Below, in pieces: positions 1-64,000 of a DNA stretch of 64,000 nt. The position numbers were made by a program, and so were the translations under genes. Location: positions 1 to 64,000 of the forward strand of contig DATBAK010000039.1 in NCBI GenBank assembly GCA_036271555.1, given 5' to 3'. How positions within the stretch are numbered: the first letter of the stretch is position 1; every line of letters starts with the position of its first letter. Below the pieces are notes generated by a model. The model saw nothing but the letters and a program-made list of their open reading frames with translations. It ran no database searches and had not been told where the DNA came from. Origin of the DNA: Acidimicrobiia bacterium (GTDB taxonomy: Bacteria; Actinomycetota; Acidimicrobiia; IMCC26256; PALSA-610).

Positions 1-222
1 CGTCCTCGCTCGTCTCGGCACGGGACTCCGACCGCAGCTCGCGGCACCCACTCACCCGCTCCGCTCCGATGGTCGCGTCCTCGCTCGTCTCGGCACGGGA
101 CTCCGACCGCAGCTCGCGGCACCCACTCACCCGCTCCGCTCCGATGGTCGCGTCCTCGCTCGTCTCGGCACGGGTCTCCGACCGCAGTCGCGGCACCCAC
201 TCACCCGCTCCGCTCGGTCCGG
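1..222. repeat. 75-bp tandem repeat, nearly three copies
   Basis: Copies begin at positions 1, 76 and 151 with a period of exactly 75 bases. The first two are identical over their visible length; the third has a few substitutions and a short deletion and decays at about 222. The left side is cut by the window edge, so the array may be longer. The period is a multiple of three and one frame stays open, but the resulting Ser/Arg/Pro-rich translation looks like a shadow and not a gene. Read on the minus strand, the unit has the same landmarks (GAGCGGAGCG, then a CCCGT block, then GCGACCAT) as the dispersed GC-rich repeats elsewhere in the window. It lies just upstream of the gene at 239. Confidence 0.85.
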
Positions 223-238
223 CAGGTCGTTTGCCAGA

Positions 239-1765
239 ATGGCGGCAGTGGCGTCCCCAACTCCTCGTCGCGGTGGGCGCCTCCTCGACGCGCTCGTCGC
301 GGTCGTCTTGCTCGGTCTGGCTGCGGCGCTGCGGGCGCGACCGCTCGCGCCCCACAGCCTCTGGATCGACGACGCGTGGGTGTCGCTGCTCTGGAAGGTG
401 CACTCGGTCGAGGACGTGCGGCGAATCTCGGTCGCGTCGCCCGGCTTCGTCGTGCTCTTGAAGGCGTGGTTCAGCGTCGTGCACTTCTCGTCGTTGCGCG
501 CGCAGCTGCCGGCGTTCGTGTGCGGGATCCTCGGCCCGCCGGCCGTGTATCTCGCCGCGCGCGCGTGGCGGCTCGGAAGACCCGCCGCCGTTCTCGCAGC
601 GGGCGTCATCCTCACGTCGCCGATGCACATCCGATATTCGTCGCGCGTCAAGGCGTTCGCGGTGGAGGCGCTCGCCGCCACGATCGTGCTCGTGATCGCG
701 GACCGCCTGCTGTCACAGCCGCAACAGCGCGCGCGCTGGTACGCGTTCGGCGGCGCGGCCGTGCTCGCGACCGTGCTGTCCGCGCCGCTCGGCATCGTCG
801 TCGTTCCGGGCTTCGTCGCCGGCATCCTCGCGGCGCGTCGCGCGGGCACCGTGCCGCGCGCCGCGGTGCAGACGACGACGCTCTACGCGTGCTTCGGTTT
901 CGCGTGGTACCTGCTCGCGATCCGCACCGCGATCGACAGCAATCTCGTCGCGTACTGGAAGCGCTACTACATCTCCCACGCCGGCGTCGGCGACGTATTC
1001 CGATCGCTCTGGCACGACTACTCGCGCCTCGCACGCGGCTTCACGCCGTTACCGGCCGCGCTCACCGTGCTCGCGCTCGCCGCCTGCGCGGCCTTCGCGA
1101 TCCGCACGCGCCCCGATCGCGCCGTCCTGCTCTTCGGTCCGCTCGTCCTCGCCACCGCGCTCGCCGCGCTCGAGCGCAACCCGCTCGGCGGTGGCCGCAC
1201 TGACATCTACCTGTACGCCGACCTCGCGCTCGCGCTCGCGTTCGGAGCCGACGCGCTGCTCTCCCGAATCAACCTCGGAATTGCGGGCGTCGCCGCGGTG
1301 GGTCTCGTGGTGCTGCTCTCTATCATCACCCTGCCCCTGCCCACGTATCCGAAGGAGGATCTGCGTTCGATGCTCGCGATCGTCGACGCTCACGCGAGCC
1401 GGCACGACGAGATCCTGCTGTACCCGAAGGCGCGTTTCGCGACCGCGCTCTACAGCGACTGGCCGTTCCACCTGCGCGGACCCGTGCCCGGCACGTCGGT
1501 CACGACACCGTTCGACGTGATGATCGATCGTGACGACGTCGTCGTGCCGGCCGACACCGATCCGGTGCGGTTCACGAATTCGGTCGCGACCGTCGCGGCG
1601 CGCAGCGCGCGCATCTGGTACGTCGGAAGCCACGCCGACGTGCGCGGCTGGCGACGCGGCGAGGACGCACTGCGGCGCGCGGGCTACGTGCAGAAGCTGC
1701 GGCGCGGGTTCCCCCCGCACTACTGGGTCGGGCTGTGGGTGCGCGCGACACCGGGTTCGTCGTGA
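239..1765 (+). CDS. GT-C type multipass membrane glycosyltransferase-like protein
   Basis: This 508-residue protein has a short basic N-terminus, a first membrane segment at about residues 15-32, and then an extracytoplasmic loop carrying WIDDAW (about 42-47). An acidic pair in that position is typical of GT39/GT-C enzymes, which transfer sugars from polyprenyl-phosphate donors outside the membrane. Eight or more further hydrophobic segments follow, then a soluble C-terminal part of about 130 residues. The acceptor and sugar cannot be told. Its stop overlaps the GTG start of the next gene by four bases, so the two are probably translationally coupled. No clear Shine-Dalgarno sequence precedes the ATG. 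The family assignment rests on topology and the acidic motif, not on a recognised close homologue. Confidence 0.75.
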   Translation: MAAVASPTPRRGGRLLDALVAVVLLGLAAALRARPLAPHSLWIDDAWVSLLWKVHSVEDVRRISVASPGFVVLLKAWFSVVHFSSLRAQLPAFVCGILGPPAVYLAARAWRLGRPAAVLAAGVILTSPMHIRYSSRVKAFAVEALAATIVLVIADRLLSQPQQRARWYAFGGAAVLATVLSAPLGIVVVPGFVAGILAARRAGTVPRAAVQTTTLYACFGFAWYLLAIRTAIDSNLVAYWKRYYISHAGVGDVFRSLWHDYSRLARGFTPLPAALTVLALAACAAFAIRTRPDRAVLLFGPLVLATALAALERNPLGGGRTDIYLYADLALALAFGADALLSRINLGIAGVAAVGLVVLLSIITLPLPTYPKEDLRSMLAIVDAHASRHDEILLYPKARFATALYSDWPFHLRGPVPGTSVTTPFDVMIDRDDVVVPADTDPVRFTNSVATVAARSARIWYVGSHADVRGWRRGEDALRRAGYVQKLRRGFPPHYWVGLWVRATPGSS

Positions 1766-3453
1766 CGACCGAAGTCCTCGCACCGGGAACGCCCGAACCG
1801 TCACCGCCGCCCGACGCGCACACTGCACGATCGCGTCTCCTGCCGACGAACGGGCACCGGCTCGCCGCGCTCGTCGCGCTCGCGGTCGTGTTCGCCGGGC
1901 TCTACCTCAGCTATCCGCGCCCGTTCCGCAAGGAGCCGGTGTTCACGTCGCCGCGCCAGTCGGTCGGCTACGAGCTCGCGCGACAGTGGGCCGACCACGG
2001 CAAGCCGCAGGAGACGCTCCCGCTCTACGACCGCGTGCCCGCCGACATCGCGCCCGCGTTCACGCCGCGCGACGCCGCAAGCCGCAACGGCAAGGTCGTG
2101 CCGAAGGACTTCCCGCTCGTCGTCGCGTTGTTCGCCGCCGCGCACCGCGTGAACTCGAACCTCGTACCGCTCGTCGATCCGCTGATGGGCGTGCTCGCAC
2201 TCATGGTCTTTGCGTTGCTCGCGTGGGAGCTCACGCGCTCGCGCATCGCGGTGTGGCTCGCGGGGATCCTCTTCGCGTCGACGACGTCGTTCTGGAGCAG
2301 CAGCGCGTGGATCTACGCGCCCGACACCGCGGCGGTCTGCGTGGTGCTGCTCGCGATCTACGCGTTCGTACGGGCCGCGCGCTCGTCGAGCCGCTCGTGG
2401 TTCGCGGTCGGCGGAGTGGCGTGCGCGCTCGCGTTCGGCTTCCGCTACGACAACGCGATCATCGTCGGCGTGCTCTGGATCGCCTTCGTGCTCGGCCATC
2501 GCGCACAATGGCGCCGCTGGCTGATCGTGCCCGCGGTCGCCGCGATCGGAAGCCTGCCGTTCGCGGCGTTCAACGCGTGGATGTACGGCTCGCCGAAGCG
2601 GACGGGCTACGCGCTCGCCTACAAGCTCATCGACCAGACCGCCAACATCAAGGGCCGCGGGCTGCTCGGCGTGAGCTCGTCGCTGTTCGCGAAGCAAGCG
2701 CACATCTACCTGCTGCGCCCGGAGATCCTGCTGATCATGCTCGCGGGGCTCGGTGGCCTCGTGCTCGTGCTGAGAGAGCGCGACGACCGCACGGTCGTGG
2801 CCCTCGGTTGGGGCACCCTCGCGGTGACCGCCGGGATCGTCGCGTACGCGGGAACTCGCAACCTCACCGGCGCGACGAGCTTCACGGTCTCGTCGTCGTT
2901 CTTGCGCTACATGCTCCCGTCGTTCGCGATGTTCTCGATCTTCGCGGCCGCCGCGGTCGCGCACCGCACGCGCGCGGTGAAGATCGGCGCGTTCGCGATC
3001 GCGATCGTCGTCGCCGCGCTCGCGATGCACACGAACGTGTACGCGAACGGCGGCGTGAAGCAGACCGATGCCGACGTGCGCCTGCGCCGACTCCAGAGCG
3101 ACGCGGTGTTCAACAGCACGCCGTCGGACGCGATCGTGATCACGCAGCTCGGCTCGAAGGCGCTGTGGCCGAACCGGCAGGTGCTGTCGACCGCGTTCCT
3201 CGTGAAGAACGACCGGCCGGTCACCGTCGACGACGAGACCAACGTGTGGTCGCTGCGACCGAGCCTCGGCCGGCTCACCGACGTGATCGTGCGGCTCACC
3301 CGCGAGCACCTGCACGTCTACCTGCTGAACGACCAGACCTGGCTCAAACCACCGCAGCTCGCGGGCCTGACGACGAACCTCGGCGAGAATCACGTGCAGA
3401 TGACCCAGCTGCTGACGGGCTACGTGAACCTCTTCCGCTTCGAGCTGAAGTGA
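1762..3453 (+). CDS. GT-C type multipass membrane protein
   Basis: The GTG at 1762 overlaps the previous stop as GTGA, which favours it over the in-frame GTG at 1735; the protein is then 563 residues. A Pro-rich cytosolic tail is followed by a membrane segment (about 36-54), a large outer loop with several charged residues, and about ten hydrophobic segments, ending in a soluble domain of roughly 130 residues. The layout resembles dolichyl/decaprenyl-phosphate-dependent mannosyl- and arabinosyltransferases, but no diagnostic motif pins down a sugar. It sits between another GT-C-like gene and a UPF0104 protein, with overlaps on both sides, so all three are likely one transcript. Confidence 0.72.
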   Translation: MTTEVLAPGTPEPSPPPDAHTARSRLLPTNGHRLAALVALAVVFAGLYLSYPRPFRKEPVFTSPRQSVGYELARQWADHGKPQETLPLYDRVPADIAPAFTPRDAASRNGKVVPKDFPLVVALFAAAHRVNSNLVPLVDPLMGVLALMVFALLAWELTRSRIAVWLAGILFASTTSFWSSSAWIYAPDTAAVCVVLLAIYAFVRAARSSSRSWFAVGGVACALAFGFRYDNAIIVGVLWIAFVLGHRAQWRRWLIVPAVAAIGSLPFAAFNAWMYGSPKRTGYALAYKLIDQTANIKGRGLLGVSSSLFAKQAHIYLLRPEILLIMLAGLGGLVLVLRERDDRTVVALGWGTLAVTAGIVAYAGTRNLTGATSFTVSSSFLRYMLPSFAMFSIFAAAAVAHRTRAVKIGAFAIAIVVAALAMHTNVYANGGVKQTDADVRLRRLQSDAVFNSTPSDAIVITQLGSKALWPNRQVLSTAFLVKNDRPVTVDDETNVWSLRPSLGRLTDVIVRLTREHLHVYLLNDQTWLKPPQLAGLTTNLGENHVQMTQLLTGYVNLFRFELK

Positions 3454-4439
3454 CGACGGAACCGCCCGACGACGCGTCGACCCCGTCGACCCCGTCGACT
3501 CCTTCGACTCCTTCGACGGGGTGGTCGGGCGCGCTCGCGCGCGTGGTCGCGCTGCGCGAGCGGATCGTGGGCTCGGGCCGGCGCTCGCCGGCGATGGAGC
3601 GCTCGGTCCTCGCGGGCGCCGCCGTCCTCTTCGTCGGCGCGACCGTGCTCGCGGCGCGCGACCTGCCCCACGTGCACTCGCACCGGCACGTCGTGCTGCT
3701 CGTCCTGCTCGGTGTCGTCGGCGTGCCCGCGTCGACGTTGGTGAACGCGGCCGAGTACGTAGCCGCAGGGCGCGCGCTCGGCCATCGGCTCGGTCCGCTG
3801 CATGCGGCGCGCGTGAGCACGGTCGCGACCGCGGCGAACCTCCTGCCGATCCCGGGCGCGCTCGTCGTGCGCGCCCGCGCGCTGCGGGGGCTCGGTACGA
3901 ACTACAAGCGCTCGTTGTCGGTGCTCGGCAGCGTCGGCGTGATCTGGCTCGGCACCACCGGCGTGCTCGCGGGAATCGTCCTGCTCATCGACCGTGAGCA
4001 CTTCGGGCTCGGGCTCGCGTTCATCGCGGGCGGCGTCGTCGCGTGCGCGGGTGCGTACGCGCTGCTGCGCATCCCGCTGTCCGATGCGGAAGCGCGGCAC
4101 TGGTTCGGGCGCTTCGTGCTCATCGAGATCGCGTCGGTCGCGGTCTACGCGGTCCGCTTCGTGCTCGTGCTGCGCGGCCTCGGCTTCCACGCCGCGTGGA
4201 GCGAGACGTTCACACTCACGATTGCGACATCGGCTGCAAGCGCGGTCGGCATCCTGCCCGGTGGGCTCGGGCTGCGCGAGGTGCTCGCGGCCGCGCTCGC
4301 GCCGCTCGTGGGGCTCCCCGCGGCGGTCGCACTGTTCGCGGTTTCGGTCGACCGGATCATCGGGCTGATCGCGCTCGCGCTGATGAGCGGAATCCTGCTG
4401 CTGTTCAAACCGCGCGACCCCGCGATGGCCGAACCCTGA
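3450..4439 (+). CDS. UPF0104 / LPG-synthase-TM-like membrane protein
   Basis: The start is the GTG at 3450, overlapping the upstream TGA as GTGA; the frame is open far upstream but only by chance. The 329-residue product begins with a disordered Ser-Thr-Pro repeat (STPSTPSTPSTPST, about residues 9-22, encoded by a short tandem DNA repeat). About eight membrane segments follow. The motif GILPGGLGLRE near residue 270 is the signature of the lysylphosphatidylglycerol-synthase transmembrane / AglD-type family. Members of this family flank glycosyltransferases in many envelope clusters and are thought to act on lipid-linked substrates. The aminoacyl-transferase domain of true LPG synthases is absent, so lysyl-PG synthesis is unlikely. 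Confidence 0.85.
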   Translation: MTTEPPDDASTPSTPSTPSTPSTGWSGALARVVALRERIVGSGRRSPAMERSVLAGAAVLFVGATVLAARDLPHVHSHRHVVLLVLLGVVGVPASTLVNAAEYVAAGRALGHRLGPLHAARVSTVATAANLLPIPGALVVRARALRGLGTNYKRSLSVLGSVGVIWLGTTGVLAGIVLLIDREHFGLGLAFIAGGVVACAGAYALLRIPLSDAEARHWFGRFVLIEIASVAVYAVRFVLVLRGLGFHAAWSETFTLTIATSAASAVGILPGGLGLREVLAAALAPLVGLPAAVALFAVSVDRIIGLIALALMSGILLLFKPRDPAMAEP

Positions 4440-4441
4440 CG

Positions 4442-5542
4442 ATGCGCATCCTCTACATCGGCCCGGTGCCGCCGCGGCCGGGCGGCATCTCGCACAGCGG
4501 CGCGGCGCTCTGTGCGGCGCTGCGGCGCGGCGGCCACGACGTCGACATCGTGTCGTGGTCGGCGCAGTACCCGCATTTCCTGTATCCGGGTTCGCAGCAT
4601 GACCCCGACGCGACCGCGCCGCCCGGTGCGCGGTTCCCGCTGCGATGGTGGGCGCCGTGGGGTTGGTGGACCGAAGCCCGACGCGCGCGCGACGTCGACC
4701 TCGTGGTGTTCCCGTGGGTCTCGCCCGCGCAGGCGCCCGCGTACTGGACGATCCTCGCGGCGACGCGGCGCGTGCCGCACCTCGCGGTCGTGCACAATCC
4801 GCACCCGCACGAGGCGCGGCGCTTCGACGACGCGGCCGCGCGCTCGGTGCTCGGGCGCGTCGACGCGCTGCTCACGCACTCCGATGCCGCCGCGGCCGCG
4901 GTCTCGGCGCTCGTACGCGACGTCCCGGTGGTCGTCGCGCCGATCGCGCCCACGATCGTGCTGCAGGCTCACCCGCTCCCTCCCAGGCCGCCGGTGCGCG
5001 CGCTCTTCTTCGGCATGGTGCGCGCGTACAAGGGCCTCGATCTCGCGCTCGACGCGCTCGCGATCCTGCGCGACCGCGGCGTCGAGATCGAGCTCACGGT
5101 CGCGGGCGAGCTCTGGGACGAATCCGCTGCCGAGTGGCGCACACGCGTCGACGGCGCGGGCCTCGGCGACGCGGTCGAGCTCCGCGCCGGCTACGTACCC
5201 GACGCCGACGTCGACGCGCTGTTCGCCGCGCACCACCTCGTGCTCGCGCCGTACCGCACGGCGACGCAGTCGGCCGTCGTGCCGGTCGCGAGCGCGGCGG
5301 GACGGCCGACGGTCGCGACGCCGGTCGGCGGGCTCGCCGAGCAGGTGGTCGACGGTGTGAACGGCACGGTCGCCGCCTCGGTGACCGCGGCGGCGTTCGC
5401 GGACGCGATCGCGCGCGCGATCGACGACCTCGGCGGGCTCGCGGCGCGCGCCGCGAGCACGGCGCCGGACTGGGACGAAGTTGCGCGGCGCGTGGAATCC
5501 GCGGCCCGAGCGATGCGTCAGCGACCGAGCGCGCGCTCGTAG
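4442..5542 (+). CDS. GT4-type glycosyltransferase
   Basis: A 366-residue GT-B protein. The N-terminal MRILYIGPVPPRPGGISHSG contains the glycine-rich acceptor loop of family 4 enzymes, and the C-terminal half has the nucleotide-sugar domain, including ALFFGMVRAYKGLDLALDAL and the late motif RPTVATPVGGLAEQVVDGVNG. It is cytosolic and probably adds one sugar to a lipid-linked intermediate; donor and linkage are not predictable. The ATG lies two bases after the previous stop, in the same plus-strand run as three membrane genes. Its last 25 bases overlap the convergent gene that ends at 5518, so no terminator fits between them. Confidence 0.88.
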   Translation: MRILYIGPVPPRPGGISHSGAALCAALRRGGHDVDIVSWSAQYPHFLYPGSQHDPDATAPPGARFPLRWWAPWGWWTEARRARDVDLVVFPWVSPAQAPAYWTILAATRRVPHLAVVHNPHPHEARRFDDAAARSVLGRVDALLTHSDAAAAAVSALVRDVPVVVAPIAPTIVLQAHPLPPRPPVRALFFGMVRAYKGLDLALDALAILRDRGVEIELTVAGELWDESAAEWRTRVDGAGLGDAVELRAGYVPDADVDALFAAHHLVLAPYRTATQSAVVPVASAAGRPTVATPVGGLAEQVVDGVNGTVAASVTAAAFADAIARAIDDLGGLAARAASTAPDWDEVARRVESAARAMRQRPSARS

Positions 5543-6636
5543 ACGCCGCGCAGGGTCGCGGCGCGGGTCGCGGGATCGAACGCGTCGCGCGCGAGCACGC
5601 GGCCGGCCTCGGACGCTTCCCGGTACGCGCTGGCATCCGACAGCCGCGCGCCGAGGCCCGCCGCCAGCGCGGCTCGATCACCCGCGCGGGCGACCGCACC
5701 CGCCGGTGCGAACGCGAACTCGTCGAGCGGCGCGATGTCGTAGAGCGCGACCGGCACACCGAGCGCCACGGCCTCGAGTACCACGAGCGGGAGGTCGAGC
5801 TTGCCCTCGCGCAGGTCGAGCGCGGGAAAGAGCAGCGCGGCCGCCGCCGCGACCACCGCGCGGAACTCCGGCAGTAACCCGACGACCTTCACGCGCGACT
5901 CGAGCGCGAGCTCTCGCACGCGCTCGTCGAAGCGATCGCGTACCGCCGCCTCCGCCGACGCGTGCGCAGCGCGCAACGAGGCGCGGTTCGCGACGACGAG
6001 GTCGACGTCGTTCAGGTCGGCCGCGACGAGTGCGAACACCTCGAGCGCCTCGAGCACCCCGAGCGGCTCCGACCAGTTGCCCGCGTAGAGCACGAACCGG
6101 CGCCCGTCGTTGAAACCGGCCGCGAATGCGCCGTCGGCTCGCGCCGTCGCGAGCAACGTGGGATCGACGGCGGGGTGGACAACGGTCACGTCGAGTCCGG
6201 GCATCGCGGCCGACAACTCACGCGCGATCCGCTCCGACACCGCCACAACGTGCCGCGCGACGACGAGTGGCGCGAAGTGCGTCGACGGCGCGAACGCGGC
6301 CTGGATCGTCTGCACGACCGGCCCACGCTTCGCCGCGAGCAGCGGTCGCAACATCCGCAGCGTCGCGGGCTGCGGATAGAACACGAGATGGAACACATCG
6401 GCGCGCGTCGCCGCGAGCCAGGCCGCGAAACGCGCCTTCTGCCCCACACCCCACGAGTTGTCGGTCGCGCCGAGCCGCGTCGCCCGGAAGTTCGGCTCGG
6501 TCGGGTGCCAGGCCGCGCTCGCGAACCAGCGGAAGTCGACGTCGGGCAGCGCGCGCGCCCACGCGACATGCGTGTTGATGCTGCCGTCGGCCCACGGTGG
6601 CCCCACCGCGCGCGAGAGCATCGCGACGGAGGTCAT
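5518..6636 (-). CDS. Glycosyltransferase, GT-B fold
   Basis: A 372-residue protein with the GT-B architecture: an N-terminal Rossmann half starting MTSVAMLSRAVGPPWADGS, a hinge near residue 190, and a C-terminal donor half with FVLYAGNWSEPLGVLEALEVF and LPLVVLEAVALGVPVALYD, the usual region that grips the nucleotide sugar. The exact family (GT4 or a relative) is uncertain. It is the last of a three-gene minus-strand run (GT2 enzyme, methyltransferase, this gene) and is separated from the methyltransferase by about 64 bases that contain nothing recognisable. The ATG at 6636 has only a weak purine-rich stretch upstream. Confidence 0.82.
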   Translation of the reverse strand: MTSVAMLSRAVGPPWADGSINTHVAWARALPDVDFRWFASAAWHPTEPNFRATRLGATDNSWGVGQKARFAAWLAATRADVFHLVFYPQPATLRMLRPLLAAKRGPVVQTIQAAFAPSTHFAPLVVARHVVAVSERIARELSAAMPGLDVTVVHPAVDPTLLATARADGAFAAGFNDGRRFVLYAGNWSEPLGVLEALEVFALVAADLNDVDLVVANRASLRAAHASAEAAVRDRFDERVRELALESRVKVVGLLPEFRAVVAAAAALLFPALDLREGKLDLPLVVLEAVALGVPVALYDIAPLDEFAFAPAGAVARAGDRAALAAGLGARLSDASAYREASEAGRVLARDAFDPATRAATLRGVYERALGR

Positions 6637-6700
6637 GGCCGCCGCGTTCCTGCCGAGCCGCCGGGGCGGGCGAAGCGTACGAGCCCGACCATCAGGCGGG

Positions 6701-7444
6701 TCACGCCGTACGTTCGACCGCCACCAGCCAGCGCGCCGCGAGCGCGCCGACCGAGGAGAGCCCGCGGTCGCCGGCGAGCAGCGCGCGCTCGAGCCGGTTC
6801 GAGCGCGGGAAGAGCTCGCCCGCGGCGACGAGCGGCGACAGCAGCACGCGATGGTCGACCGCGGCGCGGTCGACGAGCCGGAGATCCGGCTGCGTGGCGA
6901 CGAACGCCGCGAGCTTCGCGACGCTCACGGGCAGGCAGGTGTGCGGCACCTTCGGCACGACGCGCGCGAGGTAGTACCGCACGATCCACGGCGTGCTGAC
7001 GTCGAAGAGGAACACGCCGCCGGGTTCGAGGAACCGCGTGACCGCGGCGACGATCTCGTGTACCGCCTGCTGGTCGAAATGGATGAGCACGCGCGAGCTG
7101 ACGATCGCGTCGAAGCGCCGGGGCAGGTCGAGGTGCTGGATGTCGCCGTCGGCGAGCGTGAGCCCCGGCGCGGGGTCGAGATCGCGCGTGAGCTGCTCGC
7201 GCATCGCGGGCGACGGCTCGACCGCGTACACCGGACCGTGCTCGAGGAGCCGACGGGTGACGAAGCCGGTACCCGCGCCGATCTCGCACACCGACGCGTC
7301 GGGGCGGAGGTGGCCGAGGAAGAAGTCGAGCTCGCGACGACGCACGGCACGCAACGCCGGGGTGCGGCCGCGCCGGGCGTCGTAGCCGGCGACGACGTCG
7401 CCGCGCTCGTAGAACTCGTGGAACCGATCGGGCGTGAACGTCAA
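6701..7444 (-). CDS. Class I SAM-dependent methyltransferase
   Basis: This 247-residue protein has SAM motif I as VCEIGAGTGFVTRRLL, the acidic residue after strand 2 in VYAVEPS, and IVSSRVLIHFD plus LEPGGVFLFDVS as motifs II and III, matching the Methyltransf_11/25 families. The start chosen is a TTG at 7444 that overlaps the TGA of the upstream GT2 gene as TTGA; no ATG or GTG lies before the conserved part. Lying between two glycosyltransferases, it may methylate a sugar or lipid head group, but the substrate is unknown. It is translationally coupled to the GT2 gene by position. Confidence 0.85.
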   Translation of the reverse strand: MTFTPDRFHEFYERGDVVAGYDARRGRTPALRAVRRRELDFFLGHLRPDASVCEIGAGTGFVTRRLLEHGPVYAVEPSPAMREQLTRDLDPAPGLTLADGDIQHLDLPRRFDAIVSSRVLIHFDQQAVHEIVAAVTRFLEPGGVFLFDVSTPWIVRYYLARVVPKVPHTCLPVSVAKLAAFVATQPDLRLVDRAAVDHRVLLSPLVAAGELFPRSNRLERALLAGDRGLSSVGALAARWLVAVERTA

Positions 7445-8361
7445 CGCGTCGCCGGCTCGATGTCGTTCCTCGACCGCGCGTTGCGCGCGACGACGTCGGC
7501 GAGCAGGCCGATCATCACGATCTGGAAGCCCATGAAGATGAGCAACGCGGTGTTGGTGCGAACGTAGAAGTCGCTCGTCGCGAGGTCGTAGCCGAGCTTG
7601 CCCAGACCAATCAGCAGGATCGCGCCGCCGAGCGGGCCGAACACGCGCATCGGGTTGAACGTGAAGATGAGGCGCAGCACCTGCTGGCCGTACCGGCGCG
7701 TGTCGTTGTACCAGTGGAACTTGGAGCTGCCCGCGCGCTCCTTGTACTCGATCGGCATGTACTTCACCGTGTAGCCGTTCGCGAGGAACGTCATCGTCAT
7801 CGTCGTGACGCACGAGAAGCCCGACGGGAGCATGTGCACGTACTGCAGACCGACATCGCGGCGGAAGGCGCGGAAACCGGAGTTGAGGTCGGGGATCTTC
7901 GTGTGCGCGAGGTACTGCGCGAGCCGGCGGATGAAGAACTTCGCGGGGACCCGCAGCATCTTGTGCGTGCCCTGCTCCGACGTGCGCGCGCCGACGACCT
8001 GGTCCGCGCCCTCGAGCTCCTTCACGAGGAGCGGGATGTCGTCGTTCGGGTACGTCATGTCGACGTCGGTCCACACGACCACACGACCACGCGCCGCGCG
8101 CGTGCCGGCGCGCCGCGCCGAGCCCGTGCCGCGGTTGCGCGCGAACGAGAGCAGCCGGATGCCCTCCATCTTCTGCAGCTCGTCGACCGATCCGTCGGTC
8201 GACCCGTCGTCGACGACGATGAGCTCGTAGGTGTAGGGCGAGCTGTCGAGGGCGGCGCTGATGCGGTCGATCTCCGCGTGCAGGTGCCCCTTCTCGTTGA
8301 ACACCGGCAGGATCACGCTGACGTCGAGGTCCCGATCTCCGCTGACGACCCGCTCCCCCAT
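7441..8361 (-). CDS. GT2 polyprenyl-phosphate glycosyltransferase (DPM1/ArnC-like)
   Basis: A 306-residue family 2 enzyme. The GT-A domain begins VSVILPVFNEKGHL and carries DDGSTDGS and the metal-binding WTDVDMTYPNDD; two membrane helices lie at the C-terminus (about 235-258 and 275-295). Such proteins move a sugar from a nucleotide donor to undecaprenyl or decaprenyl phosphate, producing donors for GT-C enzymes like those in this window. The ATG at 8361 has a good ribosome-binding site, GAGGGAG, four bases away, and a TACCCT -10 hexamer about 37 bases upstream. It heads the minus-strand run that ends at 5518 and is divergent from the flippase operon. Confidence 0.9.
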   Translation of the reverse strand: MGERVVSGDRDLDVSVILPVFNEKGHLHAEIDRISAALDSSPYTYELIVVDDGSTDGSVDELQKMEGIRLLSFARNRGTGSARRAGTRAARGRVVVWTDVDMTYPNDDIPLLVKELEGADQVVGARTSEQGTHKMLRVPAKFFIRRLAQYLAHTKIPDLNSGFRAFRRDVGLQYVHMLPSGFSCVTTMTMTFLANGYTVKYMPIEYKERAGSSKFHWYNDTRRYGQQVLRLIFTFNPMRVFGPLGGAILLIGLGKLGYDLATSDFYVRTNTALLIFMGFQIVMIGLLADVVARNARSRNDIEPATR

Positions 8362-8397
8362 GCGACTCCCTCGACGTCCGACGGCGGTGCTGGCGCA

Positions 8398-8403
8398 AGG
8401 GTA
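8398..8403 (-). promoter_or_regulatory. -10 element candidate TACCCT
   Basis: Read on the minus strand the hexamer is TACCCT, matching the actinobacterial TAnnnT pattern. It would give a leader of about 30 bases with the GAGGGAG ribosome-binding site at 8366-8372 before the ATG at 8361. No convincing -35 was found. Confidence 0.4.
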
Positions 8404-8491
8404 GGCGCCGACCTCGTCCGAATCGCGACCGGGGCTTCGTGTACGCCGTTCGCGGCCGGTGTCGGGCCGACCGCGGCCTGCAACGAATCGG

Positions 8492-8497
8492 TACGAT
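8492..8497 (+). promoter_or_regulatory. -10 element candidate TACGAT
   Basis: TACGAT, embedded in GGTACGATTC, lies about 80 bases before the GTG of the flippase gene. GTACGATTC also occurs upstream of the sulfoquinovose synthase gene (32053) and the Lrp gene (53930), which supports it as a recurring promoter core. A ribosome-binding site, GGGGAG, precedes the GTG at 8578. Confidence 0.45.
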
Positions 8498-8577
8498 TCT
8501 CACGTCGCAGGGCTTCCCGTCGATCAATGGTCTGAAGGGTCCGAGCCCGTCCGTAGTCCATCAACCGGGGAGCACGC

Positions 8578-9909
8578 GTGGCTTCGCGCGCTCAACAGAT
8601 CGTCGACGTCGCGAAGAACAACGTCCCGGAAGGCACGTACGCGGTCGGCGCGGGCCTGATGATCGCGGGCGTCACCGCGTACGGCTTCCAGTTGCTCGCG
8701 AACCACCGCCTCTCGAGCATCCACTACTCCGCGCTGAACAGCCTCTGGGCGGTCGTGTTCGTCATCACGCCCGGCTTGTTCCAGCCGCTCGAGCAAGAGG
8801 TCGCGCGCGCGGTCGCGCACCGCCGCGCGCGCGGCATCGGCGGCGGTCCGCTCGTGAAGCGCGCCGCGCTGCTCGGCGCGGTGCTCACGGTCGTATCCGT
8901 CGTGCTCGCGCTCGCGTTCGAGGCCCCGATCGTGCACACGCTGTTCCACGGCCAGGCACTGCTGCTGCTCGGGCTCGTGTTCGCGATCGTCTGCTACTTC
9001 GCTGCGTTCATCGTGCGGGGCACGCTCTCGGGCAACGGCCGTTTCGGCGCGTACGGCCTCATGCACGGCTCCGAAGGCACCGTGCGCATCATCGCGTGCA
9101 TCGTGCTGTTCGCGAGCGGCAGCCACTCCACGGGGTTGTACGGACTCGCGCTCGCGCTTCCGCCCGCGGTCGCGGTGCTCGTGTCGCTGCGCGGGCAGCG
9201 CAACCTGCTCGTGCCCGGCCCGACCGCGCCGTACTCGGAGCTCTCGAGCGCGCTCGGGTTGCTGCTCGTCGCCTCGGTGTTCGCGCAGGCGCTCTCCTAC
9301 GCGTCGTTCCTCGCGGCCACGGTGCTGGCGCACAGCCACGCGCAGAAGGACGCGCTCGCCGGCTTCATCAGCGCGATCTTCATCTCGCGCATCCCGATCC
9401 TCCTCTTCCAGGCCGTGCAGGCCGCGCTGCTCCCGAACCTCGCCGCGCTCGCGGGCGCGGGCAAGCACGACGAGTTCCGCTCGGGTCTCCGGCGACTCCT
9501 CGTGATCGTCGGCGGCGTCGGGATCCTCGGAGTGCTCGCGAGCGCGACGATCGGCCCGACCGTCGGCCGCAAGCTGTTCGACAACTGGACGCTGAGCGGC
9601 TTCGACCTCGGCCTGCTCGCGGCCGGCAGCGGCGCGTTCATCCTGGCGCTCACGCTGAATCAGGGACTCATCGCCCTGAAGGGCTACACCCGCGCCGCGA
9701 TCGCGTGGGGCGTCGGCATCGTGGGCTTCGTGCTCACGGTCGCGCTCGGCAACGAGCTGTTCCGGCGCTGCGAGCTCGCGTACCTGATCGGGTCGCTCTC
9801 GGCGGCCGCGATGATGGCCGTCTTCCTCTTCGGACGGATGATGGGCGGCGCCACCGGCGATCTCGGTACCCTCGTCGGCTTGATCGAGCACGAGCAACTG
9901 GAGCTCTGA
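8578..9909 (+). CDS. Wzx-like polysaccharide flippase, MATE/MOP fold
   Basis: A 443-residue protein with about 12 predicted membrane segments and the layout of the oligosaccharide flippase (MOP) superfamily. The stretch LFQPLEQEVARAVAHRRARG after the second segment is typical of Wzx-like proteins in actinobacteria. It probably moves a lipid-linked glycan across the membrane. The GTG at 8578 is preceded by GGGGAG. It is the first gene of a plus-strand run with the decaprenyl-phosphoryl-arabinose genes, so a role in moving a decaprenyl-linked sugar or oligosaccharide is plausible but not shown. The next gene begins at or just after its stop. Confidence 0.85.
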   Translation: MASRAQQIVDVAKNNVPEGTYAVGAGLMIAGVTAYGFQLLANHRLSSIHYSALNSLWAVVFVITPGLFQPLEQEVARAVAHRRARGIGGGPLVKRAALLGAVLTVVSVVLALAFEAPIVHTLFHGQALLLLGLVFAIVCYFAAFIVRGTLSGNGRFGAYGLMHGSEGTVRIIACIVLFASGSHSTGLYGLALALPPAVAVLVSLRGQRNLLVPGPTAPYSELSSALGLLLVASVFAQALSYASFLAATVLAHSHAQKDALAGFISAIFISRIPILLFQAVQAALLPNLAALAGAGKHDEFRSGLRRLLVIVGGVGILGVLASATIGPTVGRKLFDNWTLSGFDLGLLAAGSGAFILALTLNQGLIALKGYTRAAIAWGVGIVGFVLTVALGNELFRRCELAYLIGSLSAAAMMAVFLFGRMMGGATGDLGTLVGLIEHEQLEL

Positions 9910-9959
9910 CGGCCGCCGACCCGCTCGCGCCGACGCCCGAGGAAAAGCCGCCGCGCGGG

Positions 9960-10823
9960 TTGCCATCGGCACTGCTGCGACTGGCGCGCCCGCAGCAGTG
10001 GGCGAAGAACGTGCTCGTGGTCGCGGCGCCGGGCGCCGCGGGCGTGCTGTTCGAAGCCCGCTCGATCGTGAAGACGCTCATCGCGTTCGTCTGCTTCTGC
10101 ATCGCCGCGAGCGGCACGTACTACTGGAACGACGCGCTCGACGTGCAGGCCGACCGCATGCACCCGAAGAAGCGGTTCCGCCCGATCGCGGCGGGCGAGG
10201 TCCCGGTCGCGCTCGCGAAGCAGGTCGGCACGGTCATGCTCTTCGCGTCGGTCGCGCTCGCGTTCGCCGCGACCTGGCACCTCGCGCTCGTCGTCGGCGG
10301 GTACGTCGCGATCACGTTCGCGTACAGCCAGTGGCTCAAGCACGAGCCCGTGCTCGACCTCGCGACCGTCGCCGCGGGCTTCGTGCTCCGCGCGGTGGCC
10401 GGTGGCGTCGCGTGCGGTGTCTCGATCAGCAACTGGTTCCTGATCGTCGCGGCCGCGGGCTCGTTGTTCGTCGTCACCGGCAAGCGCACCGCCGAGCACA
10501 TGCAGCTCGGCGCGGACGCGAGTCTGCACCGCCGATCGCTCGCGGGCTACTCGATGGCATACCTCGGCTACGTGCGCGCGGTGTCGTCGAGCATCGCGAT
10601 CCTCGCCTACTGCCTGTGGGCGTTCGAGGCGTCGGGCCGTACCGGGAACCAGGTGTGGTTCCAGCTCGCGATCATCCCGTTCGTGCTCGGCGTGCTCCGC
10701 TACGCGCTGCTGCTCGACCACGGCGAGGGCGGCGCGCCCGAGGAGCTGCTGATGAGCGACCGCGTGCTGCTGCTCATCGGGCTCGCGTGGATCATCTGCT
10801 TCGGCATCGCGGTGGTGAGCTGA
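9960..10823 (+). CDS. ubiA: Decaprenyl-phosphate 5-phosphoribosyltransferase (UbiA family)
   Basis: The product is a polytopic UbiA-family prenyltransferase of about 287 residues. The Asp-rich motif NDALDVQADRMHPKKRFRP and the opening RPQQWAKNVLVVAAP match the actinobacterial enzyme (Rv3806c type) that transfers ribose-5-phosphate from PRPP to decaprenyl phosphate, the first step to decaprenyl-phosphoryl-arabinose. About nine membrane helices are visible. The next two genes are DprE1 and DprE2, which act after it. The start is uncertain: TTG at 9960 is the only usual start codon before the conserved region, with GAGGAAAAG 13 bases upstream. An alternative is a rare CTG at 9906 overlapping the previous stop as CTGA, which would add 18 residues. 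Confidence 0.9.
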   Translation: MPSALLRLARPQQWAKNVLVVAAPGAAGVLFEARSIVKTLIAFVCFCIAASGTYYWNDALDVQADRMHPKKRFRPIAAGEVPVALAKQVGTVMLFASVALAFAATWHLALVVGGYVAITFAYSQWLKHEPVLDLATVAAGFVLRAVAGGVACGVSISNWFLIVAAAGSLFVVTGKRTAEHMQLGADASLHRRSLAGYSMAYLGYVRAVSSSIAILAYCLWAFEASGRTGNQVWFQLAIIPFVLGVLRYALLLDHGEGGAPEELLMSDRVLLLIGLAWIICFGIAVVS

Positions 10824-10824
10824 C

Positions 10825-12228
10825 GTGGCCCTGCGAGTGAGCGGCGAGGCGAGCACCGAGTCGACGTCGGAGCAGCTGCTGAGCGGCTGGGGTCGCACCA
10901 ACCCGACGCGCGCGTCGGTGTGGAGCCCGGCGCGCACCGATCAGATCGCCGACCATCTCCGGCGCGCGAACCCGCGCGGCGTGATCGCACGCGGCCTCGG
11001 CCGTTCCTACGGCGACGCCGCGCAGAACGCGGGCGGCAGCGTGGTGCTCGCGACCGGGCTCGACCGCGTGCTCGAGCTCGACGTCGAGAAGGGCACGATC
11101 ACCTGCGAGGCGGGCGTGAGCCTCGACACGCTCATGCGCGTGCTGCTCCCGCTCGGTTGGTTCCCCACCGTCGTGCCGGGCACGCGCTACGTGACGATCG
11201 GCGGCGCGATCGCCTCCGACATCCACGGCAAGTACCGGCTCGGTTCGTTCTGCGACGCGGTGACGCGCTTCACGCTCGCAACGCCCGCGGGGGGTCCGAT
11301 GACCGTCGCACCCGAGGAGCACCCGGACGTGTTCTGGGCCACCGCCGGCGGGATGGGGCTCACCGGGATCGTCACCGAGGCGACGATGCGCCTCCAGCCC
11401 GTCGAGACGTCGCGCCTGCGCGTCGACACCGAGCGCGCCACCGACCTCGACGACTGCATGGCGCGCATGATGGCGACCGACTCGTCGTACCGGTACTCGG
11501 TCGCCTGGATCGACTGTCTCGCGTCGGGCGCGCACCTCGGCCGCTCGGTGCTCACACGCGGGAACCACGCGCGCCTCGACGAGCTCTCGGCACGCGACCG
11601 CAGCACCGCGTCCGAGTTCGCGCCGCGATCGCTCGTGACCGCGCCGCCGTGGATCCCGAACGGCCTGCTGAACCTGCTGAGCGTGCGCGCGTTCAACGAG
11701 CTCTGGTTCCGGAAGGCGCCGAACGACGAGCGCGACGCGATCCAGACGATGTCGCAGTTCTTCCACCCGCTCGACGGCGTGAAGGGATGGAACCGCATCT
11801 ACGGCTCGCACGGATTCGTGCAGTACCAGTACGTCGTGCCGTACGGCGCGGAGGCGGTCGTGCGGAAGACGCTCGAACGGCTCAGCGCGGCGCGCTGTCC
11901 GTCGTTCCTCGCGGTCCTGAAGCGCTTCGAGCACTCGAACGTCGGTCCATTGTCGTTCCCGATGCCGGGCTGGACGCTCGCGCTCGACATTCCCGCCGCT
12001 CGCCGCGGCCTGCCGGAGCTGCTCGACGGGCTCGACGAGCTCGTGGTCGAAGCGGGCGGGCGCGTCTACCTCACGAAGGACTCGCGCGTGCCTGCCGACC
12101 TGTTGCCCGAGATGTATCCGGAGCTCGAGCGGTGGCGCGAGGCGCGGGCAACGGTCGACCCCCGCGGCGTGATGCGCAGCGACCTCGCTCGTCGGCTCGG
12201 TCTCGTGCGCGAGCAGGCCGCGGCATGA
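10825..12228 (+). CDS. dprE1: DprE1, decaprenylphosphoryl-beta-D-ribose 2-oxidase
   Basis: This 467-residue FAD-dependent oxidase has the PCMH-type flavin motif ARGLGRSYGDAAQNAGG, the loop SDIHGKYRLGSF, and a C-terminal region matching mycobacterial DprE1, including the lysine of YLTKDSR at residue 418. It oxidises the 2-hydroxyl of decaprenyl-phosphoryl-ribose, and DprE2 then reduces the keto group to give decaprenyl-phosphoryl-arabinose. The residue aligned with Cys387 of the M. tuberculosis enzyme, the covalent target of benzothiazinones, is alanine here (A386, in PGWTLALDI). It begins one base after the UbiA stop and overlaps dprE2 by four bases. In mycobacteria the enzyme works on the periplasmic side. 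Confidence 0.96.
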   Translation: MALRVSGEASTESTSEQLLSGWGRTNPTRASVWSPARTDQIADHLRRANPRGVIARGLGRSYGDAAQNAGGSVVLATGLDRVLELDVEKGTITCEAGVSLDTLMRVLLPLGWFPTVVPGTRYVTIGGAIASDIHGKYRLGSFCDAVTRFTLATPAGGPMTVAPEEHPDVFWATAGGMGLTGIVTEATMRLQPVETSRLRVDTERATDLDDCMARMMATDSSYRYSVAWIDCLASGAHLGRSVLTRGNHARLDELSARDRSTASEFAPRSLVTAPPWIPNGLLNLLSVRAFNELWFRKAPNDERDAIQTMSQFFHPLDGVKGWNRIYGSHGFVQYQYVVPYGAEAVVRKTLERLSAARCPSFLAVLKRFEHSNVGPLSFPMPGWTLALDIPAARRGLPELLDGLDELVVEAGGRVYLTKDSRVPADLLPEMYPELERWREARATVDPRGVMRSDLARRLGLVREQAAA

Positions 12229-12986
12229 GAGACGCCGTCGGCTCCGTGCAGTCGGTGCTCGTGCTCGGGGGTGGCTCCGACATCGGGATCGCGATCGCGC
12301 GGCGGCTCGTCGCGCGCCACGCGCACACGATCGTGCTCGCGGGTCGGAAGCCGGAGCGCTTCGAGGAGACCGCGGCGGCGTTGCGCGCGGCCGGCGCGGC
12401 CCGCGTCGAATGCCTGCCATTCGACGCGACCGACTTCGAGTCGCACGAGGCGTTCGTCGACTCGGTGATCGCGGTCGTCGGCGACCTCGACCTCGTCGTG
12501 CTCGCCGCCGGTGTGCTCGGTGACGCGGAACGCGCCGCGCACGATGCCGCGACCGCGGTCGAGATCGTGCAGACGAACTTCACCGGGCTCGTGTCGGTCA
12601 CGATCCCGCTCGTCGCGCGCCTGCGCGCACAGGGCCACGGCACGATCGTGCTGCTCTCGTCGGTCGCGGGCGAACGCGTCCGCAAGGCGAACTTCGTATA
12701 CGGATCGTCGAAGGCCGGGGTCGACGGCTTCTTCCAGGGCCTCGGCGACTCGCTCGTCGGTTCCGGCATCCACGTCGTCATCGTGCGCCCCGGGTTCGTG
12801 CGCACGAAGATGACCGAGGGGATGCCCGACGCGCCGATGTCGACGACCGCCGACGTCGTCGCGAACGCGGTCGTCGACGCCGTGGCGCGCGATCAGGAGA
12901 TCGTGTGGGTTCCGGGTCCGCTGCGCGCGGTCATGGCGGTCGTGCGGCATCTCCCCCGCGCGATCTTCCGCAAGCTTCCGGTGTGA
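12225..12986 (+). CDS. dprE2: DprE2, decaprenylphosphoryl-2-keto-ribose reductase
   Basis: A 253-residue short-chain dehydrogenase, the same size as mycobacterial DprE2. It has the NAD-binding GGGSDIG (15-21), the serine of LLSSVAG (about 145) and the YxxxK pair Y159/K163. The segments ERVRKANFVYGSSKAG and the C-terminal HLPRAIFRKLPV are close to the M. tuberculosis protein. It completes epimerisation of decaprenyl-phosphoryl-ribose to arabinose. The ATG overlaps the dprE1 stop as ATGA, as expected for two enzymes acting as a pair. After its stop, 84 bases containing a GC-rich repeat relic precede the HAD gene. Confidence 0.96.
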   Translation: MRDAVGSVQSVLVLGGGSDIGIAIARRLVARHAHTIVLAGRKPERFEETAAALRAAGAARVECLPFDATDFESHEAFVDSVIAVVGDLDLVVLAAGVLGDAERAAHDAATAVEIVQTNFTGLVSVTIPLVARLRAQGHGTIVLLSSVAGERVRKANFVYGSSKAGVDGFFQGLGDSLVGSGIHVVIVRPGFVRTKMTEGMPDAPMSTTADVVANAVVDAVARDQEIVWVPGPLRAVMAVVRHLPRAIFRKLPV

Positions 12987-13070
12987 CGACGTGAACCACG
13001 AACGCCGCGAGCGCAGCGGGCACGCGACCTCGATCGGCCCCACACCGCGTTCGGAGCGGCGCGCGCGACC

Positions 13071-13688
13071 ATGAGAACCATCGCCTGCTTCGACTTCGAC
13101 GGCACGTTGACGCGTGCCGACACGCTCGGGCCGTTCCTGCGCGTGGTCGCGGGCAACGGCCCGTTCCTGCGCGCGTTCGCGGCCGACGCGCCGCGGCTCG
13201 CCCTCGCCGGCGCGGGTGCGGGGTCGCGGGACGACGCGAAGGAACGCATGCTGCGGCGGCTGCTCGGCGGGCGCGACCACGCCGATCTCGTGATCCGCGG
13301 GAACGTGTACGCCGACGACGTGGTCGCGCGGCGGATGCGGGTCGACATGGTCGACCGGCTGCGCTGGCACGTCGAGCGCGGTCACGAGGTCGCGATCGTG
13401 TCCGCATCGCTCGACGTGTACATCGACGGCGTCGCGGAGCAACTCGGCGTGGAGACGGTGCTGTGCAGCCGGCTCGAGGTCGACGACGACGGCCGCGTCA
13501 CCGGCCGGCTCGTCGGCGGCAACTGCCGCGGCGCCGGGAAGGCGCAACGCATCCGCGAGCGCTTCGGCACCGACGGGTACGAGCTGTGGGCGTACGGCGA
13601 CAGCGCGGGCGACGCCGAGATGCTCGCGGCGGCCGACCATCCCGTGCGCCTCACGCGCCGCGGGCGCATCCGGATTCCCACGCCGTAG
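13071..13688 (+). CDS. HAD-IB phosphatase, candidate DPPR phosphatase
   Basis: A 205-residue HAD subfamily IB hydrolase (SerB-like). Motif I is CFDFDGTLT (nucleophile D8, acid/base D10), motif II is IVSAS, motif III probably the lysine in GAGKAQRIRERF, and motif IV GDSAGDAEML. It removes a phosphate; the substrate is not evident from sequence. It lies directly after UbiA, DprE1 and DprE2. The pathway needs a phosphatase to convert decaprenyl-phosphoryl-5-phosphoribose to decaprenyl-phosphoryl-ribose, a step assigned in mycobacteria to a PAP2 protein not seen here. A role in that step is inference; phosphoserine phosphatase activity is an alternative. The ATG follows a GGAGCGG stretch that is part of a dispersed repeat. 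Confidence 0.85.
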   Translation: MRTIACFDFDGTLTRADTLGPFLRVVAGNGPFLRAFAADAPRLALAGAGAGSRDDAKERMLRRLLGGRDHADLVIRGNVYADDVVARRMRVDMVDRLRWHVERGHEVAIVSASLDVYIDGVAEQLGVETVLCSRLEVDDDGRVTGRLVGGNCRGAGKAQRIRERFGTDGYELWAYGDSAGDAEMLAAADHPVRLTRRGRIRIPTP

Positions 13689-13702
13689 CCGAGATACGAG
13701 CC

Positions 13703-14935
13703 GTGGACGAGTTCGACGACCTTCCGATCATCGAGCTCGACAGCGAGGACGGGCCGGTGCCGGAGCGCGTGCCGAACCGCGTCCCACGGCGACGCGCGGT
13801 CTTGGTCGGCGTCGCGATCGCGCTCCTGGCCGGCGCGATCGTCGCCGTCGTCGCGGGTCACGCGCATCACGCGCGCGCTCGGTCGTCGGCGACGATCGTG
13901 CTCCCGCCGCCCGCGAGCGCGACCACACAGCCCGTCGACCGGGTCGACCCCGAAGCCGAGTTCGTGAGCGAGATGGGTGTCGTCGCACCGCGCGGCGCGT
14001 GGGCGATCAACACGCTCGGAGTCGCGCTCACGAGCGACGGGCTCAAGTGGCGCAACATCACGCCGCCCGGGTTCGGCAATCCGGTTCAGTCGACGAGCGC
14101 GCTCGCGGTGCTCGACGCGCGCCACGCGTGGATCGCGACCAACGTTCCGGAGCCGACGATCTGGCGCACGTCCGACGGCGGGCATGTGTGGCAGCCGACG
14201 CACGTGAGCCTGTGCAGCGGATCGTGCGGGCCGGTCGTCGGGCTCGACTTCCTCGACGCCCGCAACGGTTGGGCGGCGGTCGTGGGGGAGAACGGCGGCG
14301 GCGCGCTCGCCGTCACCGACGACGGCGGCACGACGTGGCGCGGGCTCGGCGCGACACCGTTCCTCGGGCCGATCCACTTCGCCGACACACAGCACGGCTG
14401 GGCGACGAGCCGCATCCAACCGGGATCGATCTTCCGGACCGACGACGGCGGGAGCACGTGGTCGTCGGTCGCCCGCGCCGATCCCGGGGCCACACCGATC
14501 GGTTCGCCGGTCTTCGTCGGCGCGCACACTGTCGTCGCCGCGTCGGTCACGAGTGACCAGCGCGTGCTCGTCGAGCAGTCGACCGACGGCGGCCGTGCGT
14601 GGGCGACCGTGCACGCGCCCGACGCCGGGCCGCACGATCCGTACGCGGGCGTCACCGCGACGAGCGCCTCGGAATGGATGCTGTCCGACGGCGCACGCCT
14701 GTACCTCACGCGCGACGCGGGCGCGCACTGGACCACGCTGCGTCCCACGCACACACGGTTGGTGAGCGTCGCGTTCGCGTCTCGCACCGACGGCTGGGTG
14801 CAGGCCGACGTTCCGGACTGTGGTCGCCCGATCGGTGGCTGCATCGACCAGTATCTGTACGGCACCGTCGACGGCGGCCGGACCTGGACCCTCCGCTCGC
14901 CGACGGCGGGGATCACCGCGAACCGTTTGCCCTGA
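13703..14935 (+). CDS. Membrane-anchored Ycf48-like beta-propeller (Asp-box) protein
   Basis: Beginning at GTG 13703, 14 bases after the HAD stop, this gives 410 residues. An acidic cytosolic N-terminus of about 30 residues is followed by a basic patch and one membrane helix (about 36-56), so the bulk is extracytoplasmic. The rest holds five to six BNR/Asp-box blades, seen as TSDGGHVW, TDDGGTTW, TDDGGSTW, STDGGRAW and TVDGGRTW, as in sialidase-like and Ycf48/HCF136 propellers. These commonly scaffold or bind protein or glycan partners. Paired cysteines near LCSGSC and CGRPIGGC may form disulfides. It ends the arabinose run and may assist an envelope assembly step, but nothing shows a specific function. 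Confidence 0.82.
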   Translation: MDEFDDLPIIELDSEDGPVPERVPNRVPRRRAVLVGVAIALLAGAIVAVVAGHAHHARARSSATIVLPPPASATTQPVDRVDPEAEFVSEMGVVAPRGAWAINTLGVALTSDGLKWRNITPPGFGNPVQSTSALAVLDARHAWIATNVPEPTIWRTSDGGHVWQPTHVSLCSGSCGPVVGLDFLDARNGWAAVVGENGGGALAVTDDGGTTWRGLGATPFLGPIHFADTQHGWATSRIQPGSIFRTDDGGSTWSSVARADPGATPIGSPVFVGAHTVVAASVTSDQRVLVEQSTDGGRAWATVHAPDAGPHDPYAGVTATSASEWMLSDGARLYLTRDAGAHWTTLRPTHTRLVSVAFASRTDGWVQADVPDCGRPIGGCIDQYLYGTVDGGRTWTLRSPTAGITANRLP

Positions 14936-15009
14936 CCATGCGCCCTTCACCTCGCGCGTGAACCCGCCGATAGCTCCCCCACGACTCCGACAGAAGTGAG
15001 ACCGCGTTC

Positions 15010-17253
15010 ATGCGAGCCCCCCGCCTGATCCTCGCCCTCCTCGCCACCACCGTCGTCGCGACGGGCCTGCTCCCGGCCGCCGCGGCGCACGCGAGCACGA
15101 CACCGAGTTGGTCGACCACGACGGCCGGATGGAACCGGTCGTCGTCGCCCGTCATCGCCGACGTGAACGGCGACGGGCAGAACGACATCGTCGTCGGCGG
15201 CGAGGACGGCCAGGTGCGCGTGCTGAACGCAGACGGCCAAGCGCTCGCGGGCTGGCCGAAGCCCGCGACGATCAACAGCACGTCGGCTACCGCGATCGAC
15301 AGCTCCCCCGCGGTCGGCGACCTCGACCACGACGGGAAGAACGAGGTCGTCGTCGGCGCAGGCTCGCTGTTCCAGACGAACCACAACGGCGGGATCGTCG
15401 TGTACCGCAGCGACGGATCGGTGCGCTGCCGGTTCCAGACGCGCGACACCTTCAACGAGTGGAACGGCGGCGGACCCGACGGCTACTCCGACGGCGTGTA
15501 CTCGACGCCGGCCATCGGCGACGTGAACGGCGACGGCTATCCCGACATCGTGTTCGGAAGCTGGGACCACTACATCCACGCGATCAACCGCACGTGCCAC
15601 GAGATCCCGGGCTTCCCGTACTTCGTCGACGACACGGTGTGGTCGTCGCCCGCGCTCTCCGACGTCGACCACGACGGTCGCATGGAGATCATCGTCGGCA
15701 ACGACCAGACGCTCGGCGGCCCCGACAGCTGGCAGGGCGGCGAAGTGCGCGCACTCGACTGGCAGAACGGCGCAGTGCGCGAGCTGTGGCGTCGACAGGT
15801 CGGCGACGTCGTGCAGTCGAGCCCTGCGATCGCCGACATCAACGGTGACGGAAAACCGGATGTCGTCGTCGGAGTCGGGAACTTCTACCACTCGACCGAC
15901 GGACATCGCGTGTACGCGTTCGACGCCGCCACCGGCGCGACCGTGCCCGGTTGGCCGCAGACGACGGGAGGAGTGACGTTCTCGTCGCCCGCGCTCGGCG
16001 ACATCAACGGTGATACGCGCGCCGACGTCGTCATCGGAAGTCTCGACGGCTACATCCAGGCCTACAACGGCAACGGCGCGCTCATCTTCCGCATCCACTT
16101 ACCGAACGCGCAGACCGCGTCACCGATCATCGCCGACATGAACGGCGACGGACGCAACGACGTCGGAGTCGGCACCGACTTCGACTACTACGTGATCGAC
16201 GGCCGCACGCACGCGGTGACCGCGTACCACACGTTCAAGAGCTACGGCGGTGCCGCCGCGGTCGGATCGTTCGGCTCGCACGGCTGGCGACTCGTCACCG
16301 CGGGATTCGACACGCCGAACCACACCGCGACGCTCTCGTCGTATTCGATTCCGACACCCGGTGTGACGCCACCGTGGCCGATGTTCCACAAGACGTCGAC
16401 GCACATCGGCGCGCCACCGAGCAGCGGAGGCGCACACCCGCTACCGCCGAACCAGTGCCGCGCGTCGACGAACCCCGCGCCGCACGAGTCGACCGCGTCG
16501 GGCAAGGGCTACTGGTTCGTCGACCGCAACGGTGCGATCTACTCGTTCGGCGGCGCGCACTACCTCGGTGGTCTGCCCGGCATCCCGAACACCGGTGGCG
16601 CGGCCGCGCTCACCGCGAGCCCGGGCGTGAACGGCTACTGGATCCTCAGCCCGACCGGCGGCGTGTACAGCTTCGGCGGCGCGCGCTTCTACGGATCGAT
16701 GGGCGGACAGCATCTCAACGCGCCGATCATCGGCATGTCCGCGACCGTGAGCGGACACGGCTATTGGTTGCTCGGACGCGACGGCGGCATCTTCTCGTTC
16801 GGTGACGCGCGCTTCTACGGGTCGATGGGCGGGCAGCACCTCAACGCGCCGATCATCGCGATGACGCCCACGACGAGTGGCCATGGCTACTGGCTCCTCG
16901 CGGCCGACGGCGGGGTGTTCTCGTTCGGTGACGCGCGGTTCTTCGGATCGACCGGCGCCATGCACCTGAACGCGCCGGTGATCTCGATGGCCGCGGGTCC
17001 TGGTGGTGTCGGTTACTGGCTGCTCGCGAGCGACGGCGGTGTGTTCAGCTTCCACGTCGCGTTCTACGGGAGCGTCCCCGGATCGGGCCTGTGCTCGATC
17101 CCGACGAGCCGCCAGATCCGCTCGAGCTCGACCGGCCACGGCTACTGGCTGCTCGCGACGAACGGCCAGGTCTTCCACTACGGCGACGCCAAGAACTACG
17201 GCCAGTACACCCAGATCACCGGCGGCGCGACCGACTTCGCGATCCTCCGGTAG
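15010..17253 (+). CDS. Secreted FG-GAP propeller with C-terminal GYWLL/FSFGDA repeats
   Basis: A 747-residue secreted protein with a signal peptide (cleavage probably after AAAAHA, about residue 28). The first half, about 30-455, has seven FG-GAP/VCBS-type units with calcium-binding cores such as DVNGDGQND, DLDHDGKNE, DVNGDGYPD and DINGDGKPD, predicting an integrin-like propeller. The second half, about 490-747, has six or seven units of roughly 45 residues built on GYWLL..DGGVFSFGDARFYGS, a repeat often seen in secreted proteins of Acidimicrobiia. Two adjacent units are nearly identical even in DNA (around 16682-16860), suggesting recent unit duplication. It probably acts at the cell surface in binding or adhesion. 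It stands alone, bounded on the right by a bidirectional terminator. Confidence 0.88.
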   Translation: MRAPRLILALLATTVVATGLLPAAAAHASTTPSWSTTTAGWNRSSSPVIADVNGDGQNDIVVGGEDGQVRVLNADGQALAGWPKPATINSTSATAIDSSPAVGDLDHDGKNEVVVGAGSLFQTNHNGGIVVYRSDGSVRCRFQTRDTFNEWNGGGPDGYSDGVYSTPAIGDVNGDGYPDIVFGSWDHYIHAINRTCHEIPGFPYFVDDTVWSSPALSDVDHDGRMEIIVGNDQTLGGPDSWQGGEVRALDWQNGAVRELWRRQVGDVVQSSPAIADINGDGKPDVVVGVGNFYHSTDGHRVYAFDAATGATVPGWPQTTGGVTFSSPALGDINGDTRADVVIGSLDGYIQAYNGNGALIFRIHLPNAQTASPIIADMNGDGRNDVGVGTDFDYYVIDGRTHAVTAYHTFKSYGGAAAVGSFGSHGWRLVTAGFDTPNHTATLSSYSIPTPGVTPPWPMFHKTSTHIGAPPSSGGAHPLPPNQCRASTNPAPHESTASGKGYWFVDRNGAIYSFGGAHYLGGLPGIPNTGGAAALTASPGVNGYWILSPTGGVYSFGGARFYGSMGGQHLNAPIIGMSATVSGHGYWLLGRDGGIFSFGDARFYGSMGGQHLNAPIIAMTPTTSGHGYWLLAADGGVFSFGDARFFGSTGAMHLNAPVISMAAGPGGVGYWLLASDGGVFSFHVAFYGSVPGSGLCSIPTSRQIRSSSTGHGYWLLATNGQVFHYGDAKNYGQYTQITGGATDFAILR

Positions 17254-17284
17254 TCACGCCGTCGCTCCGGCCCCGCGCGCAACT

Positions 17285-17325
17285 GACGAGCCGTGAATAC
17301 CGCTCCGGAGGATTCACGGCTCGTC
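17285..17325. terminator. Bidirectional terminator hairpin
   Basis: A perfect 14-base stem, GACGAGCCGTGAAT at 17285-17298 pairing with ATTCACGGCTCGTC at 17312-17325, closes a 13-base loop. It sits between convergent genes ending at 17253 and 17345, the expected place for a shared terminator. There is no T-run, as is common at high GC. Confidence 0.8.
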
Positions 17326-17344
17326 GGACGCGCCTGACGCGCGG

Positions 17345-18340
17345 TCAACTCAGGGCGGCGGCGACGGCCTCGAAGTCGGCGGGGTCGTTGGGGCGGCGGT
17401 TGAGGCCCCAGGTCTCCTCGAGCGCGTCGATGTCGGCGGTGGTGCGCGCGTCGGCGTCGGGCTCATCGACGTCGGGCACGCGCATCACGTACAGGCACCA
17501 GTACTTCGTGAGCCCGAAGCGCGCGAGATGCGGGTGGATGCGCCGCTCGATCCCCGCGCAGCGCACGAAGCCCGCGGTCTCGAACTGCTTCGTCCACCAA
17601 CCGAACGACGCGATCGTGAGATGGCCTTCGAGCGGCTCGCCCTCGGCGTCGACCGCGAGGTCGTCGTACGGGATCGGCCCCTCGTAGTCGTCGCCGAGCG
17701 ATTGGTAGTGCGCGAGCCGTTCGTCGCGCACCTTGCCGTTGTACCAACCACCCGGCCCGTTCGCGTTCGCCCCGAACGACGGGATCGTGGCGAGCAGGTA
17801 GCCGCGGGCGACGCGCCGCAGCTCGCGCAACGCGGTCGGGATCGCGTCGGGCGGCAGGTGCTCGAGCGTCTCGAGCGCGGTGACGACGTCGAAGTCGCCG
17901 TCGGCGAACGGCAGCCGCTCGAGCAGGCTGCCCTGGCGTAGATGACCGCGCGCGCCGGGCGACGCGTGGTCGACCGCGAAGAAGCTCACGTCGACACCCT
18001 GCGCGTCGACCGCGACCTCGCGCAGCGCCTCGACGACGAAACCGAACGCGCAACCGACGTCGAGCGTCTGCGCGCCGGGCAGGAACCGCCACACGAGATA
18101 CGCGGCGACGTCGGCATTGCTCATGTGCCGGTCGTAGCGCTCGTAACCGCTCAGGCCCATGCGGTCGACGGGGTTGCGACCCTCGCCGAAGTAGCCGCCG
18201 TCGTACGTGGCGTCGGGCAGCGCGGTGCGCAACTCCTTCGCGACACGCGCGAACGCGAGGCGCACGACGCGCGACCTGTTGGCGGCGACACTCAGGCCCT
18301 TCCGGACCTCTTCGACCGCACGATCCTTCGCCGTGGTCAC
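17345..18340 (-). CDS. Class I SAM-dependent methyltransferase
   Basis: The GTG at 18340 overlaps the upstream glycosyltransferase stop as GTGA; this gives 331 residues and is preferred to a start at 18406. SAM motif I is TLDVGCAFGFVVEAL, followed by GVDVS, FDVVTALETLEHLPPD and LRRVARGYLLATIPS. Parts before and after this core are not standard, including a C-terminal segment with IERRIHPHLARFGLTKYWCLYVMR. It is the last of five minus-strand genes, 22725 to 17345, comprising a methyltransferase relative, three glycosyltransferases and this enzyme. It may modify the glycan those enzymes build; the substrate is unknown. Confidence 0.85.
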   Translation of the reverse strand: MTTAKDRAVEEVRKGLSVAANRSRVVRLAFARVAKELRTALPDATYDGGYFGEGRNPVDRMGLSGYERYDRHMSNADVAAYLVWRFLPGAQTLDVGCAFGFVVEALREVAVDAQGVDVSFFAVDHASPGARGHLRQGSLLERLPFADGDFDVVTALETLEHLPPDAIPTALRELRRVARGYLLATIPSFGANANGPGGWYNGKVRDERLAHYQSLGDDYEGPIPYDDLAVDAEGEPLEGHLTIASFGWWTKQFETAGFVRCAGIERRIHPHLARFGLTKYWCLYVMRVPDVDEPDADARTTADIDALEETWGLNRRPNDPADFEAVAAALS

Positions 18341-19527
18341 GCAGGCGAGCCTACGCTCGCACACACCTCGAGGAACGTCTCGTAGCGGCGCGCGAGATCC
18401 GGCCACCGGTAGGAGCGCTCGACGTACGCGGCACCGCGCACGGCGAGCGCCGCGCGCAGATCGGGATCCGCGACGAGCCGGTCGACGATGACCTCGAACT
18501 CCGCGTAGCCGTCGAACCAGAACCCGCCGCCCGATCGCGCGCAGTGGCCGCGCGTCACCTCACACCGTCCGTTGACGACCACGGGAACGCCGACCGTCCA
18601 CGCCTCGAGCGTGACGAACGAGAACGACTCGTTCGCCGACGGGCTCACGTGCGCGATCGCGCCGCGCAGCAGACCCCAGCGCACGGCGTCGTCGACCACA
18701 CCGGTGACGACGATGTCGGGATGCGCGTCGGGCGCGTGCACGACCGGTCCCGCGAACACGAGCGCGAGCGGACCGGGCCGGCGCGCCTTGTACGCCGCGA
18801 ACCAGTCCGCCAACAGGCCGACGCCCTTGCCGTCGTCGACGCGCCCGAGGCACAGCAGGTACGGCCGGTCGCCGAGGCCGATCGCGGCGGCCGCGTCCGC
18901 GGCGCGACCGGCACTCGCCGACTCGATCCCCAGGCCGAGCGTGATCGATCGCCGCGCCGCGATGTCGAAGCGCTGCTCGCAGAGCCGGCGTTCCTCCTCG
19001 ACCTGGAACACCACGCCTGCGCTCTGCTCGAACAAGGGTCGGTAGATCGGCAGCCGGATGGGCAGCTCGTCGTGCGCGTACGGATGGAAGACGACAGGGA
19101 CGCGCGCCGCGGCGTGCGCGGCAACCGACGGCCAGAAGAGGTACGGGTGGATCGCGACGACGTCGGCATCGGTCGACGCGACCGCGTCGACGAGCGCGGG
19201 CGCGGTCGGGCCCTGGAGATCGAGCCACGCCCACTGCTCTTCGAGCGTGAGGCTCTTCGCGCGCGCGAGCAACGGCGCGCCGCGCGCGTCGCAATCGGGC
19301 GCGCGCCCGCGCGTGACCGGGAAGCGGTGGATCTTCACGCCCGCGCGCTCGGTGACCCCCGCGGGGAAGTGCTCGGCCCACGTGTTCGAGTCGAGCGCGG
19401 TCGTCGTGAGCACCTCGACCTCGACGGCGGTCTCGCGCACGAGCCACTCCGACAGCTCGCGTACCGCGGTCTCGCACCCACCGATCACTTCGGGCCCGTA
19501 GCGCGGCACGACCGCGGCGACCTTCAT
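18337..19527 (-). CDS. GT4-type glycosyltransferase
   Basis: A 396-residue GT-B enzyme starting MKVAAVVPRYGPEVIGGCET, where the GG loop binds the donor phosphate. The C-terminal half has YLLCLGRVDDGKGVGLLADWF and ANESFSFVTLEAWTVGVPVVV, the E-x7-E region of family 4. It most resembles, within the window, the enzyme at 41376-42605, which shares the opening VVxRYG..I.GG.E and the paired motifs. Start ATGA overlaps the previous stop. It is in a run with two closely related GT4 genes, pointing to one multi-step glycan assembly. Confidence 0.88.
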   Translation of the reverse strand: MKVAAVVPRYGPEVIGGCETAVRELSEWLVRETAVEVEVLTTTALDSNTWAEHFPAGVTERAGVKIHRFPVTRGRAPDCDARGAPLLARAKSLTLEEQWAWLDLQGPTAPALVDAVASTDADVVAIHPYLFWPSVAAHAAARVPVVFHPYAHDELPIRLPIYRPLFEQSAGVVFQVEEERRLCEQRFDIAARRSITLGLGIESASAGRAADAAAAIGLGDRPYLLCLGRVDDGKGVGLLADWFAAYKARRPGPLALVFAGPVVHAPDAHPDIVVTGVVDDAVRWGLLRGAIAHVSPSANESFSFVTLEAWTVGVPVVVNGRCEVTRGHCARSGGGFWFDGYAEFEVIVDRLVADPDLRAALAVRGAAYVERSYRWPDLARRYETFLEVCASVGSPA

Positions 19528-20609
19528 CGGGTGCCCGCCCGTTCGACCGCGTCGACGAACGCGGCGCGGCCGATCGAAGGGTCGAGCTGCGCGGCGCGTC
19601 GACGGCCCGCGGCGACGAGCTCTGCGCGCAACTCCGAATCGGACAGCACGCGCTCGACCGCGGCCGCGACCGTCACCGGGTCCTTGCGCGCGATCACGAG
19701 CCCGCCGGCACCGACGGTCTCCGCGACCGCGCCGGCGCCGAACGCGACGACCGGTACACCGTGATGCATCGCCTCGAGCACCGGCACGCAGAACCCTTCG
19801 TGCTCGCTCACGCACACGAGCACGTCGGCCGTGCGGTAGTACGCGCGCAGCGCGGCGGGCGAGACCGAGCCGGTCACGTCGACGGCGTCGTCGAGCTCGA
19901 GCGCGTGCACGAAGCTCGACAGCGCGGTCGTGTACGCGCGCGCGGTCGCGCCGCCGACGAGGTGCAGCCGATCGCGCGAGCCGTAGACGCGACGATGCGC
20001 GACGAGCGCGGCGACGAGGTCGTGCTGGCACTTGTTCGGCGCCAGCCGCCCGACGAAGAGCCAGTCGCGCCCGCCGGCACGCTTCGCGGCGATCAAACGA
20101 TCGACCACCGCCGGATCGGGCTCACCGTCGGAGGCGGCGAGGTCGACGAGCACCGGGATCACCACGGTCGCGCCGAAGCCGGCGTCTTCGAGGTCGATCT
20201 CGTTGAAGTGCGAGTCCGCGATACCGAGCGCGCAACGGTCGGCGAGCCGGCGCAGCTGCCGGCGGCCCCACGCGACGCCCTGCGTCGCGGGCGGGTCCCA
20301 CGCCTGCAGGTAGCGGATCGGCGTGAAGTTGTGGTGGTTGGCGATGAGCGTCTCGTTGCGACCGATGAGCCAGTCGGCGACGGGCGAGCCGATCGCGACC
20401 TGGTACACGAGGCGGTCGTCGGCACGCGCCGGCACGGTCTTGCCGTACTCGGTGTAGTGCCGCACGCCGCGGTCGGCCCACGCGTCGGAGATCTCCGACG
20501 CGAAGATCTCCGACCGGTGACCCGCGGCCACGAACGCGTCGCGCGCGAGCACCGTGTGGTGCCCGACCGCGCCGGGCTCGAAGCACGGGACGAAGAGGTG
20601 CGCGTTCAC
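19524..20609 (-). CDS. GT4-type glycosyltransferase (paralogue pair, copy 1)
   Basis: GTG at 20609 overlaps the upstream stop as GTGA, giving 361 residues. Features are LFVPCFEPGAVGHHTVLARD at the N-terminus, WLFVGRLAPNKCQHDLVAAL at the start of the donor domain, and VSEHEGFCVPVLEAMHHGVPVV. The neighbouring gene at 20606-21691 encodes a protein of identical length with the same motifs in the same positions, so the two arose by tandem duplication. A more distant relative is at 42605-43738. It is a cytosolic GT-B enzyme; donor and acceptor are unknown. Confidence 0.88.
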   Translation of the reverse strand: MNAHLFVPCFEPGAVGHHTVLARDAFVAAGHRSEIFASEISDAWADRGVRHYTEYGKTVPARADDRLVYQVAIGSPVADWLIGRNETLIANHHNFTPIRYLQAWDPPATQGVAWGRRQLRRLADRCALGIADSHFNEIDLEDAGFGATVVIPVLVDLAASDGEPDPAVVDRLIAAKRAGGRDWLFVGRLAPNKCQHDLVAALVAHRRVYGSRDRLHLVGGATARAYTTALSSFVHALELDDAVDVTGSVSPAALRAYYRTADVLVCVSEHEGFCVPVLEAMHHGVPVVAFGAGAVAETVGAGGLVIARKDPVTVAAAVERVLSDSELRAELVAAGRRRAAQLDPSIGRAAFVDAVERAGTR

Positions 20610-21691
20610 GACCGGCCGGCGACGCTCGCGACCGCGTCGAGCAACGCGGCCTCGTTGCGCGCGAGCGAGAAGTCGTCGAGGCGCGCGTGACCGGCGCGGA
20701 CGAGCGCGGCGTGCAACGCAGGATCCATGACGCGCGCGACCGCGGTCGCGACCGTCAGCGGATCCTTGCGCGCCAAGAGCAGCCCGCCGGCGCCGAGCGT
20801 CTCCGGTACCGCACCGGTCGCGTACGCGACGACCGGAAGGCCGTGGTGCATCGCCTCGAGCAGCGGCACGCAGAAACCCTCGTGCTCGCTGAGGCACACG
20901 TACACGTCGGCCGTGGCGAAGTAGGCGCCGAGCACGGCGTCGGGAACGCTGCCCGCGAGCTCGACCGCGCCGGTGAGCCCGAGGTCGGCGACGTAGTGCT
21001 CGACCGCCTCGACGTATGCCTTCGACAGTGGGAAACCGACGAGCCGGAGCCGCGCGTTCGGGTCGAAGAGCCGGCGGTACATCGCGAGCGCCTTCACGAT
21101 GTCGTGCTGCGCCTTGTGCGGCGCGACCTGGCCGACGAACAGCCACGTCGACGAGCCCTCGATGCGCTCGCGCGCCAGCCGGTCGCGCGTCGCGGCATCG
21201 ATCTCGGTGTGGAGGTCGTCGCGGTCGAAGAGGATCGGCACGACCCCCGTGTGCTCGAACCCGAGTGCGTCGAGCTCGGCCGCGTTGTACGACGAGTCCG
21301 CGAACGCGAGCTGTGCGCGCGGCGCGAGCTCGCGCAGCTGACGCCGACCCGCGCGCAGGTACACCGCCATGCCCGGCTCCCACCGCTCGAAGAACGCGGC
21401 CGGCGTGATGTTGTGGTAGTCGACCATCAACGGCTCGGGCCGCGCCGCGACGAAGTCGGCGACCGGTGAGCCGATCGACGACTGGTAGCAGAGCCACGTC
21501 GACTCGCCCGAGCGTCCACCGCGAAACGTCTGGAACGGTCGCGCTTCCTTCGCGACCTCGCCGCGCGAATCCATCGCGTAGATGTCGGACGAATAGCCCG
21601 CGGCGCGCAACGTCGCGCGCACGCGCAGGTAGTGGGTCGACACCGCGTCGCGTGGCGCGAGCGTCGGGACGAACTGGTGAACGGCAATCAT
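20606..21691 (-). CDS. GT4-type glycosyltransferase (paralogue pair, copy 2)
   Basis: Start is ATG at 21691 (MIAVHQFVPTLAPRDAVSTH), five bases after the upstream stop; 361 residues. The donor domain has WLFVGQVAPHKAQHDIVKAL and LSEHEGFCVPLLEAMHHGLPVVAY, and the acceptor side has MVDYHNITPAAFFERWEPG, a segment also seen as HHNFTPIRYLQAW and YHNVTPAHYFEPW in the two related genes of the window. That shared segment suggests a common acceptor type. It lies between its duplicate and a methyltransferase-like gene. Confidence 0.88.
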   Translation of the reverse strand: MIAVHQFVPTLAPRDAVSTHYLRVRATLRAAGYSSDIYAMDSRGEVAKEARPFQTFRGGRSGESTWLCYQSSIGSPVADFVAARPEPLMVDYHNITPAAFFERWEPGMAVYLRAGRRQLRELAPRAQLAFADSSYNAAELDALGFEHTGVVPILFDRDDLHTEIDAATRDRLARERIEGSSTWLFVGQVAPHKAQHDIVKALAMYRRLFDPNARLRLVGFPLSKAYVEAVEHYVADLGLTGAVELAGSVPDAVLGAYFATADVYVCLSEHEGFCVPLLEAMHHGLPVVAYATGAVPETLGAGGLLLARKDPLTVATAVARVMDPALHAALVRAGHARLDDFSLARNEAALLDAVASVAGRS

Positions 21692-21696
21692 GCGCG

Positions 21697-22725
21697 TCAG
21701 GCGAGCGGCAGCGGCGAGCGCGCGACGAGCACGTACGCTCCCGGTCCGAACAGCCGCGCGAGGTTCTCGTTGAGGACCTTGCTCTGCACGGTGTCGCCCG
21801 GGACGGGCTCGAACGCGGGCGACTCGGCCACCGCGACCGTCTCGAAGCCGCGCGCCTCGAACAGATACGTCCACGTCTCGGGGTGCACCGGGCGGCCGGG
21901 TGTGAGGTCGGCGTTCACCGCGCTCGCACCGCGCACCGGCGCCGACGGCCCCGCGCTGACGACGACCAATGTCGCACCCTTGCCGAGCCGGTCGACCACG
22001 AGGTCGACGAGCTCGAGCAGCTCACCGGCGGCCGAGCGGTCGACGACTCCGACGAGTACCGCGCCCCCGAGCTCGCCCGGCTTCACCGCGCGCAGGTGCG
22101 CAACGAGGTCGTCGTTACGCACTTCGAGGCCCCGCCCGATCGCGTTGTCGGCGGACGTGAAGCGGGGCTCGACGCCGTACGCGTCGACGCCCGAGCCGAT
22201 GATCGTGGCGAGCAGATCGCCTTCGCCACACTCGGCGACGAGCACGCGACCCGTGATCCCGCGCAACGCATCGACGACCGGCGCGTCGCGATCCGTCTCG
22301 TGCGCGGGCACGGGCAGGCGGGTCGCTTCCTCGTGCGCACGCGCGGCGTGGCCCGTCGCGCGCTCGAGCGACTCGATGTGCACGCCGAGCACTCGGAGCG
22401 CACCCACGACCGCGCCCGCGAACCGCACGATCTGCTGCACCAGGAACGCGTGGTACCAGCCGAAGACCTTGGCCAGCCCGCGCTTGACGTACGCGCCGCC
22501 GCGCTTGTCGGACGCGGTCGGGATCGCGAGGTCGATGCCCGCCGCCTCCTCGGCCTCGTCGGTGACGAGCTCGATGTCGTCGGACGCCGCGGGTGGCGCG
22601 TAACGGGCGAAGATGGCGTCGAGCTCGCGCTCGAACCCGGGCGGATAGTCGCCGGCCGCGCGCCGTGCGCGCACCTCGGCGTCGATCTCGTGCCGCAGCC
22701 CGTCGAGGTCGAGCGGCTCAGCCAT
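21697..22725 (-). CDS. Methyltransferase-like protein with degenerate SAM motif
   Basis: A 342-residue protein whose N-terminus (LRHEIDAEVRARRAAGDYPPGFERELDAIF pattern, residues about 10-38) matches in layout the start of the O-antigen-type methyltransferase at 43735-44925, including the ARR/AGxYP feature. The expected SAM loop appears as VLVAECGEGDLLATI, where the usual GxGxG is reduced to CGEGD, and the later motifs are weak. It may bind SAM poorly or be a structural partner. A coiled or helical segment (about 95-150) lies between the two parts. It heads the five-gene minus-strand run, with a leaderless-type promoter (TACCTT, seven bases before the ATG). Confidence 0.7.
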   Translation of the reverse strand: MAEPLDLDGLRHEIDAEVRARRAAGDYPPGFERELDAIFARYAPPAASDDIELVTDEAEEAAGIDLAIPTASDKRGGAYVKRGLAKVFGWYHAFLVQQIVRFAGAVVGALRVLGVHIESLERATGHAARAHEEATRLPVPAHETDRDAPVVDALRGITGRVLVAECGEGDLLATIIGSGVDAYGVEPRFTSADNAIGRGLEVRNDDLVAHLRAVKPGELGGAVLVGVVDRSAAGELLELVDLVVDRLGKGATLVVVSAGPSAPVRGASAVNADLTPGRPVHPETWTYLFEARGFETVAVAESPAFEPVPGDTVQSKVLNENLARLFGPGAYVLVARSPLPLA

Positions 22726-22732
22726 GGGCCGA

Positions 22733-22738
22733 AAGGTA
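22733..22738 (-). promoter_or_regulatory. Leaderless-type -10 element TACCTT
   Basis: TACCTT on the minus strand ends seven bases before the ATG at 22725, so transcription should start at or very near the start codon. Confidence 0.55.
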
Positions 22739-22767
22739 GTTGGTCGCCATCACCGATCCCCACCGCA

Positions 22768-22870
22768 GCGACGAGCAAAGCGAACCGAGCGACCCGACTC
22801 GCTGCCGTCTCGCGTACGGAGCGGCGAGCGTCCGCCGGCCGGGCATCCCGGCCCGCAGCGAGCGCGACCA
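22768..22870 (+). repeat. Dispersed GC-rich repeat, divergent gap copy
   Basis: This copy has an AGCAAAGCGAACCGAGCG block, then a CGGAGCGGCGAGCG block, a GGCCGGGCATCCCGGCC hairpin arm pair, and CAGCGAGCGCGACCAT. The same order is seen at 25090-25194. It fills the gap between divergent genes and ends against the -10 element of the plus-strand gene. Confidence 0.6.
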
Positions 22871-22876
22871 TAGATT
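22871..22876 (+). promoter_or_regulatory. Leaderless-type -10 element TAGATT
   Basis: TAGATT ends seven bases before the GTG at 22884. No ribosome-binding site lies between, fitting a leaderless transcript for the three-gene glycosyltransferase run. Confidence 0.6.
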
Positions 22877-22883
22877 TGCCCCG

Positions 22884-24011
22884 GTGGCCACGCTCGTAGC
22901 GATCGACGTCACGCCGCTCGTCGGCGTGCGCACCGGCATCGGCAACGCGGTCGCGGAGCTGCTCGCCGCGTTCGACAAGCTCGACGCCGCGCCCGAGCTC
23001 GTGCCCTACGCGCTGAGCCGGCGGGCTCGCGAGCACCGCGACGACGTGCCCGCGTCGACGCGGTTCCCGGCCTGGCCCGCGACGGTCCTGCTGAAGGCGT
23101 GGGCGCACTCCGACGGACCGCGCCTCGACCGGTGGTTGAAGCCCGCGAGCGTCATCCACGCGACGAACTACCTCGCGCCGCCGAGCAAGCTGCCCGTCGT
23201 CGTCACGATCAACGACTGCTCGTTCGCGCGCTACCCCGAGCTGTGCACGCCCGAGGTCCGCGCGTTCCTCCCGATCGTGAAGCGCGCGATCGCGCGCGGC
23301 ACCGTCGTGCACGTGCCGTCGGAGTTCGTCGCCGACGAGGTCGACGACCTGTTCGGGCCGGGACTCGCGGGAACCGGACGGCTCGTCGTGGTGCCGTGGG
23401 CGGTTCCCGCGGTGCAGACGACCGAGGTCGCGCCCCCGCCCGAGATCGCGACGATCGTGCGGGGCGGGCCGTACGTGCTCGCGATGGGCGCGCTCGAGCC
23501 GCGCAAGAACCTGCCCTACCTCGTCGCCGCGTTCGGAACGATCGCGGCCGCGCTGCCCGACCTCCGCCTCGTGCTGGCGGGCCCCGATGGTCCCGCGCGT
23601 CCGGCGATCGACGACGCCATCGCCGCGCTCCACGACTCCGCGCGTGCGCGCGTGCTCGTCACCGGCGGGGTGAGCGACGCCGGACGCGTCGCGCTGCTCG
23701 CGCACGCACGCGTGCTCGCGTATCCGTCGCTGTACGAGGGCTTCGGGTTCCCGGTGCTGGAGGCGATGAGCATCGGCGTGCCCGTCGTCGCGGCGCGCGC
23801 GGGCAGCATCCCCGAGGTCGCGGGCGACGCCGCCACGCTCGTCGGACCGACCGACATCCAGGCCCTCGGCGAAGCGCTCGCCGCGCTCGTCGCCGACGAC
23901 GCACGCCGCGCCGAGCAGATCGCGCTCGGCCACGACCAGGCGCGCCGGTTCTCGTGGGTCGAGACCGCGCACGGCCTCGCCTCGCTCTACCGCCGGCTCG
24001 CCGAGTCGTGA
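22884..24011 (+). CDS. GT4 glycosyltransferase (EPRK type), first of three
   Basis: GTG 22884 gives 375 residues. The N-terminus LVAIDVTPLVGVRTGIGNAV has the glycine loop, and the donor domain starts VLAMGALEPRKNLPYLVAAF with the EPRK signature, then YPSLYEGFGFPVLEAMSIGVPVV. EPRK-type GT4 enzymes include mannosyl- and rhamnosyltransferases of O-antigen and A-band clusters. This is the first of three consecutive, related genes (next starts at 24008 and 25248) followed by an Rmd-like reductase, so they may build a deoxyhexose or mannose chain. That reading is inference from context. Confidence 0.88.
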   Translation: MATLVAIDVTPLVGVRTGIGNAVAELLAAFDKLDAAPELVPYALSRRAREHRDDVPASTRFPAWPATVLLKAWAHSDGPRLDRWLKPASVIHATNYLAPPSKLPVVVTINDCSFARYPELCTPEVRAFLPIVKRAIARGTVVHVPSEFVADEVDDLFGPGLAGTGRLVVVPWAVPAVQTTEVAPPPEIATIVRGGPYVLAMGALEPRKNLPYLVAAFGTIAAALPDLRLVLAGPDGPARPAIDDAIAALHDSARARVLVTGGVSDAGRVALLAHARVLAYPSLYEGFGFPVLEAMSIGVPVVAARAGSIPEVAGDAATLVGPTDIQALGEALAALVADDARRAEQIALGHDQARRFSWVETAHGLASLYRRLAES

Positions 24012-25087
24012 GGGTCGCGCTCCACGCGGGCCAGCTACTGCAGCCGGTGCCCGGAGGCATCGGCCGCTATGCGCGCGCGATGTTGCGGCACCTGCCGGCG
24101 TCGGGAGTCGACGTCACCGCGTTCGCCGCGGGTGCACGCCCCGGCGGCCTGCCCGCGTCCGTCCGCTACGTCGACCTCGGTTGGCCGCACGGCAGCGCGC
24201 GCTACGAGCTGTGGCACCGGTTGCAGATGCCGCCGGTGCGCGTGCACGCCGACCTCGTGCACGCGCCCAGCCTCGCGATCCCACCGGTGCGCGGCCGACC
24301 GCTCGTCGTCACCGTGCACGACATCGCGTTCGTCCGCCTGCCGCGCGTCACGACGCGGCGCGGCATCGCGTTCCACCGGCGCGGTCTCGATCTCGCGCGG
24401 GAGCACGCCGAGCTCGTCATCGCGCCCTCACTGTTCACGCACGACGAGCTCCTGCTCGAAGGCTTTACGCCCGACCGGGTGCGCGTCGCGCCGCTCGGCT
24501 GCGATCCCCCCGAGCCTCTCGCCGACGGGCTCGTCGACACGCTCGTCGGGATGATCGGCGTGCGCTCGCCGTTCGTGCTCTCGGTCGGCACGGTCGAGCC
24601 ACGCAAGCACTTCGGGGTCGCGGCCGACGCGATCAGCCGGTTGCGCGCGACCCGCAATGTGACCCTCGTGATCGTCGGCCCGCCGGGATGGGGCGAGGTC
24701 GGCGGCCTCGACCGTCCCGGGGTGCGCCGGCTCGGCCCCGTGCGGTGGGAGATCCTCGACTCGCTCTACCGGCGGGCACGGGCGTGCATCCTGCCGTCGA
24801 CCTACGAGGGCTTCGGCCTGCCCGCGGCCGAAGCGATGGCGCGGGGCTGCCCGGTGGTCGCCTCGGGCGGCGGCGCGATGGCCGAGATCGTCGGCGACGC
24901 AGGGCTGCTCTGCGAGCCCGGCGATGTCGAGGCCTTCGCCGACGCGCTCGGCCGCATCCTCGACGACGACGATCTGCACGCCGACCTCGCCCGCCGCGGC
25001 CCGGCGCGGGCGTCGCAGTTCAGCTGGTCGAGCTCGGCCGCCCGCCACGCCGAGGTCTACGCGGAAGCGATGGGGCGCGCCGGGTGA
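24008..25087 (+). CDS. GT4 glycosyltransferase (EPRK type), second of three
   Basis: The GTG overlaps the previous stop as GTGA; 359 residues. It begins VRVALHAGQLLQPVPGGIGRY, with the donor domain FVLSVGTVEPRKHFGVAADA and LPSTYEGFGLPAAEAMARGCPVV. The C-terminal helix ends in RHAEVYAEAMGRAG. It is a cytosolic GT-B transferase related to its two neighbours. The four-base overlap suggests coupled translation with the first gene, while the third has its own promoter candidate. Confidence 0.88.
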   Translation: MRVALHAGQLLQPVPGGIGRYARAMLRHLPASGVDVTAFAAGARPGGLPASVRYVDLGWPHGSARYELWHRLQMPPVRVHADLVHAPSLAIPPVRGRPLVVTVHDIAFVRLPRVTTRRGIAFHRRGLDLAREHAELVIAPSLFTHDELLLEGFTPDRVRVAPLGCDPPEPLADGLVDTLVGMIGVRSPFVLSVGTVEPRKHFGVAADAISRLRATRNVTLVIVGPPGWGEVGGLDRPGVRRLGPVRWEILDSLYRRARACILPSTYEGFGLPAAEAMARGCPVVASGGGAMAEIVGDAGLLCEPGDVEAFADALGRILDDDDLHADLARRGPARASQFSWSSSAARHAEVYAEAMGRAG

Positions 25088-25089
25088 AC

Positions 25090-25194
25090 GGGCGAGCGGA
25101 GCGAGCACACGATCTCACTCCCTCCCATGCGGCGTCCCGGAGCGGCGAGCGACCGCGGGCCGGGTATCCCGGACCCGCAGCGAGCGCGACCATG
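25090..25194 (+). repeat. Dispersed GC-rich repeat
   Basis: The copy starts with GGCGAGCGGAGCGAGC, continues through an ACTCCCTCCC block and CCCGGAGCGGCGAGCG, then the inverted pair GGGCCGGGTATCCCGGACCC, and ends CAGCGAGCGCGACCATGAGC. An ATG inside the last block opens only a 14-codon frame, so it is not counted as a gene. The next real start is at 25248. Confidence 0.65.
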
Positions 25195-25233
25195 AGCGCG
25201 GCGCAAAAGCGGCATTTCAGGACCCCGCCTTCC

Positions 25234-25239
25234 TAGACT
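25234..25239 (+). promoter_or_regulatory. Leaderless-type -10 element TAGACT
   Basis: TAGACT ends eight bases before the GTG at 25248, with no ribosome-binding site between. Confidence 0.5.
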
Positions 25240-25247
25240 CGCTCGTC

Positions 25248-26384
25248 GTGCGCCTGTTGCTCGACGTCTCCGCGGTTCCCGACCGGCCGGTCGGCGCCGG
25301 CTACTACACGCTGAACCTCGCGGCGCACCTCGCCGAGCGGGACGACATCGAGCTCCACCTGCTCTGCCGTCAGCGCGACTCCACGCGCTGGGAGCAGCTC
25401 GCGCCGCGCGCTCGAGTGCTCGCGGAAGTGCCCGCGGGACGGCCCGCGCGACTCGTGTGGGAGCAGGCGCGCGCGGCGGCGCTCGCACGCGGTCTGTGCA
25501 TCGACGTGTGGCACGGACCGCACTACACGATGCCGCTGCGCGTTGCGGTCCCCACGGTCGTCACCGTGCACGACCTCACGTTCTTCGAGCACCCGGAGTG
25601 GCACGAGCGCGGCAAGGTCGCGTTCTTCCGACCGATGATCCGCGCCGCGGTGCACCGGGCCGCGGTCGTCGTCGCGGTGAGCGACGACACCCGCGAGCGC
25701 CTGCGCCGCGTCGCGCTGCCGACCGGGCCGATCGTCGTCGCGCCGCACGGGGTCGACCATGAGCGCTTCAACGACGCCGTGCGCCCGACCGACGACGCCG
25801 TCCTCGCCACGCACGGCATCCGTGCGCCGTACATCGCGTTCACCGGCACGATCGAGCCCCGCAAGGGGTTGCCGAACCTCGTCGAGGCGTTCGCCGGTGT
25901 CGCTCGCGAGCACCCGAAGCTGCGGCTCGTGATCGCGGGCGCCGACGGCTGGGGATCCGACCAGGTCCGCGCCGCGATCGCGGCCAGTGGCGTGTCGACG
26001 CGCGTCTTCCGGCCCGGGTACCTGCCCGACGACGCGATCGCGCCGTTCTTCCGACGCGCCGCGGTCGTCGCGTACCCCTCGCTCGCGGAGGGCTTCGGCC
26101 TCAACGCGCTCGAAGCGCTCGCGTGCGGCGCGCCGCTCGTGACGACGACCGGCTCCGCGCTCGACGAGGTCGTCGGCGACGCTGCGCTCGCGGTCACGCC
26201 CGGCGACGTCGACTCGCTCGCGGGTGCGCTGCGTGACGCGTTGTGCCCCGAGACCGCGGCCCGTCTGCGCACCGCGGGTCCGGCGCGTGCAGCCGGCTTC
26301 ACGTGGGAGCGGTCGATCGAGCGTCACATGGAGGCGTACCGGCTCGCGCAGGCGTCGGCGTTCGTGACCCAGGCCGGAGCATGA
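25248..26384 (+). CDS. GT4 glycosyltransferase (EPRK type), third of three
   Basis: GTG 25248 gives 378 residues. Motifs are VRLLLDVSAVPDRPVGAGYY, YIAFTGTIEPRKGLPNLVEAF, and YPSLAEGFGLNALEALACGAPLV. TVHDLTFFEHPEW, a segment found in many EPRK mannosyltransferases, lies near residue 105. Related to the two genes before it, it probably adds another sugar of the same or a related type. A repeat with a built-in ribosome-binding site separates it from the reductase at 26494. Confidence 0.88.
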   Translation: MRLLLDVSAVPDRPVGAGYYTLNLAAHLAERDDIELHLLCRQRDSTRWEQLAPRARVLAEVPAGRPARLVWEQARAAALARGLCIDVWHGPHYTMPLRVAVPTVVTVHDLTFFEHPEWHERGKVAFFRPMIRAAVHRAAVVVAVSDDTRERLRRVALPTGPIVVAPHGVDHERFNDAVRPTDDAVLATHGIRAPYIAFTGTIEPRKGLPNLVEAFAGVAREHPKLRLVIAGADGWGSDQVRAAIAASGVSTRVFRPGYLPDDAIAPFFRRAAVVAYPSLAEGFGLNALEALACGAPLVTTTGSALDEVVGDAALAVTPGDVDSLAGALRDALCPETAARLRTAGPARAAGFTWERSIERHMEAYRLAQASAFVTQAGA

Positions 26385-26428
26385 CGTTGCGCTCGCTCCT
26401 TTCCGGCCGGTCCCACGCGACCGAAGGC

Positions 26429-26497
26429 GTCGAGGCTCGCCTCCGAGTGCGCGAGTCGGCGACCCGAAGGGGAGCCGGCGAAGGAACGAGCGCGTGA
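26429..26497 (+). repeat. Start-site repeat cassette, copy A
   Basis: About 69 bases nearly identical to 47687-47754 on the other strand; the block 26452-26485 matches copy B without change. It carries a purine-rich GAAGGAACGAG and runs into the start codon (GTGAGC) of the gene at 26494. Confidence 0.85.
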
Positions 26498-27393
26498 GCA
26501 AGGCGCTCGTCACCGGAGCGAGCGGGTTCGTCGGTCGCCATCTCATCGCGCACCTCGAGGCCGAGGGCGACGACGCCGTCGGCCTCGACCGCGACGACGG
26601 CCTCGACATCACCGATCCGCAGAGCGCGATCGAGCACTGCGAACGGCACCGGCCCGAGGTCGTGTACCACCTCGCGGCGCTGAGCCACGTCGGCGAGTCG
26701 TGGGGCGCGGCGCAGCTCGTGATGACGACGAACGTGATCGGCACGCTCAACGTGCTCGACGCCGCGCGCCGCGCCGGCGCAACGCGTGTGCTCGTCGTCG
26801 GCAGCGCCGAGGAGTACGGACGCGTGCGTGCGACCGCGCCGATCACCGAGGAGGAGCCGCTCAATCCGGTCTCGCCCTACGGCGCGAGCAAGGTCGCGGC
26901 CGGATACATCGCGCTCCAGGCGTTCCTCGGCAGCGGGCTCGAGACGGTCCGCGTGCGCGCGTTCAACCACACCGGTCCCGGCCAGCCGCCGCGGTTCTTC
27001 GTGCCCGCGCTCGCGCACCGCATCGCGCAGGCGGAACGCGAGGGTGTCGATACGGTCGCGGTCGGCAACCTCGACGCGATCCGCGAGGTCAACGACGTGC
27101 GCGACATCGTGCGCGCGTATCGCTCGCTGATGACGAGCGGTGAGCCGGGCGAGGTCTACAACGTCGGTAGTGGAATCGGTTTCACGATGCGCGAGGTCGC
27201 AGACCGCATGCTCGGGATGTCGACGCGCGCGATCGAGACGCGCACCGATCCCGCGCTCGCGCGTCCCGCCGACGTGCCGATGCTCGTCGCCGACGTCACG
27301 CGCCTGGTCGCCGCGACCGGGTGGCAGCCGACGCGCACGATCGACGACACCGTGGCCGACGTCCTCGCCGCGGCCCGCGCCGAAGCCGGCTGA
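26494..27393 (+). CDS. rmd: NAD(P)-dependent reductase, GDP-6-deoxy-mannose reductase (Rmd)-like
   Basis: A 299-residue extended SDR. The dinucleotide motif is TGASGFVG (7-14), the catalytic pair is Y129/K133 in SPYGASK, and NHTGPGQPPRFFVPALAHRIA is characteristic of the GDP-mannose 4,6-dehydratase/Rmd branch, as is GNLDAIREVNDVRDIVRAY. Rmd reduces GDP-4-keto-6-deoxymannose to GDP-D-rhamnose; the related GDP-fucose or GDP-talose enzymes cannot be excluded. No partner dehydratase (Gmd) lies in the window. It follows three EPRK glycosyltransferases that could use its product. The start GTG and its AAGGAA ribosome-binding region belong to a repeat shared with an unrelated gene. Confidence 0.78.
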   Translation: MSKALVTGASGFVGRHLIAHLEAEGDDAVGLDRDDGLDITDPQSAIEHCERHRPEVVYHLAALSHVGESWGAAQLVMTTNVIGTLNVLDAARRAGATRVLVVGSAEEYGRVRATAPITEEEPLNPVSPYGASKVAAGYIALQAFLGSGLETVRVRAFNHTGPGQPPRFFVPALAHRIAQAEREGVDTVAVGNLDAIREVNDVRDIVRAYRSLMTSGEPGEVYNVGSGIGFTMREVADRMLGMSTRAIETRTDPALARPADVPMLVADVTRLVAATGWQPTRTIDDTVADVLAAARAEAG

Positions 27394-27509
27394 ACCTCAT
27401 CCGCGGCTCGTTCCGGTTCAGAACGGCTCGGGAGCGGCCGACCGCGTCGCACGCGCTCCGCCCGCACCTCCGCGCGCCGGTCCGGCACGACCGAGCCCCG
27501 TTTCCACGT

Positions 27510-27541
27510 CGTGCCGGTATGCCGTTTTCGCTATCGGCACG
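27510..27541. terminator. Weak hairpin between convergent genes
   Basis: CGTGCCGGTA (27510-27519) pairs with TATCGGCACG (27532-27541) except for one mismatch. It lies in the 244-base gap 27394-27637 between convergent genes, which otherwise shows only a ten-base direct repeat (CCACGTCGTG) around 27504 and 27554. A terminator role is plausible but not certain. Confidence 0.4.
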
Positions 27542-27637
27542 AAACGTGCATCCACGTCGTGGGCGCGCGCCGGTCGGCCGACGACGCGCCCCGAACGCGC
27601 GCTCTCGCGTGGCGACGCGGCGACGACGAGGGCCCGC

Positions 27638-29773
27638 TCACGCGATCGGCGCGGCCCAGAACGTCACGGTCTTCGAGACGTACTGCTCCGGCGCACGCGC
27701 GAGCGTGATCTCGATCTCGTGGATGCTGTCGGCCGCGCCGAGCTCCTCGGGTGGTCGAGCGAGACCGCGCACGCCGACCTCCGAGTCGCTGACGAGCCAG
27801 AGCCGGCGGCCCTGGCGCTGCCACGACCGCGCGAGCGCCTGCAGGACCGAGGCGTCGACGGGCGCGGCCAGACCGGCGACCGGCACGTTGCACCAGTCGC
27901 GCAGCGTCTGCGTGTAGACGGTGTGGACGTCGAGCGGCACGGTGAGGATCGCGGCGTTCGGCCCGACCCCGCGGCACAGAGCCTCGACGGCCGCGGGGAA
28001 GCCGTCCTCGATCGTGAGCGCGCGCACCGGGATCGCGCGGCCGAACGGGAAGCCGACGAGCGCGAGCACCGCGACGCCGGCGAACGCGGCGTGCCCGGCG
28101 CGCCGGTTCGCGATCCGCACGCCGTCCCATGCGCGCGCGAGACCGATCGCCGCGAGCAGCGCGCACAGCGGCAGCACCGCGGGCACGAAGCGTCGCATCG
28201 CCCACGGTTGGTCGCCGTTCACGTGCGGGCTCCACAGGTATTCGGCCGACAGTGAGCCCGCGATCAGCAGCGGCACCGCGATCGCGGGCGTCGGCTCACG
28301 GATGAGCCGGGCCAGCACGAACGCGAGCCCGACGATCGCGAGCAGCAGCGCGATCGGTCCGAGGTACCACGACAGCCATTCGACCGAGCGCTCGCCGTAG
28401 GTGCGCAGCCCGTCGATCAGCAGCCCTTCCTGCCGCTGGAGCTGCGTGTTGATGTCGATGTAGGGGGCGGAGCTCGGGCCCGACGGCCAGCGCAGCTTCT
28501 GCACCGCCGGTCGCACGGCCCACGCGAGCGTGAGGCCGACGACCGCGACCCCGACGACGACGTTCGCCACGCGCGCGCGTTCACGCGCGACGAGCTCGCG
28601 CAGCGCGCCGCTGCGCGGCCAGACCGCGACGAGCACGAGTCCGACGACCGCCATCGCCGCGCACGCGGCCCACAGCGACAGCACGTCGTGTCGCAGCGCG
28701 GCGTAATAGCCGGCGGAGCGCCGCTGCACGTCGAGCGTCCCGAGTGCGACGGGCGGCACGATGCCGACGAGCACGGCCGCGTACATCGGCAGGAGCTGCC
28801 GCCGTTTCGCATCATCGGCGCGCGAGATCCAACCGACGGCCGCGAGCAGCGGGACGAAGACGAGATACGCGACGCCGTCGATGCGCGTCATCACGGTCGC
28901 GCCGAGCGCGGCACCGCCCAACAGCGCGACACCGAGATGCCGTCGCTGCACCCGGCCCTGTGCCTCGAACGCGATCACCACGAGCAGGATCCCGCTCCAG
29001 AGCACGAACTGCGTCGACGGCTCGGAGAACGAGTCGCGCACCGTGTACAGCTCCGGGATCGTGATCCCGAGACCGAGCACCGCGGCGACGACCAGCCACG
29101 GCCGCGAGCAGCACCGGCAGCCGACCGCGAACAACGCGAGCAGGCCGGCCGCGCCCAGGAGCACGTTGGTGCGGAACATCAGCCCGTCGCCGCCGATGTT
29201 CTGCGCCTCCGCGAGCAGCGACGGCAGGAAGTGCGCGAACTGGAACTGCACCGTGCGACCGGGCGCGTCGTACGTGCCGCCCGAATGAAGGAGCACCTGC
29301 GACACGTTCGCGGGCCAGCCCGCGCCGGCGGGCACCACGAGGTTGCCGTGCTTCGCGATCCACTTCCCCGCGAGCGCGTAGATGCCCGGATCGCGATCGC
29401 CGGCCACGTGATGGCCCGCGTAGACCGCGTTCCACAGCGCGACCGCGCCCGCGCCCAACACCATAGCGATCGCGGGTTTCGGCGACACCCGCGCGCGATC
29501 GACGGGCCGCTCGCGCACGACCGCGATGACGACGCCGAGCAGCGTGCCGATCGATCCGAGGATCGCGGCGCGCGCGAGCGTGTAGTCGCCGCGGTACGCG
29601 AGCAGCTCCCCCGCACCGCCCCACGCAACGACCGTCGCGCACCCGACGATCAACGACTGCTCGAACCACCACGGCGCGCGATTCGCGGTCGTGGTCGCGC
29701 TCGCCGCTCCGTGACGCGGGACTGGAGTCGACGAAATCGCTCGCTCGCTCCGCTCGCCGCTCGTGCCACTCAT
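27638..29773 (-). CDS. GT-C type membrane protein, tandem paralogue 1
   Basis: A 711-residue multipass protein with about 12-13 helices and a soluble C-terminal domain of about 130 residues. It is a clear tandem duplicate of the gene at 29789-31912: both share GNLVVPAGAGWPANVS, QFQFAHFLPxLLAEAQNIGG and FSEPSTQFVLW in the outer loop after helix 4. The layout fits GT-C enzymes using polyprenyl-phosphate sugars, with DRDPGIYALAGKWI as a possible acidic site. The N-terminal SGTSGERSERAISS is encoded by a dispersed repeat running into the gene. The sugar is unknown. The gap to its paralogue is 15 bases. Confidence 0.8.
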   Translation of the reverse strand: MSGTSGERSERAISSTPVPRHGAASATTTANRAPWWFEQSLIVGCATVVAWGGAGELLAYRGDYTLARAAILGSIGTLLGVVIAVVRERPVDRARVSPKPAIAMVLGAGAVALWNAVYAGHHVAGDRDPGIYALAGKWIAKHGNLVVPAGAGWPANVSQVLLHSGGTYDAPGRTVQFQFAHFLPSLLAEAQNIGGDGLMFRTNVLLGAAGLLALFAVGCRCCSRPWLVVAAVLGLGITIPELYTVRDSFSEPSTQFVLWSGILLVVIAFEAQGRVQRRHLGVALLGGAALGATVMTRIDGVAYLVFVPLLAAVGWISRADDAKRRQLLPMYAAVLVGIVPPVALGTLDVQRRSAGYYAALRHDVLSLWAACAAMAVVGLVLVAVWPRSGALRELVARERARVANVVVGVAVVGLTLAWAVRPAVQKLRWPSGPSSAPYIDINTQLQRQEGLLIDGLRTYGERSVEWLSWYLGPIALLLAIVGLAFVLARLIREPTPAIAVPLLIAGSLSAEYLWSPHVNGDQPWAMRRFVPAVLPLCALLAAIGLARAWDGVRIANRRAGHAAFAGVAVLALVGFPFGRAIPVRALTIEDGFPAAVEALCRGVGPNAAILTVPLDVHTVYTQTLRDWCNVPVAGLAAPVDASVLQALARSWQRQGRRLWLVSDSEVGVRGLARPPEELGAADSIHEIEITLARAPEQYVSKTVTFWAAPIA
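29695..29770 (-). repeat. Dispersed GC-rich repeat inside a gene start
   Basis: On the minus strand this reads GCGGCGAGCGGAGCGAGCGA, then an ACTCCAGTCCCGCGTCACGG block, then AGCGGCGAGCGCGACC, matching 49266-49350 closely. It encodes residues 2-27 of the membrane protein starting at 29773, so a repeat has been taken into the reading frame. Confidence 0.65.
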
Positions 29774-29788
29774 GCGCTCATCGCACGA

Positions 29789-31912
29789 TCAGACCGGCGC
29801 GCCCCAGAAATCGACCGACTTCGGCACGTACTCACCGGGCGGCCGCTCGAGCGTCATCTCCACCTCGTGGTACGACCACGCGGTCGCGACGTGCACGGGC
29901 GCCGCCGACGGCAGTGCACCGCGCACGTCGTTCGGTGTGTTTCCGAGGATCCAGAGCCGCCGGCCCTGCGCCTTCCAACGCTGCGCGATCGTCTGCAGCG
30001 TGGCGGGGTCGATCGCGGCGTCGAGCCCCGCGACCGGGATCTCGCACCAGTCGCGCAGACTCTGCGTGTACACCGTGCCGAGCGGCGGTGGAATCGCAAG
30101 GATCGCCGCCTTCGGTCCCACCGTCGCGCAGATCCTGCGGATCGCAGCCGAATAGTTCGCGTCGGTGCTGAGATCGCGAACGGGGATGGTCCGCCCGAAG
30201 GGGAAGGCGACGAGCGCGAGCGCGCCGACGGCGGCCACCGTGCCGATCGGGAACGTCGGCCGCGCGGCGCTCACGGCGTCGCAGAGGATCCCGAGGCCGA
30301 ATGCGGCGAGCAGCGCGCACAGCGGCAGCACCGACGGGATGAACCGCCGCATCGCCCACGGCTGGTCACCGTTCACGTGGGGGTTCCACAGGTACTCCGC
30401 CGCGAGCGAGCCCGCGATCAGCAGCACGACCGCGCTGCTCGGCGTCGGCACGCTGATCACGCGGCTGATCAGGAAGCCGAGCCCGACGATCGCGAGCACG
30501 AGCGCGATCGGTCCGAGATACCACGACAACCACACGACCGAGTGCTCGCCGTACGTGCGCAGTCCGCTGATCGCGAGCCCCTCGCGCTTCTGCAGCACGG
30601 TGTTGAAGTTGATGTACGGCTGCGAGCTCGGACCCGCCGGCCACTTCAGCTTCTGGAGGTACGGCCGCACCGACCACGCGAGAACCATCCCGATCACCGC
30701 GACCCATCCCGCGACCGACGCGCCGAGCGAGCGGCGTTCGAGCATCCACGTGCGGATGCCACCGAGCCGCGGCCACACGACGAGGACCACGACCGACACG
30801 ACGGTCATCGCCGCGCACGCGGCGTACAGCGACATCACGTTGTGATGCAGGTCGTGGTAATAGCTGCCCGCGTGCCGCTGCACGTCGATCGTGCCGATCG
30901 CGATCGTGGGGATCGCGCCGACCGCGATCGCGGCGTAGGTCACGAGCAGCTGATGGCGCTCGGAACCGCGTCGCGCGAACCAGCCGACGACCGCGAGCAG
31001 CGGTACGAACGTGAAGTACGCGACACCGTCGATGCGCGTGAGGATCGCGGCGCCGAGCGCCGCGCCGCCGAGCACCGCGACACCGAGGTGCCGCCAACCG
31101 GATCGCGCTTCGATCGCGATCGCGATGAGCCAGATACCGGTCCAGAGCACGAACTGCGTCGACGGTTCCGAGAACGTGTCGCGCACGCAGTTGATCTCGG
31201 GGATCGAGACGCCCAACCCGATCACCGCGGCGACGACGAGCCACGGCCGTCGACAGAGGCGACACCCGACCGCGTACAGCACGAGCAACGCGGCCGCGCC
31301 GAGCAACGCGTTCGTGCGGAACATCAGGCCGTCGCCACCGATGTTCTGCGCCTCCGCGAGCAACGCGGGCAGGAAGTGCGCGAACTGGAACTGCACCGTG
31401 CGACCGGCCTCGTTGTACGTACCGCCCGAGTTGAGGACGAGGTGCGAGACGTTCGCGGGCCAGCCCGCGCCCGCGGGCACGACGAGGTTGCCGTGCTCGG
31501 CGATCCACTTGCCCGCCTGCGTGTAGATGCCGGGATCGCGGTCGCCGAGGATGTGATGCCCCGCGTGCGCGGCGTTCCAGAGGCCGACCGCGCCCGCGCC
31601 GAGCACCATCGCGATCGCGGACCGCGACGACGGCTCCACCCGGTCGACCGGGCGCGTGCGCATCGCCGCGAACCCGATCGCCAACACCGTGCCGATCGAG
31701 CCGAGGATCGCGGCCCGCCAGAGCCGGTACTCGCCGTTGTCGGCGAGGAACACGCCCGCGGCGCCCCAGGCGACCACCGTCGCGCAGACCACGATCAGGG
31801 CCTGCTCGAACCACCAGGGCGCGGCGCCGACGGTCGCGCCCGCGGCTCCGGCACGCGGGGTGGGACCGGGCGAGGTCGCTCGCTCGCTTCGCTCGTCGCT
31901 CGTGACGCTCAC
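29789..31912 (-). CDS. GT-C type membrane protein, tandem paralogue 2
   Basis: A 707-residue multipass protein, the duplicate of 27638-29773 with the same order of helices and loops. DRDPGIYTQAGKWIAEHGNL in the outer loop holds conserved acidic residues, as expected of a GT-C active site. Its N-terminus SVTSDERSERATSPGPTPRAGAA again reads through a degenerate copy of the dispersed repeat. GTG at 31912 follows a TAGCCT hexamer by nine bases, so the mRNA may be leaderless. The gene is divergent from the sulfoquinovose synthase and may act in the same pathway. Confidence 0.8.
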   Translation of the reverse strand: MSVTSDERSERATSPGPTPRAGAAGATVGAAPWWFEQALIVVCATVVAWGAAGVFLADNGEYRLWRAAILGSIGTVLAIGFAAMRTRPVDRVEPSSRSAIAMVLGAGAVGLWNAAHAGHHILGDRDPGIYTQAGKWIAEHGNLVVPAGAGWPANVSHLVLNSGGTYNEAGRTVQFQFAHFLPALLAEAQNIGGDGLMFRTNALLGAAALLVLYAVGCRLCRRPWLVVAAVIGLGVSIPEINCVRDTFSEPSTQFVLWTGIWLIAIAIEARSGWRHLGVAVLGGAALGAAILTRIDGVAYFTFVPLLAVVGWFARRGSERHQLLVTYAAIAVGAIPTIAIGTIDVQRHAGSYYHDLHHNVMSLYAACAAMTVVSVVVLVVWPRLGGIRTWMLERRSLGASVAGWVAVIGMVLAWSVRPYLQKLKWPAGPSSQPYINFNTVLQKREGLAISGLRTYGEHSVVWLSWYLGPIALVLAIVGLGFLISRVISVPTPSSAVVLLIAGSLAAEYLWNPHVNGDQPWAMRRFIPSVLPLCALLAAFGLGILCDAVSAARPTFPIGTVAAVGALALVAFPFGRTIPVRDLSTDANYSAAIRRICATVGPKAAILAIPPPLGTVYTQSLRDWCEIPVAGLDAAIDPATLQTIAQRWKAQGRRLWILGNTPNDVRGALPSAAPVHVATAWSYHEVEMTLERPPGEYVPKSVDFWGAPV

Positions 31913-31921
31913 CGGCGTCGG

Positions 31922-31927
31922 AGGCTA
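31922..31927 (-). promoter_or_regulatory. Leaderless-type -10 element TAGCCT
   Basis: TAGCCT on the minus strand ends nine bases before the GTG at 31912. The spacing is at the long end for this pattern. Confidence 0.4.
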
Positions 31928-32053
31928 CCGGCCGTCGCCGCGAGGAACCGTGACCGTCACCGCGCGCCGAGAACGGCGCCGCTCCGCCGATCCCGGCCGT
32001 TCCCGCCGACCCCGGCGCTGGGCTCGATCGCAGGTTTTCCACCGGCGCTGGGG

Positions 32054-32059
32054 TACGAT
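32054..32059 (+). promoter_or_regulatory. -10 element candidate TACGAT
   Basis: TACGAT in GGTACGATTC, as upstream of the flippase gene. It would give a leader of about 100 bases, with GAGGAGG 11 bases before the ATG at 32169. Confidence 0.45.
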
Positions 32060-32168
32060 TCGACCGTTCCGCTGCCGCCACGGCGTGACTTCGCACCCGC
32101 TTGCACACTCGTGCGCGGCCCGCAGAGGCGGTGGGGAACGTGCCGTCCACGAGGAGGTCGACCGGCTG

Positions 32169-33353
32169 ATGCGAGCACTCATTCTCGGTGGGGACGGATT
32201 CTGTGGCTGGCCGACGGCACTCCACCTGTCGAATCGTGACTACGAGGTCGCGATCGTCGACAACCTCTCCCGGCGGAACATCGACAACGAGCTCGAGGTG
32301 TCGTCGCTGACGCCGATCTCGCCGATGTCGGTCCGGCTCGCGGCGTGGAAGGAGCTCAGCGGCAAGGAGATCGCCTTCCACCGCTTCGACGTCGCCGAGA
32401 ACTACCACCGGCTGCTCTCGCTCCTCGAGGAGTGGAAGCCCGACGTCGTGGTGCACTTCGCGGAGCAGCGGGCCGCGCCGTATTCGATGAAGTCGTCGTG
32501 GCACAAGCGCTACACGGTCAGCAACAACCTGAACGCGACGAACAACCTCCTCGCCGCGGTCGTGGAGTCCGGCCTCGACATCCACATCGTCCACCTCGGC
32601 ACCATGGGCGTGTACGGCTACGGCGCCGCCGGGATGACGATCCCCGAGGGCTACCTCCGCGTGAAGGTCGAGGGCGACCACGGGGAGATGATCGAGCGGG
32701 AGATCCTGTACCCGCCGAACCCCGGCAGCATCTACCACATGACGAAGACGCAGGATCAGCTGCTCTTCGCGTTCTACGCCAAGAACGACCACCTGCGCGT
32801 CACCGACCTGCACCAAGGCATCGTGTGGGGCACGCAGACCGACCAGACCGAGCGCGACGAGCGGCTCATCAACCGCTTCGACTACGACGGCGACTACGGA
32901 ACCGCGCTCAACCGGTTCCTCATGCAGGCCGCGGTCGACTACCCGCTCACGGTTCACGGCACCGGCGGTCAGACCCGTGCGTTCATCCACATCCACGACA
33001 CGGTGCGGTGCATCGAGATCGCGACGCTCGAGCCGCCGGAACGCGGCGAGCGGGTGAAGATCCTCAACCAGATGACCGAGACGCACCGCATCGAGGACCT
33101 CGCGCTGATGATCTCGGAGCTGACCGGCGCCAAGATCGACTACGTCGACAACCCGCGCAACGAGGCGGCCGAGAACGACCTCGCGGTCGACAATCGCCAG
33201 TTCATCGACCTCGGTCTGAAGCCCACCACGTTGGCCGACGGGCTGATGCAAGAGGTGACCGACATCGCACGCAAGTACGCCGATCGCTGCGACACGACCA
33301 AGATCCCGTGCCGCTCGTACTGGCGGGTCCAGAACCGGCACGACGCGAACTGA
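32169..33353 (+). CDS. sqdB: UDP-sulfoquinovose synthase (SQD1/SqdB/Agl3 family)
   Basis: A 394-residue extended SDR with the family's distinctive opening LILGGDGFCGWPTALHLS and IVDNLSRRNIDNEL. The catalytic threonine is T145 (LGTMGVYGYG) and the pair is Y189/K193 (YHMTKTQD), matching the Thr/Tyr/Lys set of plant SQD1. QGIVWGTQTDQTERDERLINRFDYDG is also a family hallmark. It converts UDP-glucose and sulfite to UDP-sulfoquinovose, the donor for sulfolipid or sulfoglycans. The next gene, one base away, is GtrA-like, followed by two GT2 genes on the opposite strand; no dedicated sulfolipid synthase is obvious. ATG 32169 is preceded by GAGGAGG. Confidence 0.93.
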   Translation: MRALILGGDGFCGWPTALHLSNRDYEVAIVDNLSRRNIDNELEVSSLTPISPMSVRLAAWKELSGKEIAFHRFDVAENYHRLLSLLEEWKPDVVVHFAEQRAAPYSMKSSWHKRYTVSNNLNATNNLLAAVVESGLDIHIVHLGTMGVYGYGAAGMTIPEGYLRVKVEGDHGEMIEREILYPPNPGSIYHMTKTQDQLLFAFYAKNDHLRVTDLHQGIVWGTQTDQTERDERLINRFDYDGDYGTALNRFLMQAAVDYPLTVHGTGGQTRAFIHIHDTVRCIEIATLEPPERGERVKILNQMTETHRIEDLALMISELTGAKIDYVDNPRNEAAENDLAVDNRQFIDLGLKPTTLADGLMQEVTDIARKYADRCDTTKIPCRSYWRVQNRHDAN

Positions 33354-33354
33354 C

Positions 33355-33921
33355 GTGCGCGACACGCTCTCCCGGGTCGTCGTCCGGCCCAGCCACCACC
33401 TGCCGCACTGGTTGCGGATGTCGCGCTACACGATGGGCTCCGCGATCTGCTTCGCCGTCTCCGAGGTCGTGTTCATCGCCCTGTTCTGGCCGCATCTGCT
33501 CGGCGCGCGCAGCGCGTCGATCGTGGCGTCGATCGCCGGCATCATCCCCGGCTACTACCTGAACCGCACCTGGACGTGGGGGCGCCGCGAGCGCTCCGAC
33601 TTCTGGCGCGAGGTGGTGCCGTACTGGGCGACGGCGCTCGGCGGCGCGATCGCGGCGGCGCTCGCGATCGGCGTCGTGAACAACGCGGCGATCCACTCGG
33701 CACGCAGCACGCGCACGCTGCTCAACGCGGGCACGTACATGGCGACCTACGGCGTGCTGTTCGCCGCCAAGTACGCGTTCTTCCAGAAGATCCTGTTCAA
33801 GCCGCCTCCGCTCGACCTCCACGAGGTCGACGCGACCGACGACGGCGAGCGCGACGGATCTACCGGATCGAACGGTTCAGTGGCTTCGCGACCGAAGGAT
33901 GCGGTCGCGCCACTCGCGTAG
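33355..33921 (+). CDS. GtrA-like membrane protein
   Basis: A 188-residue protein with four hydrophobic segments (about 24-45, 53-68, 90-110, 120-140) and the YYLNRTWTWGRR motif after the second, typical of GtrA. GtrA proteins are thought to move polyprenyl-phosphate-linked sugars across the membrane or to assist such steps. The C-terminal 50 residues are charged and disordered. Its GTG is one base after the sulfoquinovose synthase stop, so they are one transcript. Its last 45 bases overlap the end of the convergent GT2 gene. Confidence 0.88.
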   Translation: MRDTLSRVVVRPSHHLPHWLRMSRYTMGSAICFAVSEVVFIALFWPHLLGARSASIVASIAGIIPGYYLNRTWTWGRRERSDFWREVVPYWATALGGAIAAALAIGVVNNAAIHSARSTRTLLNAGTYMATYGVLFAAKYAFFQKILFKPPPLDLHEVDATDDGERDGSTGSNGSVASRPKDAVAPLA

Positions 33922-34713
33922 GAGCGTGCGCGAGATCACCTGGAAGTACCGCACGCCGTAGAAGGTGTTCTTGCCCTTCTTGCTCTCGCCCGCGTTGCGG
34001 ACGCGCATGACCGTGGGCACCTCGGCGACGCGGAAGCCGTTCATGATGGCGCCGATGAGCAGCTCCGACGTTTGATACTGCGGCTGCGTCTGGCGCACCT
34101 TCGCCGTCACCTCGACGCGCATCGCCCGCAGCCCGCTCGAGCTGTCGGTGATGTGCGCGCGGGTCGTGAAGCTGATGAGCGCGGAGAAGAAGCGCACGCC
34201 GAGGTTGCGCACCGCGTCGGTGTTCTCGGTGCTGCCCAGGCGGCGGGAGCCGATGACGAGGTCGGCGCGGTCGGTCTCGAGCAGCGACACCATCGCCGGG
34301 AGATCGCCGGGGTCCCACTGGCCGTCGGCGTCGAGCGTCGCGATGTAGCGGGCTCCGCCCTCGCGCGCGATCCGGTAGCCGGCGCGTAGCGCGGTGCCGT
34401 GGCCGCAGTTGCGCTCGAGCCGGCACACCTGCGCGCCGTGCTCGAGGGCGACGCCCTCCGTGCCGTCGGTGCTGCCGTCGTCGATGACGAGGACGGTGAC
34501 TGCGAGGTCGCAGATCGTGTCCGGGAGCTCGTCGATCACGGGCCCGATCCCCGACGCCTCGTTCAACGCCGCGATCACGATCACGAGCGGCGCGAGCTTC
34601 TCGTCGCCGCGCTCGGCGTGGAACGTGGTGATCGCGGCATCGACGATGCGGGGCGCATCGGCGTTCTCGTGGAGCGCTCGCGTGACCTGGTCGCGTTCAG
34701 CGGCTGGCGCCAA
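33877..34713 (-). CDS. GT2 glycosyltransferase (DPM1-like, soluble)
   Basis: A 278-residue family 2 enzyme: LVIVIAALNEASGIGPVIDE, VLVIDDGSTDGT, YIATLDADGQWDPGDL and DSSSGLRAMR are the standard DPM1-type motifs. No C-terminal membrane helices are seen. It probably makes a polyprenyl-phosphate sugar. The start is a TTG at 34713, supported by GGGAGGA five bases upstream, the strongest ribosome-binding site near it. It is downstream of a second GT2 gene on the same strand (39-base gap) and ends inside the convergent GtrA gene. Confidence 0.88.
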   Translation of the reverse strand: MAPAAERDQVTRALHENADAPRIVDAAITTFHAERGDEKLAPLVIVIAALNEASGIGPVIDELPDTICDLAVTVLVIDDGSTDGTEGVALEHGAQVCRLERNCGHGTALRAGYRIAREGGARYIATLDADGQWDPGDLPAMVSLLETDRADLVIGSRRLGSTENTDAVRNLGVRFFSALISFTTRAHITDSSSGLRAMRVEVTAKVRQTQPQYQTSELLIGAIMNGFRVAEVPTVMRVRNAGESKKGKNTFYGVRYFQVISRTLLREWRDRILRSRSH

Positions 34714-34752
34714 CGGATCCTCCCTCGTGCGGATCGGCGGGTCGCAAGGAGA

Positions 34753-35736
34753 TTACGGCGCCGACACCACGCGAGAGCGGTCCTCGGCGCCGGCGTCGAC
34801 CCGCGCCGACGCCGCGATCACCGGCCGACTCACCACCACGCCGCGCGTTCGGTAGACGATCAGCTCCGCGAGCAGCCCGAGCGACGCGAACTGGAGCCCG
34901 ACGAGGACGAAGAGCACGCCCGCGATGAGCGCGGGTCGCGAGCCGATCGCGTGGCCGTTCAGCTTGTCGACGAGCATCCAGACGAGCAGCAGGCTGCCGA
35001 GCCCGCCACAGCCCAGCCCCACACCGCCCAGGATGTGGAACGGCCGCGTCTTGTAGGTCGTGAGGAACTTCACGGTGACGAGGTCGAAGAAGCCGCGCCA
35101 GAAGCGCGCCCGCCCGAACTTCGACTCGCCGTGCAGCCGCGCGCGGTGCGGAACGTCGACCTCGCCGACCGCGAATCCGCTCGACGCCGCGAGCACCGGG
35201 ATGTAGCGGTGGAGCTCGCCGTACAGGTCGAGCTCGTCGACGAGGTCGCGGCGGATCGCCTTGAGCCCGCTGTTGAAGTCGCGACCGGGGACGCCGGTGA
35301 TCTTCGACGTCATCCAGTTGTAGAGCTTCGATGTCGACCGCTTGATGAAGCGGTCGTTGCGCTGGGAGCGTCGCCCGGTCACGAGGTCGAGGCCACCGTC
35401 GAGCGCCGCGAGCAACGTGGGGATCGCGGCCGGGTCGTCCTGGCCGTCGGCGTCCATGAGCACGACGACCTTGCCGCGCGTGAGCGCGAAGCCCGCCTGC
35501 AGCGCCTCCGACTTGCCGCTGTTGCGGCGGAACGAGAGCCAGCGCAGCCGCTCGTAGCGGGTGCCGAGATCGGCGAGCACGTCGATCGTGCCGTCGCTGC
35601 TGCCGTCGTCGACGACAACGATCTCGTAGTCGAGGTCCGTCGACGCGAGCTGCGTGGTGATCTCCTCGACCACGGCCGGGAGGTTCGGCGCCTCGTTGTA
35701 GGCGGGCAGCAGGAGCGACAGGTCGATCGACGTCAT
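34753..35736 (-). CDS. GT2 polyprenyl-phosphate glycosyltransferase (ArnC/GtrB-like)
   Basis: Start chosen at ATG 35736 (MTSIDLSLLLPAYNEAPNL), giving 327 residues; an upstream in-frame start at 35859 would add a tail unlike the family. Motifs are VVVDDGSSDGT, VVLMDADGQDDPAAI and DFNSGLKAIRRD, with two C-terminal helices (about 232-255 and 268-290), as in GtrB/ArnC enzymes that load undecaprenyl phosphate with a sugar. With the GtrA gene close by and GT-C-like genes on both sides, this fits a GtrA-GtrB-type system for modifying a glycan outside the membrane. Confidence 0.9.
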   Translation of the reverse strand: MTSIDLSLLLPAYNEAPNLPAVVEEITTQLASTDLDYEIVVVDDGSSDGTIDVLADLGTRYERLRWLSFRRNSGKSEALQAGFALTRGKVVVLMDADGQDDPAAIPTLLAALDGGLDLVTGRRSQRNDRFIKRSTSKLYNWMTSKITGVPGRDFNSGLKAIRRDLVDELDLYGELHRYIPVLAASSGFAVGEVDVPHRARLHGESKFGRARFWRGFFDLVTVKFLTTYKTRPFHILGGVGLGCGGLGSLLLVWMLVDKLNGHAIGSRPALIAGVLFVLVGLQFASLGLLAELIVYRTRGVVVSRPVIAASARVDAGAEDRSRVVSAP

Positions 35737-35886
35737 CGTGAGCTCATCTCCGCCGTCCAGCCACCGTTCGGCGCACCGGACCCATGCCCCCGGCCGTTGC
35801 CCCGCCGCGTCGAGCGGCTCCGGGAAAGCCCCGCATGGTAGCCGTCGCCATCTGACCACCCGCCGGGACGGCCCGCGTCCGGAGCC

Positions 35887-38226
35887 GTGGGTTCAGCGGT
35901 TTTACCGCGACCCGCTGGTACCGTCGCGCCGACCGGTCACCGCCGAGGAAGGTCGATCACGAGCGCGGTAGCGGAACGAGAGAGCGCCGATTTCGACGCG
36001 ACCGCGGCCTCCCCGGCGGACCCGAAGGCCGGACGTCGCGGTTCGGATTCGATGCGTCATTTCGCGGTGCTCGCGGCCGTCCTCGGCGTCGGCTTGATCG
36101 TCCTGCACATCACGCAGGTGCTGCGGCTGCAGGCGCCGCAGATCTTCACCGACGAGGGCGGCTACCTCGCGAACGCGCGGTACATGGTGTCCGGCTACGG
36201 CCGCACCGGCTCGGGCTACGCGTCGGGCTACAGCCTGCTGCTCGTGCCGGCCGCGCTCTTCACCACCGCGCCGATTCGCTTCTACCACGCCGCGCTCGTC
36301 ACGAACGCAGTCCTCTCGGTGATCTCGCCGCTGCTCGCGCTGATGCTGGTGCGCACGTTGCAGCCGAAGTCAGGACGCTGGGTCGCGCTCGTCACCGCGG
36401 CGCTCGTCGCGTTCGCGCCGCTCGCGTTCTACTTCGTCGGCCTGACGATGTCGGAGAACGCGCTGCTCCCCGCGACGCTCGCCGCGGCCCTCCTGCTCGC
36501 GCGCGCCGCCGTACGCGACGAGCGCTGGGCGCGTCTCGGCGCGGCGGCGGCCGGCGCCTTCGCGTACTGGACGTCGCCGCGCGGCATCATCGTCACCGCC
36601 GCGACGCTCGTCGCGCTCGCGTGGCTCACGTTCGACGAACGCCGTTCGTTCCTCTCGCTGCTGCCCGAGGTCGGCACGATTGCGGTCGCCGCGTTCGTCG
36701 GCAAGGTCTTCACGCGCGCGGTGAACGGCACGAGCAACACGGCGGGCTACGGCGGGCTCACCCAGGGCATCACGTCGGTCGTGAAGCACCCGGGCCTCTG
36801 GAGCCACTGGCTCGGCGCCGTGCTCGGCCGCTTCGCGTACCTCGGGGTGGCGTCGGCCGGGCTCACGATCGTGGGCCTCGTCGTCTCGATCGGGTGGCTC
36901 GTGGGCCGCCGCCCCGCGCCCGACGACGCGCTCCAGCGCGCGCGGCGCAGCGTCGCGGTGTTCGCGGTGCTCTCGATCGTGGTGACGGTGCTCGCCGACG
37001 CGGCACGCGTCGCGGGCATCAGCAAGTTCGACCGCATCGACCACCTCTACTTCGGCCGCTACAACGAGGTCCTCGCGCTGCCTGCGCTCGTGATCGGCGC
37101 GAGCTGGATGCTGTCGCACGCGCGTCGCCGGCGCGGGCTCGGCGTCGTGGTCGTGGTGGGTGGCGGCCTCTTCGTCGCACTCGGGCTCGTGCGCGTGCTG
37201 ATCCCGCACCCGCCGCCGAACCACCCGGTGATGGCGGCCGCGGTGCCTGCGTGGATCCCGCTCAACTGGTTCCTCAACCTCGACACGTTGCCGAGCGCGC
37301 TCCTCGCGGGCGCCGCGATCGCGACGCTTGCGCTCGCGCTCCTCTGGGTCGAGCCGCGCGTGTTCGGAATCGTGCTCGTCGTCGTGATCGCGCCCGCGGT
37401 CGCGGTGAGCCACATCCGCAACCTCGAGCCGCCGTCGGTCGGCAGCGCGGCGCGCGGCACGTTGAGCCACGCGATCGAAGCGCTCGGCAAGCAGGGCGTG
37501 CCGACGAAGTGCGCGGAGTTCGAGCAGGTCCCGAACGTCGGCGACCTCCTGTGGGAGGAGTACGACTACCGCTTCCTCGTCCCGAAGACGACGTTCGTCC
37601 ACGCGCCGAACGGACCGAACCCGAAGTGCGGACCGCTCGTGATCTCGAGCGGGTTGTCGTACGCGACGCGCAACCCCGCGGCGCGACTCGTCGCGCTCGA
37701 GAACTACTCCAACCTCACCTTGTGGCTCGACACGTCGCGCGTCTCGCCGACGCTGCGCGCCAAGGTGGCGCAGGCGGGACTGCTCACGCCGAACAACCCG
37801 TGCACCGCGCTGCCCGCCGCCGCGTACCAGGCGCCGATCACCGCGACCGTCACGCTCGCGCCCGGACAGAACGTGTCGACCACGATCGTCGACATCTCGG
37901 TCGCGCACGCCGGGGCCGGTGCGCCATGGCTCGCGTCGCTCGGCACGCTGAACGCGAACCGCTGCGGCCAGGTCGACCTCATCGCCTCGGTGTTCGACGA
38001 GGCCCAGCAGCCCGTGTACGTGCGCACGATTCCGTTGCCGCGCACCGTCCTGCCCGGCGACACGGTGCACGTGCGCGAGCCGCTCGCCGATCCCAAGCTC
38101 GGTCCCAAGACGTTCACCCTGCGCGCCAACCACGCGTACTCGGTGCGCATCGCACTCGTGCAGCAGGGCGTCCGCGTCTTCGGGGGACCTCGGGGCACCG
38201 GGGTCGTGCAGGCGCTGCACACCTGA
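35887..38226 (+). CDS. GT-C type membrane protein, tandem paralogue A
   Basis: A multipass protein of up to 779 residues. FTDEGGYLANARYMVSGYGR after helix 1 has the acidic residues expected of a GT39-like active site, and about eleven helices precede a soluble C-terminal domain of roughly 250 residues. It is a tandem duplicate of the next gene. The start is uncertain: GTG 35887 is the first in-frame start, but a TACCGT hexamer at 35919 and a strong GAGGAAGG at 35943-35950 lie after it with no usual start codon behind them. ATG 36052 aligns with the paralogue's start, yet residues between look coding-like. The function is probably sugar transfer outside the membrane. Confidence 0.78.
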   Translation: MGSAVLPRPAGTVAPTGHRRGRSITSAVAERESADFDATAASPADPKAGRRGSDSMRHFAVLAAVLGVGLIVLHITQVLRLQAPQIFTDEGGYLANARYMVSGYGRTGSGYASGYSLLLVPAALFTTAPIRFYHAALVTNAVLSVISPLLALMLVRTLQPKSGRWVALVTAALVAFAPLAFYFVGLTMSENALLPATLAAALLLARAAVRDERWARLGAAAAGAFAYWTSPRGIIVTAATLVALAWLTFDERRSFLSLLPEVGTIAVAAFVGKVFTRAVNGTSNTAGYGGLTQGITSVVKHPGLWSHWLGAVLGRFAYLGVASAGLTIVGLVVSIGWLVGRRPAPDDALQRARRSVAVFAVLSIVVTVLADAARVAGISKFDRIDHLYFGRYNEVLALPALVIGASWMLSHARRRRGLGVVVVVGGGLFVALGLVRVLIPHPPPNHPVMAAAVPAWIPLNWFLNLDTLPSALLAGAAIATLALALLWVEPRVFGIVLVVVIAPAVAVSHIRNLEPPSVGSAARGTLSHAIEALGKQGVPTKCAEFEQVPNVGDLLWEEYDYRFLVPKTTFVHAPNGPNPKCGPLVISSGLSYATRNPAARLVALENYSNLTLWLDTSRVSPTLRAKVAQAGLLTPNNPCTALPAAAYQAPITATVTLAPGQNVSTTIVDISVAHAGAGAPWLASLGTLNANRCGQVDLIASVFDEAQQPVYVRTIPLPRTVLPGDTVHVREPLADPKLGPKTFTLRANHAYSVRIALVQQGVRVFGGPRGTGVVQALHT

Positions 38227-38260
38227 CGGTCGCGCGAGCAGGCCGACTCCGAGCGCCGTG

Positions 38261-40381
38261 ATGGAACGCCGCCGCGCCTTCGCCGCGCTCGGAGTCGGGC
38301 TCGCGCTCGGTGTCGTGGTGCTGCACCTGCTCCAGGTGCAGCACTTCCCCGCGCCGCACCTCTACCCGGACGAGGCCGGCTACCTCGGCGACGCGCGCGA
38401 CCTCGCTTCCGGTTACGGGCGCAGCGGCGCGGGCTACTTCGCGGGCTACAGCCTCTTCCTCGTTCCGGCCGCGCGGTTCACGTCGACTCCGCTGCGCTAC
38501 TACCACGCCGCGCTCGTGACGAACGCGGTGATGTCCGCGGGCTCACCGCTGCTCGCGCTCTTGCTCGTGCGCGCGCTGCGACCTCGCGCACCGCGTTGGG
38601 TCGCGTTGGTGACCGCCGGTCTCGTCGCGTTCGCGCCGCTCGCGTTCTACTACGTCGGGCTTGCGATGTCGGAGAACGCGTTGCTCCCGACCACGCTCGC
38701 GATCGCGGTGCTGCTCGCGCACGCGGCGCGGCGGCGCGCGACCTCGGCCCGTCTCGGTGCCGCGGCCGCGGCCGCGTTCGCGTACTGGGTCTCGCCGCGC
38801 GGTCTGATCGTCGTCGGCGCGACATTCGTCGCGCTGGTGCTGCTCGCGTTCGACGAACGCCGCTCGTGGCGCACCGTGGTGCCGGAGACCGGGCTCCTCG
38901 CGGTGTTGAGCCTCGCCGGTCGCAACTTCAGCCGCGCGGTGAGCGGCACCGGCCACACGAAGGGCTACAACGGGCTCACCGAAGGGCTCACGAACGTCGC
39001 GCGGCATCCCGGAAATTGGGCTCCGTGGCTCGGCGCGCTCCTCGGACGGTTCGCGTATCTCGGGGTCGCGTCGGCGGGCCTCACGATCGTGGGCCTGATC
39101 GTCGCGACGCGCTGGCTCACGTCGGGGCGCGCGCAACCGGGCGACCGCGAGCACGCGGCCCGGCGGAGCGTCGCGGTGTTCGCGCTCGCGTCGGTCGCCG
39201 TCACCGCGGTGGCCGACGCCGCGCGCGTCACCGGCATCGCCGCGTTCGACCGCACCGACCACCTCTATTTCGGCCGCTACAACGAAGTCGTCGCGCTCCC
39301 GGCGCTCGTCATCGGCGCGAGCTGGCTGCTCTCGCGACGGGACGCGGCGCGGGCATTCAGAGTCGCGGCGGGCGTCGGCGCCGGCATCTTCGTCGCGCGG
39401 CTCGCCGTGCCGGTGCTCGTTCGCCGGCCGCATCACGGCGTGGTGTCGGCCGCGGTGCCGGCCTGGGTGCCGATCCACCGTCTGTTGCACGTCGACACGC
39501 TCGGCGCGGCCGTGCTCATCGGCGCCGCGATCGCGACGGTCGCACTGCTCCTGATCGCGTGGCGGCCGCGCGTCTTCGCGGTCGTGGTGCTGCTCGTCGT
39601 CGCGCTCGCGGTCGCGGTCGGTCAGTTCGGTGATCTGGAGGCGTCGTCGGCGCGCAGCCTCGATCGCGCGACGGTCGTCCACGCCATCAACACGCTCGCG
39701 CAGCAGGGCGTTCCCACGCAGTGCATCGAGCTCGATCGCGAGACGGTCGCGACCTCCGAGAACTTCGAATACAACGATCGCTTCCTCCTGCCGAAGACGC
39801 GCTTCCTCGGTACGTACGGGCCACCGCGCACCGGATGCGGACCGCTCGTACTCGGCACCGGCCTCGCGTACGGCGCGCACCACCCGGCGGCGCGCCTCGT
39901 GGCCGCGGAGACCGACTCGGACTGGCTGCTCTGGCTCGACGAGTCGCGGCTGCCCGCGCGCACGCGCGCCGCGGTCGCGCGCGCGGGCCTCGCCGGCGCG
40001 CCCGACCCGTGCACCGCGATGCCCGCGACGGCGTACGACGCGCGCATCGACGCGACCGTCGCCGCGACCGAGCTCCGCGTCTCGGTGCATCACATCGGTG
40101 CGGGCGCACCGTGGCTCGGCACGCCCGTCGACCTCCGCGCCGATCGCTGTGGCCAGGTCGACGTCGTCGCGTCGGTGCTCGACGCACACGGACACACGAT
40201 CGACCGGCACACGATCCCGCTGCCCCACAGCGTGCTCCCGGGCGAGGCGGTCGATCTGCGCACGGCCCTCGCCGACACACCGCGGCGCGGCCCCGGCGAC
40301 ACCGTGCACATCGCGCTCGTGCAGGAAGGCATCCGCAGCTTCGCCACGGTCACCCGCGCGTTGCCGAGCACCAACCCTTAG
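38261..40381 (+). CDS. GT-C type membrane protein, tandem paralogue B
   Basis: ATG 38261 (or GTG 38258, one codon earlier) gives 706 residues. It aligns with the previous gene from its first helix: YPDEAGYLGDARDLASGYGR corresponds to FTDEGGYLANARYMVSGYGR, and both share YFGRYNEV in a later loop and a Cys-containing C-terminal domain. The pair is a second example of tandem duplication of GT-C-like genes in this window, the other being at 27638-31912. The stop TAG is part of a -10 hexamer for the next gene. Confidence 0.8.
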   Translation: MERRRAFAALGVGLALGVVVLHLLQVQHFPAPHLYPDEAGYLGDARDLASGYGRSGAGYFAGYSLFLVPAARFTSTPLRYYHAALVTNAVMSAGSPLLALLLVRALRPRAPRWVALVTAGLVAFAPLAFYYVGLAMSENALLPTTLAIAVLLAHAARRRATSARLGAAAAAAFAYWVSPRGLIVVGATFVALVLLAFDERRSWRTVVPETGLLAVLSLAGRNFSRAVSGTGHTKGYNGLTEGLTNVARHPGNWAPWLGALLGRFAYLGVASAGLTIVGLIVATRWLTSGRAQPGDREHAARRSVAVFALASVAVTAVADAARVTGIAAFDRTDHLYFGRYNEVVALPALVIGASWLLSRRDAARAFRVAAGVGAGIFVARLAVPVLVRRPHHGVVSAAVPAWVPIHRLLHVDTLGAAVLIGAAIATVALLLIAWRPRVFAVVVLLVVALAVAVGQFGDLEASSARSLDRATVVHAINTLAQQGVPTQCIELDRETVATSENFEYNDRFLLPKTRFLGTYGPPRTGCGPLVLGTGLAYGAHHPAARLVAAETDSDWLLWLDESRLPARTRAAVARAGLAGAPDPCTAMPATAYDARIDATVAATELRVSVHHIGAGAPWLGTPVDLRADRCGQVDVVASVLDAHGHTIDRHTIPLPHSVLPGEAVDLRTALADTPRRGPGDTVHIALVQEGIRSFATVTRALPSTNP

Positions 40382-40384
40382 GCT
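40379..40384 (+). promoter_or_regulatory. Leaderless-type -10 element TAGGCT overlapping a stop codon
   Basis: TAGGCT begins with the stop codon of the upstream gene and ends eight bases before the ATG at 40393. Confidence 0.45.
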
Positions 40385-40392
40385 CGACCGCG

Positions 40393-41418
40393 ATGGGATC
40401 GCCACCGACACCGGCCGAGCGCGGCCGCCACCTCGCGGGCCGCGCGCTGCGGTCGAGCCCACCGCCCGTCCAACGTCTGCTCCGCCGGGCCGCGGGGGCG
40501 CTCGACACCGCGGCACCGGCATCCACGACGGCGCGGGTCGATCCCGACGCGGTCTGGCGGTCGCCCGAAGTACCCCTTCCCGACGGCGTCACGCTCGCCG
40601 AGCTCGCCGCGATGTTCCGCACCTGGTCCGTGAACGGTGAGCCGCCCGGACATCTCGACGCCTACGTCGACGACTCACTCTGGCGTTTCCTCCACACGTG
40701 GGCGCTCGTGCGCGCCGAGACGGGGCCCGCGCTCGAGCTCGGCGCGAACCCGTACTTCACGACCGAGCTGCTCGCGTCGTACACCGACCTCGACCTCACG
40801 CTCGCGAACTACTACGGCACCTCCGGCGAGACGGTCGAGACCGTGTCCTATTTCCCGATCGGTGCGACGGAGCGTGTGGAGAAGAAGCACACGAGCATGC
40901 TCTTCAACGTGGAAGAGGAGCGCTTCCCGTTCGCCGACGACTCGTTCGCGGTCGTCCTGTTCTGCGAGATCATCGAGCACCTGCTCATGAACCCGCTCGC
41001 GACGCTGCGCGAGATCCACCGCGTGCTGCGACCGGGCGGGCTGCTCGTCGTCACGACACCGAACGTCGCGCGCATCGACAACGTGATGGCGATGGTGCAC
41101 GGCACCAACATCTACGACCCGTACTCGGGCTTCGGACCGTACGGGCGCCACAACCGCGAGTACACGCGCCACGAGCTCCATCGCATCCTCGAGTTCGCGG
41201 GATACCGCGTGGAGGCGTCGCACACCGCCGACGGCCATCCGTACGACCCGAACCGGTGGCCGCGCCGCGCCGAAGCGGCCCCCCTCGTCCAGTGGCGGAG
41301 CCCCGACCTCGGTCACTACTTGTTCGCACGCGCCCGCGCGACCGGCACGCCGCGCGACGGGCTGCCGGCCTCCCTCTACCGCAGCTGGCCCGCCGGCGTC
41401 ATCGTCGACGACGCCTGA
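40393..41418 (+). CDS. Class I SAM-dependent methyltransferase
   Basis: A 341-residue protein. An N-terminal part of about 100 residues precedes the SAM domain, in which motif I is altered (ALELGANPYFTTELL), while FADDSFAVVLFCEIIEHLL, LREIHRVLRPGGLLVVTTPN and the later HNREYTRHELHRILEFAGY are standard for Methyltransf_11/23. The lipid or sugar substrate is unknown. It sits at the right end of the GT-C pair and converges on the GT4 gene at 41376, overlapping it by 43 bases. Confidence 0.82.
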   Translation: MGSPPTPAERGRHLAGRALRSSPPPVQRLLRRAAGALDTAAPASTTARVDPDAVWRSPEVPLPDGVTLAELAAMFRTWSVNGEPPGHLDAYVDDSLWRFLHTWALVRAETGPALELGANPYFTTELLASYTDLDLTLANYYGTSGETVETVSYFPIGATERVEKKHTSMLFNVEEERFPFADDSFAVVLFCEIIEHLLMNPLATLREIHRVLRPGGLLVVTTPNVARIDNVMAMVHGTNIYDPYSGFGPYGRHNREYTRHELHRILEFAGYRVEASHTADGHPYDPNRWPRRAEAAPLVQWRSPDLGHYLFARARATGTPRDGLPASLYRSWPAGVIVDDA

Positions 41419-42605
41419 CGGCGCGCGACCACGTCGGTCAGGAGCGCTTCGTAGCGATCGAGCACGGTCTCCCATCCGTACTCGCGCGCGACGTAGCGAC
41501 GGCCGGCCTCACCCATCTCGTCCGCGAGCTCCGGCCGCGCGATCAAGACGTCGACCGCGGCCTCGAACTCCGCGAAGCCGGAGTACGGGATCGCGGCGTG
41601 GCTGCGGTGTGCGTGGCCCGCAAGCACCGCGCTCCGGCCCTGCACGAGCGCGGGACGGCCGTGCGCGAACGACTCGCACAACACCAGCGAGAAGCTCTCG
41701 AAGTACGACGGCTGCGCGAGCGCGAGCGCGCCGGCGAGCGCGTCGTTGCGCGTCTGCTCGTCGACGAAGCCGGTCACGACGACATCGCGCGGGCCGCCGA
41801 GGTCGACGATCGTCTCGCCGAGGAGCACGAGCCGCAACGACCCCGGATTCCGACGCTTGTACGCGTCGAAGAACGCCGTGAGCTCGGCCGCGCCCTTCGC
41901 GGGGTCGACGCGGCCGACGTAGAGCAGATACGGATCGTCGCCGAGCTCGAAGCGGCGACGGAAGCGCGCGGGATCCGCGGCACCCGCGGGCTCGATCCCG
42001 ATGCCGACGACTTCGCCCCGCGGCACGCTCGGGAAGCGGTCGCGCACGACTTCCGCTTCCTCGGGCGTGAGGTAGGCGAGCGCGTCGGGCAGCCGGAGCA
42101 CCTCGTCGAAGATCGACATGCGCAGCGGCGGCTCGTCGTGCGCGGTCGGGTGCAGCACGGTCGGGACGCGTCCCGCGCCCACGCGCAGACCGGCCCACGC
42201 GGTCCAGTAGAGGTACGTGATGAACACGACGACGTCGTGGTCGGCGGCGCGGCGGCGCAGCAGCTGCGCGAGGCGTGGAGAGTCGGGACCCTGCATCCGC
42301 ATCCACTCGCGCTGCAATGCCAGCGGCCGGGCGCGCCGCGTGGTGACCATGCGCGCGTTGAGCTCGCCGAAGAGCACCGCCGAGCGCGGCTCGCGCACCG
42401 GCACGCGGCGTACCGCGACCCCGTTGCACCACGAGAAGCCCGGCTCGAGCTCGTTCGCCCAGTCGACGTACGACTTCGCGCTCGTGGTGAGCACCTCGAC
42501 GTCGTGACCCCGCTGCACGAGTCGTTCCGCGAACGAGCGCGTGTGCTGCTCGGCGCCGCCCGCGATGTCCTCGCCGTAGCGCTGCACGACGTAGAGGACG
42601 CGCAT
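41376..42605 (-). CDS. GT4-type glycosyltransferase
   Basis: A 409-residue GT-B enzyme opening MRVLYVVQRYGEDIAGGAEQ, with YLLYVGRVDPAKGAAELTAFF and YFESFSLVLCESFAHGRPALV. It is the closest relative in the window of 18337-19527, sharing the GG.E loop, the HPTAHDEPP/HPYAHDELP segment and the RVDxxKG region. The ATG overlaps the previous stop by one base (TGATG reading). It is third and last of a minus-strand run with another GT4 enzyme and a methyltransferase. Confidence 0.88.
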   Translation of the reverse strand: MRVLYVVQRYGEDIAGGAEQHTRSFAERLVQRGHDVEVLTTSAKSYVDWANELEPGFSWCNGVAVRRVPVREPRSAVLFGELNARMVTTRRARPLALQREWMRMQGPDSPRLAQLLRRRAADHDVVVFITYLYWTAWAGLRVGAGRVPTVLHPTAHDEPPLRMSIFDEVLRLPDALAYLTPEEAEVVRDRFPSVPRGEVVGIGIEPAGAADPARFRRRFELGDDPYLLYVGRVDPAKGAAELTAFFDAYKRRNPGSLRLVLLGETIVDLGGPRDVVVTGFVDEQTRNDALAGALALAQPSYFESFSLVLCESFAHGRPALVQGRSAVLAGHAHRSHAAIPYSGFAEFEAAVDVLIARPELADEMGEAGRRYVAREYGWETVLDRYEALLTDVVARRQASSTMTPAGQLR

Positions 42606-43738
42606 CAGAAAACGTCCATGAGCATCTCGAGCAGCAGCTGCCGCGTGCGGTCGCGGTCGAAGTTCGCGACGCGGCGACGGCCGCGTTCCGCGAGGTCGCG
42701 GCGCAGGTCCGGGTCGTCGACGACGCGCATGAGCGCCTCGGCGACGAGTGCGGGGCCGGCCGTCGGAGGCAGCAGTAGGCCGCCGTCGCCCACGACCTCC
42801 GGTATGGCGGCGTTCGCGGTCGCGACGATCGGGAGCCCGAACGCCATCGCCTCGACGAGCGGCACGCAGAAGCCTTCGTGCTCGGAGACCGTCACCATCG
42901 CGCGCGCCCGCCGGAACATCGCCGCGAGGTTGGCGTCGGGCACGCCGCCGACGATGTGCGCCGTGGGCAGGTTGAGCTCGCGCACGTGGCGGATCACCGA
43001 GTTCGCGTAGCTCTTGAAGCGGTGGGGGCCGACGAGCAGCAGGAACGCCGGGAACGCGTGGTACGTGCGCGCCACGTGCATCGCGTCGATCAGCAGCTCG
43101 GGTCGCTTGTGGGGCACGAGCTGGCCGACGAACAGCACGAACGGCATGCCGAGCTGCGTGTCGAGATAGTTGAGCGTGCCCGCGTCGGGCGTCATGTCGA
43201 GCAGCCGCCGCGGGTCGATCACGGGCGGCACGATCCGGATGTCGCGGTAGCCGATCTCGTAGAGCTCGGCCGCGTTGAAGGCGGAGTCGGCGATCGTGAG
43301 CCGCACGCGGTCGCGGAGCGAGTCGAGCTCGCGCCGGCCGAGGTCGAGCAGCTCGGCGAACTCCGGCGCCCACGGCTCGAAGTAATGCGCGGGCGTGACG
43401 TTGTGGTACACGAGCACGAGCGGCTCGGTACGCGCCCGCAGGAACGACGTGATCGAGGGCTCGCCGATCGACGCGTGGTACAGCAGCACGCCCCTGCGGT
43501 CGTGGCGCGAGAACTCGCGCAGGTGGCGAACCTTGCCCGCGAGCTCGGGTGCGACGTGACGCGCGTAGATCTCCGACGGCGCCGCCATCTGCAGCACCGA
43601 CTGGAACTCGAGCGCGACGTTGGTGATCGCGTCGCCGGGCGCCGCCGCGGTGATGATCTGGTGGATGCCGAACGGCGTCTCGGTTCGGGCCGAGGACGCG
43701 CGCAGCCCCGCGTCGCGAAGGAGCGCGGTGGGGCTCAC
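42605..43738 (-). CDS. GT4-type glycosyltransferase
   Basis: GTG 43738 overlaps the methyltransferase stop as GTGA; 377 residues. It has VYHNVTPAHYFEPWAPE, FVLFVGQLVPHKRPELLIDAM and VSEHEGFCVPLVEAMAFGLPIV, the same set as the duplicated enzymes at 19524-21691, so it belongs to the same subfamily. It lies between a capping-type methyltransferase and a GT4 gene, next to the Wzm/Wzt exporter, suggesting a late step of the exported glycan. Confidence 0.88.
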   Translation of the reverse strand: MSPTALLRDAGLRASSARTETPFGIHQIITAAAPGDAITNVALEFQSVLQMAAPSEIYARHVAPELAGKVRHLREFSRHDRRGVLLYHASIGEPSITSFLRARTEPLVLVYHNVTPAHYFEPWAPEFAELLDLGRRELDSLRDRVRLTIADSAFNAAELYEIGYRDIRIVPPVIDPRRLLDMTPDAGTLNYLDTQLGMPFVLFVGQLVPHKRPELLIDAMHVARTYHAFPAFLLLVGPHRFKSYANSVIRHVRELNLPTAHIVGGVPDANLAAMFRRARAMVTVSEHEGFCVPLVEAMAFGLPIVATANAAIPEVVGDGGLLLPPTAGPALVAEALMRVVDDPDLRRDLAERGRRRVANFDRDRTRQLLLEMLMDVF

Positions 43739-44925
43739 CGGGTCGCGATGAGCGCGTAGTCCTGGGCGCCGAAGAGCAGACGGTCGATGCGGTCGAAGTT
43801 CTCGTTGATCGCGCGGGCCTGCGCGTCGTCGCCGGGCACGGGCACGAGGCGCTCGTTCGCCGGTACCGGCGAGCGCCACTCGACCTCGAGCTTCTGGAAC
43901 CCGGCCTCGGTGAAGAGGAACTCGAGCAGGCCGCGGTGCACGGGCCGGACGTGGTCGGGATCGAGCCAGAACGAGCGCGCGTACGTGAACAACGACTCGG
44001 GGTTCACCGTCTCGATGATCACCTTGCCGCCCGGCCGCACCTTCTCGGCGCAGAGCTCGACGACGTCGATCACCTGCTGCGGCGAGAGGTGCTCGATCAC
44101 CTGGATCATCGAGATGCCGCCGAGGCTCTCGGGCGCGAGCGTGCGCAGATGCTCGACCGCGGTGCCGCCCGCGACGTCGAGCCCGCGGCCACGCGCGAGC
44201 GCGACGAGGTGCGGGTCGACCTCGATCCCCGACACCTCGAGGCCCATGTCGGCGAGCAGCTCCATGAGCTCGCCGCGGCCGAAGCCGATGTCGAGCACGG
44301 GGCTGCAGCCTTCGAAGTGCGTGACGAGGTCGGCGTAGCGGGCGCGGAGATCGTCGGCACCGCCGCGGAAGCGCTGGGTGAAGTGGGTCTCGTCGTAGTA
44401 CGTGTCGACGCCCGCGCCGGGGACACGCGCGGCAACGTCGCCGACGCGCCGGTCGAGCTCGTTGAGCGAACGGGTGTGCTCCGCGAGCCGCTGTTGGAGA
44501 TCGTCGAGCTGCTGCGCGACGACCTGCTCGCCGCCGCTCGCGATCGAGCTCGCGATCTCACTCAACAGCGCGAGCACACCCGTGAGGAGCACCTGCTGCT
44601 CCTGCGATTGCGCGAGCACACCGTCGATCGCGCGGCTCAGCGCGCGGTTCACGAGCCGGTGCGCGAGCGCCCCTCCGGGTACGCCGCTCGAGCTCGCGAT
44701 CCGCGTGCGGGAGAACTCGTACTCGCCGAGATCGCGAATCTGCGAGTCGAGCTCGTCGAAGGCCTGCGGCGCGACGCGCGAGCGCGGTCCGATGAGCTGC
44801 GTGAAGTGCTGCTCGAGCGACTCTTCGAGATCGTCGGGATACGCCCCGGCGTTGCGCCGGGCTTCGACACGGTCGCGCAGCTCCGCGACCAGCTTCTCGA
44901 GGTCGGGATCGGACCCGTTCGCCAC
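43735..44925 (-). CDS. Methyltransferase with N-terminal helical region, O-antigen capping type
   Basis: A 396-residue protein. The N-terminal half is helical and charged, with a likely coiled coil around residues 100-155 (QQVLLTGVLALLSEIAS through DDLQQRLAEHTRSLNELDRR region). The C-terminal half is a standard SAM domain: VLDIGFGRGELMELL, VSGIEVDPHLV, ISMIQVIEHLSPQQV, VRPGGKVIIETVNPESL and GFQKLEVEWRSPVP. This domain order resembles methyltransferases that end O-polysaccharide chains. The neighbour encodes a Wzt with a C-terminal domain, the usual partner of a chain-end cap. A TAGATT hexamer six bases before the GTG suggests a leaderless message. Confidence 0.85.
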   Translation of the reverse strand: MANGSDPDLEKLVAELRDRVEARRNAGAYPDDLEESLEQHFTQLIGPRSRVAPQAFDELDSQIRDLGEYEFSRTRIASSSGVPGGALAHRLVNRALSRAIDGVLAQSQEQQVLLTGVLALLSEIASSIASGGEQVVAQQLDDLQQRLAEHTRSLNELDRRVGDVAARVPGAGVDTYYDETHFTQRFRGGADDLRARYADLVTHFEGCSPVLDIGFGRGELMELLADMGLEVSGIEVDPHLVALARGRGLDVAGGTAVEHLRTLAPESLGGISMIQVIEHLSPQQVIDVVELCAEKVRPGGKVIIETVNPESLFTYARSFWLDPDHVRPVHRGLLEFLFTEAGFQKLEVEWRSPVPANERLVPVPGDDAQARAINENFDRIDRLLFGAQDYALIATR

Positions 44926-44931
44926 GTCGGG

Positions 44932-44937
44932 AATCTA
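44932..44937 (-). promoter_or_regulatory. Leaderless-type -10 element TAGATT
   Basis: TAGATT on the minus strand ends six bases before the GTG at 44925, inside the 23-base gap after the exporter gene, so the glycosyltransferase run can be expressed apart from the exporter. Confidence 0.6.
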
Positions 44938-44948
44938 GCGCGGGGCCC

Positions 44949-46226
44949 TTACGCGGCCGAGCCCCGACCCGCTTCGACCGCGAGGTCGCCGAACCGGATC
45001 TCGACCGGCAGCGCGACCATGCCGATCGTACGCATCGGATTCATCACCTCGAACTGGTACTGCTGATCGCGCCAGTCGTACACGGTGCCCTCGTCGGTCG
45101 TCTGGATCGCGAGCGTCACCATGTAGGTGCCGTCGAGCAGTGGGACGCGCTCGAACACGAAGGCCATCTCGCCGTCGCCGTCGGCCTTTGGCACTTCGAT
45201 CTCGGCAGCCCGCGTGTTCGTGCCGAAGATGTTGTTGCCTTCCTGGTCGTGGATCCCGACGCCGAACAGGAGGTCGTCGGTCGGCTCGTCGGCGTGGTAG
45301 CTGATCGAGATCGTCATCGGCTCGTCGGGCAGCAACCAGTTGCGGCCGGCCGCGATCCCCGGGTGCGTGATCTCGACGTGCGTGATCTTGACCCGCAGGG
45401 TCGCGGAACCGGCCATCTGCGCGCCGTGGCTCTGCGCTTCTTCGTCGACGGGCTCGGGTTCGACGTCGTCGGCCGCGGTCGACAGACCGGAACGGCGCAA
45501 CGTCTCGCGGAACGTGCGCACCGCGTGGCCCGGCTTGTCGTCGTCGACGACGACACCGCGGTCGAGCACGATCGTGCGGTCACAGATGCGGCGCACGAGG
45601 TCGGCCGCGTGCGTCACGAACAGGATGGTGCGGCCCTCGCGCTGGAACTGCTTCACGCGCTCGAGACACTTGCGCTGGAAGTTCTCGTCGCCGACTGCGA
45701 GCACCTCGTCGATGAGCAGTATGTCGGGGTCGACGTTCACGGCGACCGCGAAACCGAGGCGCACGTACATGCCCGACGAGTAGTGGCGCACCTGCATGTC
45801 GATGAACTTGTCGAGCTCCGCGAACGCGACGATCTCGTCGAACACGCGCTCGATGCTCTTCTTCGACAGCCCGAGGATCGACGCGTTCATGAAGATGTTC
45901 TCGCGGCCCGTCAGCTCCGGGTGGAAGCCGGCGCCGAGCTCGAGCAGGGCGGCGAGCCGGCCGTGCGTGACGATCTCGCCGGTCGTCGGCTGGATGATGC
46001 CGGCCACGCACTTCAGCAGCGTCGACTTGCCCGAACCGTTGTGGCCGAGCAGCCCGACCGTCGTACCTTCCTCGATGTCGAAGCTGATCTGGTTCTCGTC
46101 GAGTGCCCAGAAGTCCTCGTACGGGATGCGACCGAAGTGGATCGCCTTCTCCTTCAGCGAGCCCCAGTGCTCGTGGAAGAGGCGGAACCGCTTCGAGACG
46201 TCGCGAACCTCGATCGCCGGCGGCAC
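44949..46226 (-). CDS. wzt: Wzt-type ABC exporter ATPase with C-terminal carbohydrate-binding-type domain
   Basis: A 425-residue protein. The ATPase domain has Walker A GHNGSGKST (61-69), signature YSSGM (149-153), Walker B DILLIDE (168-174) and the H-loop in FVTHA. After about residue 250 a linker leads to a beta-rich domain (about 275-425) like the C-terminal domain of Wzt proteins, which in some O-antigen systems binds the modified chain end before export. It works with the permease at 46226-47122; the GTG start overlaps that gene's stop by one base. The domain predicts that the exported glycan carries a cap. Confidence 0.94.
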   Translation of the reverse strand: MPPAIEVRDVSKRFRLFHEHWGSLKEKAIHFGRIPYEDFWALDENQISFDIEEGTTVGLLGHNGSGKSTLLKCVAGIIQPTTGEIVTHGRLAALLELGAGFHPELTGRENIFMNASILGLSKKSIERVFDEIVAFAELDKFIDMQVRHYSSGMYVRLGFAVAVNVDPDILLIDEVLAVGDENFQRKCLERVKQFQREGRTILFVTHAADLVRRICDRTIVLDRGVVVDDDKPGHAVRTFRETLRRSGLSTAADDVEPEPVDEEAQSHGAQMAGSATLRVKITHVEITHPGIAAGRNWLLPDEPMTISISYHADEPTDDLLFGVGIHDQEGNNIFGTNTRAAEIEVPKADGDGEMAFVFERVPLLDGTYMVTLAIQTTDEGTVYDWRDQQYQFEVMNPMRTIGMVALPVEIRFGDLAVEAGRGSAA

Positions 46227-47122
46227 TAGAGCTCCTCGGCGAAGTTCGCCTCACTGCGCCCGAACACCGCGACCGCAACGCAGAACGTCACGATGCCGAA
46301 CGCAAAGGAGTAACCGAGATACGCGAGGTAGATCGAGAACGGCCAGTGCGGAAGGATGCCGATGTTCAGCGCCTTGTTGTCCGTGCGCGCGTAGATGCCG
46401 CGCTGGAAGATCAGCACGATCGGCGTCACGGGGTTGAGCTCCCACACTCTCGTGAACCACCAGTGACCGCGCTTGCCGAGCGTCATGAACCCGTAGACGA
46501 CGGGCGTGACCCAGAACCACGCGAGCAGCGCGAGCTCGAGGAAGTGCTGCGTGTCGCGCAGGTACACGTTCACCGCGCTGAGCAGAATGCCGAGCGACGC
46601 GGTGAGTAGCACGAGCGCGACGAGTGCGAGCGGCAGCAGCGCGAGGAAGGTCCACGACACGCTCCACTGCACGATCGCCAGCACGGCGAACAGGACGGTC
46701 GCCTGCAGGCAGAACGTGATCACGGTCGAACCGACCGCGGCGAGCGGCAGGATCTCGCGCGGGAACGCGACCTTCTTCACGAGCCCGGCGTTGCCGACGA
46801 CCGCGCCGCACGCGGCGCCGAGCCCCGCGGAGAAGAGGTTCCACACGAGCAGCCCCGACAGCAGGTAGATCGGGAACTCTGGGATCCCGGAGCCGAGGAT
46901 CTTCACGAACGCGATGTAGTACACGACGAGGTAGAGGAGCGGGTTGAGCAGCGACCACGCGAAGCCCAGAACGCTGTTCTTGTACTTGACCTTCAGCTCC
47001 TTGCGCGTCATCCCCACGAGCAGTTCGTGGTACTCCGCGATGCGCCGGAACCGGGTCGCGACGGACGCTCGGGGCCGGATGACCCGCGCGCCGCGCGCGG
47101 TGCCGGCACCGGTTCGAGCCAT
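46226..47122 (-). CDS. wzm: Wzm-type ABC-2 permease for polysaccharide export
   Basis: A 298-residue ABC-2 membrane protein with six helices. It starts with a basic cytosolic region and the amphipathic segment FRRIAEYHELLVGMTRKELKV, then KNSVLGFAWSLLNPLLYLVVYY, typical of Wzm/TagG proteins. It forms the channel for a lipid-linked polysaccharide, with Wzt as ATPase. A TACAGT hexamer six bases before the ATG suggests a leaderless transcript covering both exporter genes. Confidence 0.94.
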   Translation of the reverse strand: MARTGAGTARGARVIRPRASVATRFRRIAEYHELLVGMTRKELKVKYKNSVLGFAWSLLNPLLYLVVYYIAFVKILGSGIPEFPIYLLSGLLVWNLFSAGLGAACGAVVGNAGLVKKVAFPREILPLAAVGSTVITFCLQATVLFAVLAIVQWSVSWTFLALLPLALVALVLLTASLGILLSAVNVYLRDTQHFLELALLAWFWVTPVVYGFMTLGKRGHWWFTRVWELNPVTPIVLIFQRGIYARTDNKALNIGILPHWPFSIYLAYLGYSFAFGIVTFCVAVAVFGRSEANFAEEL

Positions 47123-47128
47123 GAAGCA

Positions 47129-47134
47129 ACTGTA
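47129..47134 (-). promoter_or_regulatory. Leaderless-type -10 element TACAGT
   Basis: TACAGT on the minus strand ends six bases before the ATG at 47122. Confidence 0.6.
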
Positions 47135-47179
47135 ACCGACGACCCTCGCGAAACGGGGCTCGGTCGGGCGGATGCGGCG

Positions 47180-47689
47180 TTATCGGCCGGTTCGGCCGTC
47201 GAGCAGCTCGCGCGTGATGTCCATGTGCCCCGCATGACGCGCGAGCTCCTCGACGAGATGCGTGACGACCCAGCGCAGCGTCGTCGGCCGCGTCGGTCCG
47301 CGCGACGCCACGTCGAACGACGGCGCCGCGTCGAGCACCGCGTCGGCGGCCGCGGTCTCGAATCGATGGAACGCGACGACGTCGGCGACCGACCATCCGT
47401 CGGGCAACTCGAACATGTGCGCGCGCCACTTCATGTCCATCGCCTCGCCCGCGAAGATCGCGCGCAGCCACAGTCGTTCCGCGTAGCCGCAGTGCACCGC
47501 GATCGCGCCGAGCGAGTTCGCGGTCGGTGCGGGCCGCCACCGCAGCTGCGCGTCGTCGAGATCTTCGAGCTTGAAGAGGACGCTCGCGCGCAGGTGCACG
47601 AGCCACGCGCGCGCCATCGTCATCTCGCCGGCCGGGGTCGCCTCGTCCGGCCGCGGCACACTCATCTCCGGCGGCTTCTCGTGGCTCAT
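47180..47689 (-). CDS. DinB/DUF664 family protein
   Basis: A 169-residue four-helix protein of the DinB-like/DUF664 superfamily. Likely metal-binding histidines are in AIAVHCGYAERL and VVTHLVEELARHAGHMD. In actinobacteria these small metalloproteins include thiol-dependent transferases, but most are uncharacterised. A relative is at 62815-63291. The ATG and its AAGGAG ribosome-binding site lie within a repeat also found at 26429. Despite the family name, a DNA-damage role is not implied. Confidence 0.85.
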   Translation of the reverse strand: MSHEKPPEMSVPRPDEATPAGEMTMARAWLVHLRASVLFKLEDLDDAQLRWRPAPTANSLGAIAVHCGYAERLWLRAIFAGEAMDMKWRAHMFELPDGWSVADVVAFHRFETAAADAVLDAAPSFDVASRGPTRPTTLRWVVTHLVEELARHAGHMDITRELLDGRTGR

Positions 47690-47754
47690 GCGCTCGCTCC
47701 TTCGCCGGCTCCCCTTCGGGTCGCCGACTCGCACGCTCGCTGGCGAGCCTCGAC
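47687..47754 (-). repeat. Start-site repeat cassette, copy B
   Basis: On the minus strand this matches 26429-26497 almost throughout and includes AAGGAG seven bases before the ATG of the DinB gene. It is extended upstream (to about 47780) by the GAGCGGAGCGAGC block of the dispersed repeat. Confidence 0.85.
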
Positions 47755-47807
47755 GCTCGCTCCGCTCACGCCTTCGGCCGCGCGCGCGAGTCGATGCGCG
47801 CGTGCGA

Positions 47808-48575
47808 TCACGGCTGCTGTCGATCGAGCCAGCCGAAGAGCATCGCGATCGCGCGCGGGTCGTGTCGCAACCGGTGACCGCCGTTCTGCACGATGCGCAG
47901 CTCGGCGCGCGGCCCACCGTTCGACGCGAGCTTGCGCGAGTCGTCCACCGGCACGACGTCGTCGTCGGATCCGTGCACGACCAGCCACTCGCGCGGCGTG
48001 ACGCGGCCGGCGGCCGCGAGCGGATCGAGGTTCGCGATCGCGCGCGTCCACGCGACCGAATCCGCGGGATAGCCCTCGGTTCGGAGCACTCCCCCGCGGC
48101 GCGCGTACTCGAGGAACCACGCGGGATCACGCACCCATTCGCGCAGCGACGCGGGTGCGGCGAACGTCGCGAGCCCGCGCACACGATCGTCGTCGGCCGC
48201 GGTCACGATTGCGATCGTGCCGCCGAGACGGAACCCGACGAGCCAGATGCTGCTGATGTCGGGTCGCTCGTCGAGCGCGTCGACCGCGGCGCGCGCGTCG
48301 GCGAGCCAGCCGTCGATCGAGAAGTCGCCCTCCGACGTGCTGGTCCCGCGGTACGCGAACGTGAGCGCGGCCCAGTTCGTCTCGCGCGCGATGCGCTCCG
48401 CGAGCGGCGGGTACGTCTGCCCGGCCATCGCCGCGCCGCCCGCGCCGCGCGGAAACCCCGCGAGCAGCACGAGACCCGGCACCCGTTGCACGCCCGCAGG
48501 CCGCGCGAGGTGCGCAGTCAGGCGCAACCCTTCCGAGAAGATCTCCTCCAACTGCCCTCCGTCGCGCGACCACAT
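47808..48575 (-). CDS. Alpha/beta hydrolase with Arg at the nucleophile position
   Basis: A 255-residue alpha/beta-hydrolase fold. The oxyanion region is LVLLAGFPRGAGG, the nucleophile elbow reads LVGFRLGG, with arginine (R116) where serine is normal, and the later acid and histidine appear intact in VVHGSDDDVVPVDD and GGHRLRHD. It may be inactive as a hydrolase or use different chemistry; similar G-x-R-x-G elbows are known in a few hydrolase-like families. ATG 48575 lies in CGACCACATGGTCG, a palindrome related to the dispersed repeats, so the start is not certain. A leaderless DUF1802 gene diverges from it. Confidence 0.8.
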   Translation of the reverse strand: MWSRDGGQLEEIFSEGLRLTAHLARPAGVQRVPGLVLLAGFPRGAGGAAMAGQTYPPLAERIARETNWAALTFAYRGTSTSEGDFSIDGWLADARAAVDALDERPDISSIWLVGFRLGGTIAIVTAADDDRVRGLATFAAPASLREWVRDPAWFLEYARRGGVLRTEGYPADSVAWTRAIANLDPLAAAGRVTPREWLVVHGSDDDVVPVDDSRKLASNGGPRAELRIVQNGGHRLRHDPRAIAMLFGWLDRQQP

Positions 48576-48652
48576 GGTCGCATGCTCGCTCCCGACGACA
48601 CCGGGCGTCGCCGGTTGCACCGCCGACCGCTCGCCGGCTCCGACCGGTCTCG

Positions 48653-48658
48653 TATCCT
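48653..48658 (+). promoter_or_regulatory. Leaderless-type -10 element TATCCT
   Basis: TATCCT ends seven bases before the GTG at 48666, with no ribosome-binding site in between. Confidence 0.6.
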
Positions 48659-48665
48659 GGCCCGC

Positions 48666-49250
48666 GTGACCACCGCCGCGGCGACTCCGGCACTGAAGGA
48701 ATGGGCGGTCATCGTGCACGCGCTGCTCGAGGGCGAGCAGGTCGTCGACGTGCGCAAGGGCGGCCTGCGCGAAGACGGCCGCCACTTCGCGCTGCAGTCG
48801 GACCGCTTCTACCTGTATCCCACTGCGGAGCACCAGAAGCCGGAGCTGCTCAAGGCCGCGTATCGCCGCTGGATCGACCTCGCCCCGGCGGCACCGGTCG
48901 GCGAGTCGATCACGATCCCCGGCTGGGCCGAGGTCGTCGAGTCGGTCACGATCACCGAGCCCGAGCAGCTCGCCGCGATCGACGGCAAGCTCATCTGGAC
49001 CGGCGACTACGTCGAGAGCCGCCTCAAGTGGAAGTCGCGCGATCCGCTCTGGGTGCTCGTGCTGCGGGCACATCGCTTCGACGAGCCGCTCACCGTCGGG
49101 TGGGACGACGCGTACGGCGGCTGCACGTCGTGGGTGGAGCTCGCGGGGCTGCCCCCCGACGCTGCATCGGTGCCGTCGTCGCCCGCGCTCTCCGACGTCG
49201 CCTTCGAAGCCCGCAAGCAGGGCGTGATGGACGCCGTCACGCCGGCCTGA
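48666..49250 (+). CDS. DUF1802 family protein
   Basis: A 194-residue soluble protein recognised by LKEWAVIVHALLEGEQVVDVRKGG near the start, then FALQSDRFYLYPTAEHQKPELLK and LKWKSRDPLWVLVLRAHRFDEP, as in DUF1802 proteins of bacteria and cyanobacteria. The function is unknown. The last 30 residues are variable. The start GTG is supported by a TATCCT hexamer seven bases before it. It is divergent from the hydrolase and followed by a dispersed repeat. Confidence 0.82.
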   Translation: MTTAAATPALKEWAVIVHALLEGEQVVDVRKGGLREDGRHFALQSDRFYLYPTAEHQKPELLKAAYRRWIDLAPAAPVGESITIPGWAEVVESVTITEPEQLAAIDGKLIWTGDYVESRLKWKSRDPLWVLVLRAHRFDEPLTVGWDDAYGGCTSWVELAGLPPDAASVPSSPALSDVAFEARKQGVMDAVTPA

Positions 49251-49265
49251 CCGCTGCGACCGTGG

Positions 49266-49350
49266 CTGAGCGCGCGAGCAGAGCGAGCGGCGCGGCCTCG
49301 CTCACTCCCGTCCCGCGTCACGGAGCGGCGAGCGCAGCGAGCGCGACCAG
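49266..49350 (+). repeat. Dispersed GC-rich repeat
   Basis: GAGCAGAGCGAGCGGCG, an ACTCCCGTCCCGCGTCACGG block, then AGCGGCGAGCGCAGCGAGCG and CGACCAG. It fills the gap between convergent genes. The central block matches 29695-29770 read on the opposite strand. Confidence 0.7.
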
Positions 49351-49572
49351 CTAGCGCGCAGCCTTCTTGATCGACGTGTGGGCGTGGTAGCCGCGGTTGC
49401 GGGCCTCGGCGAGCGTGTCGGGAGCGAACGCCGCGAACTGCTCCGACTGCACGAGCTCGTCGATCGCGGCCGCGACCTCCGGGTCGGAGTCGATGAGCTC
49501 CATGTCGTAGACGACCTGGCGGCGCTTGTCGCCGAGGTAACGGGATTCCTCGAAGGCACGCGGTCGGGTCAC
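49351..49572 (-). CDS. Small conserved-looking hypothetical protein
   Basis: GTG 49572 gives 73 residues, with a TATCGT hexamer eight bases upstream supporting it over a longer frame from 49662. The protein is acidic in the middle (MELIDSDPEVAAAIDELVQSE) and basic at the end (HTSIKKAAR), with no membrane segment or cysteine. I do not recognise a family. It is divergent from the homogentisate dioxygenase gene. Confidence 0.6.
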   Translation of the reverse strand: MTRPRAFEESRYLGDKRRQVVYDMELIDSDPEVAAAIDELVQSEQFAAFAPDTLAEARNRGYHAHTSIKKAAR

Positions 49573-49580
49573 GGCGGCGC

Positions 49581-49586
49581 ACGATA
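49581..49586 (-). promoter_or_regulatory. Leaderless-type -10 element TATCGT
   Basis: TATCGT on the minus strand ends eight bases before the GTG at 49572. Confidence 0.5.
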
Positions 49587-49643
49587 GCGTCGGAGCCGTC
49601 GCGGGCCGCAACGCACCAACCAGCACACCCGAGCGAGGCTGCG

Positions 49644-50765
49644 ATGAGCGACGGCGCGTCACCCCAGTGGATCCGCGGCACCACGTCGCGCCAGGCCCAC
49701 GCCGACCTGCCGCCCGGCACCGTCGAGGAGGAGCACGGGCGCGAGGGCTTCACCGGCCGCGCCAGCCACCTCTACCGGATGCACGCGCCGACGGGCTGGC
49801 GCTCGATCCGCGGTCCGCTCCAACCCCACGCGCTCGACACGGCGACCGTCGGGCCCGACGACGGCCTCGCGGCCGCGCTGCTCGAGAACGACGACGTGCG
49901 CATCGGCTTCTGGCCCCTGCCGGCGGGCGGCACCGACTGGTTCCTGCGCGAGGCCGACGGCGACGTCTGCTACTTCGTGCACGAGGGCACGGGCACGCTC
50001 GGCACCGAGTACGGCCCGCTCACGTACGCGCCGGGCGACTTCCTCGTCGTCCCACGCGGCACGACGCACCGCTTCGAGTGCGAGACCGCGACCGGCGCGC
50101 TCTGCGTCACCGCGCTCGAAGGCAGCCTCTCGCTCCCCGACCGCGGCCTGCTCGGACGGCACGCGCTCTTCGACCCCGCGATCCTCGAGGTGCCCGAGCC
50201 CGCGCCGCGCGACGAGGCCGGCGACTTCGAGGTGCGGGTGCGCCGCGCCGGCGCGACGTCGACGCTCGTGTACCCGTTCCACCCGTTCGATGTGATCGGG
50301 TGGAAGGGCGACCTCGCGCCGGTACGGCTGCACGTCGACGACTTCCGCCCGGTCACCTCGCCGCGCTATCACCTGCCGCCGTCGGCGCACACCACGTTCG
50401 CCGGCAGCCGGTTCGTGATCGCGACGTTCGCGCCCCGACCGTTCGAGACCGATCCCGGCGTGCTGCGGGTGCCGTTCTTCCACCGCAACATCGACTACGA
50501 CGAAGTGATCTTCTATCACCGCGGTCAGTTCTTCAGCCGCGTCGGGATCGGCGCGGGGATGATGACGTTCCATCCCGCGGGCATCCATCACGGTCCGCAA
50601 CCGGGCGCGATCACGCGTGCTGCGGAACGCGGACCCGGCGGCGAGACCGACGAGGTCGCGATCAACATCGACGCGCGCCGGCCGTTGCGGTTGACCGGCG
50701 CGGGCGCGGCCGCCTCGGTCGCCGACTACGCAAACTCCTGGCGCGATCCGTCCGTCTCCGACTGA
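49644..50765 (+). CDS. hmgA: Homogentisate 1,2-dioxygenase
   Basis: A 373-residue cupin-type dioxygenase. The iron-binding region is FFHRNIDYDEVIFYHRG (His and Glu as in HRNxxxxE) with HPAGIHHGPQPG later for the last histidine, and FHPFDVIGWKGDLAP is a family hallmark. It opens the ring of homogentisate to maleylacetoacetate in tyrosine breakdown. The next gene, overlapping by one base, is a fumarylacetoacetase-like hydrolase, and 4-hydroxyphenylpyruvate dioxygenase lies nearby on the other strand. The protein is shorter than the eukaryotic enzyme (about 445), as in many bacteria. Confidence 0.92.
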   Translation: MSDGASPQWIRGTTSRQAHADLPPGTVEEEHGREGFTGRASHLYRMHAPTGWRSIRGPLQPHALDTATVGPDDGLAAALLENDDVRIGFWPLPAGGTDWFLREADGDVCYFVHEGTGTLGTEYGPLTYAPGDFLVVPRGTTHRFECETATGALCVTALEGSLSLPDRGLLGRHALFDPAILEVPEPAPRDEAGDFEVRVRRAGATSTLVYPFHPFDVIGWKGDLAPVRLHVDDFRPVTSPRYHLPPSAHTTFAGSRFVIATFAPRPFETDPGVLRVPFFHRNIDYDEVIFYHRGQFFSRVGIGAGMMTFHPAGIHHGPQPGAITRAAERGPGGETDEVAINIDARRPLRLTGAGAAASVADYANSWRDPSVSD

Positions 50766-51649
50766 TGCGCTGGGCGACCTTCGTCGCGCCGGGCGACGCC
50801 CGCGCCCGTGCCGGACTCGTCGTCGACGACGCGATCCACGCGCTGGCGCCGGCGACGGACCTGCTCGCGCTGCTCGGCGACGACGGCACCATCCTCCACG
50901 ACGCGGCGCGCCGCGCCGAGCGCCAACCCGACTTCGTGATCCCGCTCGCCGACGCGCGCCTGCGCGCGCCGATCCCGCGCCCGCCGAGCGTGCGCGACTT
51001 CTACGCCTTCGAGCAGCACGTCCGCACCGCACGCGAGCGGCGCGGTCTGGAGATGGAGCCCGACTGGTACGAGCTGCCCGTCTTCTACTTCTCGAACCCG
51101 GCGTCGATCGTCGGCGACGGCGACGACGTCGCGATGCCCGACGGCACCGCAGAGCTCGACTTCGAGCTCGAGGTCGCGGCCGTCATGGGTGGCCCCGCGC
51201 GAATCGCGGGCTTCACCGTGATGAACGACTGGAGCGCGCGCGACATCCAGCGCCGCGAGATGAAGCTCAACCTCGGTCCCGCGAAGGGCAAGGACTTCGC
51301 GACCACGCTCGGCCCGTTCCTCGTCACGCCCGACGAGCTCGAGGACGCCGCGCGCGACAAGGCCTACGACCTCACGATGACCGCGAGCGTGAACGGCCGC
51401 GAGTACTCGCGCGCGTCGCTCGCCGACATCTACTGGAGCTTCGACGAGATGATCGCCTACGCGGCGCGCGGCACGACGCTGCGCGCCGGCGACGTCATCG
51501 GCTCGGGAACGTGCGGCACCGGCTGCATCCTCGAGCTCTCGCTCGTGCACGGCGTCGATGCCTACCCGTGGTTGCAGCCCGGCGACGAGGTGTCGCTCAC
51601 CGTCGACCGCCTCGGCACGATCACGAACCGTGTGCGGCAGGAAAGCTGA
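50765..51649 (+). CDS. Fumarylacetoacetate hydrolase family protein
   Basis: A 294-residue FAH-family enzyme with the metal-binding ELDFELEVAAVMG, FTVMNDWSARDIQ and GKDFATTLGP, and a later GDVIGSGTCGTGC. The order and the operon with homogentisate dioxygenase indicate the last step, cleavage of fumaryl- or maleylacetoacetate to fumarate and acetoacetate. No maleylacetoacetate isomerase is in the window. ATG 50765 overlaps the upstream TGA by one base. The stop codon is the first three bases of a repeat array. Confidence 0.9.
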   Translation: MRWATFVAPGDARARAGLVVDDAIHALAPATDLLALLGDDGTILHDAARRAERQPDFVIPLADARLRAPIPRPPSVRDFYAFEQHVRTARERRGLEMEPDWYELPVFYFSNPASIVGDGDDVAMPDGTAELDFELEVAAVMGGPARIAGFTVMNDWSARDIQRREMKLNLGPAKGKDFATTLGPFLVTPDELEDAARDKAYDLTMTASVNGREYSRASLADIYWSFDEMIAYAARGTTLRAGDVIGSGTCGTGCILELSLVHGVDAYPWLQPGDEVSLTVDRLGTITNRVRQES

Positions 51650-51896
51650 GGCGTCAGGAGCGGCGAGCAAAACGCGTGCGCCAGGACGGGCGGGTCGCTT
51701 CGCGTCCCGGCGAGCCGAAGACTGAGGCGTCAGCAGCAGTGAGCAATCGTGGGCACCAGGACGGCCGAAGGCTGAGGCGTCAGGAGCAGCGAGCGAAACG
51801 CGCGCGCCAGGACGGCCGGGTCGCTTCGCGTCCCGGCCGAGCCGAAGGCTGAGGCGTCAGCAGCAGCGAGCGAAGCGAGTGCGACCAGAAATCACA
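51647..51896. repeat. Alternating A-B-A-B tandem repeat array
   Basis: Four units begin with TGAGGCGTCAG at 51647, 51723, 51773 and 51850, with lengths 76, 50, 77 and about 46. The long units share GGGTCGCTTCGCGTCCCGGC, absent from the short ones, so the array alternates long and short. All contain AGCGAGC/AGTGAGC and GACCAG or CCAGGACGG, linking it to the dispersed repeats. The first unit starts at the stop codon of the gene ending at 51649. The array fills the gap between convergent tyrosine-breakdown genes. Confidence 0.85.
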
Positions 51897-53013
51897 GATT
51901 GCCGCGCGCCGCTTGCGCGCGCTCGATGGCCTCGAACAGCGCCTTGAAGTTGCCCTCGCCGAAGCCACGCGCGCCGAAGCGCTGGATGATCTCGACGAAC
52001 ACGGTCGGCCGGCTCGCGACATTCTCGGTGAAGATCTGGAGCAGGTAGCCGTCGTGATCGCGGTCGACGAGGATGCCGAGCGGCGCGAGCGCGTCCCATG
52101 GCACGTCGAGGCCGCCGAGGCGAGCGCGCGCATCGTCGTAGTACTCCGGCGGCACGTCGAGGCAACGGATGCCGCGCGCCCGCAGCGATTCGACGGTCGA
52201 GACAATGTCGTCGGTCTTCAGCGCGAGGTGCTGCACGCCCGGCGAGCCGTAGTAGTCGAGGTACTCCTGGATCTGGCTGCGCTTGCGGCCGTCGGCCGGT
52301 TCGTTGATCGGCATGACGACGCGATCGCCGTCCCAGACCACCGTCGACTCGAGCGCCGAGAACTCCGTCGTGATCTGGTCGGCACCGAAGTGCGTGAGCT
52401 GGCCGAAGCCGAACACGCGCTCGTAGAAGTTGACCCAGTTCACCAACGCGCCGCGCTCGACGTTGCCGACGACGTGGTCGATCCCGGTCAACCCGACCGT
52501 CGGCGCCGCGACCGCGAACGACTCGACCGGCTCGAAGCCCGGCGGCAGCTCGCGCGCGTCGTCGCGCTCGATGAGTCCGTGCACGGTGTCGCCGTAGGTC
52601 GCGACCTTCGCGGTCGCGTAACGACCCTTCCCGTCGTCGGCCTTCGCGGGCGCGCGCACGCCGGCCGCGCCGCGCTCGACCAGCGCGCCATAGGCACCGG
52701 CGCAGTCGTCGACTCGGAGCGCGACCGCGCGCACGCCGTCGCCGTGGCGGAGAACATGACGCGCGATGTCGCCGACACCGTCGAGCCCGCTCGTGATCAC
52801 GAAGCGGATATCGCCCTGCACGAGCAGGTACGACATCGCGTCGGGATCGCCGGTCTCGGGGCCGCGGTACGCGACGACGTCGAAGCCGAAGCCGTTCGCG
52901 AAGTAGGCCGCGGTGTGGCGGGCGTTGCCCACCCACCATTCGACGTGGTCGAAGCCGTGGAACTTCGGCGCCCGCGCCTCGGTGGCGTCCGGCGACTCGA
53001 CGGTGAGCGTCAT
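51892..53013 (-). CDS. hpd: 4-Hydroxyphenylpyruvate dioxygenase
   Basis: A 373-residue two-domain vicinal-oxygen-chelate enzyme. The N-terminal domain starts FHGFDHVEWWVGNARHTAAYF; the iron ligands are the His of GIDHVVGNV, the His of GVQHLALKTDDI and the Glu of TVFVEIIQR. It converts 4-hydroxyphenylpyruvate to homogentisate, the substrate of the dioxygenase at 49644. ATG 53013 overlaps the upstream stop as ATGA, so it is co-expressed with the heme-oxygenase-fold gene. The residues conserved in the family's C-terminal gate (RFGARGFGEGNFKALFEAIE) are intact. Confidence 0.95.
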   Translation of the reverse strand: MTLTVESPDATEARAPKFHGFDHVEWWVGNARHTAAYFANGFGFDVVAYRGPETGDPDAMSYLLVQGDIRFVITSGLDGVGDIARHVLRHGDGVRAVALRVDDCAGAYGALVERGAAGVRAPAKADDGKGRYATAKVATYGDTVHGLIERDDARELPPGFEPVESFAVAAPTVGLTGIDHVVGNVERGALVNWVNFYERVFGFGQLTHFGADQITTEFSALESTVVWDGDRVVMPINEPADGRKRSQIQEYLDYYGSPGVQHLALKTDDIVSTVESLRARGIRCLDVPPEYYDDARARLGGLDVPWDALAPLGILVDRDHDGYLLQIFTENVASRPTVFVEIIQRFGARGFGEGNFKALFEAIERAQAARGNL

Positions 53014-53849
53014 GCGCGTCCCCCCGCACTCGATCGATCGGTGTTCAACCCGTCCCAGAACGCGCCGACCGCGTCGAGCATCTCGTGCCCGCCGCCGAGA
53101 AAGGCCCGCTCGTCGAATCCCGGCACGAAGAACACCGCGGCGAGGTCGTCGTCGGTGTGCGCGGCGTGCTGGTCCTCGACCCGGTCGTGCCACGTCCAGA
53201 ACGCGAGCGGGAGATCGGGGCACTCACGCGCCTTCACGATCTCGAGCCCGTGGATGAGCTCCTTCCAGAAGCCCGCCGCGGCCCAGTGCTCGACCGCGTA
53301 CGACGCGCCCTCGCCGATCGACGGATCGTCGGATCCGTAGAGCCGCAGCAACGCGTCGCAGAAGTCGAGCGTCGCGGGCGTCGCGACCGCGCGCCGGCCG
53401 AGGTCGGCGAAGTCGAGCCCGAGCGGACCGGCGAAGCGCAGCAGCCACTCGAAGTGCGCGGCCGCGAACTTGAACCGACTGCCCTCGATCGTCCCCTCGG
53501 TCGCGACGAGCTCGGGGTCGACGCCCGGAGCGGTCTCGGTCGGGCGCGGCGTGGGCGGTCGGAACACCACGCCGAGCTCGTTGAGGAGGATCTCCTTGGC
53601 GGCGTGGTACGAGTCGAGGGAGCGGGCGTTCAGCACCCGGCGCAGCTGCGCCTCGAGGAACTGGTGGCTGAACACCGAGAACTGGACCGTGAGATGGCGG
53701 ACGTCGTCGAGGGTTGCGGCGCCGGTCTCGAACCACGCCGTATAGGCGTTGGCGACGACGACCGGGTGCTCCTGCACCGTCGTTGCGGCGCGGTCTCGGA
53801 ACTCGGTGAGTCCCGGCGCCGGCGGGGCGAGGGCATGGGTCGCGACCAT
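53010..53849 (-). CDS. Heme-oxygenase-fold protein (PqqC/TenA/CADD-like), possibly a di-metal oxidase
   Basis: Start ATG 53849 has AAGGAGG seven bases upstream and gives 279 residues. The protein is all-helical, with YTAWFETGAATLDDVRHLTVQFSVFSHQF near the start, HFEWLLRFAGPLGLDF in the middle, YAVEHWAAAGFWKELIHGLE, and WHDRVEDQHAAHTDD near the end. The Glu/His-containing helices fit heme-oxygenase-like oxidases that bind metals themselves, such as CADD-type proteins. Its exact reaction is unknown. It leads the hpd transcript, so it may act in tyrosine use or on a tyrosine-derived product. It is divergent from an Lrp regulator. Confidence 0.75.
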   Translation of the reverse strand: MVATHALAPPAPGLTEFRDRAATTVQEHPVVVANAYTAWFETGAATLDDVRHLTVQFSVFSHQFLEAQLRRVLNARSLDSYHAAKEILLNELGVVFRPPTPRPTETAPGVDPELVATEGTIEGSRFKFAAAHFEWLLRFAGPLGLDFADLGRRAVATPATLDFCDALLRLYGSDDPSIGEGASYAVEHWAAAGFWKELIHGLEIVKARECPDLPLAFWTWHDRVEDQHAAHTDDDLAAVFFVPGFDERAFLGGGHEMLDAVGAFWDGLNTDRSSAGGRA

Positions 53850-53930
53850 TGCCGACCTCCTTGGTACGCGAATCGACTCGCCCATGGTCGGCGGGCCCAC
53901 CGATCGAGTCAACCGGCCGGCGTTCGTCTG

Positions 53931-53936
53931 TACGAT
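53931..53936 (+). promoter_or_regulatory. -10 element candidate TACGAT for the Lrp gene
   Basis: TACGAT lies about 40 bases before the Lrp start and shares its TACGATTC context with 8492 and 32054. On the opposite strand TTGACT and GACCAT, 17 bases apart (about 53910 to 53882), could serve the hpd transcript. GACTCG and CGAGTC form spaced half-sites between the two genes that may be an Lrp-type operator. Confidence 0.4.
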
Positions 53937-53975
53937 TCGTGCAGCATTTCAGCCGATCAGGGGGACATCTTGGTC

Positions 53976-54485
53976 ATGATGAGCAGCCCGCCCGGCCGGG
54001 AGCCCGAAGCGGCCCGCATCGACGACCTCGACGCCCGCCTCATCGCCCATCTCGCGGCCACGCCCCGGGCGGGGGTGATGGAGCTGGCGCGCATCCTGCG
54101 CGTCGCCCGCGGCACCGCGCAGGCCCGCCTCGACAAGCTCATGGCGCGGGGCGTGATCACCGGCTTCGGCCCCGACGTCGACCCGATCGCGCTCGGCTAC
54201 GGCGTGATGGCGTTCACCACGCTCGAGATCGCGCAGGGCCGGCTCGCCGACGTGGTCGCGCACCTCCAGGCGATCCCCGAGGTGCTCGAGGCGCACGCGA
54301 TCACCGGCCCCGGCGACCTCCACGCGCGCCTCGTCGCCCGCACGAACCGGCACTTGCAGGACGTGATCAACCGCGTCCTCGAAGTTCGCGGCATCAATCG
54401 CGCGACGACGCAGATCGTGCTGTCGGAGCAGATCCCGGCGCGGGTGCTCCCCCTCGTCGCCACCGCCGGCGAGCGCGCCGACTGA
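53976..54485 (+). CDS. Lrp/AsnC family transcriptional regulator
   Basis: About 169 residues from ATG 53976 (an ATG at 53979 and a TTG at 53970, five bases after GGGGGA, are alternatives). The N-terminal helix-turn-helix is DDLDARLIAHLAATPRAGVM to GTAQARLDKLMARGVITGF, and the ligand-binding RAM domain follows with VMAFTTLEIAQGRL and a GPGDLHARLVARTNRHLQ segment. It probably controls the divergent hpd genes and maybe hmgA in response to an aromatic amino acid, by analogy with Lrp-type regulators beside hpd genes. No operator is proven. Confidence 0.88.
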   Translation: MMSSPPGREPEAARIDDLDARLIAHLAATPRAGVMELARILRVARGTAQARLDKLMARGVITGFGPDVDPIALGYGVMAFTTLEIAQGRLADVVAHLQAIPEVLEAHAITGPGDLHARLVARTNRHLQDVINRVLEVRGINRATTQIVLSEQIPARVLPLVATAGERAD

Positions 54486-54511
54486 GCCGCCGCGATGCGC
54501 CGCCGCCTTCG

Positions 54512-54558
54512 ACTTTGCGACCGTGAGTGCCCAGAAGGGATACGGAATGTCGCAAAGT
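54512..54558. repeat. Perfect 10-base inverted repeat
   Basis: ACTTTGCGAC (54512-54521) and GTCGCAAAGT (54549-54558) flank 27 bases. It begins 26 bases after the Lrp stop. The long spacer argues against a simple terminator; an operator or small mobile-element end is possible. Confidence 0.6.
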
Positions 54559-54603
54559 GGGGGCGAGCTCGCGCGCTGCCGCCCCGAAGCGCCCCGAAGC
54601 GCG

Positions 54604-54634
54604 ACTCGGGGGCGCCACCACGACGCCCCCGAGT
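54604..54634 (-). terminator. Strong hairpin, 11-base perfect stem
   Basis: ACTCGGGGGCG (54604-54614) pairs with CGCCCCCGAGT (54624-54634) around a nine-base loop. It could end the Lrp transcript on the plus strand, or the short transcript carrying the 13-codon ORF on the minus strand. No T-run follows on either side. Confidence 0.7.
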
Positions 54635-54748
54635 GCACTACGACTGATTCGAATCCGCCGAGGCTGACACACCGGTGGGACCGAGTCCGGTAAACGTTCG
54701 GCGGCGGTGCGGCGGTGGGTTTCCGCCGGGGTAGTCCAGCCAACGGCC

Positions 54749-54790
54749 CTAGCGGCCGCGCACCTCCGAGGTCCCAGATTTATCGTGCAT
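54749..54790 (-). CDS. 13-codon ORF behind an extreme Shine-Dalgarno
   Basis: The reading frame is ATG to TAG with 13 residues, MHDKSGTSEVRGR. Translation is suggested by the sequence just upstream, which matches the complement of the 16S rRNA 3' tail over 18 bases with one G-U pair. Between 54604 and 54748 on the same strand there is no ordinary gene, only GC-rich sequence with local inverted repeats ending in a strong hairpin. It may be a regulatory leader peptide, a small protein, or part of a structured RNA. I do not recognise it with certainty. It is 135 bases downstream of the gene ending at 54926. Confidence 0.5.
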   Translation of the reverse strand: MHDKSGTSEVRGR

Positions 54791-54793
54791 GCT

Positions 54794-54811
54794 CTGGACC
54801 ACCTCCTTTCT
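54794..54811 (-). promoter_or_regulatory. Full-length Shine-Dalgarno match
   Basis: AGAAAGGAGGTGGTCCAG on the minus strand. The actinobacterial 16S tail complement is AGAAAGGAGGTGATCCAG, so pairing runs through 18 bases with one wobble. The GGAGG core ends 11 bases before the ATG at 54790. No other gene in the window has more than about eight paired bases. Confidence 0.75.
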
Positions 54812-54925
54812 TCGGTCCGATGTTTGTAGCAGATCCGGAGCAGGCGCAGCAGCCGAGATCCAGTGCCGCACGCAACGGCGAACCGCACGCGCCTGCGACC
54901 ATCAGAATCGGGAGGTGGTCTTCGA

Positions 54926-55369
54926 TCAGCTTCCGGGTGGATCGGCGCGTCGGACCGGGCCGACCGCGCCGATCGCGCGCAGGTACGCGAACTGCGTCTC
55001 GACGACGGCGTAGACCTGCTCGGGCAGGTACTCCTCGCCCGTCGCCTTCGCCCGCTCCAGGATGTACTCGACGGTCTCCGCGCCGCCGACGACGACGTCG
55101 CCGTGCGGCTTCGCGCTCGACCCGTTCGCGGCGACGCCCTTGCGCTGGAAGAAGTCGATCTGGAAGCCGAGGATCCGCCGCACGTCGGCCTCGGTCAGCG
55201 TCGCCGCGACGATGTCGGGAAGCTTGGCGACGATCCACTCGAGCGCCTCGTCCATCCGGAACAGCGGCGGCGGCGGCTCCTTGGCGAGCCGGCCCGCCTC
55301 TCGGGTCACGACGAACGCGGCGATCGCGAGCACGAGCCCGAACGCGAGCAAACCACCGGCAAGAACCAC
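54926..55369 (-). CDS. Membrane-anchored hypothetical protein
   Basis: GTG 55369, six bases after TAGGGT, gives 147 residues. One N-terminal helix (about 3-22) is followed by a basic junction and a cytosolic or periplasmic helical domain with FRMDEALEWIVAKLPDIVAATLTEADVRRILGFQIDFF. The ending is charged and Gly-rich. I do not recognise a named family. It is the nearest gene upstream of the 13-codon ORF on the same strand. Confidence 0.72.
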   Translation of the reverse strand: MVLAGGLLAFGLVLAIAAFVVTREAGRLAKEPPPPLFRMDEALEWIVAKLPDIVAATLTEADVRRILGFQIDFFQRKGVAANGSSAKPHGDVVVGGAETVEYILERAKATGEEYLPEQVYAVVETQFAYLRAIGAVGPVRRADPPGS

Positions 55370-55375
55370 GCGCCG

Positions 55376-55381
55376 ACCCTA
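55376..55381 (-). promoter_or_regulatory. Leaderless-type -10 element TAGGGT
   Basis: TAGGGT on the minus strand ends six bases before the GTG at 55369. Confidence 0.6.
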
Positions 55382-55448
55382 CCGAGGCACCTGCGACACG
55401 GTCGCATGCTCGCTCGTCGCCGACGTTCTGCCGCCCTCAGTGGTCCTC

Positions 55449-55494
55449 AGTGGTACTGCGTTGTTCGGCGATACGCCGACAACGCAGTACCACT
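55449..55494. terminator. Long near-perfect hairpin
   Basis: Bases 55449-55470 pair with 55474-55494 over 21 base pairs with one bulged T and a three-base loop (ATA). It follows the stop at 55503 by eight bases and lies before the next gene's promoter, so it should end the minus-strand transcript. Its length and tight loop are more than a terminator needs; a direct repeat CCTCAGTGG adjoins it. Confidence 0.75.
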
Positions 55495-55502
55495 GTCCGC
55501 AC

Positions 55503-56225
55503 CTAGACCGCGAGCCGAGCCCTTACGGCACGGTGGTCCGAGCCGAACGCGGGGAGCACCTCGGCGTCGAGGCACTTCACCGCGTCGTTCACGAGGATGT
55601 GGTCGATCTGGCTGTGGGGCCGGTGCGCGGGCCATGTGCGGCCGCGCACCGTGCGCCGCCAGCCGTCGCGCAGCGTCGCGACGACCCCGGGGCCCCAGAA
55701 GTTGAAGTCGCCGGCGACGATCGCGGGCTCCGCCCCCGTCGGCAGCTGCGGGCGCAGCCGCGCCATGTGCATGAGCGGCGCGCCGAAGTAGAGCTTCGAG
55801 CTCGTGTGCACGCCGACCAGATGCACGCGCTGCTCGCCGACCGCGAGGTCGACCTGCAGCGCGGTGCGCGGACCGGCCGGGTCGCGAAACGCCTTGCCCA
55901 TCGGGAGCTCGCGGCGGTCGAGGACGGGCAGCCGCGTCGCGATCGACAGACACCACACGCCGGCCGACGGTCGCCAGCCGCGTCCCGTCGTGGTCGACTG
56001 GAAGACCTTCCACCGCTTCATCGGCATCATCTCGACCTGATAGCCCGCGTCGACGAGACCGTCGAGCATGCCGCGACCCGAGTCGACGCGGAACGTCTCC
56101 GGCAACACGTATGCGTCGGCGTCCCAAGCGAGCAGCGCGGCCGCGACGTCGTACGGGCGTCGGTAGGTGCGCTGGTAGCCGTAGCCCCAGTGCAGGTTGG
56201 CGCTGACGATCGTGAGCTCGGCCAG
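55503..56225 (-). CDS. Endonuclease/exonuclease/phosphatase (EEP) family protein
   Basis: Motifs of the EEP fold are SANLHWG at the first strand, a conserved Glu in YVLPETFR, HLVGVHTSS, VAGDFNFWGPG, SQIDHILV and the final GSDHRAV. It probably cleaves a phosphodiester or phospholipid head group; the substrate is unknown. The conserved first strand is only included if translation begins before GTG 56108. The frame is open back to the preceding stop at 56237, but the only start-like codon there is CTG 56225, which I use with caution. From GTG 56108 the protein is 201 residues and lacks the first strand. No signal peptide is visible. Confidence 0.72.
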   Translation of the reverse strand: MAELTIVSANLHWGYGYQRTYRRPYDVAAALLAWDADAYVLPETFRVDSGRGMLDGLVDAGYQVEMMPMKRWKVFQSTTTGRGWRPSAGVWCLSIATRLPVLDRRELPMGKAFRDPAGPRTALQVDLAVGEQRVHLVGVHTSSKLYFGAPLMHMARLRPQLPTGAEPAIVAGDFNFWGPGVVATLRDGWRRTVRGRTWPAHRPHSQIDHILVNDAVKCLDAEVLPAFGSDHRAVRARLAV

Positions 56226-56234
56226 AGCGAGTAC

Positions 56235-57365
56235 CTAGATCCCGATCCGTTGCGCGAGCAGCTCCCGGTGGTACGTGGCGTCGCCGAGGAAGATCTCGGA
56301 GCTCTTCGCGCGCTTGAAGTACAGGTGCGCGTCATGCTCCCAGGTGAACCCGATGCCGCCGTGGATCTGGATGTTCTCGGCCGCGCAGTGGAAGTACGCG
56401 TCGGAGATGTAGGCCTTGGCCAGCGCGGCGACGACGGGCAGCTCCTCGTTGTCCTCGGCCGCGGCCCACGCCGCGTAGTACGCCGCCGACTTTCCGGACT
56501 CGACCTCGAGCAGCATGTCCGCGCACTTGTGCTTGATCGCCTGGAACGAGCCGATCGGGCGGCCGAACTGCACGCGCACCTTCGCGTACTCGACCGACTG
56601 GTCGAGGACGAACTGCGCGCCGCCGATCATCTCGTTGGCGAGGCCGACCGCGGCCTGGTCGAGCGTCTTGCTCAGCGCGGGCCAGCCGGCACCGGGCTCG
56701 CCGAGCGGCCTCGCCTTCACACCCGAGAACTCGAGCTTCGCCTGCTTGCGGGTCTGGTCCATCGTCGCGAGCGGCGTGCGTGTGAGCCCTGCGGCGTCAC
56801 CGTCGACGGTGAAGAACGCGATGCCGTCGGTGCCCGACGTTCCCGCGAGCCGCGCGGCCACGACGATCAGGTTCGCGGTGTGCCCGTCGATCACGAACAT
56901 CTTTTCGCCGTCGAGCGTGTAGCTGTCGCCACTGCCCTTGGCTTCCATCGTGACGCCCGCGCTGTCCCACTTGCCGTTGGGCTCGGTGAAGGCGAGCGTC
57001 GCGATCGTCTCGCCGCTCGCGATGCCGGGCAGCAGCGCCGCCTTCTGCTCGGCGGTGCCCGCGTTGAGGATCGCGTTCGCCGCGAGCACGACGCTCGAGA
57101 AGTACGGCGCGCACAACAGGACGCGGCCCATCTCCTCCAGCACGATCGCGAGCTCGACGAACGTGAAGCCCTGCCCGCCGTACTCCTCCGGGATGTGCAA
57201 TCCCTGGAGCCCGAGCTCCTGACCCATTTGCTTCCAGACCGCGGGGTCGTAGCCCTCGGTCGTCTCCATCAACCGCCGCACCTCGGCCGACGGCGACTTG
57301 CCCTCCAAGAACCGCCGCACCGTCTGGCGCAGCTCTTCTTGCTCGTCCGAGAAGGCGAAGTTCAC
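56235..57365 (-). CDS. Acyl-CoA dehydrogenase (FadE-like), subunit 1
   Basis: GTG 57365 (VNFAFSDEQEELRQTVRRFL) has AAGGAG seven bases upstream and gives 376 residues. It has LAFTEPNGKWD, VRVQFGRPIGSFQAIKHKCADM and IQIHGGIGFTWEHDAHLYFKR, all standard in the family. The end FLGDATYHRELLAQRIGI resembles FadE proteins that work as pairs in steroid or branched-chain oxidation. The gene before it encodes another dehydrogenase with a gap of 31 bases, fitting a two-subunit enzyme. Its substrate is unknown. Confidence 0.93.
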   Translation of the reverse strand: MNFAFSDEQEELRQTVRRFLEGKSPSAEVRRLMETTEGYDPAVWKQMGQELGLQGLHIPEEYGGQGFTFVELAIVLEEMGRVLLCAPYFSSVVLAANAILNAGTAEQKAALLPGIASGETIATLAFTEPNGKWDSAGVTMEAKGSGDSYTLDGEKMFVIDGHTANLIVVAARLAGTSGTDGIAFFTVDGDAAGLTRTPLATMDQTRKQAKLEFSGVKARPLGEPGAGWPALSKTLDQAAVGLANEMIGGAQFVLDQSVEYAKVRVQFGRPIGSFQAIKHKCADMLLEVESGKSAAYYAAWAAAEDNEELPVVAALAKAYISDAYFHCAAENIQIHGGIGFTWEHDAHLYFKRAKSSEIFLGDATYHRELLAQRIGI

Positions 57366-57396
57366 CTGGGATCTCCTTGTTGTGAAGAGCGCTGTG

Positions 57397-58584
57397 TCAA
57401 CGGGGCTCACGCGGGAGCCCGAGCACCCGCTCGCCGATGATGTTGCGTTGGATCTCGCTGGAACCGGCGTAGATCGTCTCCGCGCGGCTCGCCATGAAGC
57501 TGTGGTGCAACTCGTCGAGCTCGTAGTCGCCGCCGGGCTTGCCGCCGATGACCATCGCGTCGGTGCCGAGCACCGCCATCTCGGTCTCGCCGAGCGCGCG
57601 GTGCCACGACGTCCAGTAGAGCTTGCCGATGCTCGCCTGCGGACCGATGACGCCGCGCTGCACCAGGTCGGTGAGCATGCGCATGCCGTTGTAGCGCATG
57701 ATCTGCACGCCCGCGTAGTGACCCGCGAGGCGTTCGCGGATCGCGGGATCCTGCGCGCTGCCGTTGCGCTGCGCGATCTCGATGACCTCGGCGAGCTCGC
57801 GCTCGAAGCCGAGCTGCTGCGACATGAACGCGGTGCCCCGCTCGAAACCGAGCGTCGCCATCGCGACCTTCCACCCCTGCCCGACCTCGCCGAGCACGTG
57901 GTCGCGCGGCGTGCGCGCGCCGTCGAAGAAGACCTCGTTGAACTCGGCCGAGCCGGTCATCTGGCGCAGCGGCCGCACCTCGATGCCGGGCTGGTGCATG
58001 GGCACGAGGAGGTACGACAGCCCGTGGTGCGCGGTCGAGCCGGGCTCCGTGCGCACGATCGCGAAGCACCAGTCGGCGCGGTGCGCGAGCGTCGTCCAGA
58101 CCTTCTGTCCCTCGATCACCCACTCGTCGCCGTCGAGCGTGGCGCGGGTCTGCACGTTGGCGAGATCGCTGCCCGCGTTCGGCTCGGAGAATCCCTGGCA
58201 CCAGAGCTCGTCGGCGGCCTGGATGCGGGGCAGGTGCCGGCGCTTCTGCTCGTCGGTGCCGTAGGCGATGAGCGTCGGCGCGAAGAGGCCCTCTCCGAAG
58301 AACGACACGCGCGCCGGCGCGTCGGCCTTCGCGTACTCCTCCTGGAAGACGACCTGCTGCGCGAACGACGCGGCGCGGCCGCCGTACTCCTCGGGCCACG
58401 ACAGGCCGACCCAGCGGTCGCGGCCGAGCAGCCGCTCCCACTCGAGGCGCGTGTCCCAGCCGGTCTCGTCGGCGGGACCGCCGCGGCTCCCGAGCGTCGC
58501 GAACTCACCCTTGAGGTGCTCGGCCAACCAGGCCCGCACCTCGGCGCGGAAGGCCGCCTCCTCGGGCGAATCGCGGAAGTCCAT
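57397..58584 (-). CDS. Acyl-CoA dehydrogenase (FadE-like), subunit 2
   Basis: ATG 58584 (MDFRDSPEEAAFRAEVRAWL) gives 395 residues; longer frames upstream lack family character. Motifs: WCQGFSEPNAGSDLANVQT, MTGSAEFNEVFFDGARTP and YAGSSEIQRNIIGERVLGL. Together with the next gene it probably forms a heteromeric dehydrogenase for a long, branched or ring-containing acyl-CoA. Upstream are a TAGCGT hexamer (58595-58600) and a GACCGAGCGGTC palindrome, a common operator form for TetR regulators of lipid breakdown in actinobacteria. The regulator is not in the window. Confidence 0.94.
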   Translation of the reverse strand: MDFRDSPEEAAFRAEVRAWLAEHLKGEFATLGSRGGPADETGWDTRLEWERLLGRDRWVGLSWPEEYGGRAASFAQQVVFQEEYAKADAPARVSFFGEGLFAPTLIAYGTDEQKRRHLPRIQAADELWCQGFSEPNAGSDLANVQTRATLDGDEWVIEGQKVWTTLAHRADWCFAIVRTEPGSTAHHGLSYLLVPMHQPGIEVRPLRQMTGSAEFNEVFFDGARTPRDHVLGEVGQGWKVAMATLGFERGTAFMSQQLGFERELAEVIEIAQRNGSAQDPAIRERLAGHYAGVQIMRYNGMRMLTDLVQRGVIGPQASIGKLYWTSWHRALGETEMAVLGTDAMVIGGKPGGDYELDELHHSFMASRAETIYAGSSEIQRNIIGERVLGLPREPR

Positions 58585-58594
58585 GCGGCTGGCG

Positions 58595-58600
58595 ACGCTA
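58595..58600 (-). promoter_or_regulatory. -10 element candidate TAGCGT
   Basis: TAGCGT on the minus strand ends ten bases before the ATG at 58584, so the leader would be at most a few bases long. Confidence 0.45.
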
Positions 58601-58603
58601 ATG

Positions 58604-58615
58604 GACCGAGCGGTC
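58604..58615. promoter_or_regulatory. TetR-type operator candidate GACCGAGCGGTC
   Basis: GACCG and CGGTC are perfect half-sites around a two-base centre. The site lies immediately upstream of the -10 hexamer for the acyl-CoA dehydrogenase, so a bound repressor would block transcription. Confidence 0.5.
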
Positions 58616-58747
58616 AAGTATCCAGGTGGTGCGGTGCTCATGCGGCTCCGAGCTGCGGTGCTCGATCCCGATGCGCGCACGATGGACGCGAAGCCGACCG
58701 CGCCTCCGCTCTCCGCCGTCGACGCCTCGGCCGACGGCCCGCACCGA

Positions 58748-58753
58748 TACGCT
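58748..58753 (+). promoter_or_regulatory. Leaderless-type -10 element TACGCT
   Basis: TACGCT ends six bases before the GTG at 58760. Confidence 0.55.
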
Positions 58754-58759
58754 CTTCGC

Positions 58760-59368
58760 GTGCGTCCGGCCCACTACGAATCGACCGCGGTGCGGGTCGA
58801 CAAGGTCGTCGTCGGGCCCTACGAGAACAACGCGTACGTCGTGCGGTGCACGGCGACGGGCGACGCGATCCTCGTCGACGCCGCGAACGAGCACGAGCTG
58901 CTCGTGCCGTTGTGCGAGGCACTCGGCGTGCGCCGCGTGCTCACCACGCACGGCCATTTCGACCACATCCAGGCCGTCACCGCGTGTCGCGACGCGGGTC
59001 TCGAGGTCGGGGTCGCCGCCGAGGACGCCAAGATGCTGCCGTCGTACGACTTCGTGATCGCCGACGACGACGTGATCGCGGTCGGCGACCTTCGCCTGCA
59101 CGCGATCCACACGCCCGGCCACACGCGCGGCTCGACCTCGTTCGTGCTCGACGGCGAACCGCTCGTGTTCACCGGCGACACGCTGTTCCCCGGCGGTCCC
59201 GGCAACACGAAGTTCGAGGGCGCGAGCTTCGAGCAGATCATCGACTCGATCGACCACCGGCTCCTCACGCTGCCGGTCGACATGCTCGTGCTCCCCGGCC
59301 ACGGTCTCGACACGACGGTCGGCACCGAACGGCCGCACATCCAGGAGTGGGTCGACCGCGGCTGGTAG
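58760..59368 (+). CDS. Metallo-beta-lactamase-fold hydrolase (glyoxalase II-like)
   Basis: GTG 58760, preceded at six bases by TACGCT, gives 202 residues and removes a long unconserved extension that an earlier in-frame start would add. Metal ligands are in THGHFDH, HTPGHTRGS, FTGDTLFPGG and LPGHG, the complete set for a two-zinc hydrolase. The closest known types are hydroxyacylglutathione hydrolases and related thioesterases; in an actinobacterium the thiol would be mycothiol or another. It may be co-transcribed with the kinase 51 bases downstream. Confidence 0.92.
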   Translation: MRPAHYESTAVRVDKVVVGPYENNAYVVRCTATGDAILVDAANEHELLVPLCEALGVRRVLTTHGHFDHIQAVTACRDAGLEVGVAAEDAKMLPSYDFVIADDDVIAVGDLRLHAIHTPGHTRGSTSFVLDGEPLVFTGDTLFPGGPGNTKFEGASFEQIIDSIDHRLLTLPVDMLVLPGHGLDTTVGTERPHIQEWVDRGW

Positions 59369-59419
59369 CGCGCGGTGCCCGGGCCCCGAAACCCTGCTGG
59401 GGCGGAGGGGCGGTTCGAC

Positions 59420-60370
59420 GTGAGCACCGGGCGGCATCCGAATCACCGCGAGCTCGCGTCGCTGCCGCCGGAGTTGCGGCGCACGACGGTGCCGCCCGCG
59501 GTGCGCGACTGGATCGCACGCGCGACGGGCGCGTCGGTCGTGCGCGTCGACCGGCTCGCGGGCGCGTCGTCGACGGCTGTGCACGGCCTCACCCTCTCCG
59601 ACGGCGCGCGCGCAGTGCTGCGCCGCTACGTGTGGCCCGGTTTTCTCATCGACGAGCCCCTCGCGCCGGTACGCGAGGTCGCTGCCTTGCGGTTCGCGCA
59701 CGCGCGCGGGTTGCCGGTTCCCGAACCGATCGCAGCCGACGCGACCGGGGCTGCGATCGGCGACGGCATCCCCGCGCTCCTGATGAGCTTCGTACGCGGA
59801 CGCGCGATCGCGGAGCCCGACCTGCACGCGCTCGCCGAAGTTGCGGCGACGATCCACTCGATCGACGCCGACGCGCTCGGGCACGACTACTTCCCCTGGT
59901 ACGAGTCGTACGACCTGCGGCCGCCCGCGAGCTCGACGTGGCCCGAGCTGTGGGAGACCGCCGACGCGCACCGGCGCGCCGCGCGGCCGCCGTACGAGCC
60001 CCGCTTGATCCACCGCGACTTCCACCCCGGCAACGTGCTCTGGTCGCGCGGCCGCGCGACCGGTGTCGTCGACTGGGCCAACGGCTGCCGCGGCCCGTGG
60101 GGCTGCGACATCGCGCACTGCCGCGCCAACCTCGTGTCGCTCTCCGGTCCGGACGCGGCCGACCGCTTCCTCGCCGAGTACGAGGCGCTGACCGGTCGGC
60201 GCTACGACTGGTTCTGGGAGATGGCGTCGATCCTCGAGCACGATGCGGAGTGGTGGACGCCGGCGCGCCTCGCGGAGTCCGAGCCGCGGCTCGCGCGCGC
60301 AGTCTCCGAGATCACGACCTTGCCCCGACGACCGTCCCGTCGACGCGATCGCGGCGCCGCGCGTCCATAG
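59420..60370 (+). CDS. APH-fold phosphotransferase (aminoglycoside/choline kinase-like)
   Basis: GTG 59420 after GGAGGGG gives 316 residues. The catalytic loop is LIHRDFHPGNVLW with the DW of GVVDWANGCRGPWGCDIAH as metal-binding segment, as in APH-family kinases. The N-terminal lobe has RLAGASSTAVHGL. The substrate is unknown; most such proteins in soil and water bacteria are not antibiotic-resistance genes, so I make no such claim. It ends two bases before the convergent gene at 60372. Confidence 0.9.
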   Translation: MSTGRHPNHRELASLPPELRRTTVPPAVRDWIARATGASVVRVDRLAGASSTAVHGLTLSDGARAVLRRYVWPGFLIDEPLAPVREVAALRFAHARGLPVPEPIAADATGAAIGDGIPALLMSFVRGRAIAEPDLHALAEVAATIHSIDADALGHDYFPWYESYDLRPPASSTWPELWETADAHRRAARPPYEPRLIHRDFHPGNVLWSRGRATGVVDWANGCRGPWGCDIAHCRANLVSLSGPDAADRFLAEYEALTGRRYDWFWEMASILEHDAEWWTPARLAESEPRLARAVSEITTLPRRPSRRRDRGAARP

Positions 60371-60371
60371 G

Positions 60372-62750
60372 TCAGCCGACGGGAACGGGCGCCTCGGCGA
60401 GCGGCGCGGGCGGCTCGTCGGCGGCGATCGGTGACGACCAGCGGCCGACCGCGGCGTGCAGCGCGGCGACGACGTAGCAGAGCGCGCCGCAGAGCGTCGC
60501 GACGCGGAAGCCGAGGAACAGCGCGATCGCGACGCCGAGCACCGACGCGACGACGGAAGCGAGTCCGTTCACCGCCCACGCGTACGGAATCGCGGTCGCG
60601 AACTGCGCCTCGAGCCGGTGGATGCCGATCGGCATCGCGAGGCCGAGCAGGAACCCGACCCCTCCGATCACGACGACCGACACCAGCAACCGCAGCGCGA
60701 ACGGTTGACGGATGAGCGCGGCGAGCAAGGGCTGCAACGCGAACGCGAGCACGACGAGCACGCCGATCGCGCTCGTGAGACCGATCAGCAGCACGCGACG
60801 GTTCAGCCCGAACCGCGGGGTCATGTACGCGCCGACACCGGAGAACGTGAGCAGCGCGAACAGCACGACCGACAGCGAGTACGTCGGGAACCCGAGGAAC
60901 AGCACGAACCGTTGGATCAACACGATCTCGGTGAGCAGGTACCCGAGCCCGATCGCGCCGAAGAACACGAGCGAGCTCGCGCTCGGCGCGCCGCCCGAGC
61001 GCCGTAACAGCACGAGCGGTGCCGCGAACGCGACGAGCCCGCAGCCGAGCAGCGTCAGCAACGTGACGAGCAGGATCGTCACCGGATCGTTCTTCGGCGC
61101 GCCCGCGGGCGGGTTCAGGATCGAGCCGAGCTTGCGCATGCTGAAGAAGAACGGCTGATCGTCGGTCGGCGGGCACACGTTGTACGTGTAGCTCTTGCAG
61201 AACGTCTGCCAACCCTGCGTGTGGATCGTGGCCCACTCGGCGTCGTACGGGCCGCCCGGTGCGAACATCACGCTCGAGTTGCGCTGCGCCGCGAGCGTCT
61301 TCAGCGCGTCGAGCTCCGCGGGCGTCCACGGCCGCAGGCGCGCGAGCACGGTCTCGAACTCGGAGCCGAGCAGGTCGTGACCGCGCAGCACGACGACGTT
61401 GCGTTCGGGGTTCGAGATTCCGCGGTGCTGCAACGCACCCAACGCCAACACCGTGACGCGCACGGCCTCCGGGCCCACCAGGTGCCGCAACCGGCTGACG
61501 CTCAGGATGCCGTTCGGGTCGAGATGGTCGAAGTACTCCTCGAACGCCTCGCGCGTGTAGAGGTTGCTCTCCGTGAGCGCGAAGCCTTCGGCCGAGTCGG
61601 CGCTCAACGTGTCGGTGAACCCGATGTGGATCTCGTTGTACTTGGTCGAACGGCGCGCGAGCACGGCGCGCCCGTCGCCGATGCTCGTGCTGACGTGCGG
61701 CCGCGAATACGGCGATCCGGAGAACGACCCGAGCTGGTGGTCGACGAGGTCGCGGATCGCAGCGTTCAGCTCGATCACGTCGACGTTCCCGATGCCCGAC
61801 GACAACGCGTTATAGATGTCGCGTCCACCACCGCCACCGATGATGAGCGCGCGTCCGCCGCGTTCGAGCGAGAAGCCCACGCTCTGCGGCCCGAGCGAGA
61901 GGTCCTTCCAGTTCGGCAGCTTGCCGTTCACGACCGCGGGGACCGGCGCCCACGCCTGGTCGTACACGATCGCGCCACCGCTGCCGCGCCCGGGCCCGAC
62001 CTTGTACCCGAGCACCCGGCTGAGCGGCGTCCACTTCTCACTCACGCTGATGTGGTTGCCGGTGAAGTAGTTGCGCGGCATCGCGACGAGCCCCGTGGTC
62101 AACGACAGCGTGAACAGCACGACGGCCGTCACGAGCCCGACGCCTGCGGTCCAACGCATGCGCGCGGCACCGGCTCCGGACGCGGCGAAGAGCAACGCGG
62201 CCGCGGCGACGACGACACCGAGTCCGACGAGCAACGCCGGGGGCTTGATGATCGCCATCGCCGGCACCGAGATCAACGCACCGATGCCCGCGCCGACGAG
62301 ATCCGCGCTGTACACGCTGCCGATGGCGGCGCTGTACGAGCGGATCGCGAGCGTCACGACGACACCGGACGCGAACGCGGGCAGCGCCGCGAGAACGGTC
62401 GCGAGCGCGAGCGTCCACGCGAAGTTCCCCGACGGCCCGGCGCCCGACTGGTAGCCCTGGCTGAAGTGCAGGCGCACGATCACGAGCGCGAGCACGACCA
62501 GCAGCGCGGCGTAGATCAGCGACCACGTCGCCATGTTGATCTCGACCGAGCGGCGTTCGAACCACGTCGGTCGCGCGTACACATAGAGGCCCGCCGCGCC
62601 GATACCGAGCAACGAGAGCGAGATCGCGAGGAACCCGTAGTGGTAGGCGAGCTGCGCCGCGAGGGTCCGGGTCAGCGCGACCTGGAAGGTGAGGCTGCTG
62701 CCGGTCACGAGGGCCAGCGCGCTCAAGACGCGCACGCCGGGCCGACTCAT
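60372..62750 (-). CDS. Membrane-embedded spermidine-synthase-like protein
   Basis: A 792-residue polytopic protein. About seven N-terminal helices are followed by a soluble domain (about 260-540) with RALIIGGGGGRDIYNAL and VIELNAAIRDLV, the nucleotide-binding motif of spermidine-synthase-like and SAM-binding proteins, then six or seven C-terminal helices. True spermidine synthases are soluble and smaller; members with flanking helices are common in actinobacteria and have no established activity. TAGAGT ends six bases before the ATG, another leaderless-type start. Confidence 0.83.
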   Translation of the reverse strand: MSRPGVRVLSALALVTGSSLTFQVALTRTLAAQLAYHYGFLAISLSLLGIGAAGLYVYARPTWFERRSVEINMATWSLIYAALLVVLALVIVRLHFSQGYQSGAGPSGNFAWTLALATVLAALPAFASGVVVTLAIRSYSAAIGSVYSADLVGAGIGALISVPAMAIIKPPALLVGLGVVVAAAALLFAASGAGAARMRWTAGVGLVTAVVLFTLSLTTGLVAMPRNYFTGNHISVSEKWTPLSRVLGYKVGPGRGSGGAIVYDQAWAPVPAVVNGKLPNWKDLSLGPQSVGFSLERGGRALIIGGGGGRDIYNALSSGIGNVDVIELNAAIRDLVDHQLGSFSGSPYSRPHVSTSIGDGRAVLARRSTKYNEIHIGFTDTLSADSAEGFALTESNLYTREAFEEYFDHLDPNGILSVSRLRHLVGPEAVRVTVLALGALQHRGISNPERNVVVLRGHDLLGSEFETVLARLRPWTPAELDALKTLAAQRNSSVMFAPGGPYDAEWATIHTQGWQTFCKSYTYNVCPPTDDQPFFFSMRKLGSILNPPAGAPKNDPVTILLVTLLTLLGCGLVAFAAPLVLLRRSGGAPSASSLVFFGAIGLGYLLTEIVLIQRFVLFLGFPTYSLSVVLFALLTFSGVGAYMTPRFGLNRRVLLIGLTSAIGVLVVLAFALQPLLAALIRQPFALRLLVSVVVIGGVGFLLGLAMPIGIHRLEAQFATAIPYAWAVNGLASVVASVLGVAIALFLGFRVATLCGALCYVVAALHAAVGRWSSPIAADEPPAPLAEAPVPVG

Positions 62751-62756
62751 CGGCGA

Positions 62757-62762
62757 ACTCTA
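62757..62762 (-). promoter_or_regulatory. Leaderless-type -10 element TAGAGT
   Basis: TAGAGT on the minus strand ends six bases before the ATG at 62750. Confidence 0.6.
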
Positions 62763-62814
62763 TCCGTGGCCGTCGGCGCGCTCCCGGGATGCGCGCCGCG
62801 CCTTCCGGCGCGAC

Positions 62815-63291
62815 TCAGTCGTCGGTCACGCCGTCGATCTGCTCCCGCAGGATGTCGCACTGGCCTGCGTGGCGCGCGATCTCCTCGATCATGTGCGCGC
62901 AGATACGGCGGAGCGAGATGCGCTCGTCCTCGCCCGGGTTCTCGCGCGCCGCGCGCGTCGACAGATCAGGGCAGGCGCGCACGATGTCGTCGCTGCGCGC
63001 GCACTCGGCGCGGTACGCGGCAACGAGCTCGGCGCGCGTCACGCCGCGTGGCACCTCCATCGAGTAGTCGCGCTCGAAGTCCTCGCCGAGGAACACGAAG
63101 CGAAACCAGTGCGCCTCGACCACGGTGAGGTGCTGGACGGTGCCGAGCAAGTTGGTTCCCGACGGCACACCCGGCCGCCGCGCCCGCTCGTCGTCCACGC
63201 CCTCCGACGTTCGTACCACCGCGTTGCGCATCTTGTTCATGTAGTGAATGAGGACGTCGCGCTCGTTGCCGACGAGGTCCGGCTGCGTCAC
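62815..63291 (-). CDS. DinB/DUF664 family protein
   Basis: GTG 63291 overlaps the rhodanese stop as GTGA; 158 residues. HLTVVEAHWFRFVFLGED and ICAHMIEEIARHAGQCDIL carry the histidines expected to bind a metal. It is related to the protein at 47180-47689 but not a recent duplicate. Its coupling to a rhodanese suggests sulfur or thiol chemistry; that is inference. Confidence 0.85.
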   Translation of the reverse strand: MTQPDLVGNERDVLIHYMNKMRNAVVRTSEGVDDERARRPGVPSGTNLLGTVQHLTVVEAHWFRFVFLGEDFERDYSMEVPRGVTRAELVAAYRAECARSDDIVRACPDLSTRAARENPGEDERISLRRICAHMIEEIARHAGQCDILREQIDGVTDD

Positions 63292-63713
63292 GCCGGCGCC
63301 GTCCGATCGGTGCAGGTTCCTGCGGGCACGATCGGCAGCCCCGCGGCGCGCCACGCGCCGAACCCGCCGTCGAGATCGGTCGCGCCGGCGAGTCCGAGGT
63401 CGAGCAAGGTCGCGGCCGCGAGGCTCGACGCGTAGCCCTCGTTGCACACCACGATCACCCTCTGGTCGCGGTCGCGCAGCTCCGGGATCGCGACCGCCGG
63501 AGCAGACGGCGCGAGGCGCCACTCCAACACGTTGCGGGCGACCACGATCGCGCCGGGGATCTCACCATCGGCCGCGCGCTGCTCGATCGGGCGCGTGTCG
63601 ACGACGAGCGCGCCCGCGTCCAACGCGCGCGCGGTCTCTTCCGCGGTCACGCGCACGAAGCGCGCACGCGCGGCCGCGAGGAGTTCGTCTGCATTCCTCG
63701 CGGCCGCGTGCAC
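63288..63713 (-). CDS. Rhodanese-like sulfurtransferase
   Basis: GTG 63713 after GGGAG gives 141 residues; a longer frame upstream overlaps the neighbouring gene. The rhodanese fold is seen in GALVVDTRPIEQRAADGEIPGA and the active-site loop VIVVCNEGYASSLAA, with the catalytic cysteine present. DLDGGFGAWRAAGLP closes the domain. It moves sulfur from a donor to an acceptor such as cyanide or a protein; the partner is unknown. It sits 11 bases after the substrate-binding protein gene and overlaps the DinB gene. Confidence 0.87.
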   Translation of the reverse strand: MHAAARNADELLAAARARFVRVTAEETARALDAGALVVDTRPIEQRAADGEIPGAIVVARNVLEWRLAPSAPAVAIPELRDRDQRVIVVCNEGYASSLAAATLLDLGLAGATDLDGGFGAWRAAGLPIVPAGTCTDRTAPA

Positions 63714-63724
63714 TTCGGCTCCCG

Positions 63725-64000
63725 TTACGACGACAGCCCTTGGTCCTTCAACCACTGTGAGGCCGCGTCCTTCGGGTCGAGCTTCTGACTGCCGTTGATC
63801 TCGGCGTTCAGCTTGTTGTACTCGTCCGTCGTGAGCTTCGCGTTCACCGCGTCGATCGCGCCGCTCAGGTCGCTGCTGTCGACCGACTGCCGCCACACCG
63901 CGACGACGGCGTCCGCGGGTTGCAGGCCCTTGTCGTCCTGCAGCTGCACGAAGTCCTTGTCGAGCACGCTGCTCCCGGAGAACAGCAGGCCGACCTGGAT
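63725..64000 (-). CDS. ABC transporter substrate-binding protein (glycine-betaine/OpuAC type), C-terminal part
   Basis: Only the last 91 codons and the stop are in the window; the gene runs past the right edge. The segment LQDDKGLQPADAVVAVWRQ and the ending DPKDAASQWLKDQGLSS are characteristic of OpuAC-type osmoprotectant-binding proteins. It would bind a quaternary amine for uptake. The permease and ATPase are not in the window and may lie to the right. Confidence 0.8.
   Translation of the reverse strand: MQVGLLFSGSSVLDKDFVQLQDDKGLQPADAVVAVWRQSVDSSDLSGAIDAVNAKLTTDEYNKLNAEINGSQKLDPKDAASQWLKDQGLSS

What the first reader, a model, noticed from the sequence alone, without database searches (positions are those of the whole stretch)
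26429..26497. Portable ribosome-binding site: a repeat that supplies start codons to unrelated genes
About 69 bases upstream of and including the start codon of the Rmd-like gene match those of the DinB gene at 47687-47754 on the other strand, with a 34-base block identical. The repeat carries AAGGAG or AAGGAA and the ATG/GTG AGC start. The genes themselves are unrelated, so the start region has been copied as a unit.
Basis: seen in the sequence. Interest (0 to 1): 0.6.

Follow-up and report, generated by a model that had tools for sequence, protein, structure and literature searches.

The report
MIRU-like mobile repeats capping gene starts
The matching start regions are two of about 40 copies of a small, apparently mobile DNA repeat that wedges itself between bacterial genes and brings its own ribosome-binding site and often the start codon, so the neighbouring genes can still be translated.

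Summary
The two sites (73 nt, 92% identical, 34 nt exact) are copies of a ~100-nt interspersed repeat with about 40 copies in this 4.7-Mb uncultured Acidimicrobiia genome, next to unrelated genes. In 14 of 36 well-placed copies the repeat ends exactly at a start codon, and in 19 within 7 nt of one (3% expected). Four end 2-5 nt from an antisense stop codon. Relatives in the same order carry a sister family with the same ends but another hairpin; both hairpins covary. Orthologous junctions (phoH-ybeY, gltB-gltD, atpA-atpG) are short or overlapping in many relatives, so the repeats are insertions. Among start-abutting copies with a co-directional upstream gene, 13/15 follow a DTGA stop (44% expected) and 13/15 keep one frame open from that stop to the downstream start (1/3 expected). 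This is the architecture of mycobacterial MIRUs, but the sequence is unrelated. I conclude it is a new, MIRU-like non-autonomous mobile repeat that survives by relaying translation and supplying a Shine-Dalgarno and often a start codon. The mobiliser is unknown; no RAYT transposase is present.

The parts
26414..26493 (+). Repeat copy A (CACGCG...GAACGAGCGC), with a 15-nt internal deletion relative to the consensus; ends directly before the GTG start of the Rmd-like gene
   Evidence: Alignment A1, nhmmer/CM matches, sequence
26455..26479 (+). Covarying hairpin of copy A: GTCGGC-GA-CCC-GAA-GGG-GA-GCCGGC
   Evidence: Fold and covariation
26481..26486 (+). Shine-Dalgarno-like AAGGAA carried by copy A, 7 nt before the start codon
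   Evidence: Sequence
26494..27393 (+). Downstream gene, Rmd-like NAD-dependent epimerase/GDP-mannose dehydratase family, GTG start at the repeat's end
   Evidence: Pfam PF16363/PF01370; start call robust without SD term
26381..26497 (+). Relay frame of copy A: ATG overlapping the upstream gene's stop (ATGA, 26381-26384) to the TGA overlapping the GTG start (GTGA, 26494-26497); 38 codons plus stop, inferred
25248..26384 (+). Upstream co-directional gene ending in ATGA
   Evidence: Gene finder
47691..47781 (-). Repeat copy B (GCGGCCGAAGG...GGAGCGAGCG), full length
   Evidence: nhmmer, CM, sequence
47704..47728 (-). Covarying hairpin of copy B
47697..47702 (-). Shine-Dalgarno AAGGAG carried by copy B
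   Evidence: Sequence
47180..47689 (-). Downstream gene, mycothiol-S-transferase/DinB family, ATG-AGC start at the repeat's end
   Evidence: Pfam PF04978/PF12867
47686..47811 (-). Relay frame of copy B: GTG of the upstream GTGA stop (47811-47808) to the TGA overlapping the ATG start; inferred

Best explanation
The site is a copy of a non-autonomous, probably mobile small interspersed repeat of about 100 nt, specific to one order of Acidimicrobiia. It has fixed ends (CACGCGGC...GAGCGAGCG-NATNAG), a left scaffold and a covarying hairpin. It inserts at gene borders, chiefly at junctions of co-directional genes whose upstream gene ends in DTGA (stop overlapping a start). The inferred mechanism: ribosomes ending the upstream gene re-initiate at the overlapping start, read a short relay frame through the repeat, and stop at a TGA overlapping the downstream start (ATGA); the repeat's own AAGGAG also recruits ribosomes there. 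The neighbouring gene therefore stays translated and the insertion is tolerated. Shown: copy number, covariation, start/stop abutment, empty sites in relatives, DTGA and frame bias. Inferred: mobility, re-initiation, and that the relay explains retention. Unknown: what moves it.
For: About 40 copies with common boundaries beside unrelated genes. Right end within 7 nt of a sense start in 19/36 (expected 3.1%, P~1e-19), left end near any border once; unchanged without an SD term. 22 copies with, 2 against, the direction of co-directional neighbours. Empty junctions in relatives at phoH-ybeY (4-nt DTGA overlap in ten genomes), gltB-gltD and atpA-atpG. Another repeat nested inside a copy (L032). 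DTGA 13/15 and relay frame 13/15 among start-abutting co-directional copies, both 11/15 (P 5e-7); repeat-free gaps show frames 17/16/16. Three +7 copies also end the frame on ATGA. Sister family in other genomes with the same ends and border abutment.
Against: No polymorphic insertion or target-site duplication was seen in this genome. The sister family keeps the relay frame in only 5 of 10 testable copies and follows DTGA in 4. The relay peptide shows no third-position excess and the Shine-Dalgarno is not clearly better kept in start-abutting copies. Some copies abut divergent starts or antisense stops, where a relay cannot matter. The +1 TGA is inherited with the repeat and is not independent evidence. 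The DTGA/frame test was formed after looking at the same copies.
Confidence: 0.68

Rival explanations
1. A cis-regulatory RNA leader (riboswitch-like or protein-binding 5'-UTR element) controls a regulon of about 40 genes, and the hairpin next to the Shine-Dalgarno gates translation.
For: Covarying hairpin just upstream of the Shine-Dalgarno; 32 of 36 copies have a sense gene to the right.
Against: Downstream genes share no function. Four copies abut antisense stops, and about nine sister copies do. Most relatives lack it at the same genes. Tandem, nested and reverse copies occur. No Rfam family.
Confidence: 0.12
2. A plain selfish repeat (MITE-like) inserts near gene borders at random or by target preference, and only insertions that do not hurt remain; translation relay plays no part and the frame bias is chance or a by-product of the insertion target.
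For: Sister copies abut antisense stops as often as a mobile element would; no selection visible on peptide or SD; frame only 5/10 in the sister family.
Against: In G000 the frame is kept in 13/15 and DTGA present in 13/15, with a uniform frame in repeat-free gaps; strong orientation bias, 22 to 2.
Confidence: 0.14
3. REP-type repeat moved by a RAYT (Y1 tyrosine) transposase.
For: Palindromic core in many extragenic copies.
Against: No Y1_Tnp (PF01797) match in G000, G014, G041, G050, G055, G018, G011, G007 or G031, while the control genomes ring.
Confidence: 0.03
4. A simple duplication or rearrangement copied one start region to another gene.
For: The two window sites alone would fit this.
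Against: About 40 copies with common boundaries, unrelated flanks, both strands and many contigs, and sister families in other genomes.
Confidence: 0.03

Closest known systems
MIRU (mycobacterial interspersed repetitive units)
   Same: About 50-100 nt, tens of copies, oriented with the genes, at start codons/DTGA junctions, internal frame ending on ATGA (4-nt overlap) of the downstream gene, purine-rich Shine-Dalgarno near the right end. PMC12548453 calls MIRUs mobile, inserting at start codons with -4 coupling; a MIRU-like motif before a RegX3-like start was found here.
   Different: No sequence similarity (nhmmer E>0.6). It carries a covarying hairpin, its left end lies a variable 5-40 nt from the upstream stop rather than at it, some copies abut antisense stops, and it belongs to another class.
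Pneumococcal BOX, RUP and SPRITE repeats
   Same: Modular small interspersed repeats with hairpins, clustered and nested insertions, read as parasitic elements (PMC3049150).
   Different: Not tied to start codons; BOX-encoded reading frames lacked good Shine-Dalgarno sequences (PMC3049150).
REP sequences / REPINs with RAYT
   Same: Short extragenic hairpin repeat in many copies.
   Different: No Y1 transposase in the repeat-rich genomes; anchored at start codons; larger and oriented unit.
Rickettsia palindromic elements and bacterial MITEs
   Same: Small non-autonomous repeats that avoid harm by keeping reading frames (RPE, as reviewed in PMC10969869).
   Different: RPEs lie in frame inside genes; here the repeat lies between genes and keeps a relay frame. 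No clear terminal inverted repeats or target duplications.

Membership tests
MIRU | Sequence homology to mycobacterial MIRUs | tested here: not met
   Repeat profile against five MIRU-motif loci: best E 0.63; scaffold absent from a phylum sample outside G000
MIRU | Sits at start codons of unrelated genes, oriented with them | tested here: met
   19/36 within 7 nt of a sense start; 22 with versus 2 against co-directional genes
MIRU | Upstream gene ends in DTGA (translational-coupling site) | tested here: met
   13/15 start-abutting co-directional copies versus 44% of repeat-free pairs
MIRU | Internal frame linking upstream stop to a -4 overlap with the downstream start | tested here: met
   13/15 in frame, P 3e-5; but only 5/10 in the sister family
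MIRU | Left end placed exactly at the DTGA | tested here: not met
   Left distances mostly 5-40 nt, some above 100
REP/RAYT | Y1 (IS200-like) transposase in the genome | tested here: not met
   PF01797 absent from G000 and repeat-rich relatives; controls positive
MITE | Terminal inverted repeats and target-site duplication | tested here: inconclusive
   No consistent duplication in aligned G000 copies; ends only weakly complementary
cis-regulatory RNA (riboswitch/leader) | Covarying structure in the 5' leader | tested here: met
   0/500 shuffles reach the covariation score in either hairpin
cis-regulatory RNA (riboswitch/leader) | Kept upstream of orthologous, functionally coherent genes | tested here: not met
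   Unrelated genes; patchy at gltD, atpG and ybeY across the order

The most novel reading that the evidence does not exclude
A transposase-less class of mobile element directed to translation start/stop junctions themselves, for example by copying through mRNA or a translation-linked process. Its sequence is built as an interchangeable gene border: the end NATNAG becomes a sense start as ATGAG, or an antisense stop as ATCAG/ATTAG. It would have arisen independently of MIRUs.
Probability: 0.15. Interest if true: 0.75.

Novelty: new variant of a known kind. Interest (0 to 1): 0.55.

Why it matters
MIRUs have looked like a mycobacterial peculiarity. An unrelated repeat in another class with the same DTGA-to-ATGA relay frame suggests that inserting between coupled genes and relaying translation is a repeatable strategy for small selfish DNA. 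Because frame, DTGA and Shine-Dalgarno can be scored in many copies, it makes the old question of how such repeats stay harmless directly testable. It also warns gene callers about tiny relay frames and shifted starts.

Tried and rejected
Rfam at gathering threshold (window) and up to E 1 (nine loci): no family. REP/RAYT: no Y1 transposase in repeat-rich genomes. Plain BLAST of the repeat in 40 relatives: none; only the covariance model showed the sister family. Exact G000-type core in 84,980 species: none (own genome possibly masked). The scaffold pattern also hit Bradyrhizobium and Kiritimatiellae inside coding genes, and a Phycisphaerales contig with no resemblance outside the pattern; rejected as chance. 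Selection on the relay peptide: no third-position excess. Stronger Shine-Dalgarno in start-abutting copies: not clear, 14/19 vs 11/18. Frame-shifting indels rarer in start-abutting copies: trend only (3/16 vs 6/15, P 0.25). Target-site duplication in G000: none consistent. Homology to MIRU: none. No copies in viral contigs.

Full report
What was claimed and what is there. The two start regions match as described: a 34-nt identical block within a 73-nt ungapped match of 92%, each ending in a Shine-Dalgarno-like hexamer and a GTG/ATG-AGC start. The downstream genes are unrelated (PF16363/PF01370 versus PF04978/PF12867). The window is contig C39 of a 4.68-Mb, 104-contig genome. That genome holds about 40 copies. 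Aligning 31 of them gives the unit CACGCGGCCGAAGGCGCGAGCGGAGCGAGCGTCGAGGCTCGCCAGCGAGCGTGCGAGTCGGCGACCCGAAGGGGAGCCGGCGAAGGAGCGAGCG, followed by a variable end (C/A)-ATGAG, ATAAG, ATCAG, GACAG and so on.

Where the copies lie. A small codon-usage gene finder (92% coding in the window) was applied around every copy. In 36 well-placed copies the right end is exactly 1 nt before a sense start in 14 and within 7 nt in 19 (3.1% of intergenic sites expected, P~1e-19); within 25 nt in 25. Another four end 2-5 nt before the stop codon of an antisense gene. The left end lies within 7 nt of a gene border only once. Calling starts without any Shine-Dalgarno term changes nothing. In runs of co-directional genes 22 copies point with the genes and 2 against. 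Twenty proteins encoded next to the right ends fall in many unrelated Pfam families, including NDK, YbeY, ABC transporter, thiolases, carboxyltransferase and glycosyltransferase; four had no match.

Relatives. BLAST found no copy in 40 relatives, but a covariance model did. Genomes of the same order carry a sister family with the same left scaffold and right end GAGCGAGCG but another hairpin, GCG-nnnn-GGTATCC-nnnn-CGC. The scaffold pattern occurs in 9 of 395 genomes of the class, all in this order, and in no genome but G000 in a 396-genome sample of the phylum; the reversed-pattern control was zero in both. Named records are Acidimicrobiia/Actinomycetota MAGs, plus one Solirubrobacteraceae MAG with a copy-like sequence. 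In 35 sister copies the right end again abuts sense starts (about 14 within 10 nt) or antisense stops (about 9 within 5 nt).

Structure. The hairpins covary copy by copy. In the sister family 95% of cells pair, with 25 double changes against 8.2 in shuffles. In the G000 family 92% pair, with 6 of 9 pairs showing double changes against 1.6. None of 500 shuffles reaches the covariation score. The sequences are related, so this control is not a strict probability, but slid structures do far worse. Rfam has no match.

Insertion. Orthologous junctions show empty sites. phoH-ybeY overlaps by 4 nt at ATGA/GTGA in ten relatives; in G000 phoH still ends in GTGA, but 136 nt with the repeat now precede ybeY. 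gltB-gltD overlaps by 4-8 nt, or is spaced by a few nt as in G009, in many relatives; the repeat fills it in G000 and other repeats fill it in G011, G031 and G013. atpA-atpG is 2-7 nt in many relatives and carries repeats in G000, G050, G014, G029, G044 and G040. One G000 copy is interrupted by another repeat type in its hairpin loop (L032). These facts argue for repeated insertion rather than an inherited leader.

Translation relay. Reading back from the downstream start in the frame that ends at its overlapping TGA, the repeat is open in most copies, and the frame reaches the upstream gene's stop in register with that stop's own DTG. Among 15 start-abutting copies behind a co-directional gene, 13 have DTGA (repeat-free co-directional pairs: 44% overall, P 8e-4; 22% for gaps of 21-299 nt) and 13 keep the frame (1/3 expected, P 3e-5; repeat-free gaps 17/16/16); 11 have both (P 5e-7). 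In window copy A the frame runs 26381-26497 (MTLRSLLSGRSHATEGVEARLRVRESATRRGAGEGTSA); in copy B 47811-47686. Independent support comes from three copies whose start lies at +7 and whose frame also ends on ATGA (L008, L035, L075). The peptide itself is not conserved, so position and frame matter, not the product. Cautions: the +1 stop is part of the repeat and is not independent, the test was framed after seeing these copies, and the sister family shows the frame in only 5 of 10 testable copies.

Comparison. MIRUs are described as mobile, inserting at start codons, with an internal ORF coupled at -4 nt (PMC12548453). That they target DTGA sites I recalled from the original MIRU literature and did not read here. 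The architecture is the same but the sequence is unrelated. RAYT-type Y1 transposase is absent from repeat-rich genomes. A limited search of open-access papers found no description of this repeat.

Verdict. Mobility and re-initiation are inferred from comparison, not shown; the mobiliser is unknown.

Noticed in passing
window 25091-25191: A copy related to the GGTATCC-hairpin sister family lies in another intergenic gap of the same window (GACCGCGGGCCGGGTATCCCGGACCCGCAGCGAGCGCGACC-ATGAGC), so this genome holds more than one subfamily.
   Followed up: partly
window 29697-29790 and 49262-49352: A third, related repeat type: 32 nt at 97% complementarity (GCGCTCGCCGCTCCGTGACGCGGGACTGGAGT), again with GAGCGGCGAGCG / GCGAGCGCGACC blocks; the second copy ends just before CTAG, possibly an antisense stop.
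   Followed up: no
window 1-225: Three tandem copies of a 75-nt GC-rich unit at the contig edge, two of them identical; similar GAGCG/CGCTC content to the repeats.
   Followed up: no
L032 (G000 contig C85, about 122300-122471): One copy of the repeat is interrupted in its hairpin loop by a different GGGATACCC-bearing repeat in reverse orientation, a nested insertion.
   Followed up: partly
L262 (G044, phoH-ybeY junction): An unrelated ~76-nt insertion is flanked by a direct repeat AGGACACACGATGAG that includes the start codon: perhaps a target duplication that copies the start site.
   Followed up: no
L231 (JADGPN010000234.1, Solirubrobacteraceae MAG): A sequence with the same left end and scaffold (CCCACGCGGCGCAGGCGTGAGCG...CTCGCCAGCGAGCG...GAGCGAGCG) outside the order: horizontal spread or a binning error.
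   Followed up: no
L061 and L071 (G011): Near-identical repeat copies directly before a rpmG-like (MAKNEKRVKITL) and a rpsJ-like (MAGPSGQKIRI) start; in G041 a copy precedes an atpA-like start (L069). Essential, highly expressed genes tolerate the insertion (gene names from recognition, not from a search).
   Followed up: no
L220 (CAMDCC010000008.1): Record titled Bifidobacterium breve MAG carries the Acidimicrobiia repeat at the same coordinates as genome G055; the record name looks wrong.
   Followed up: no
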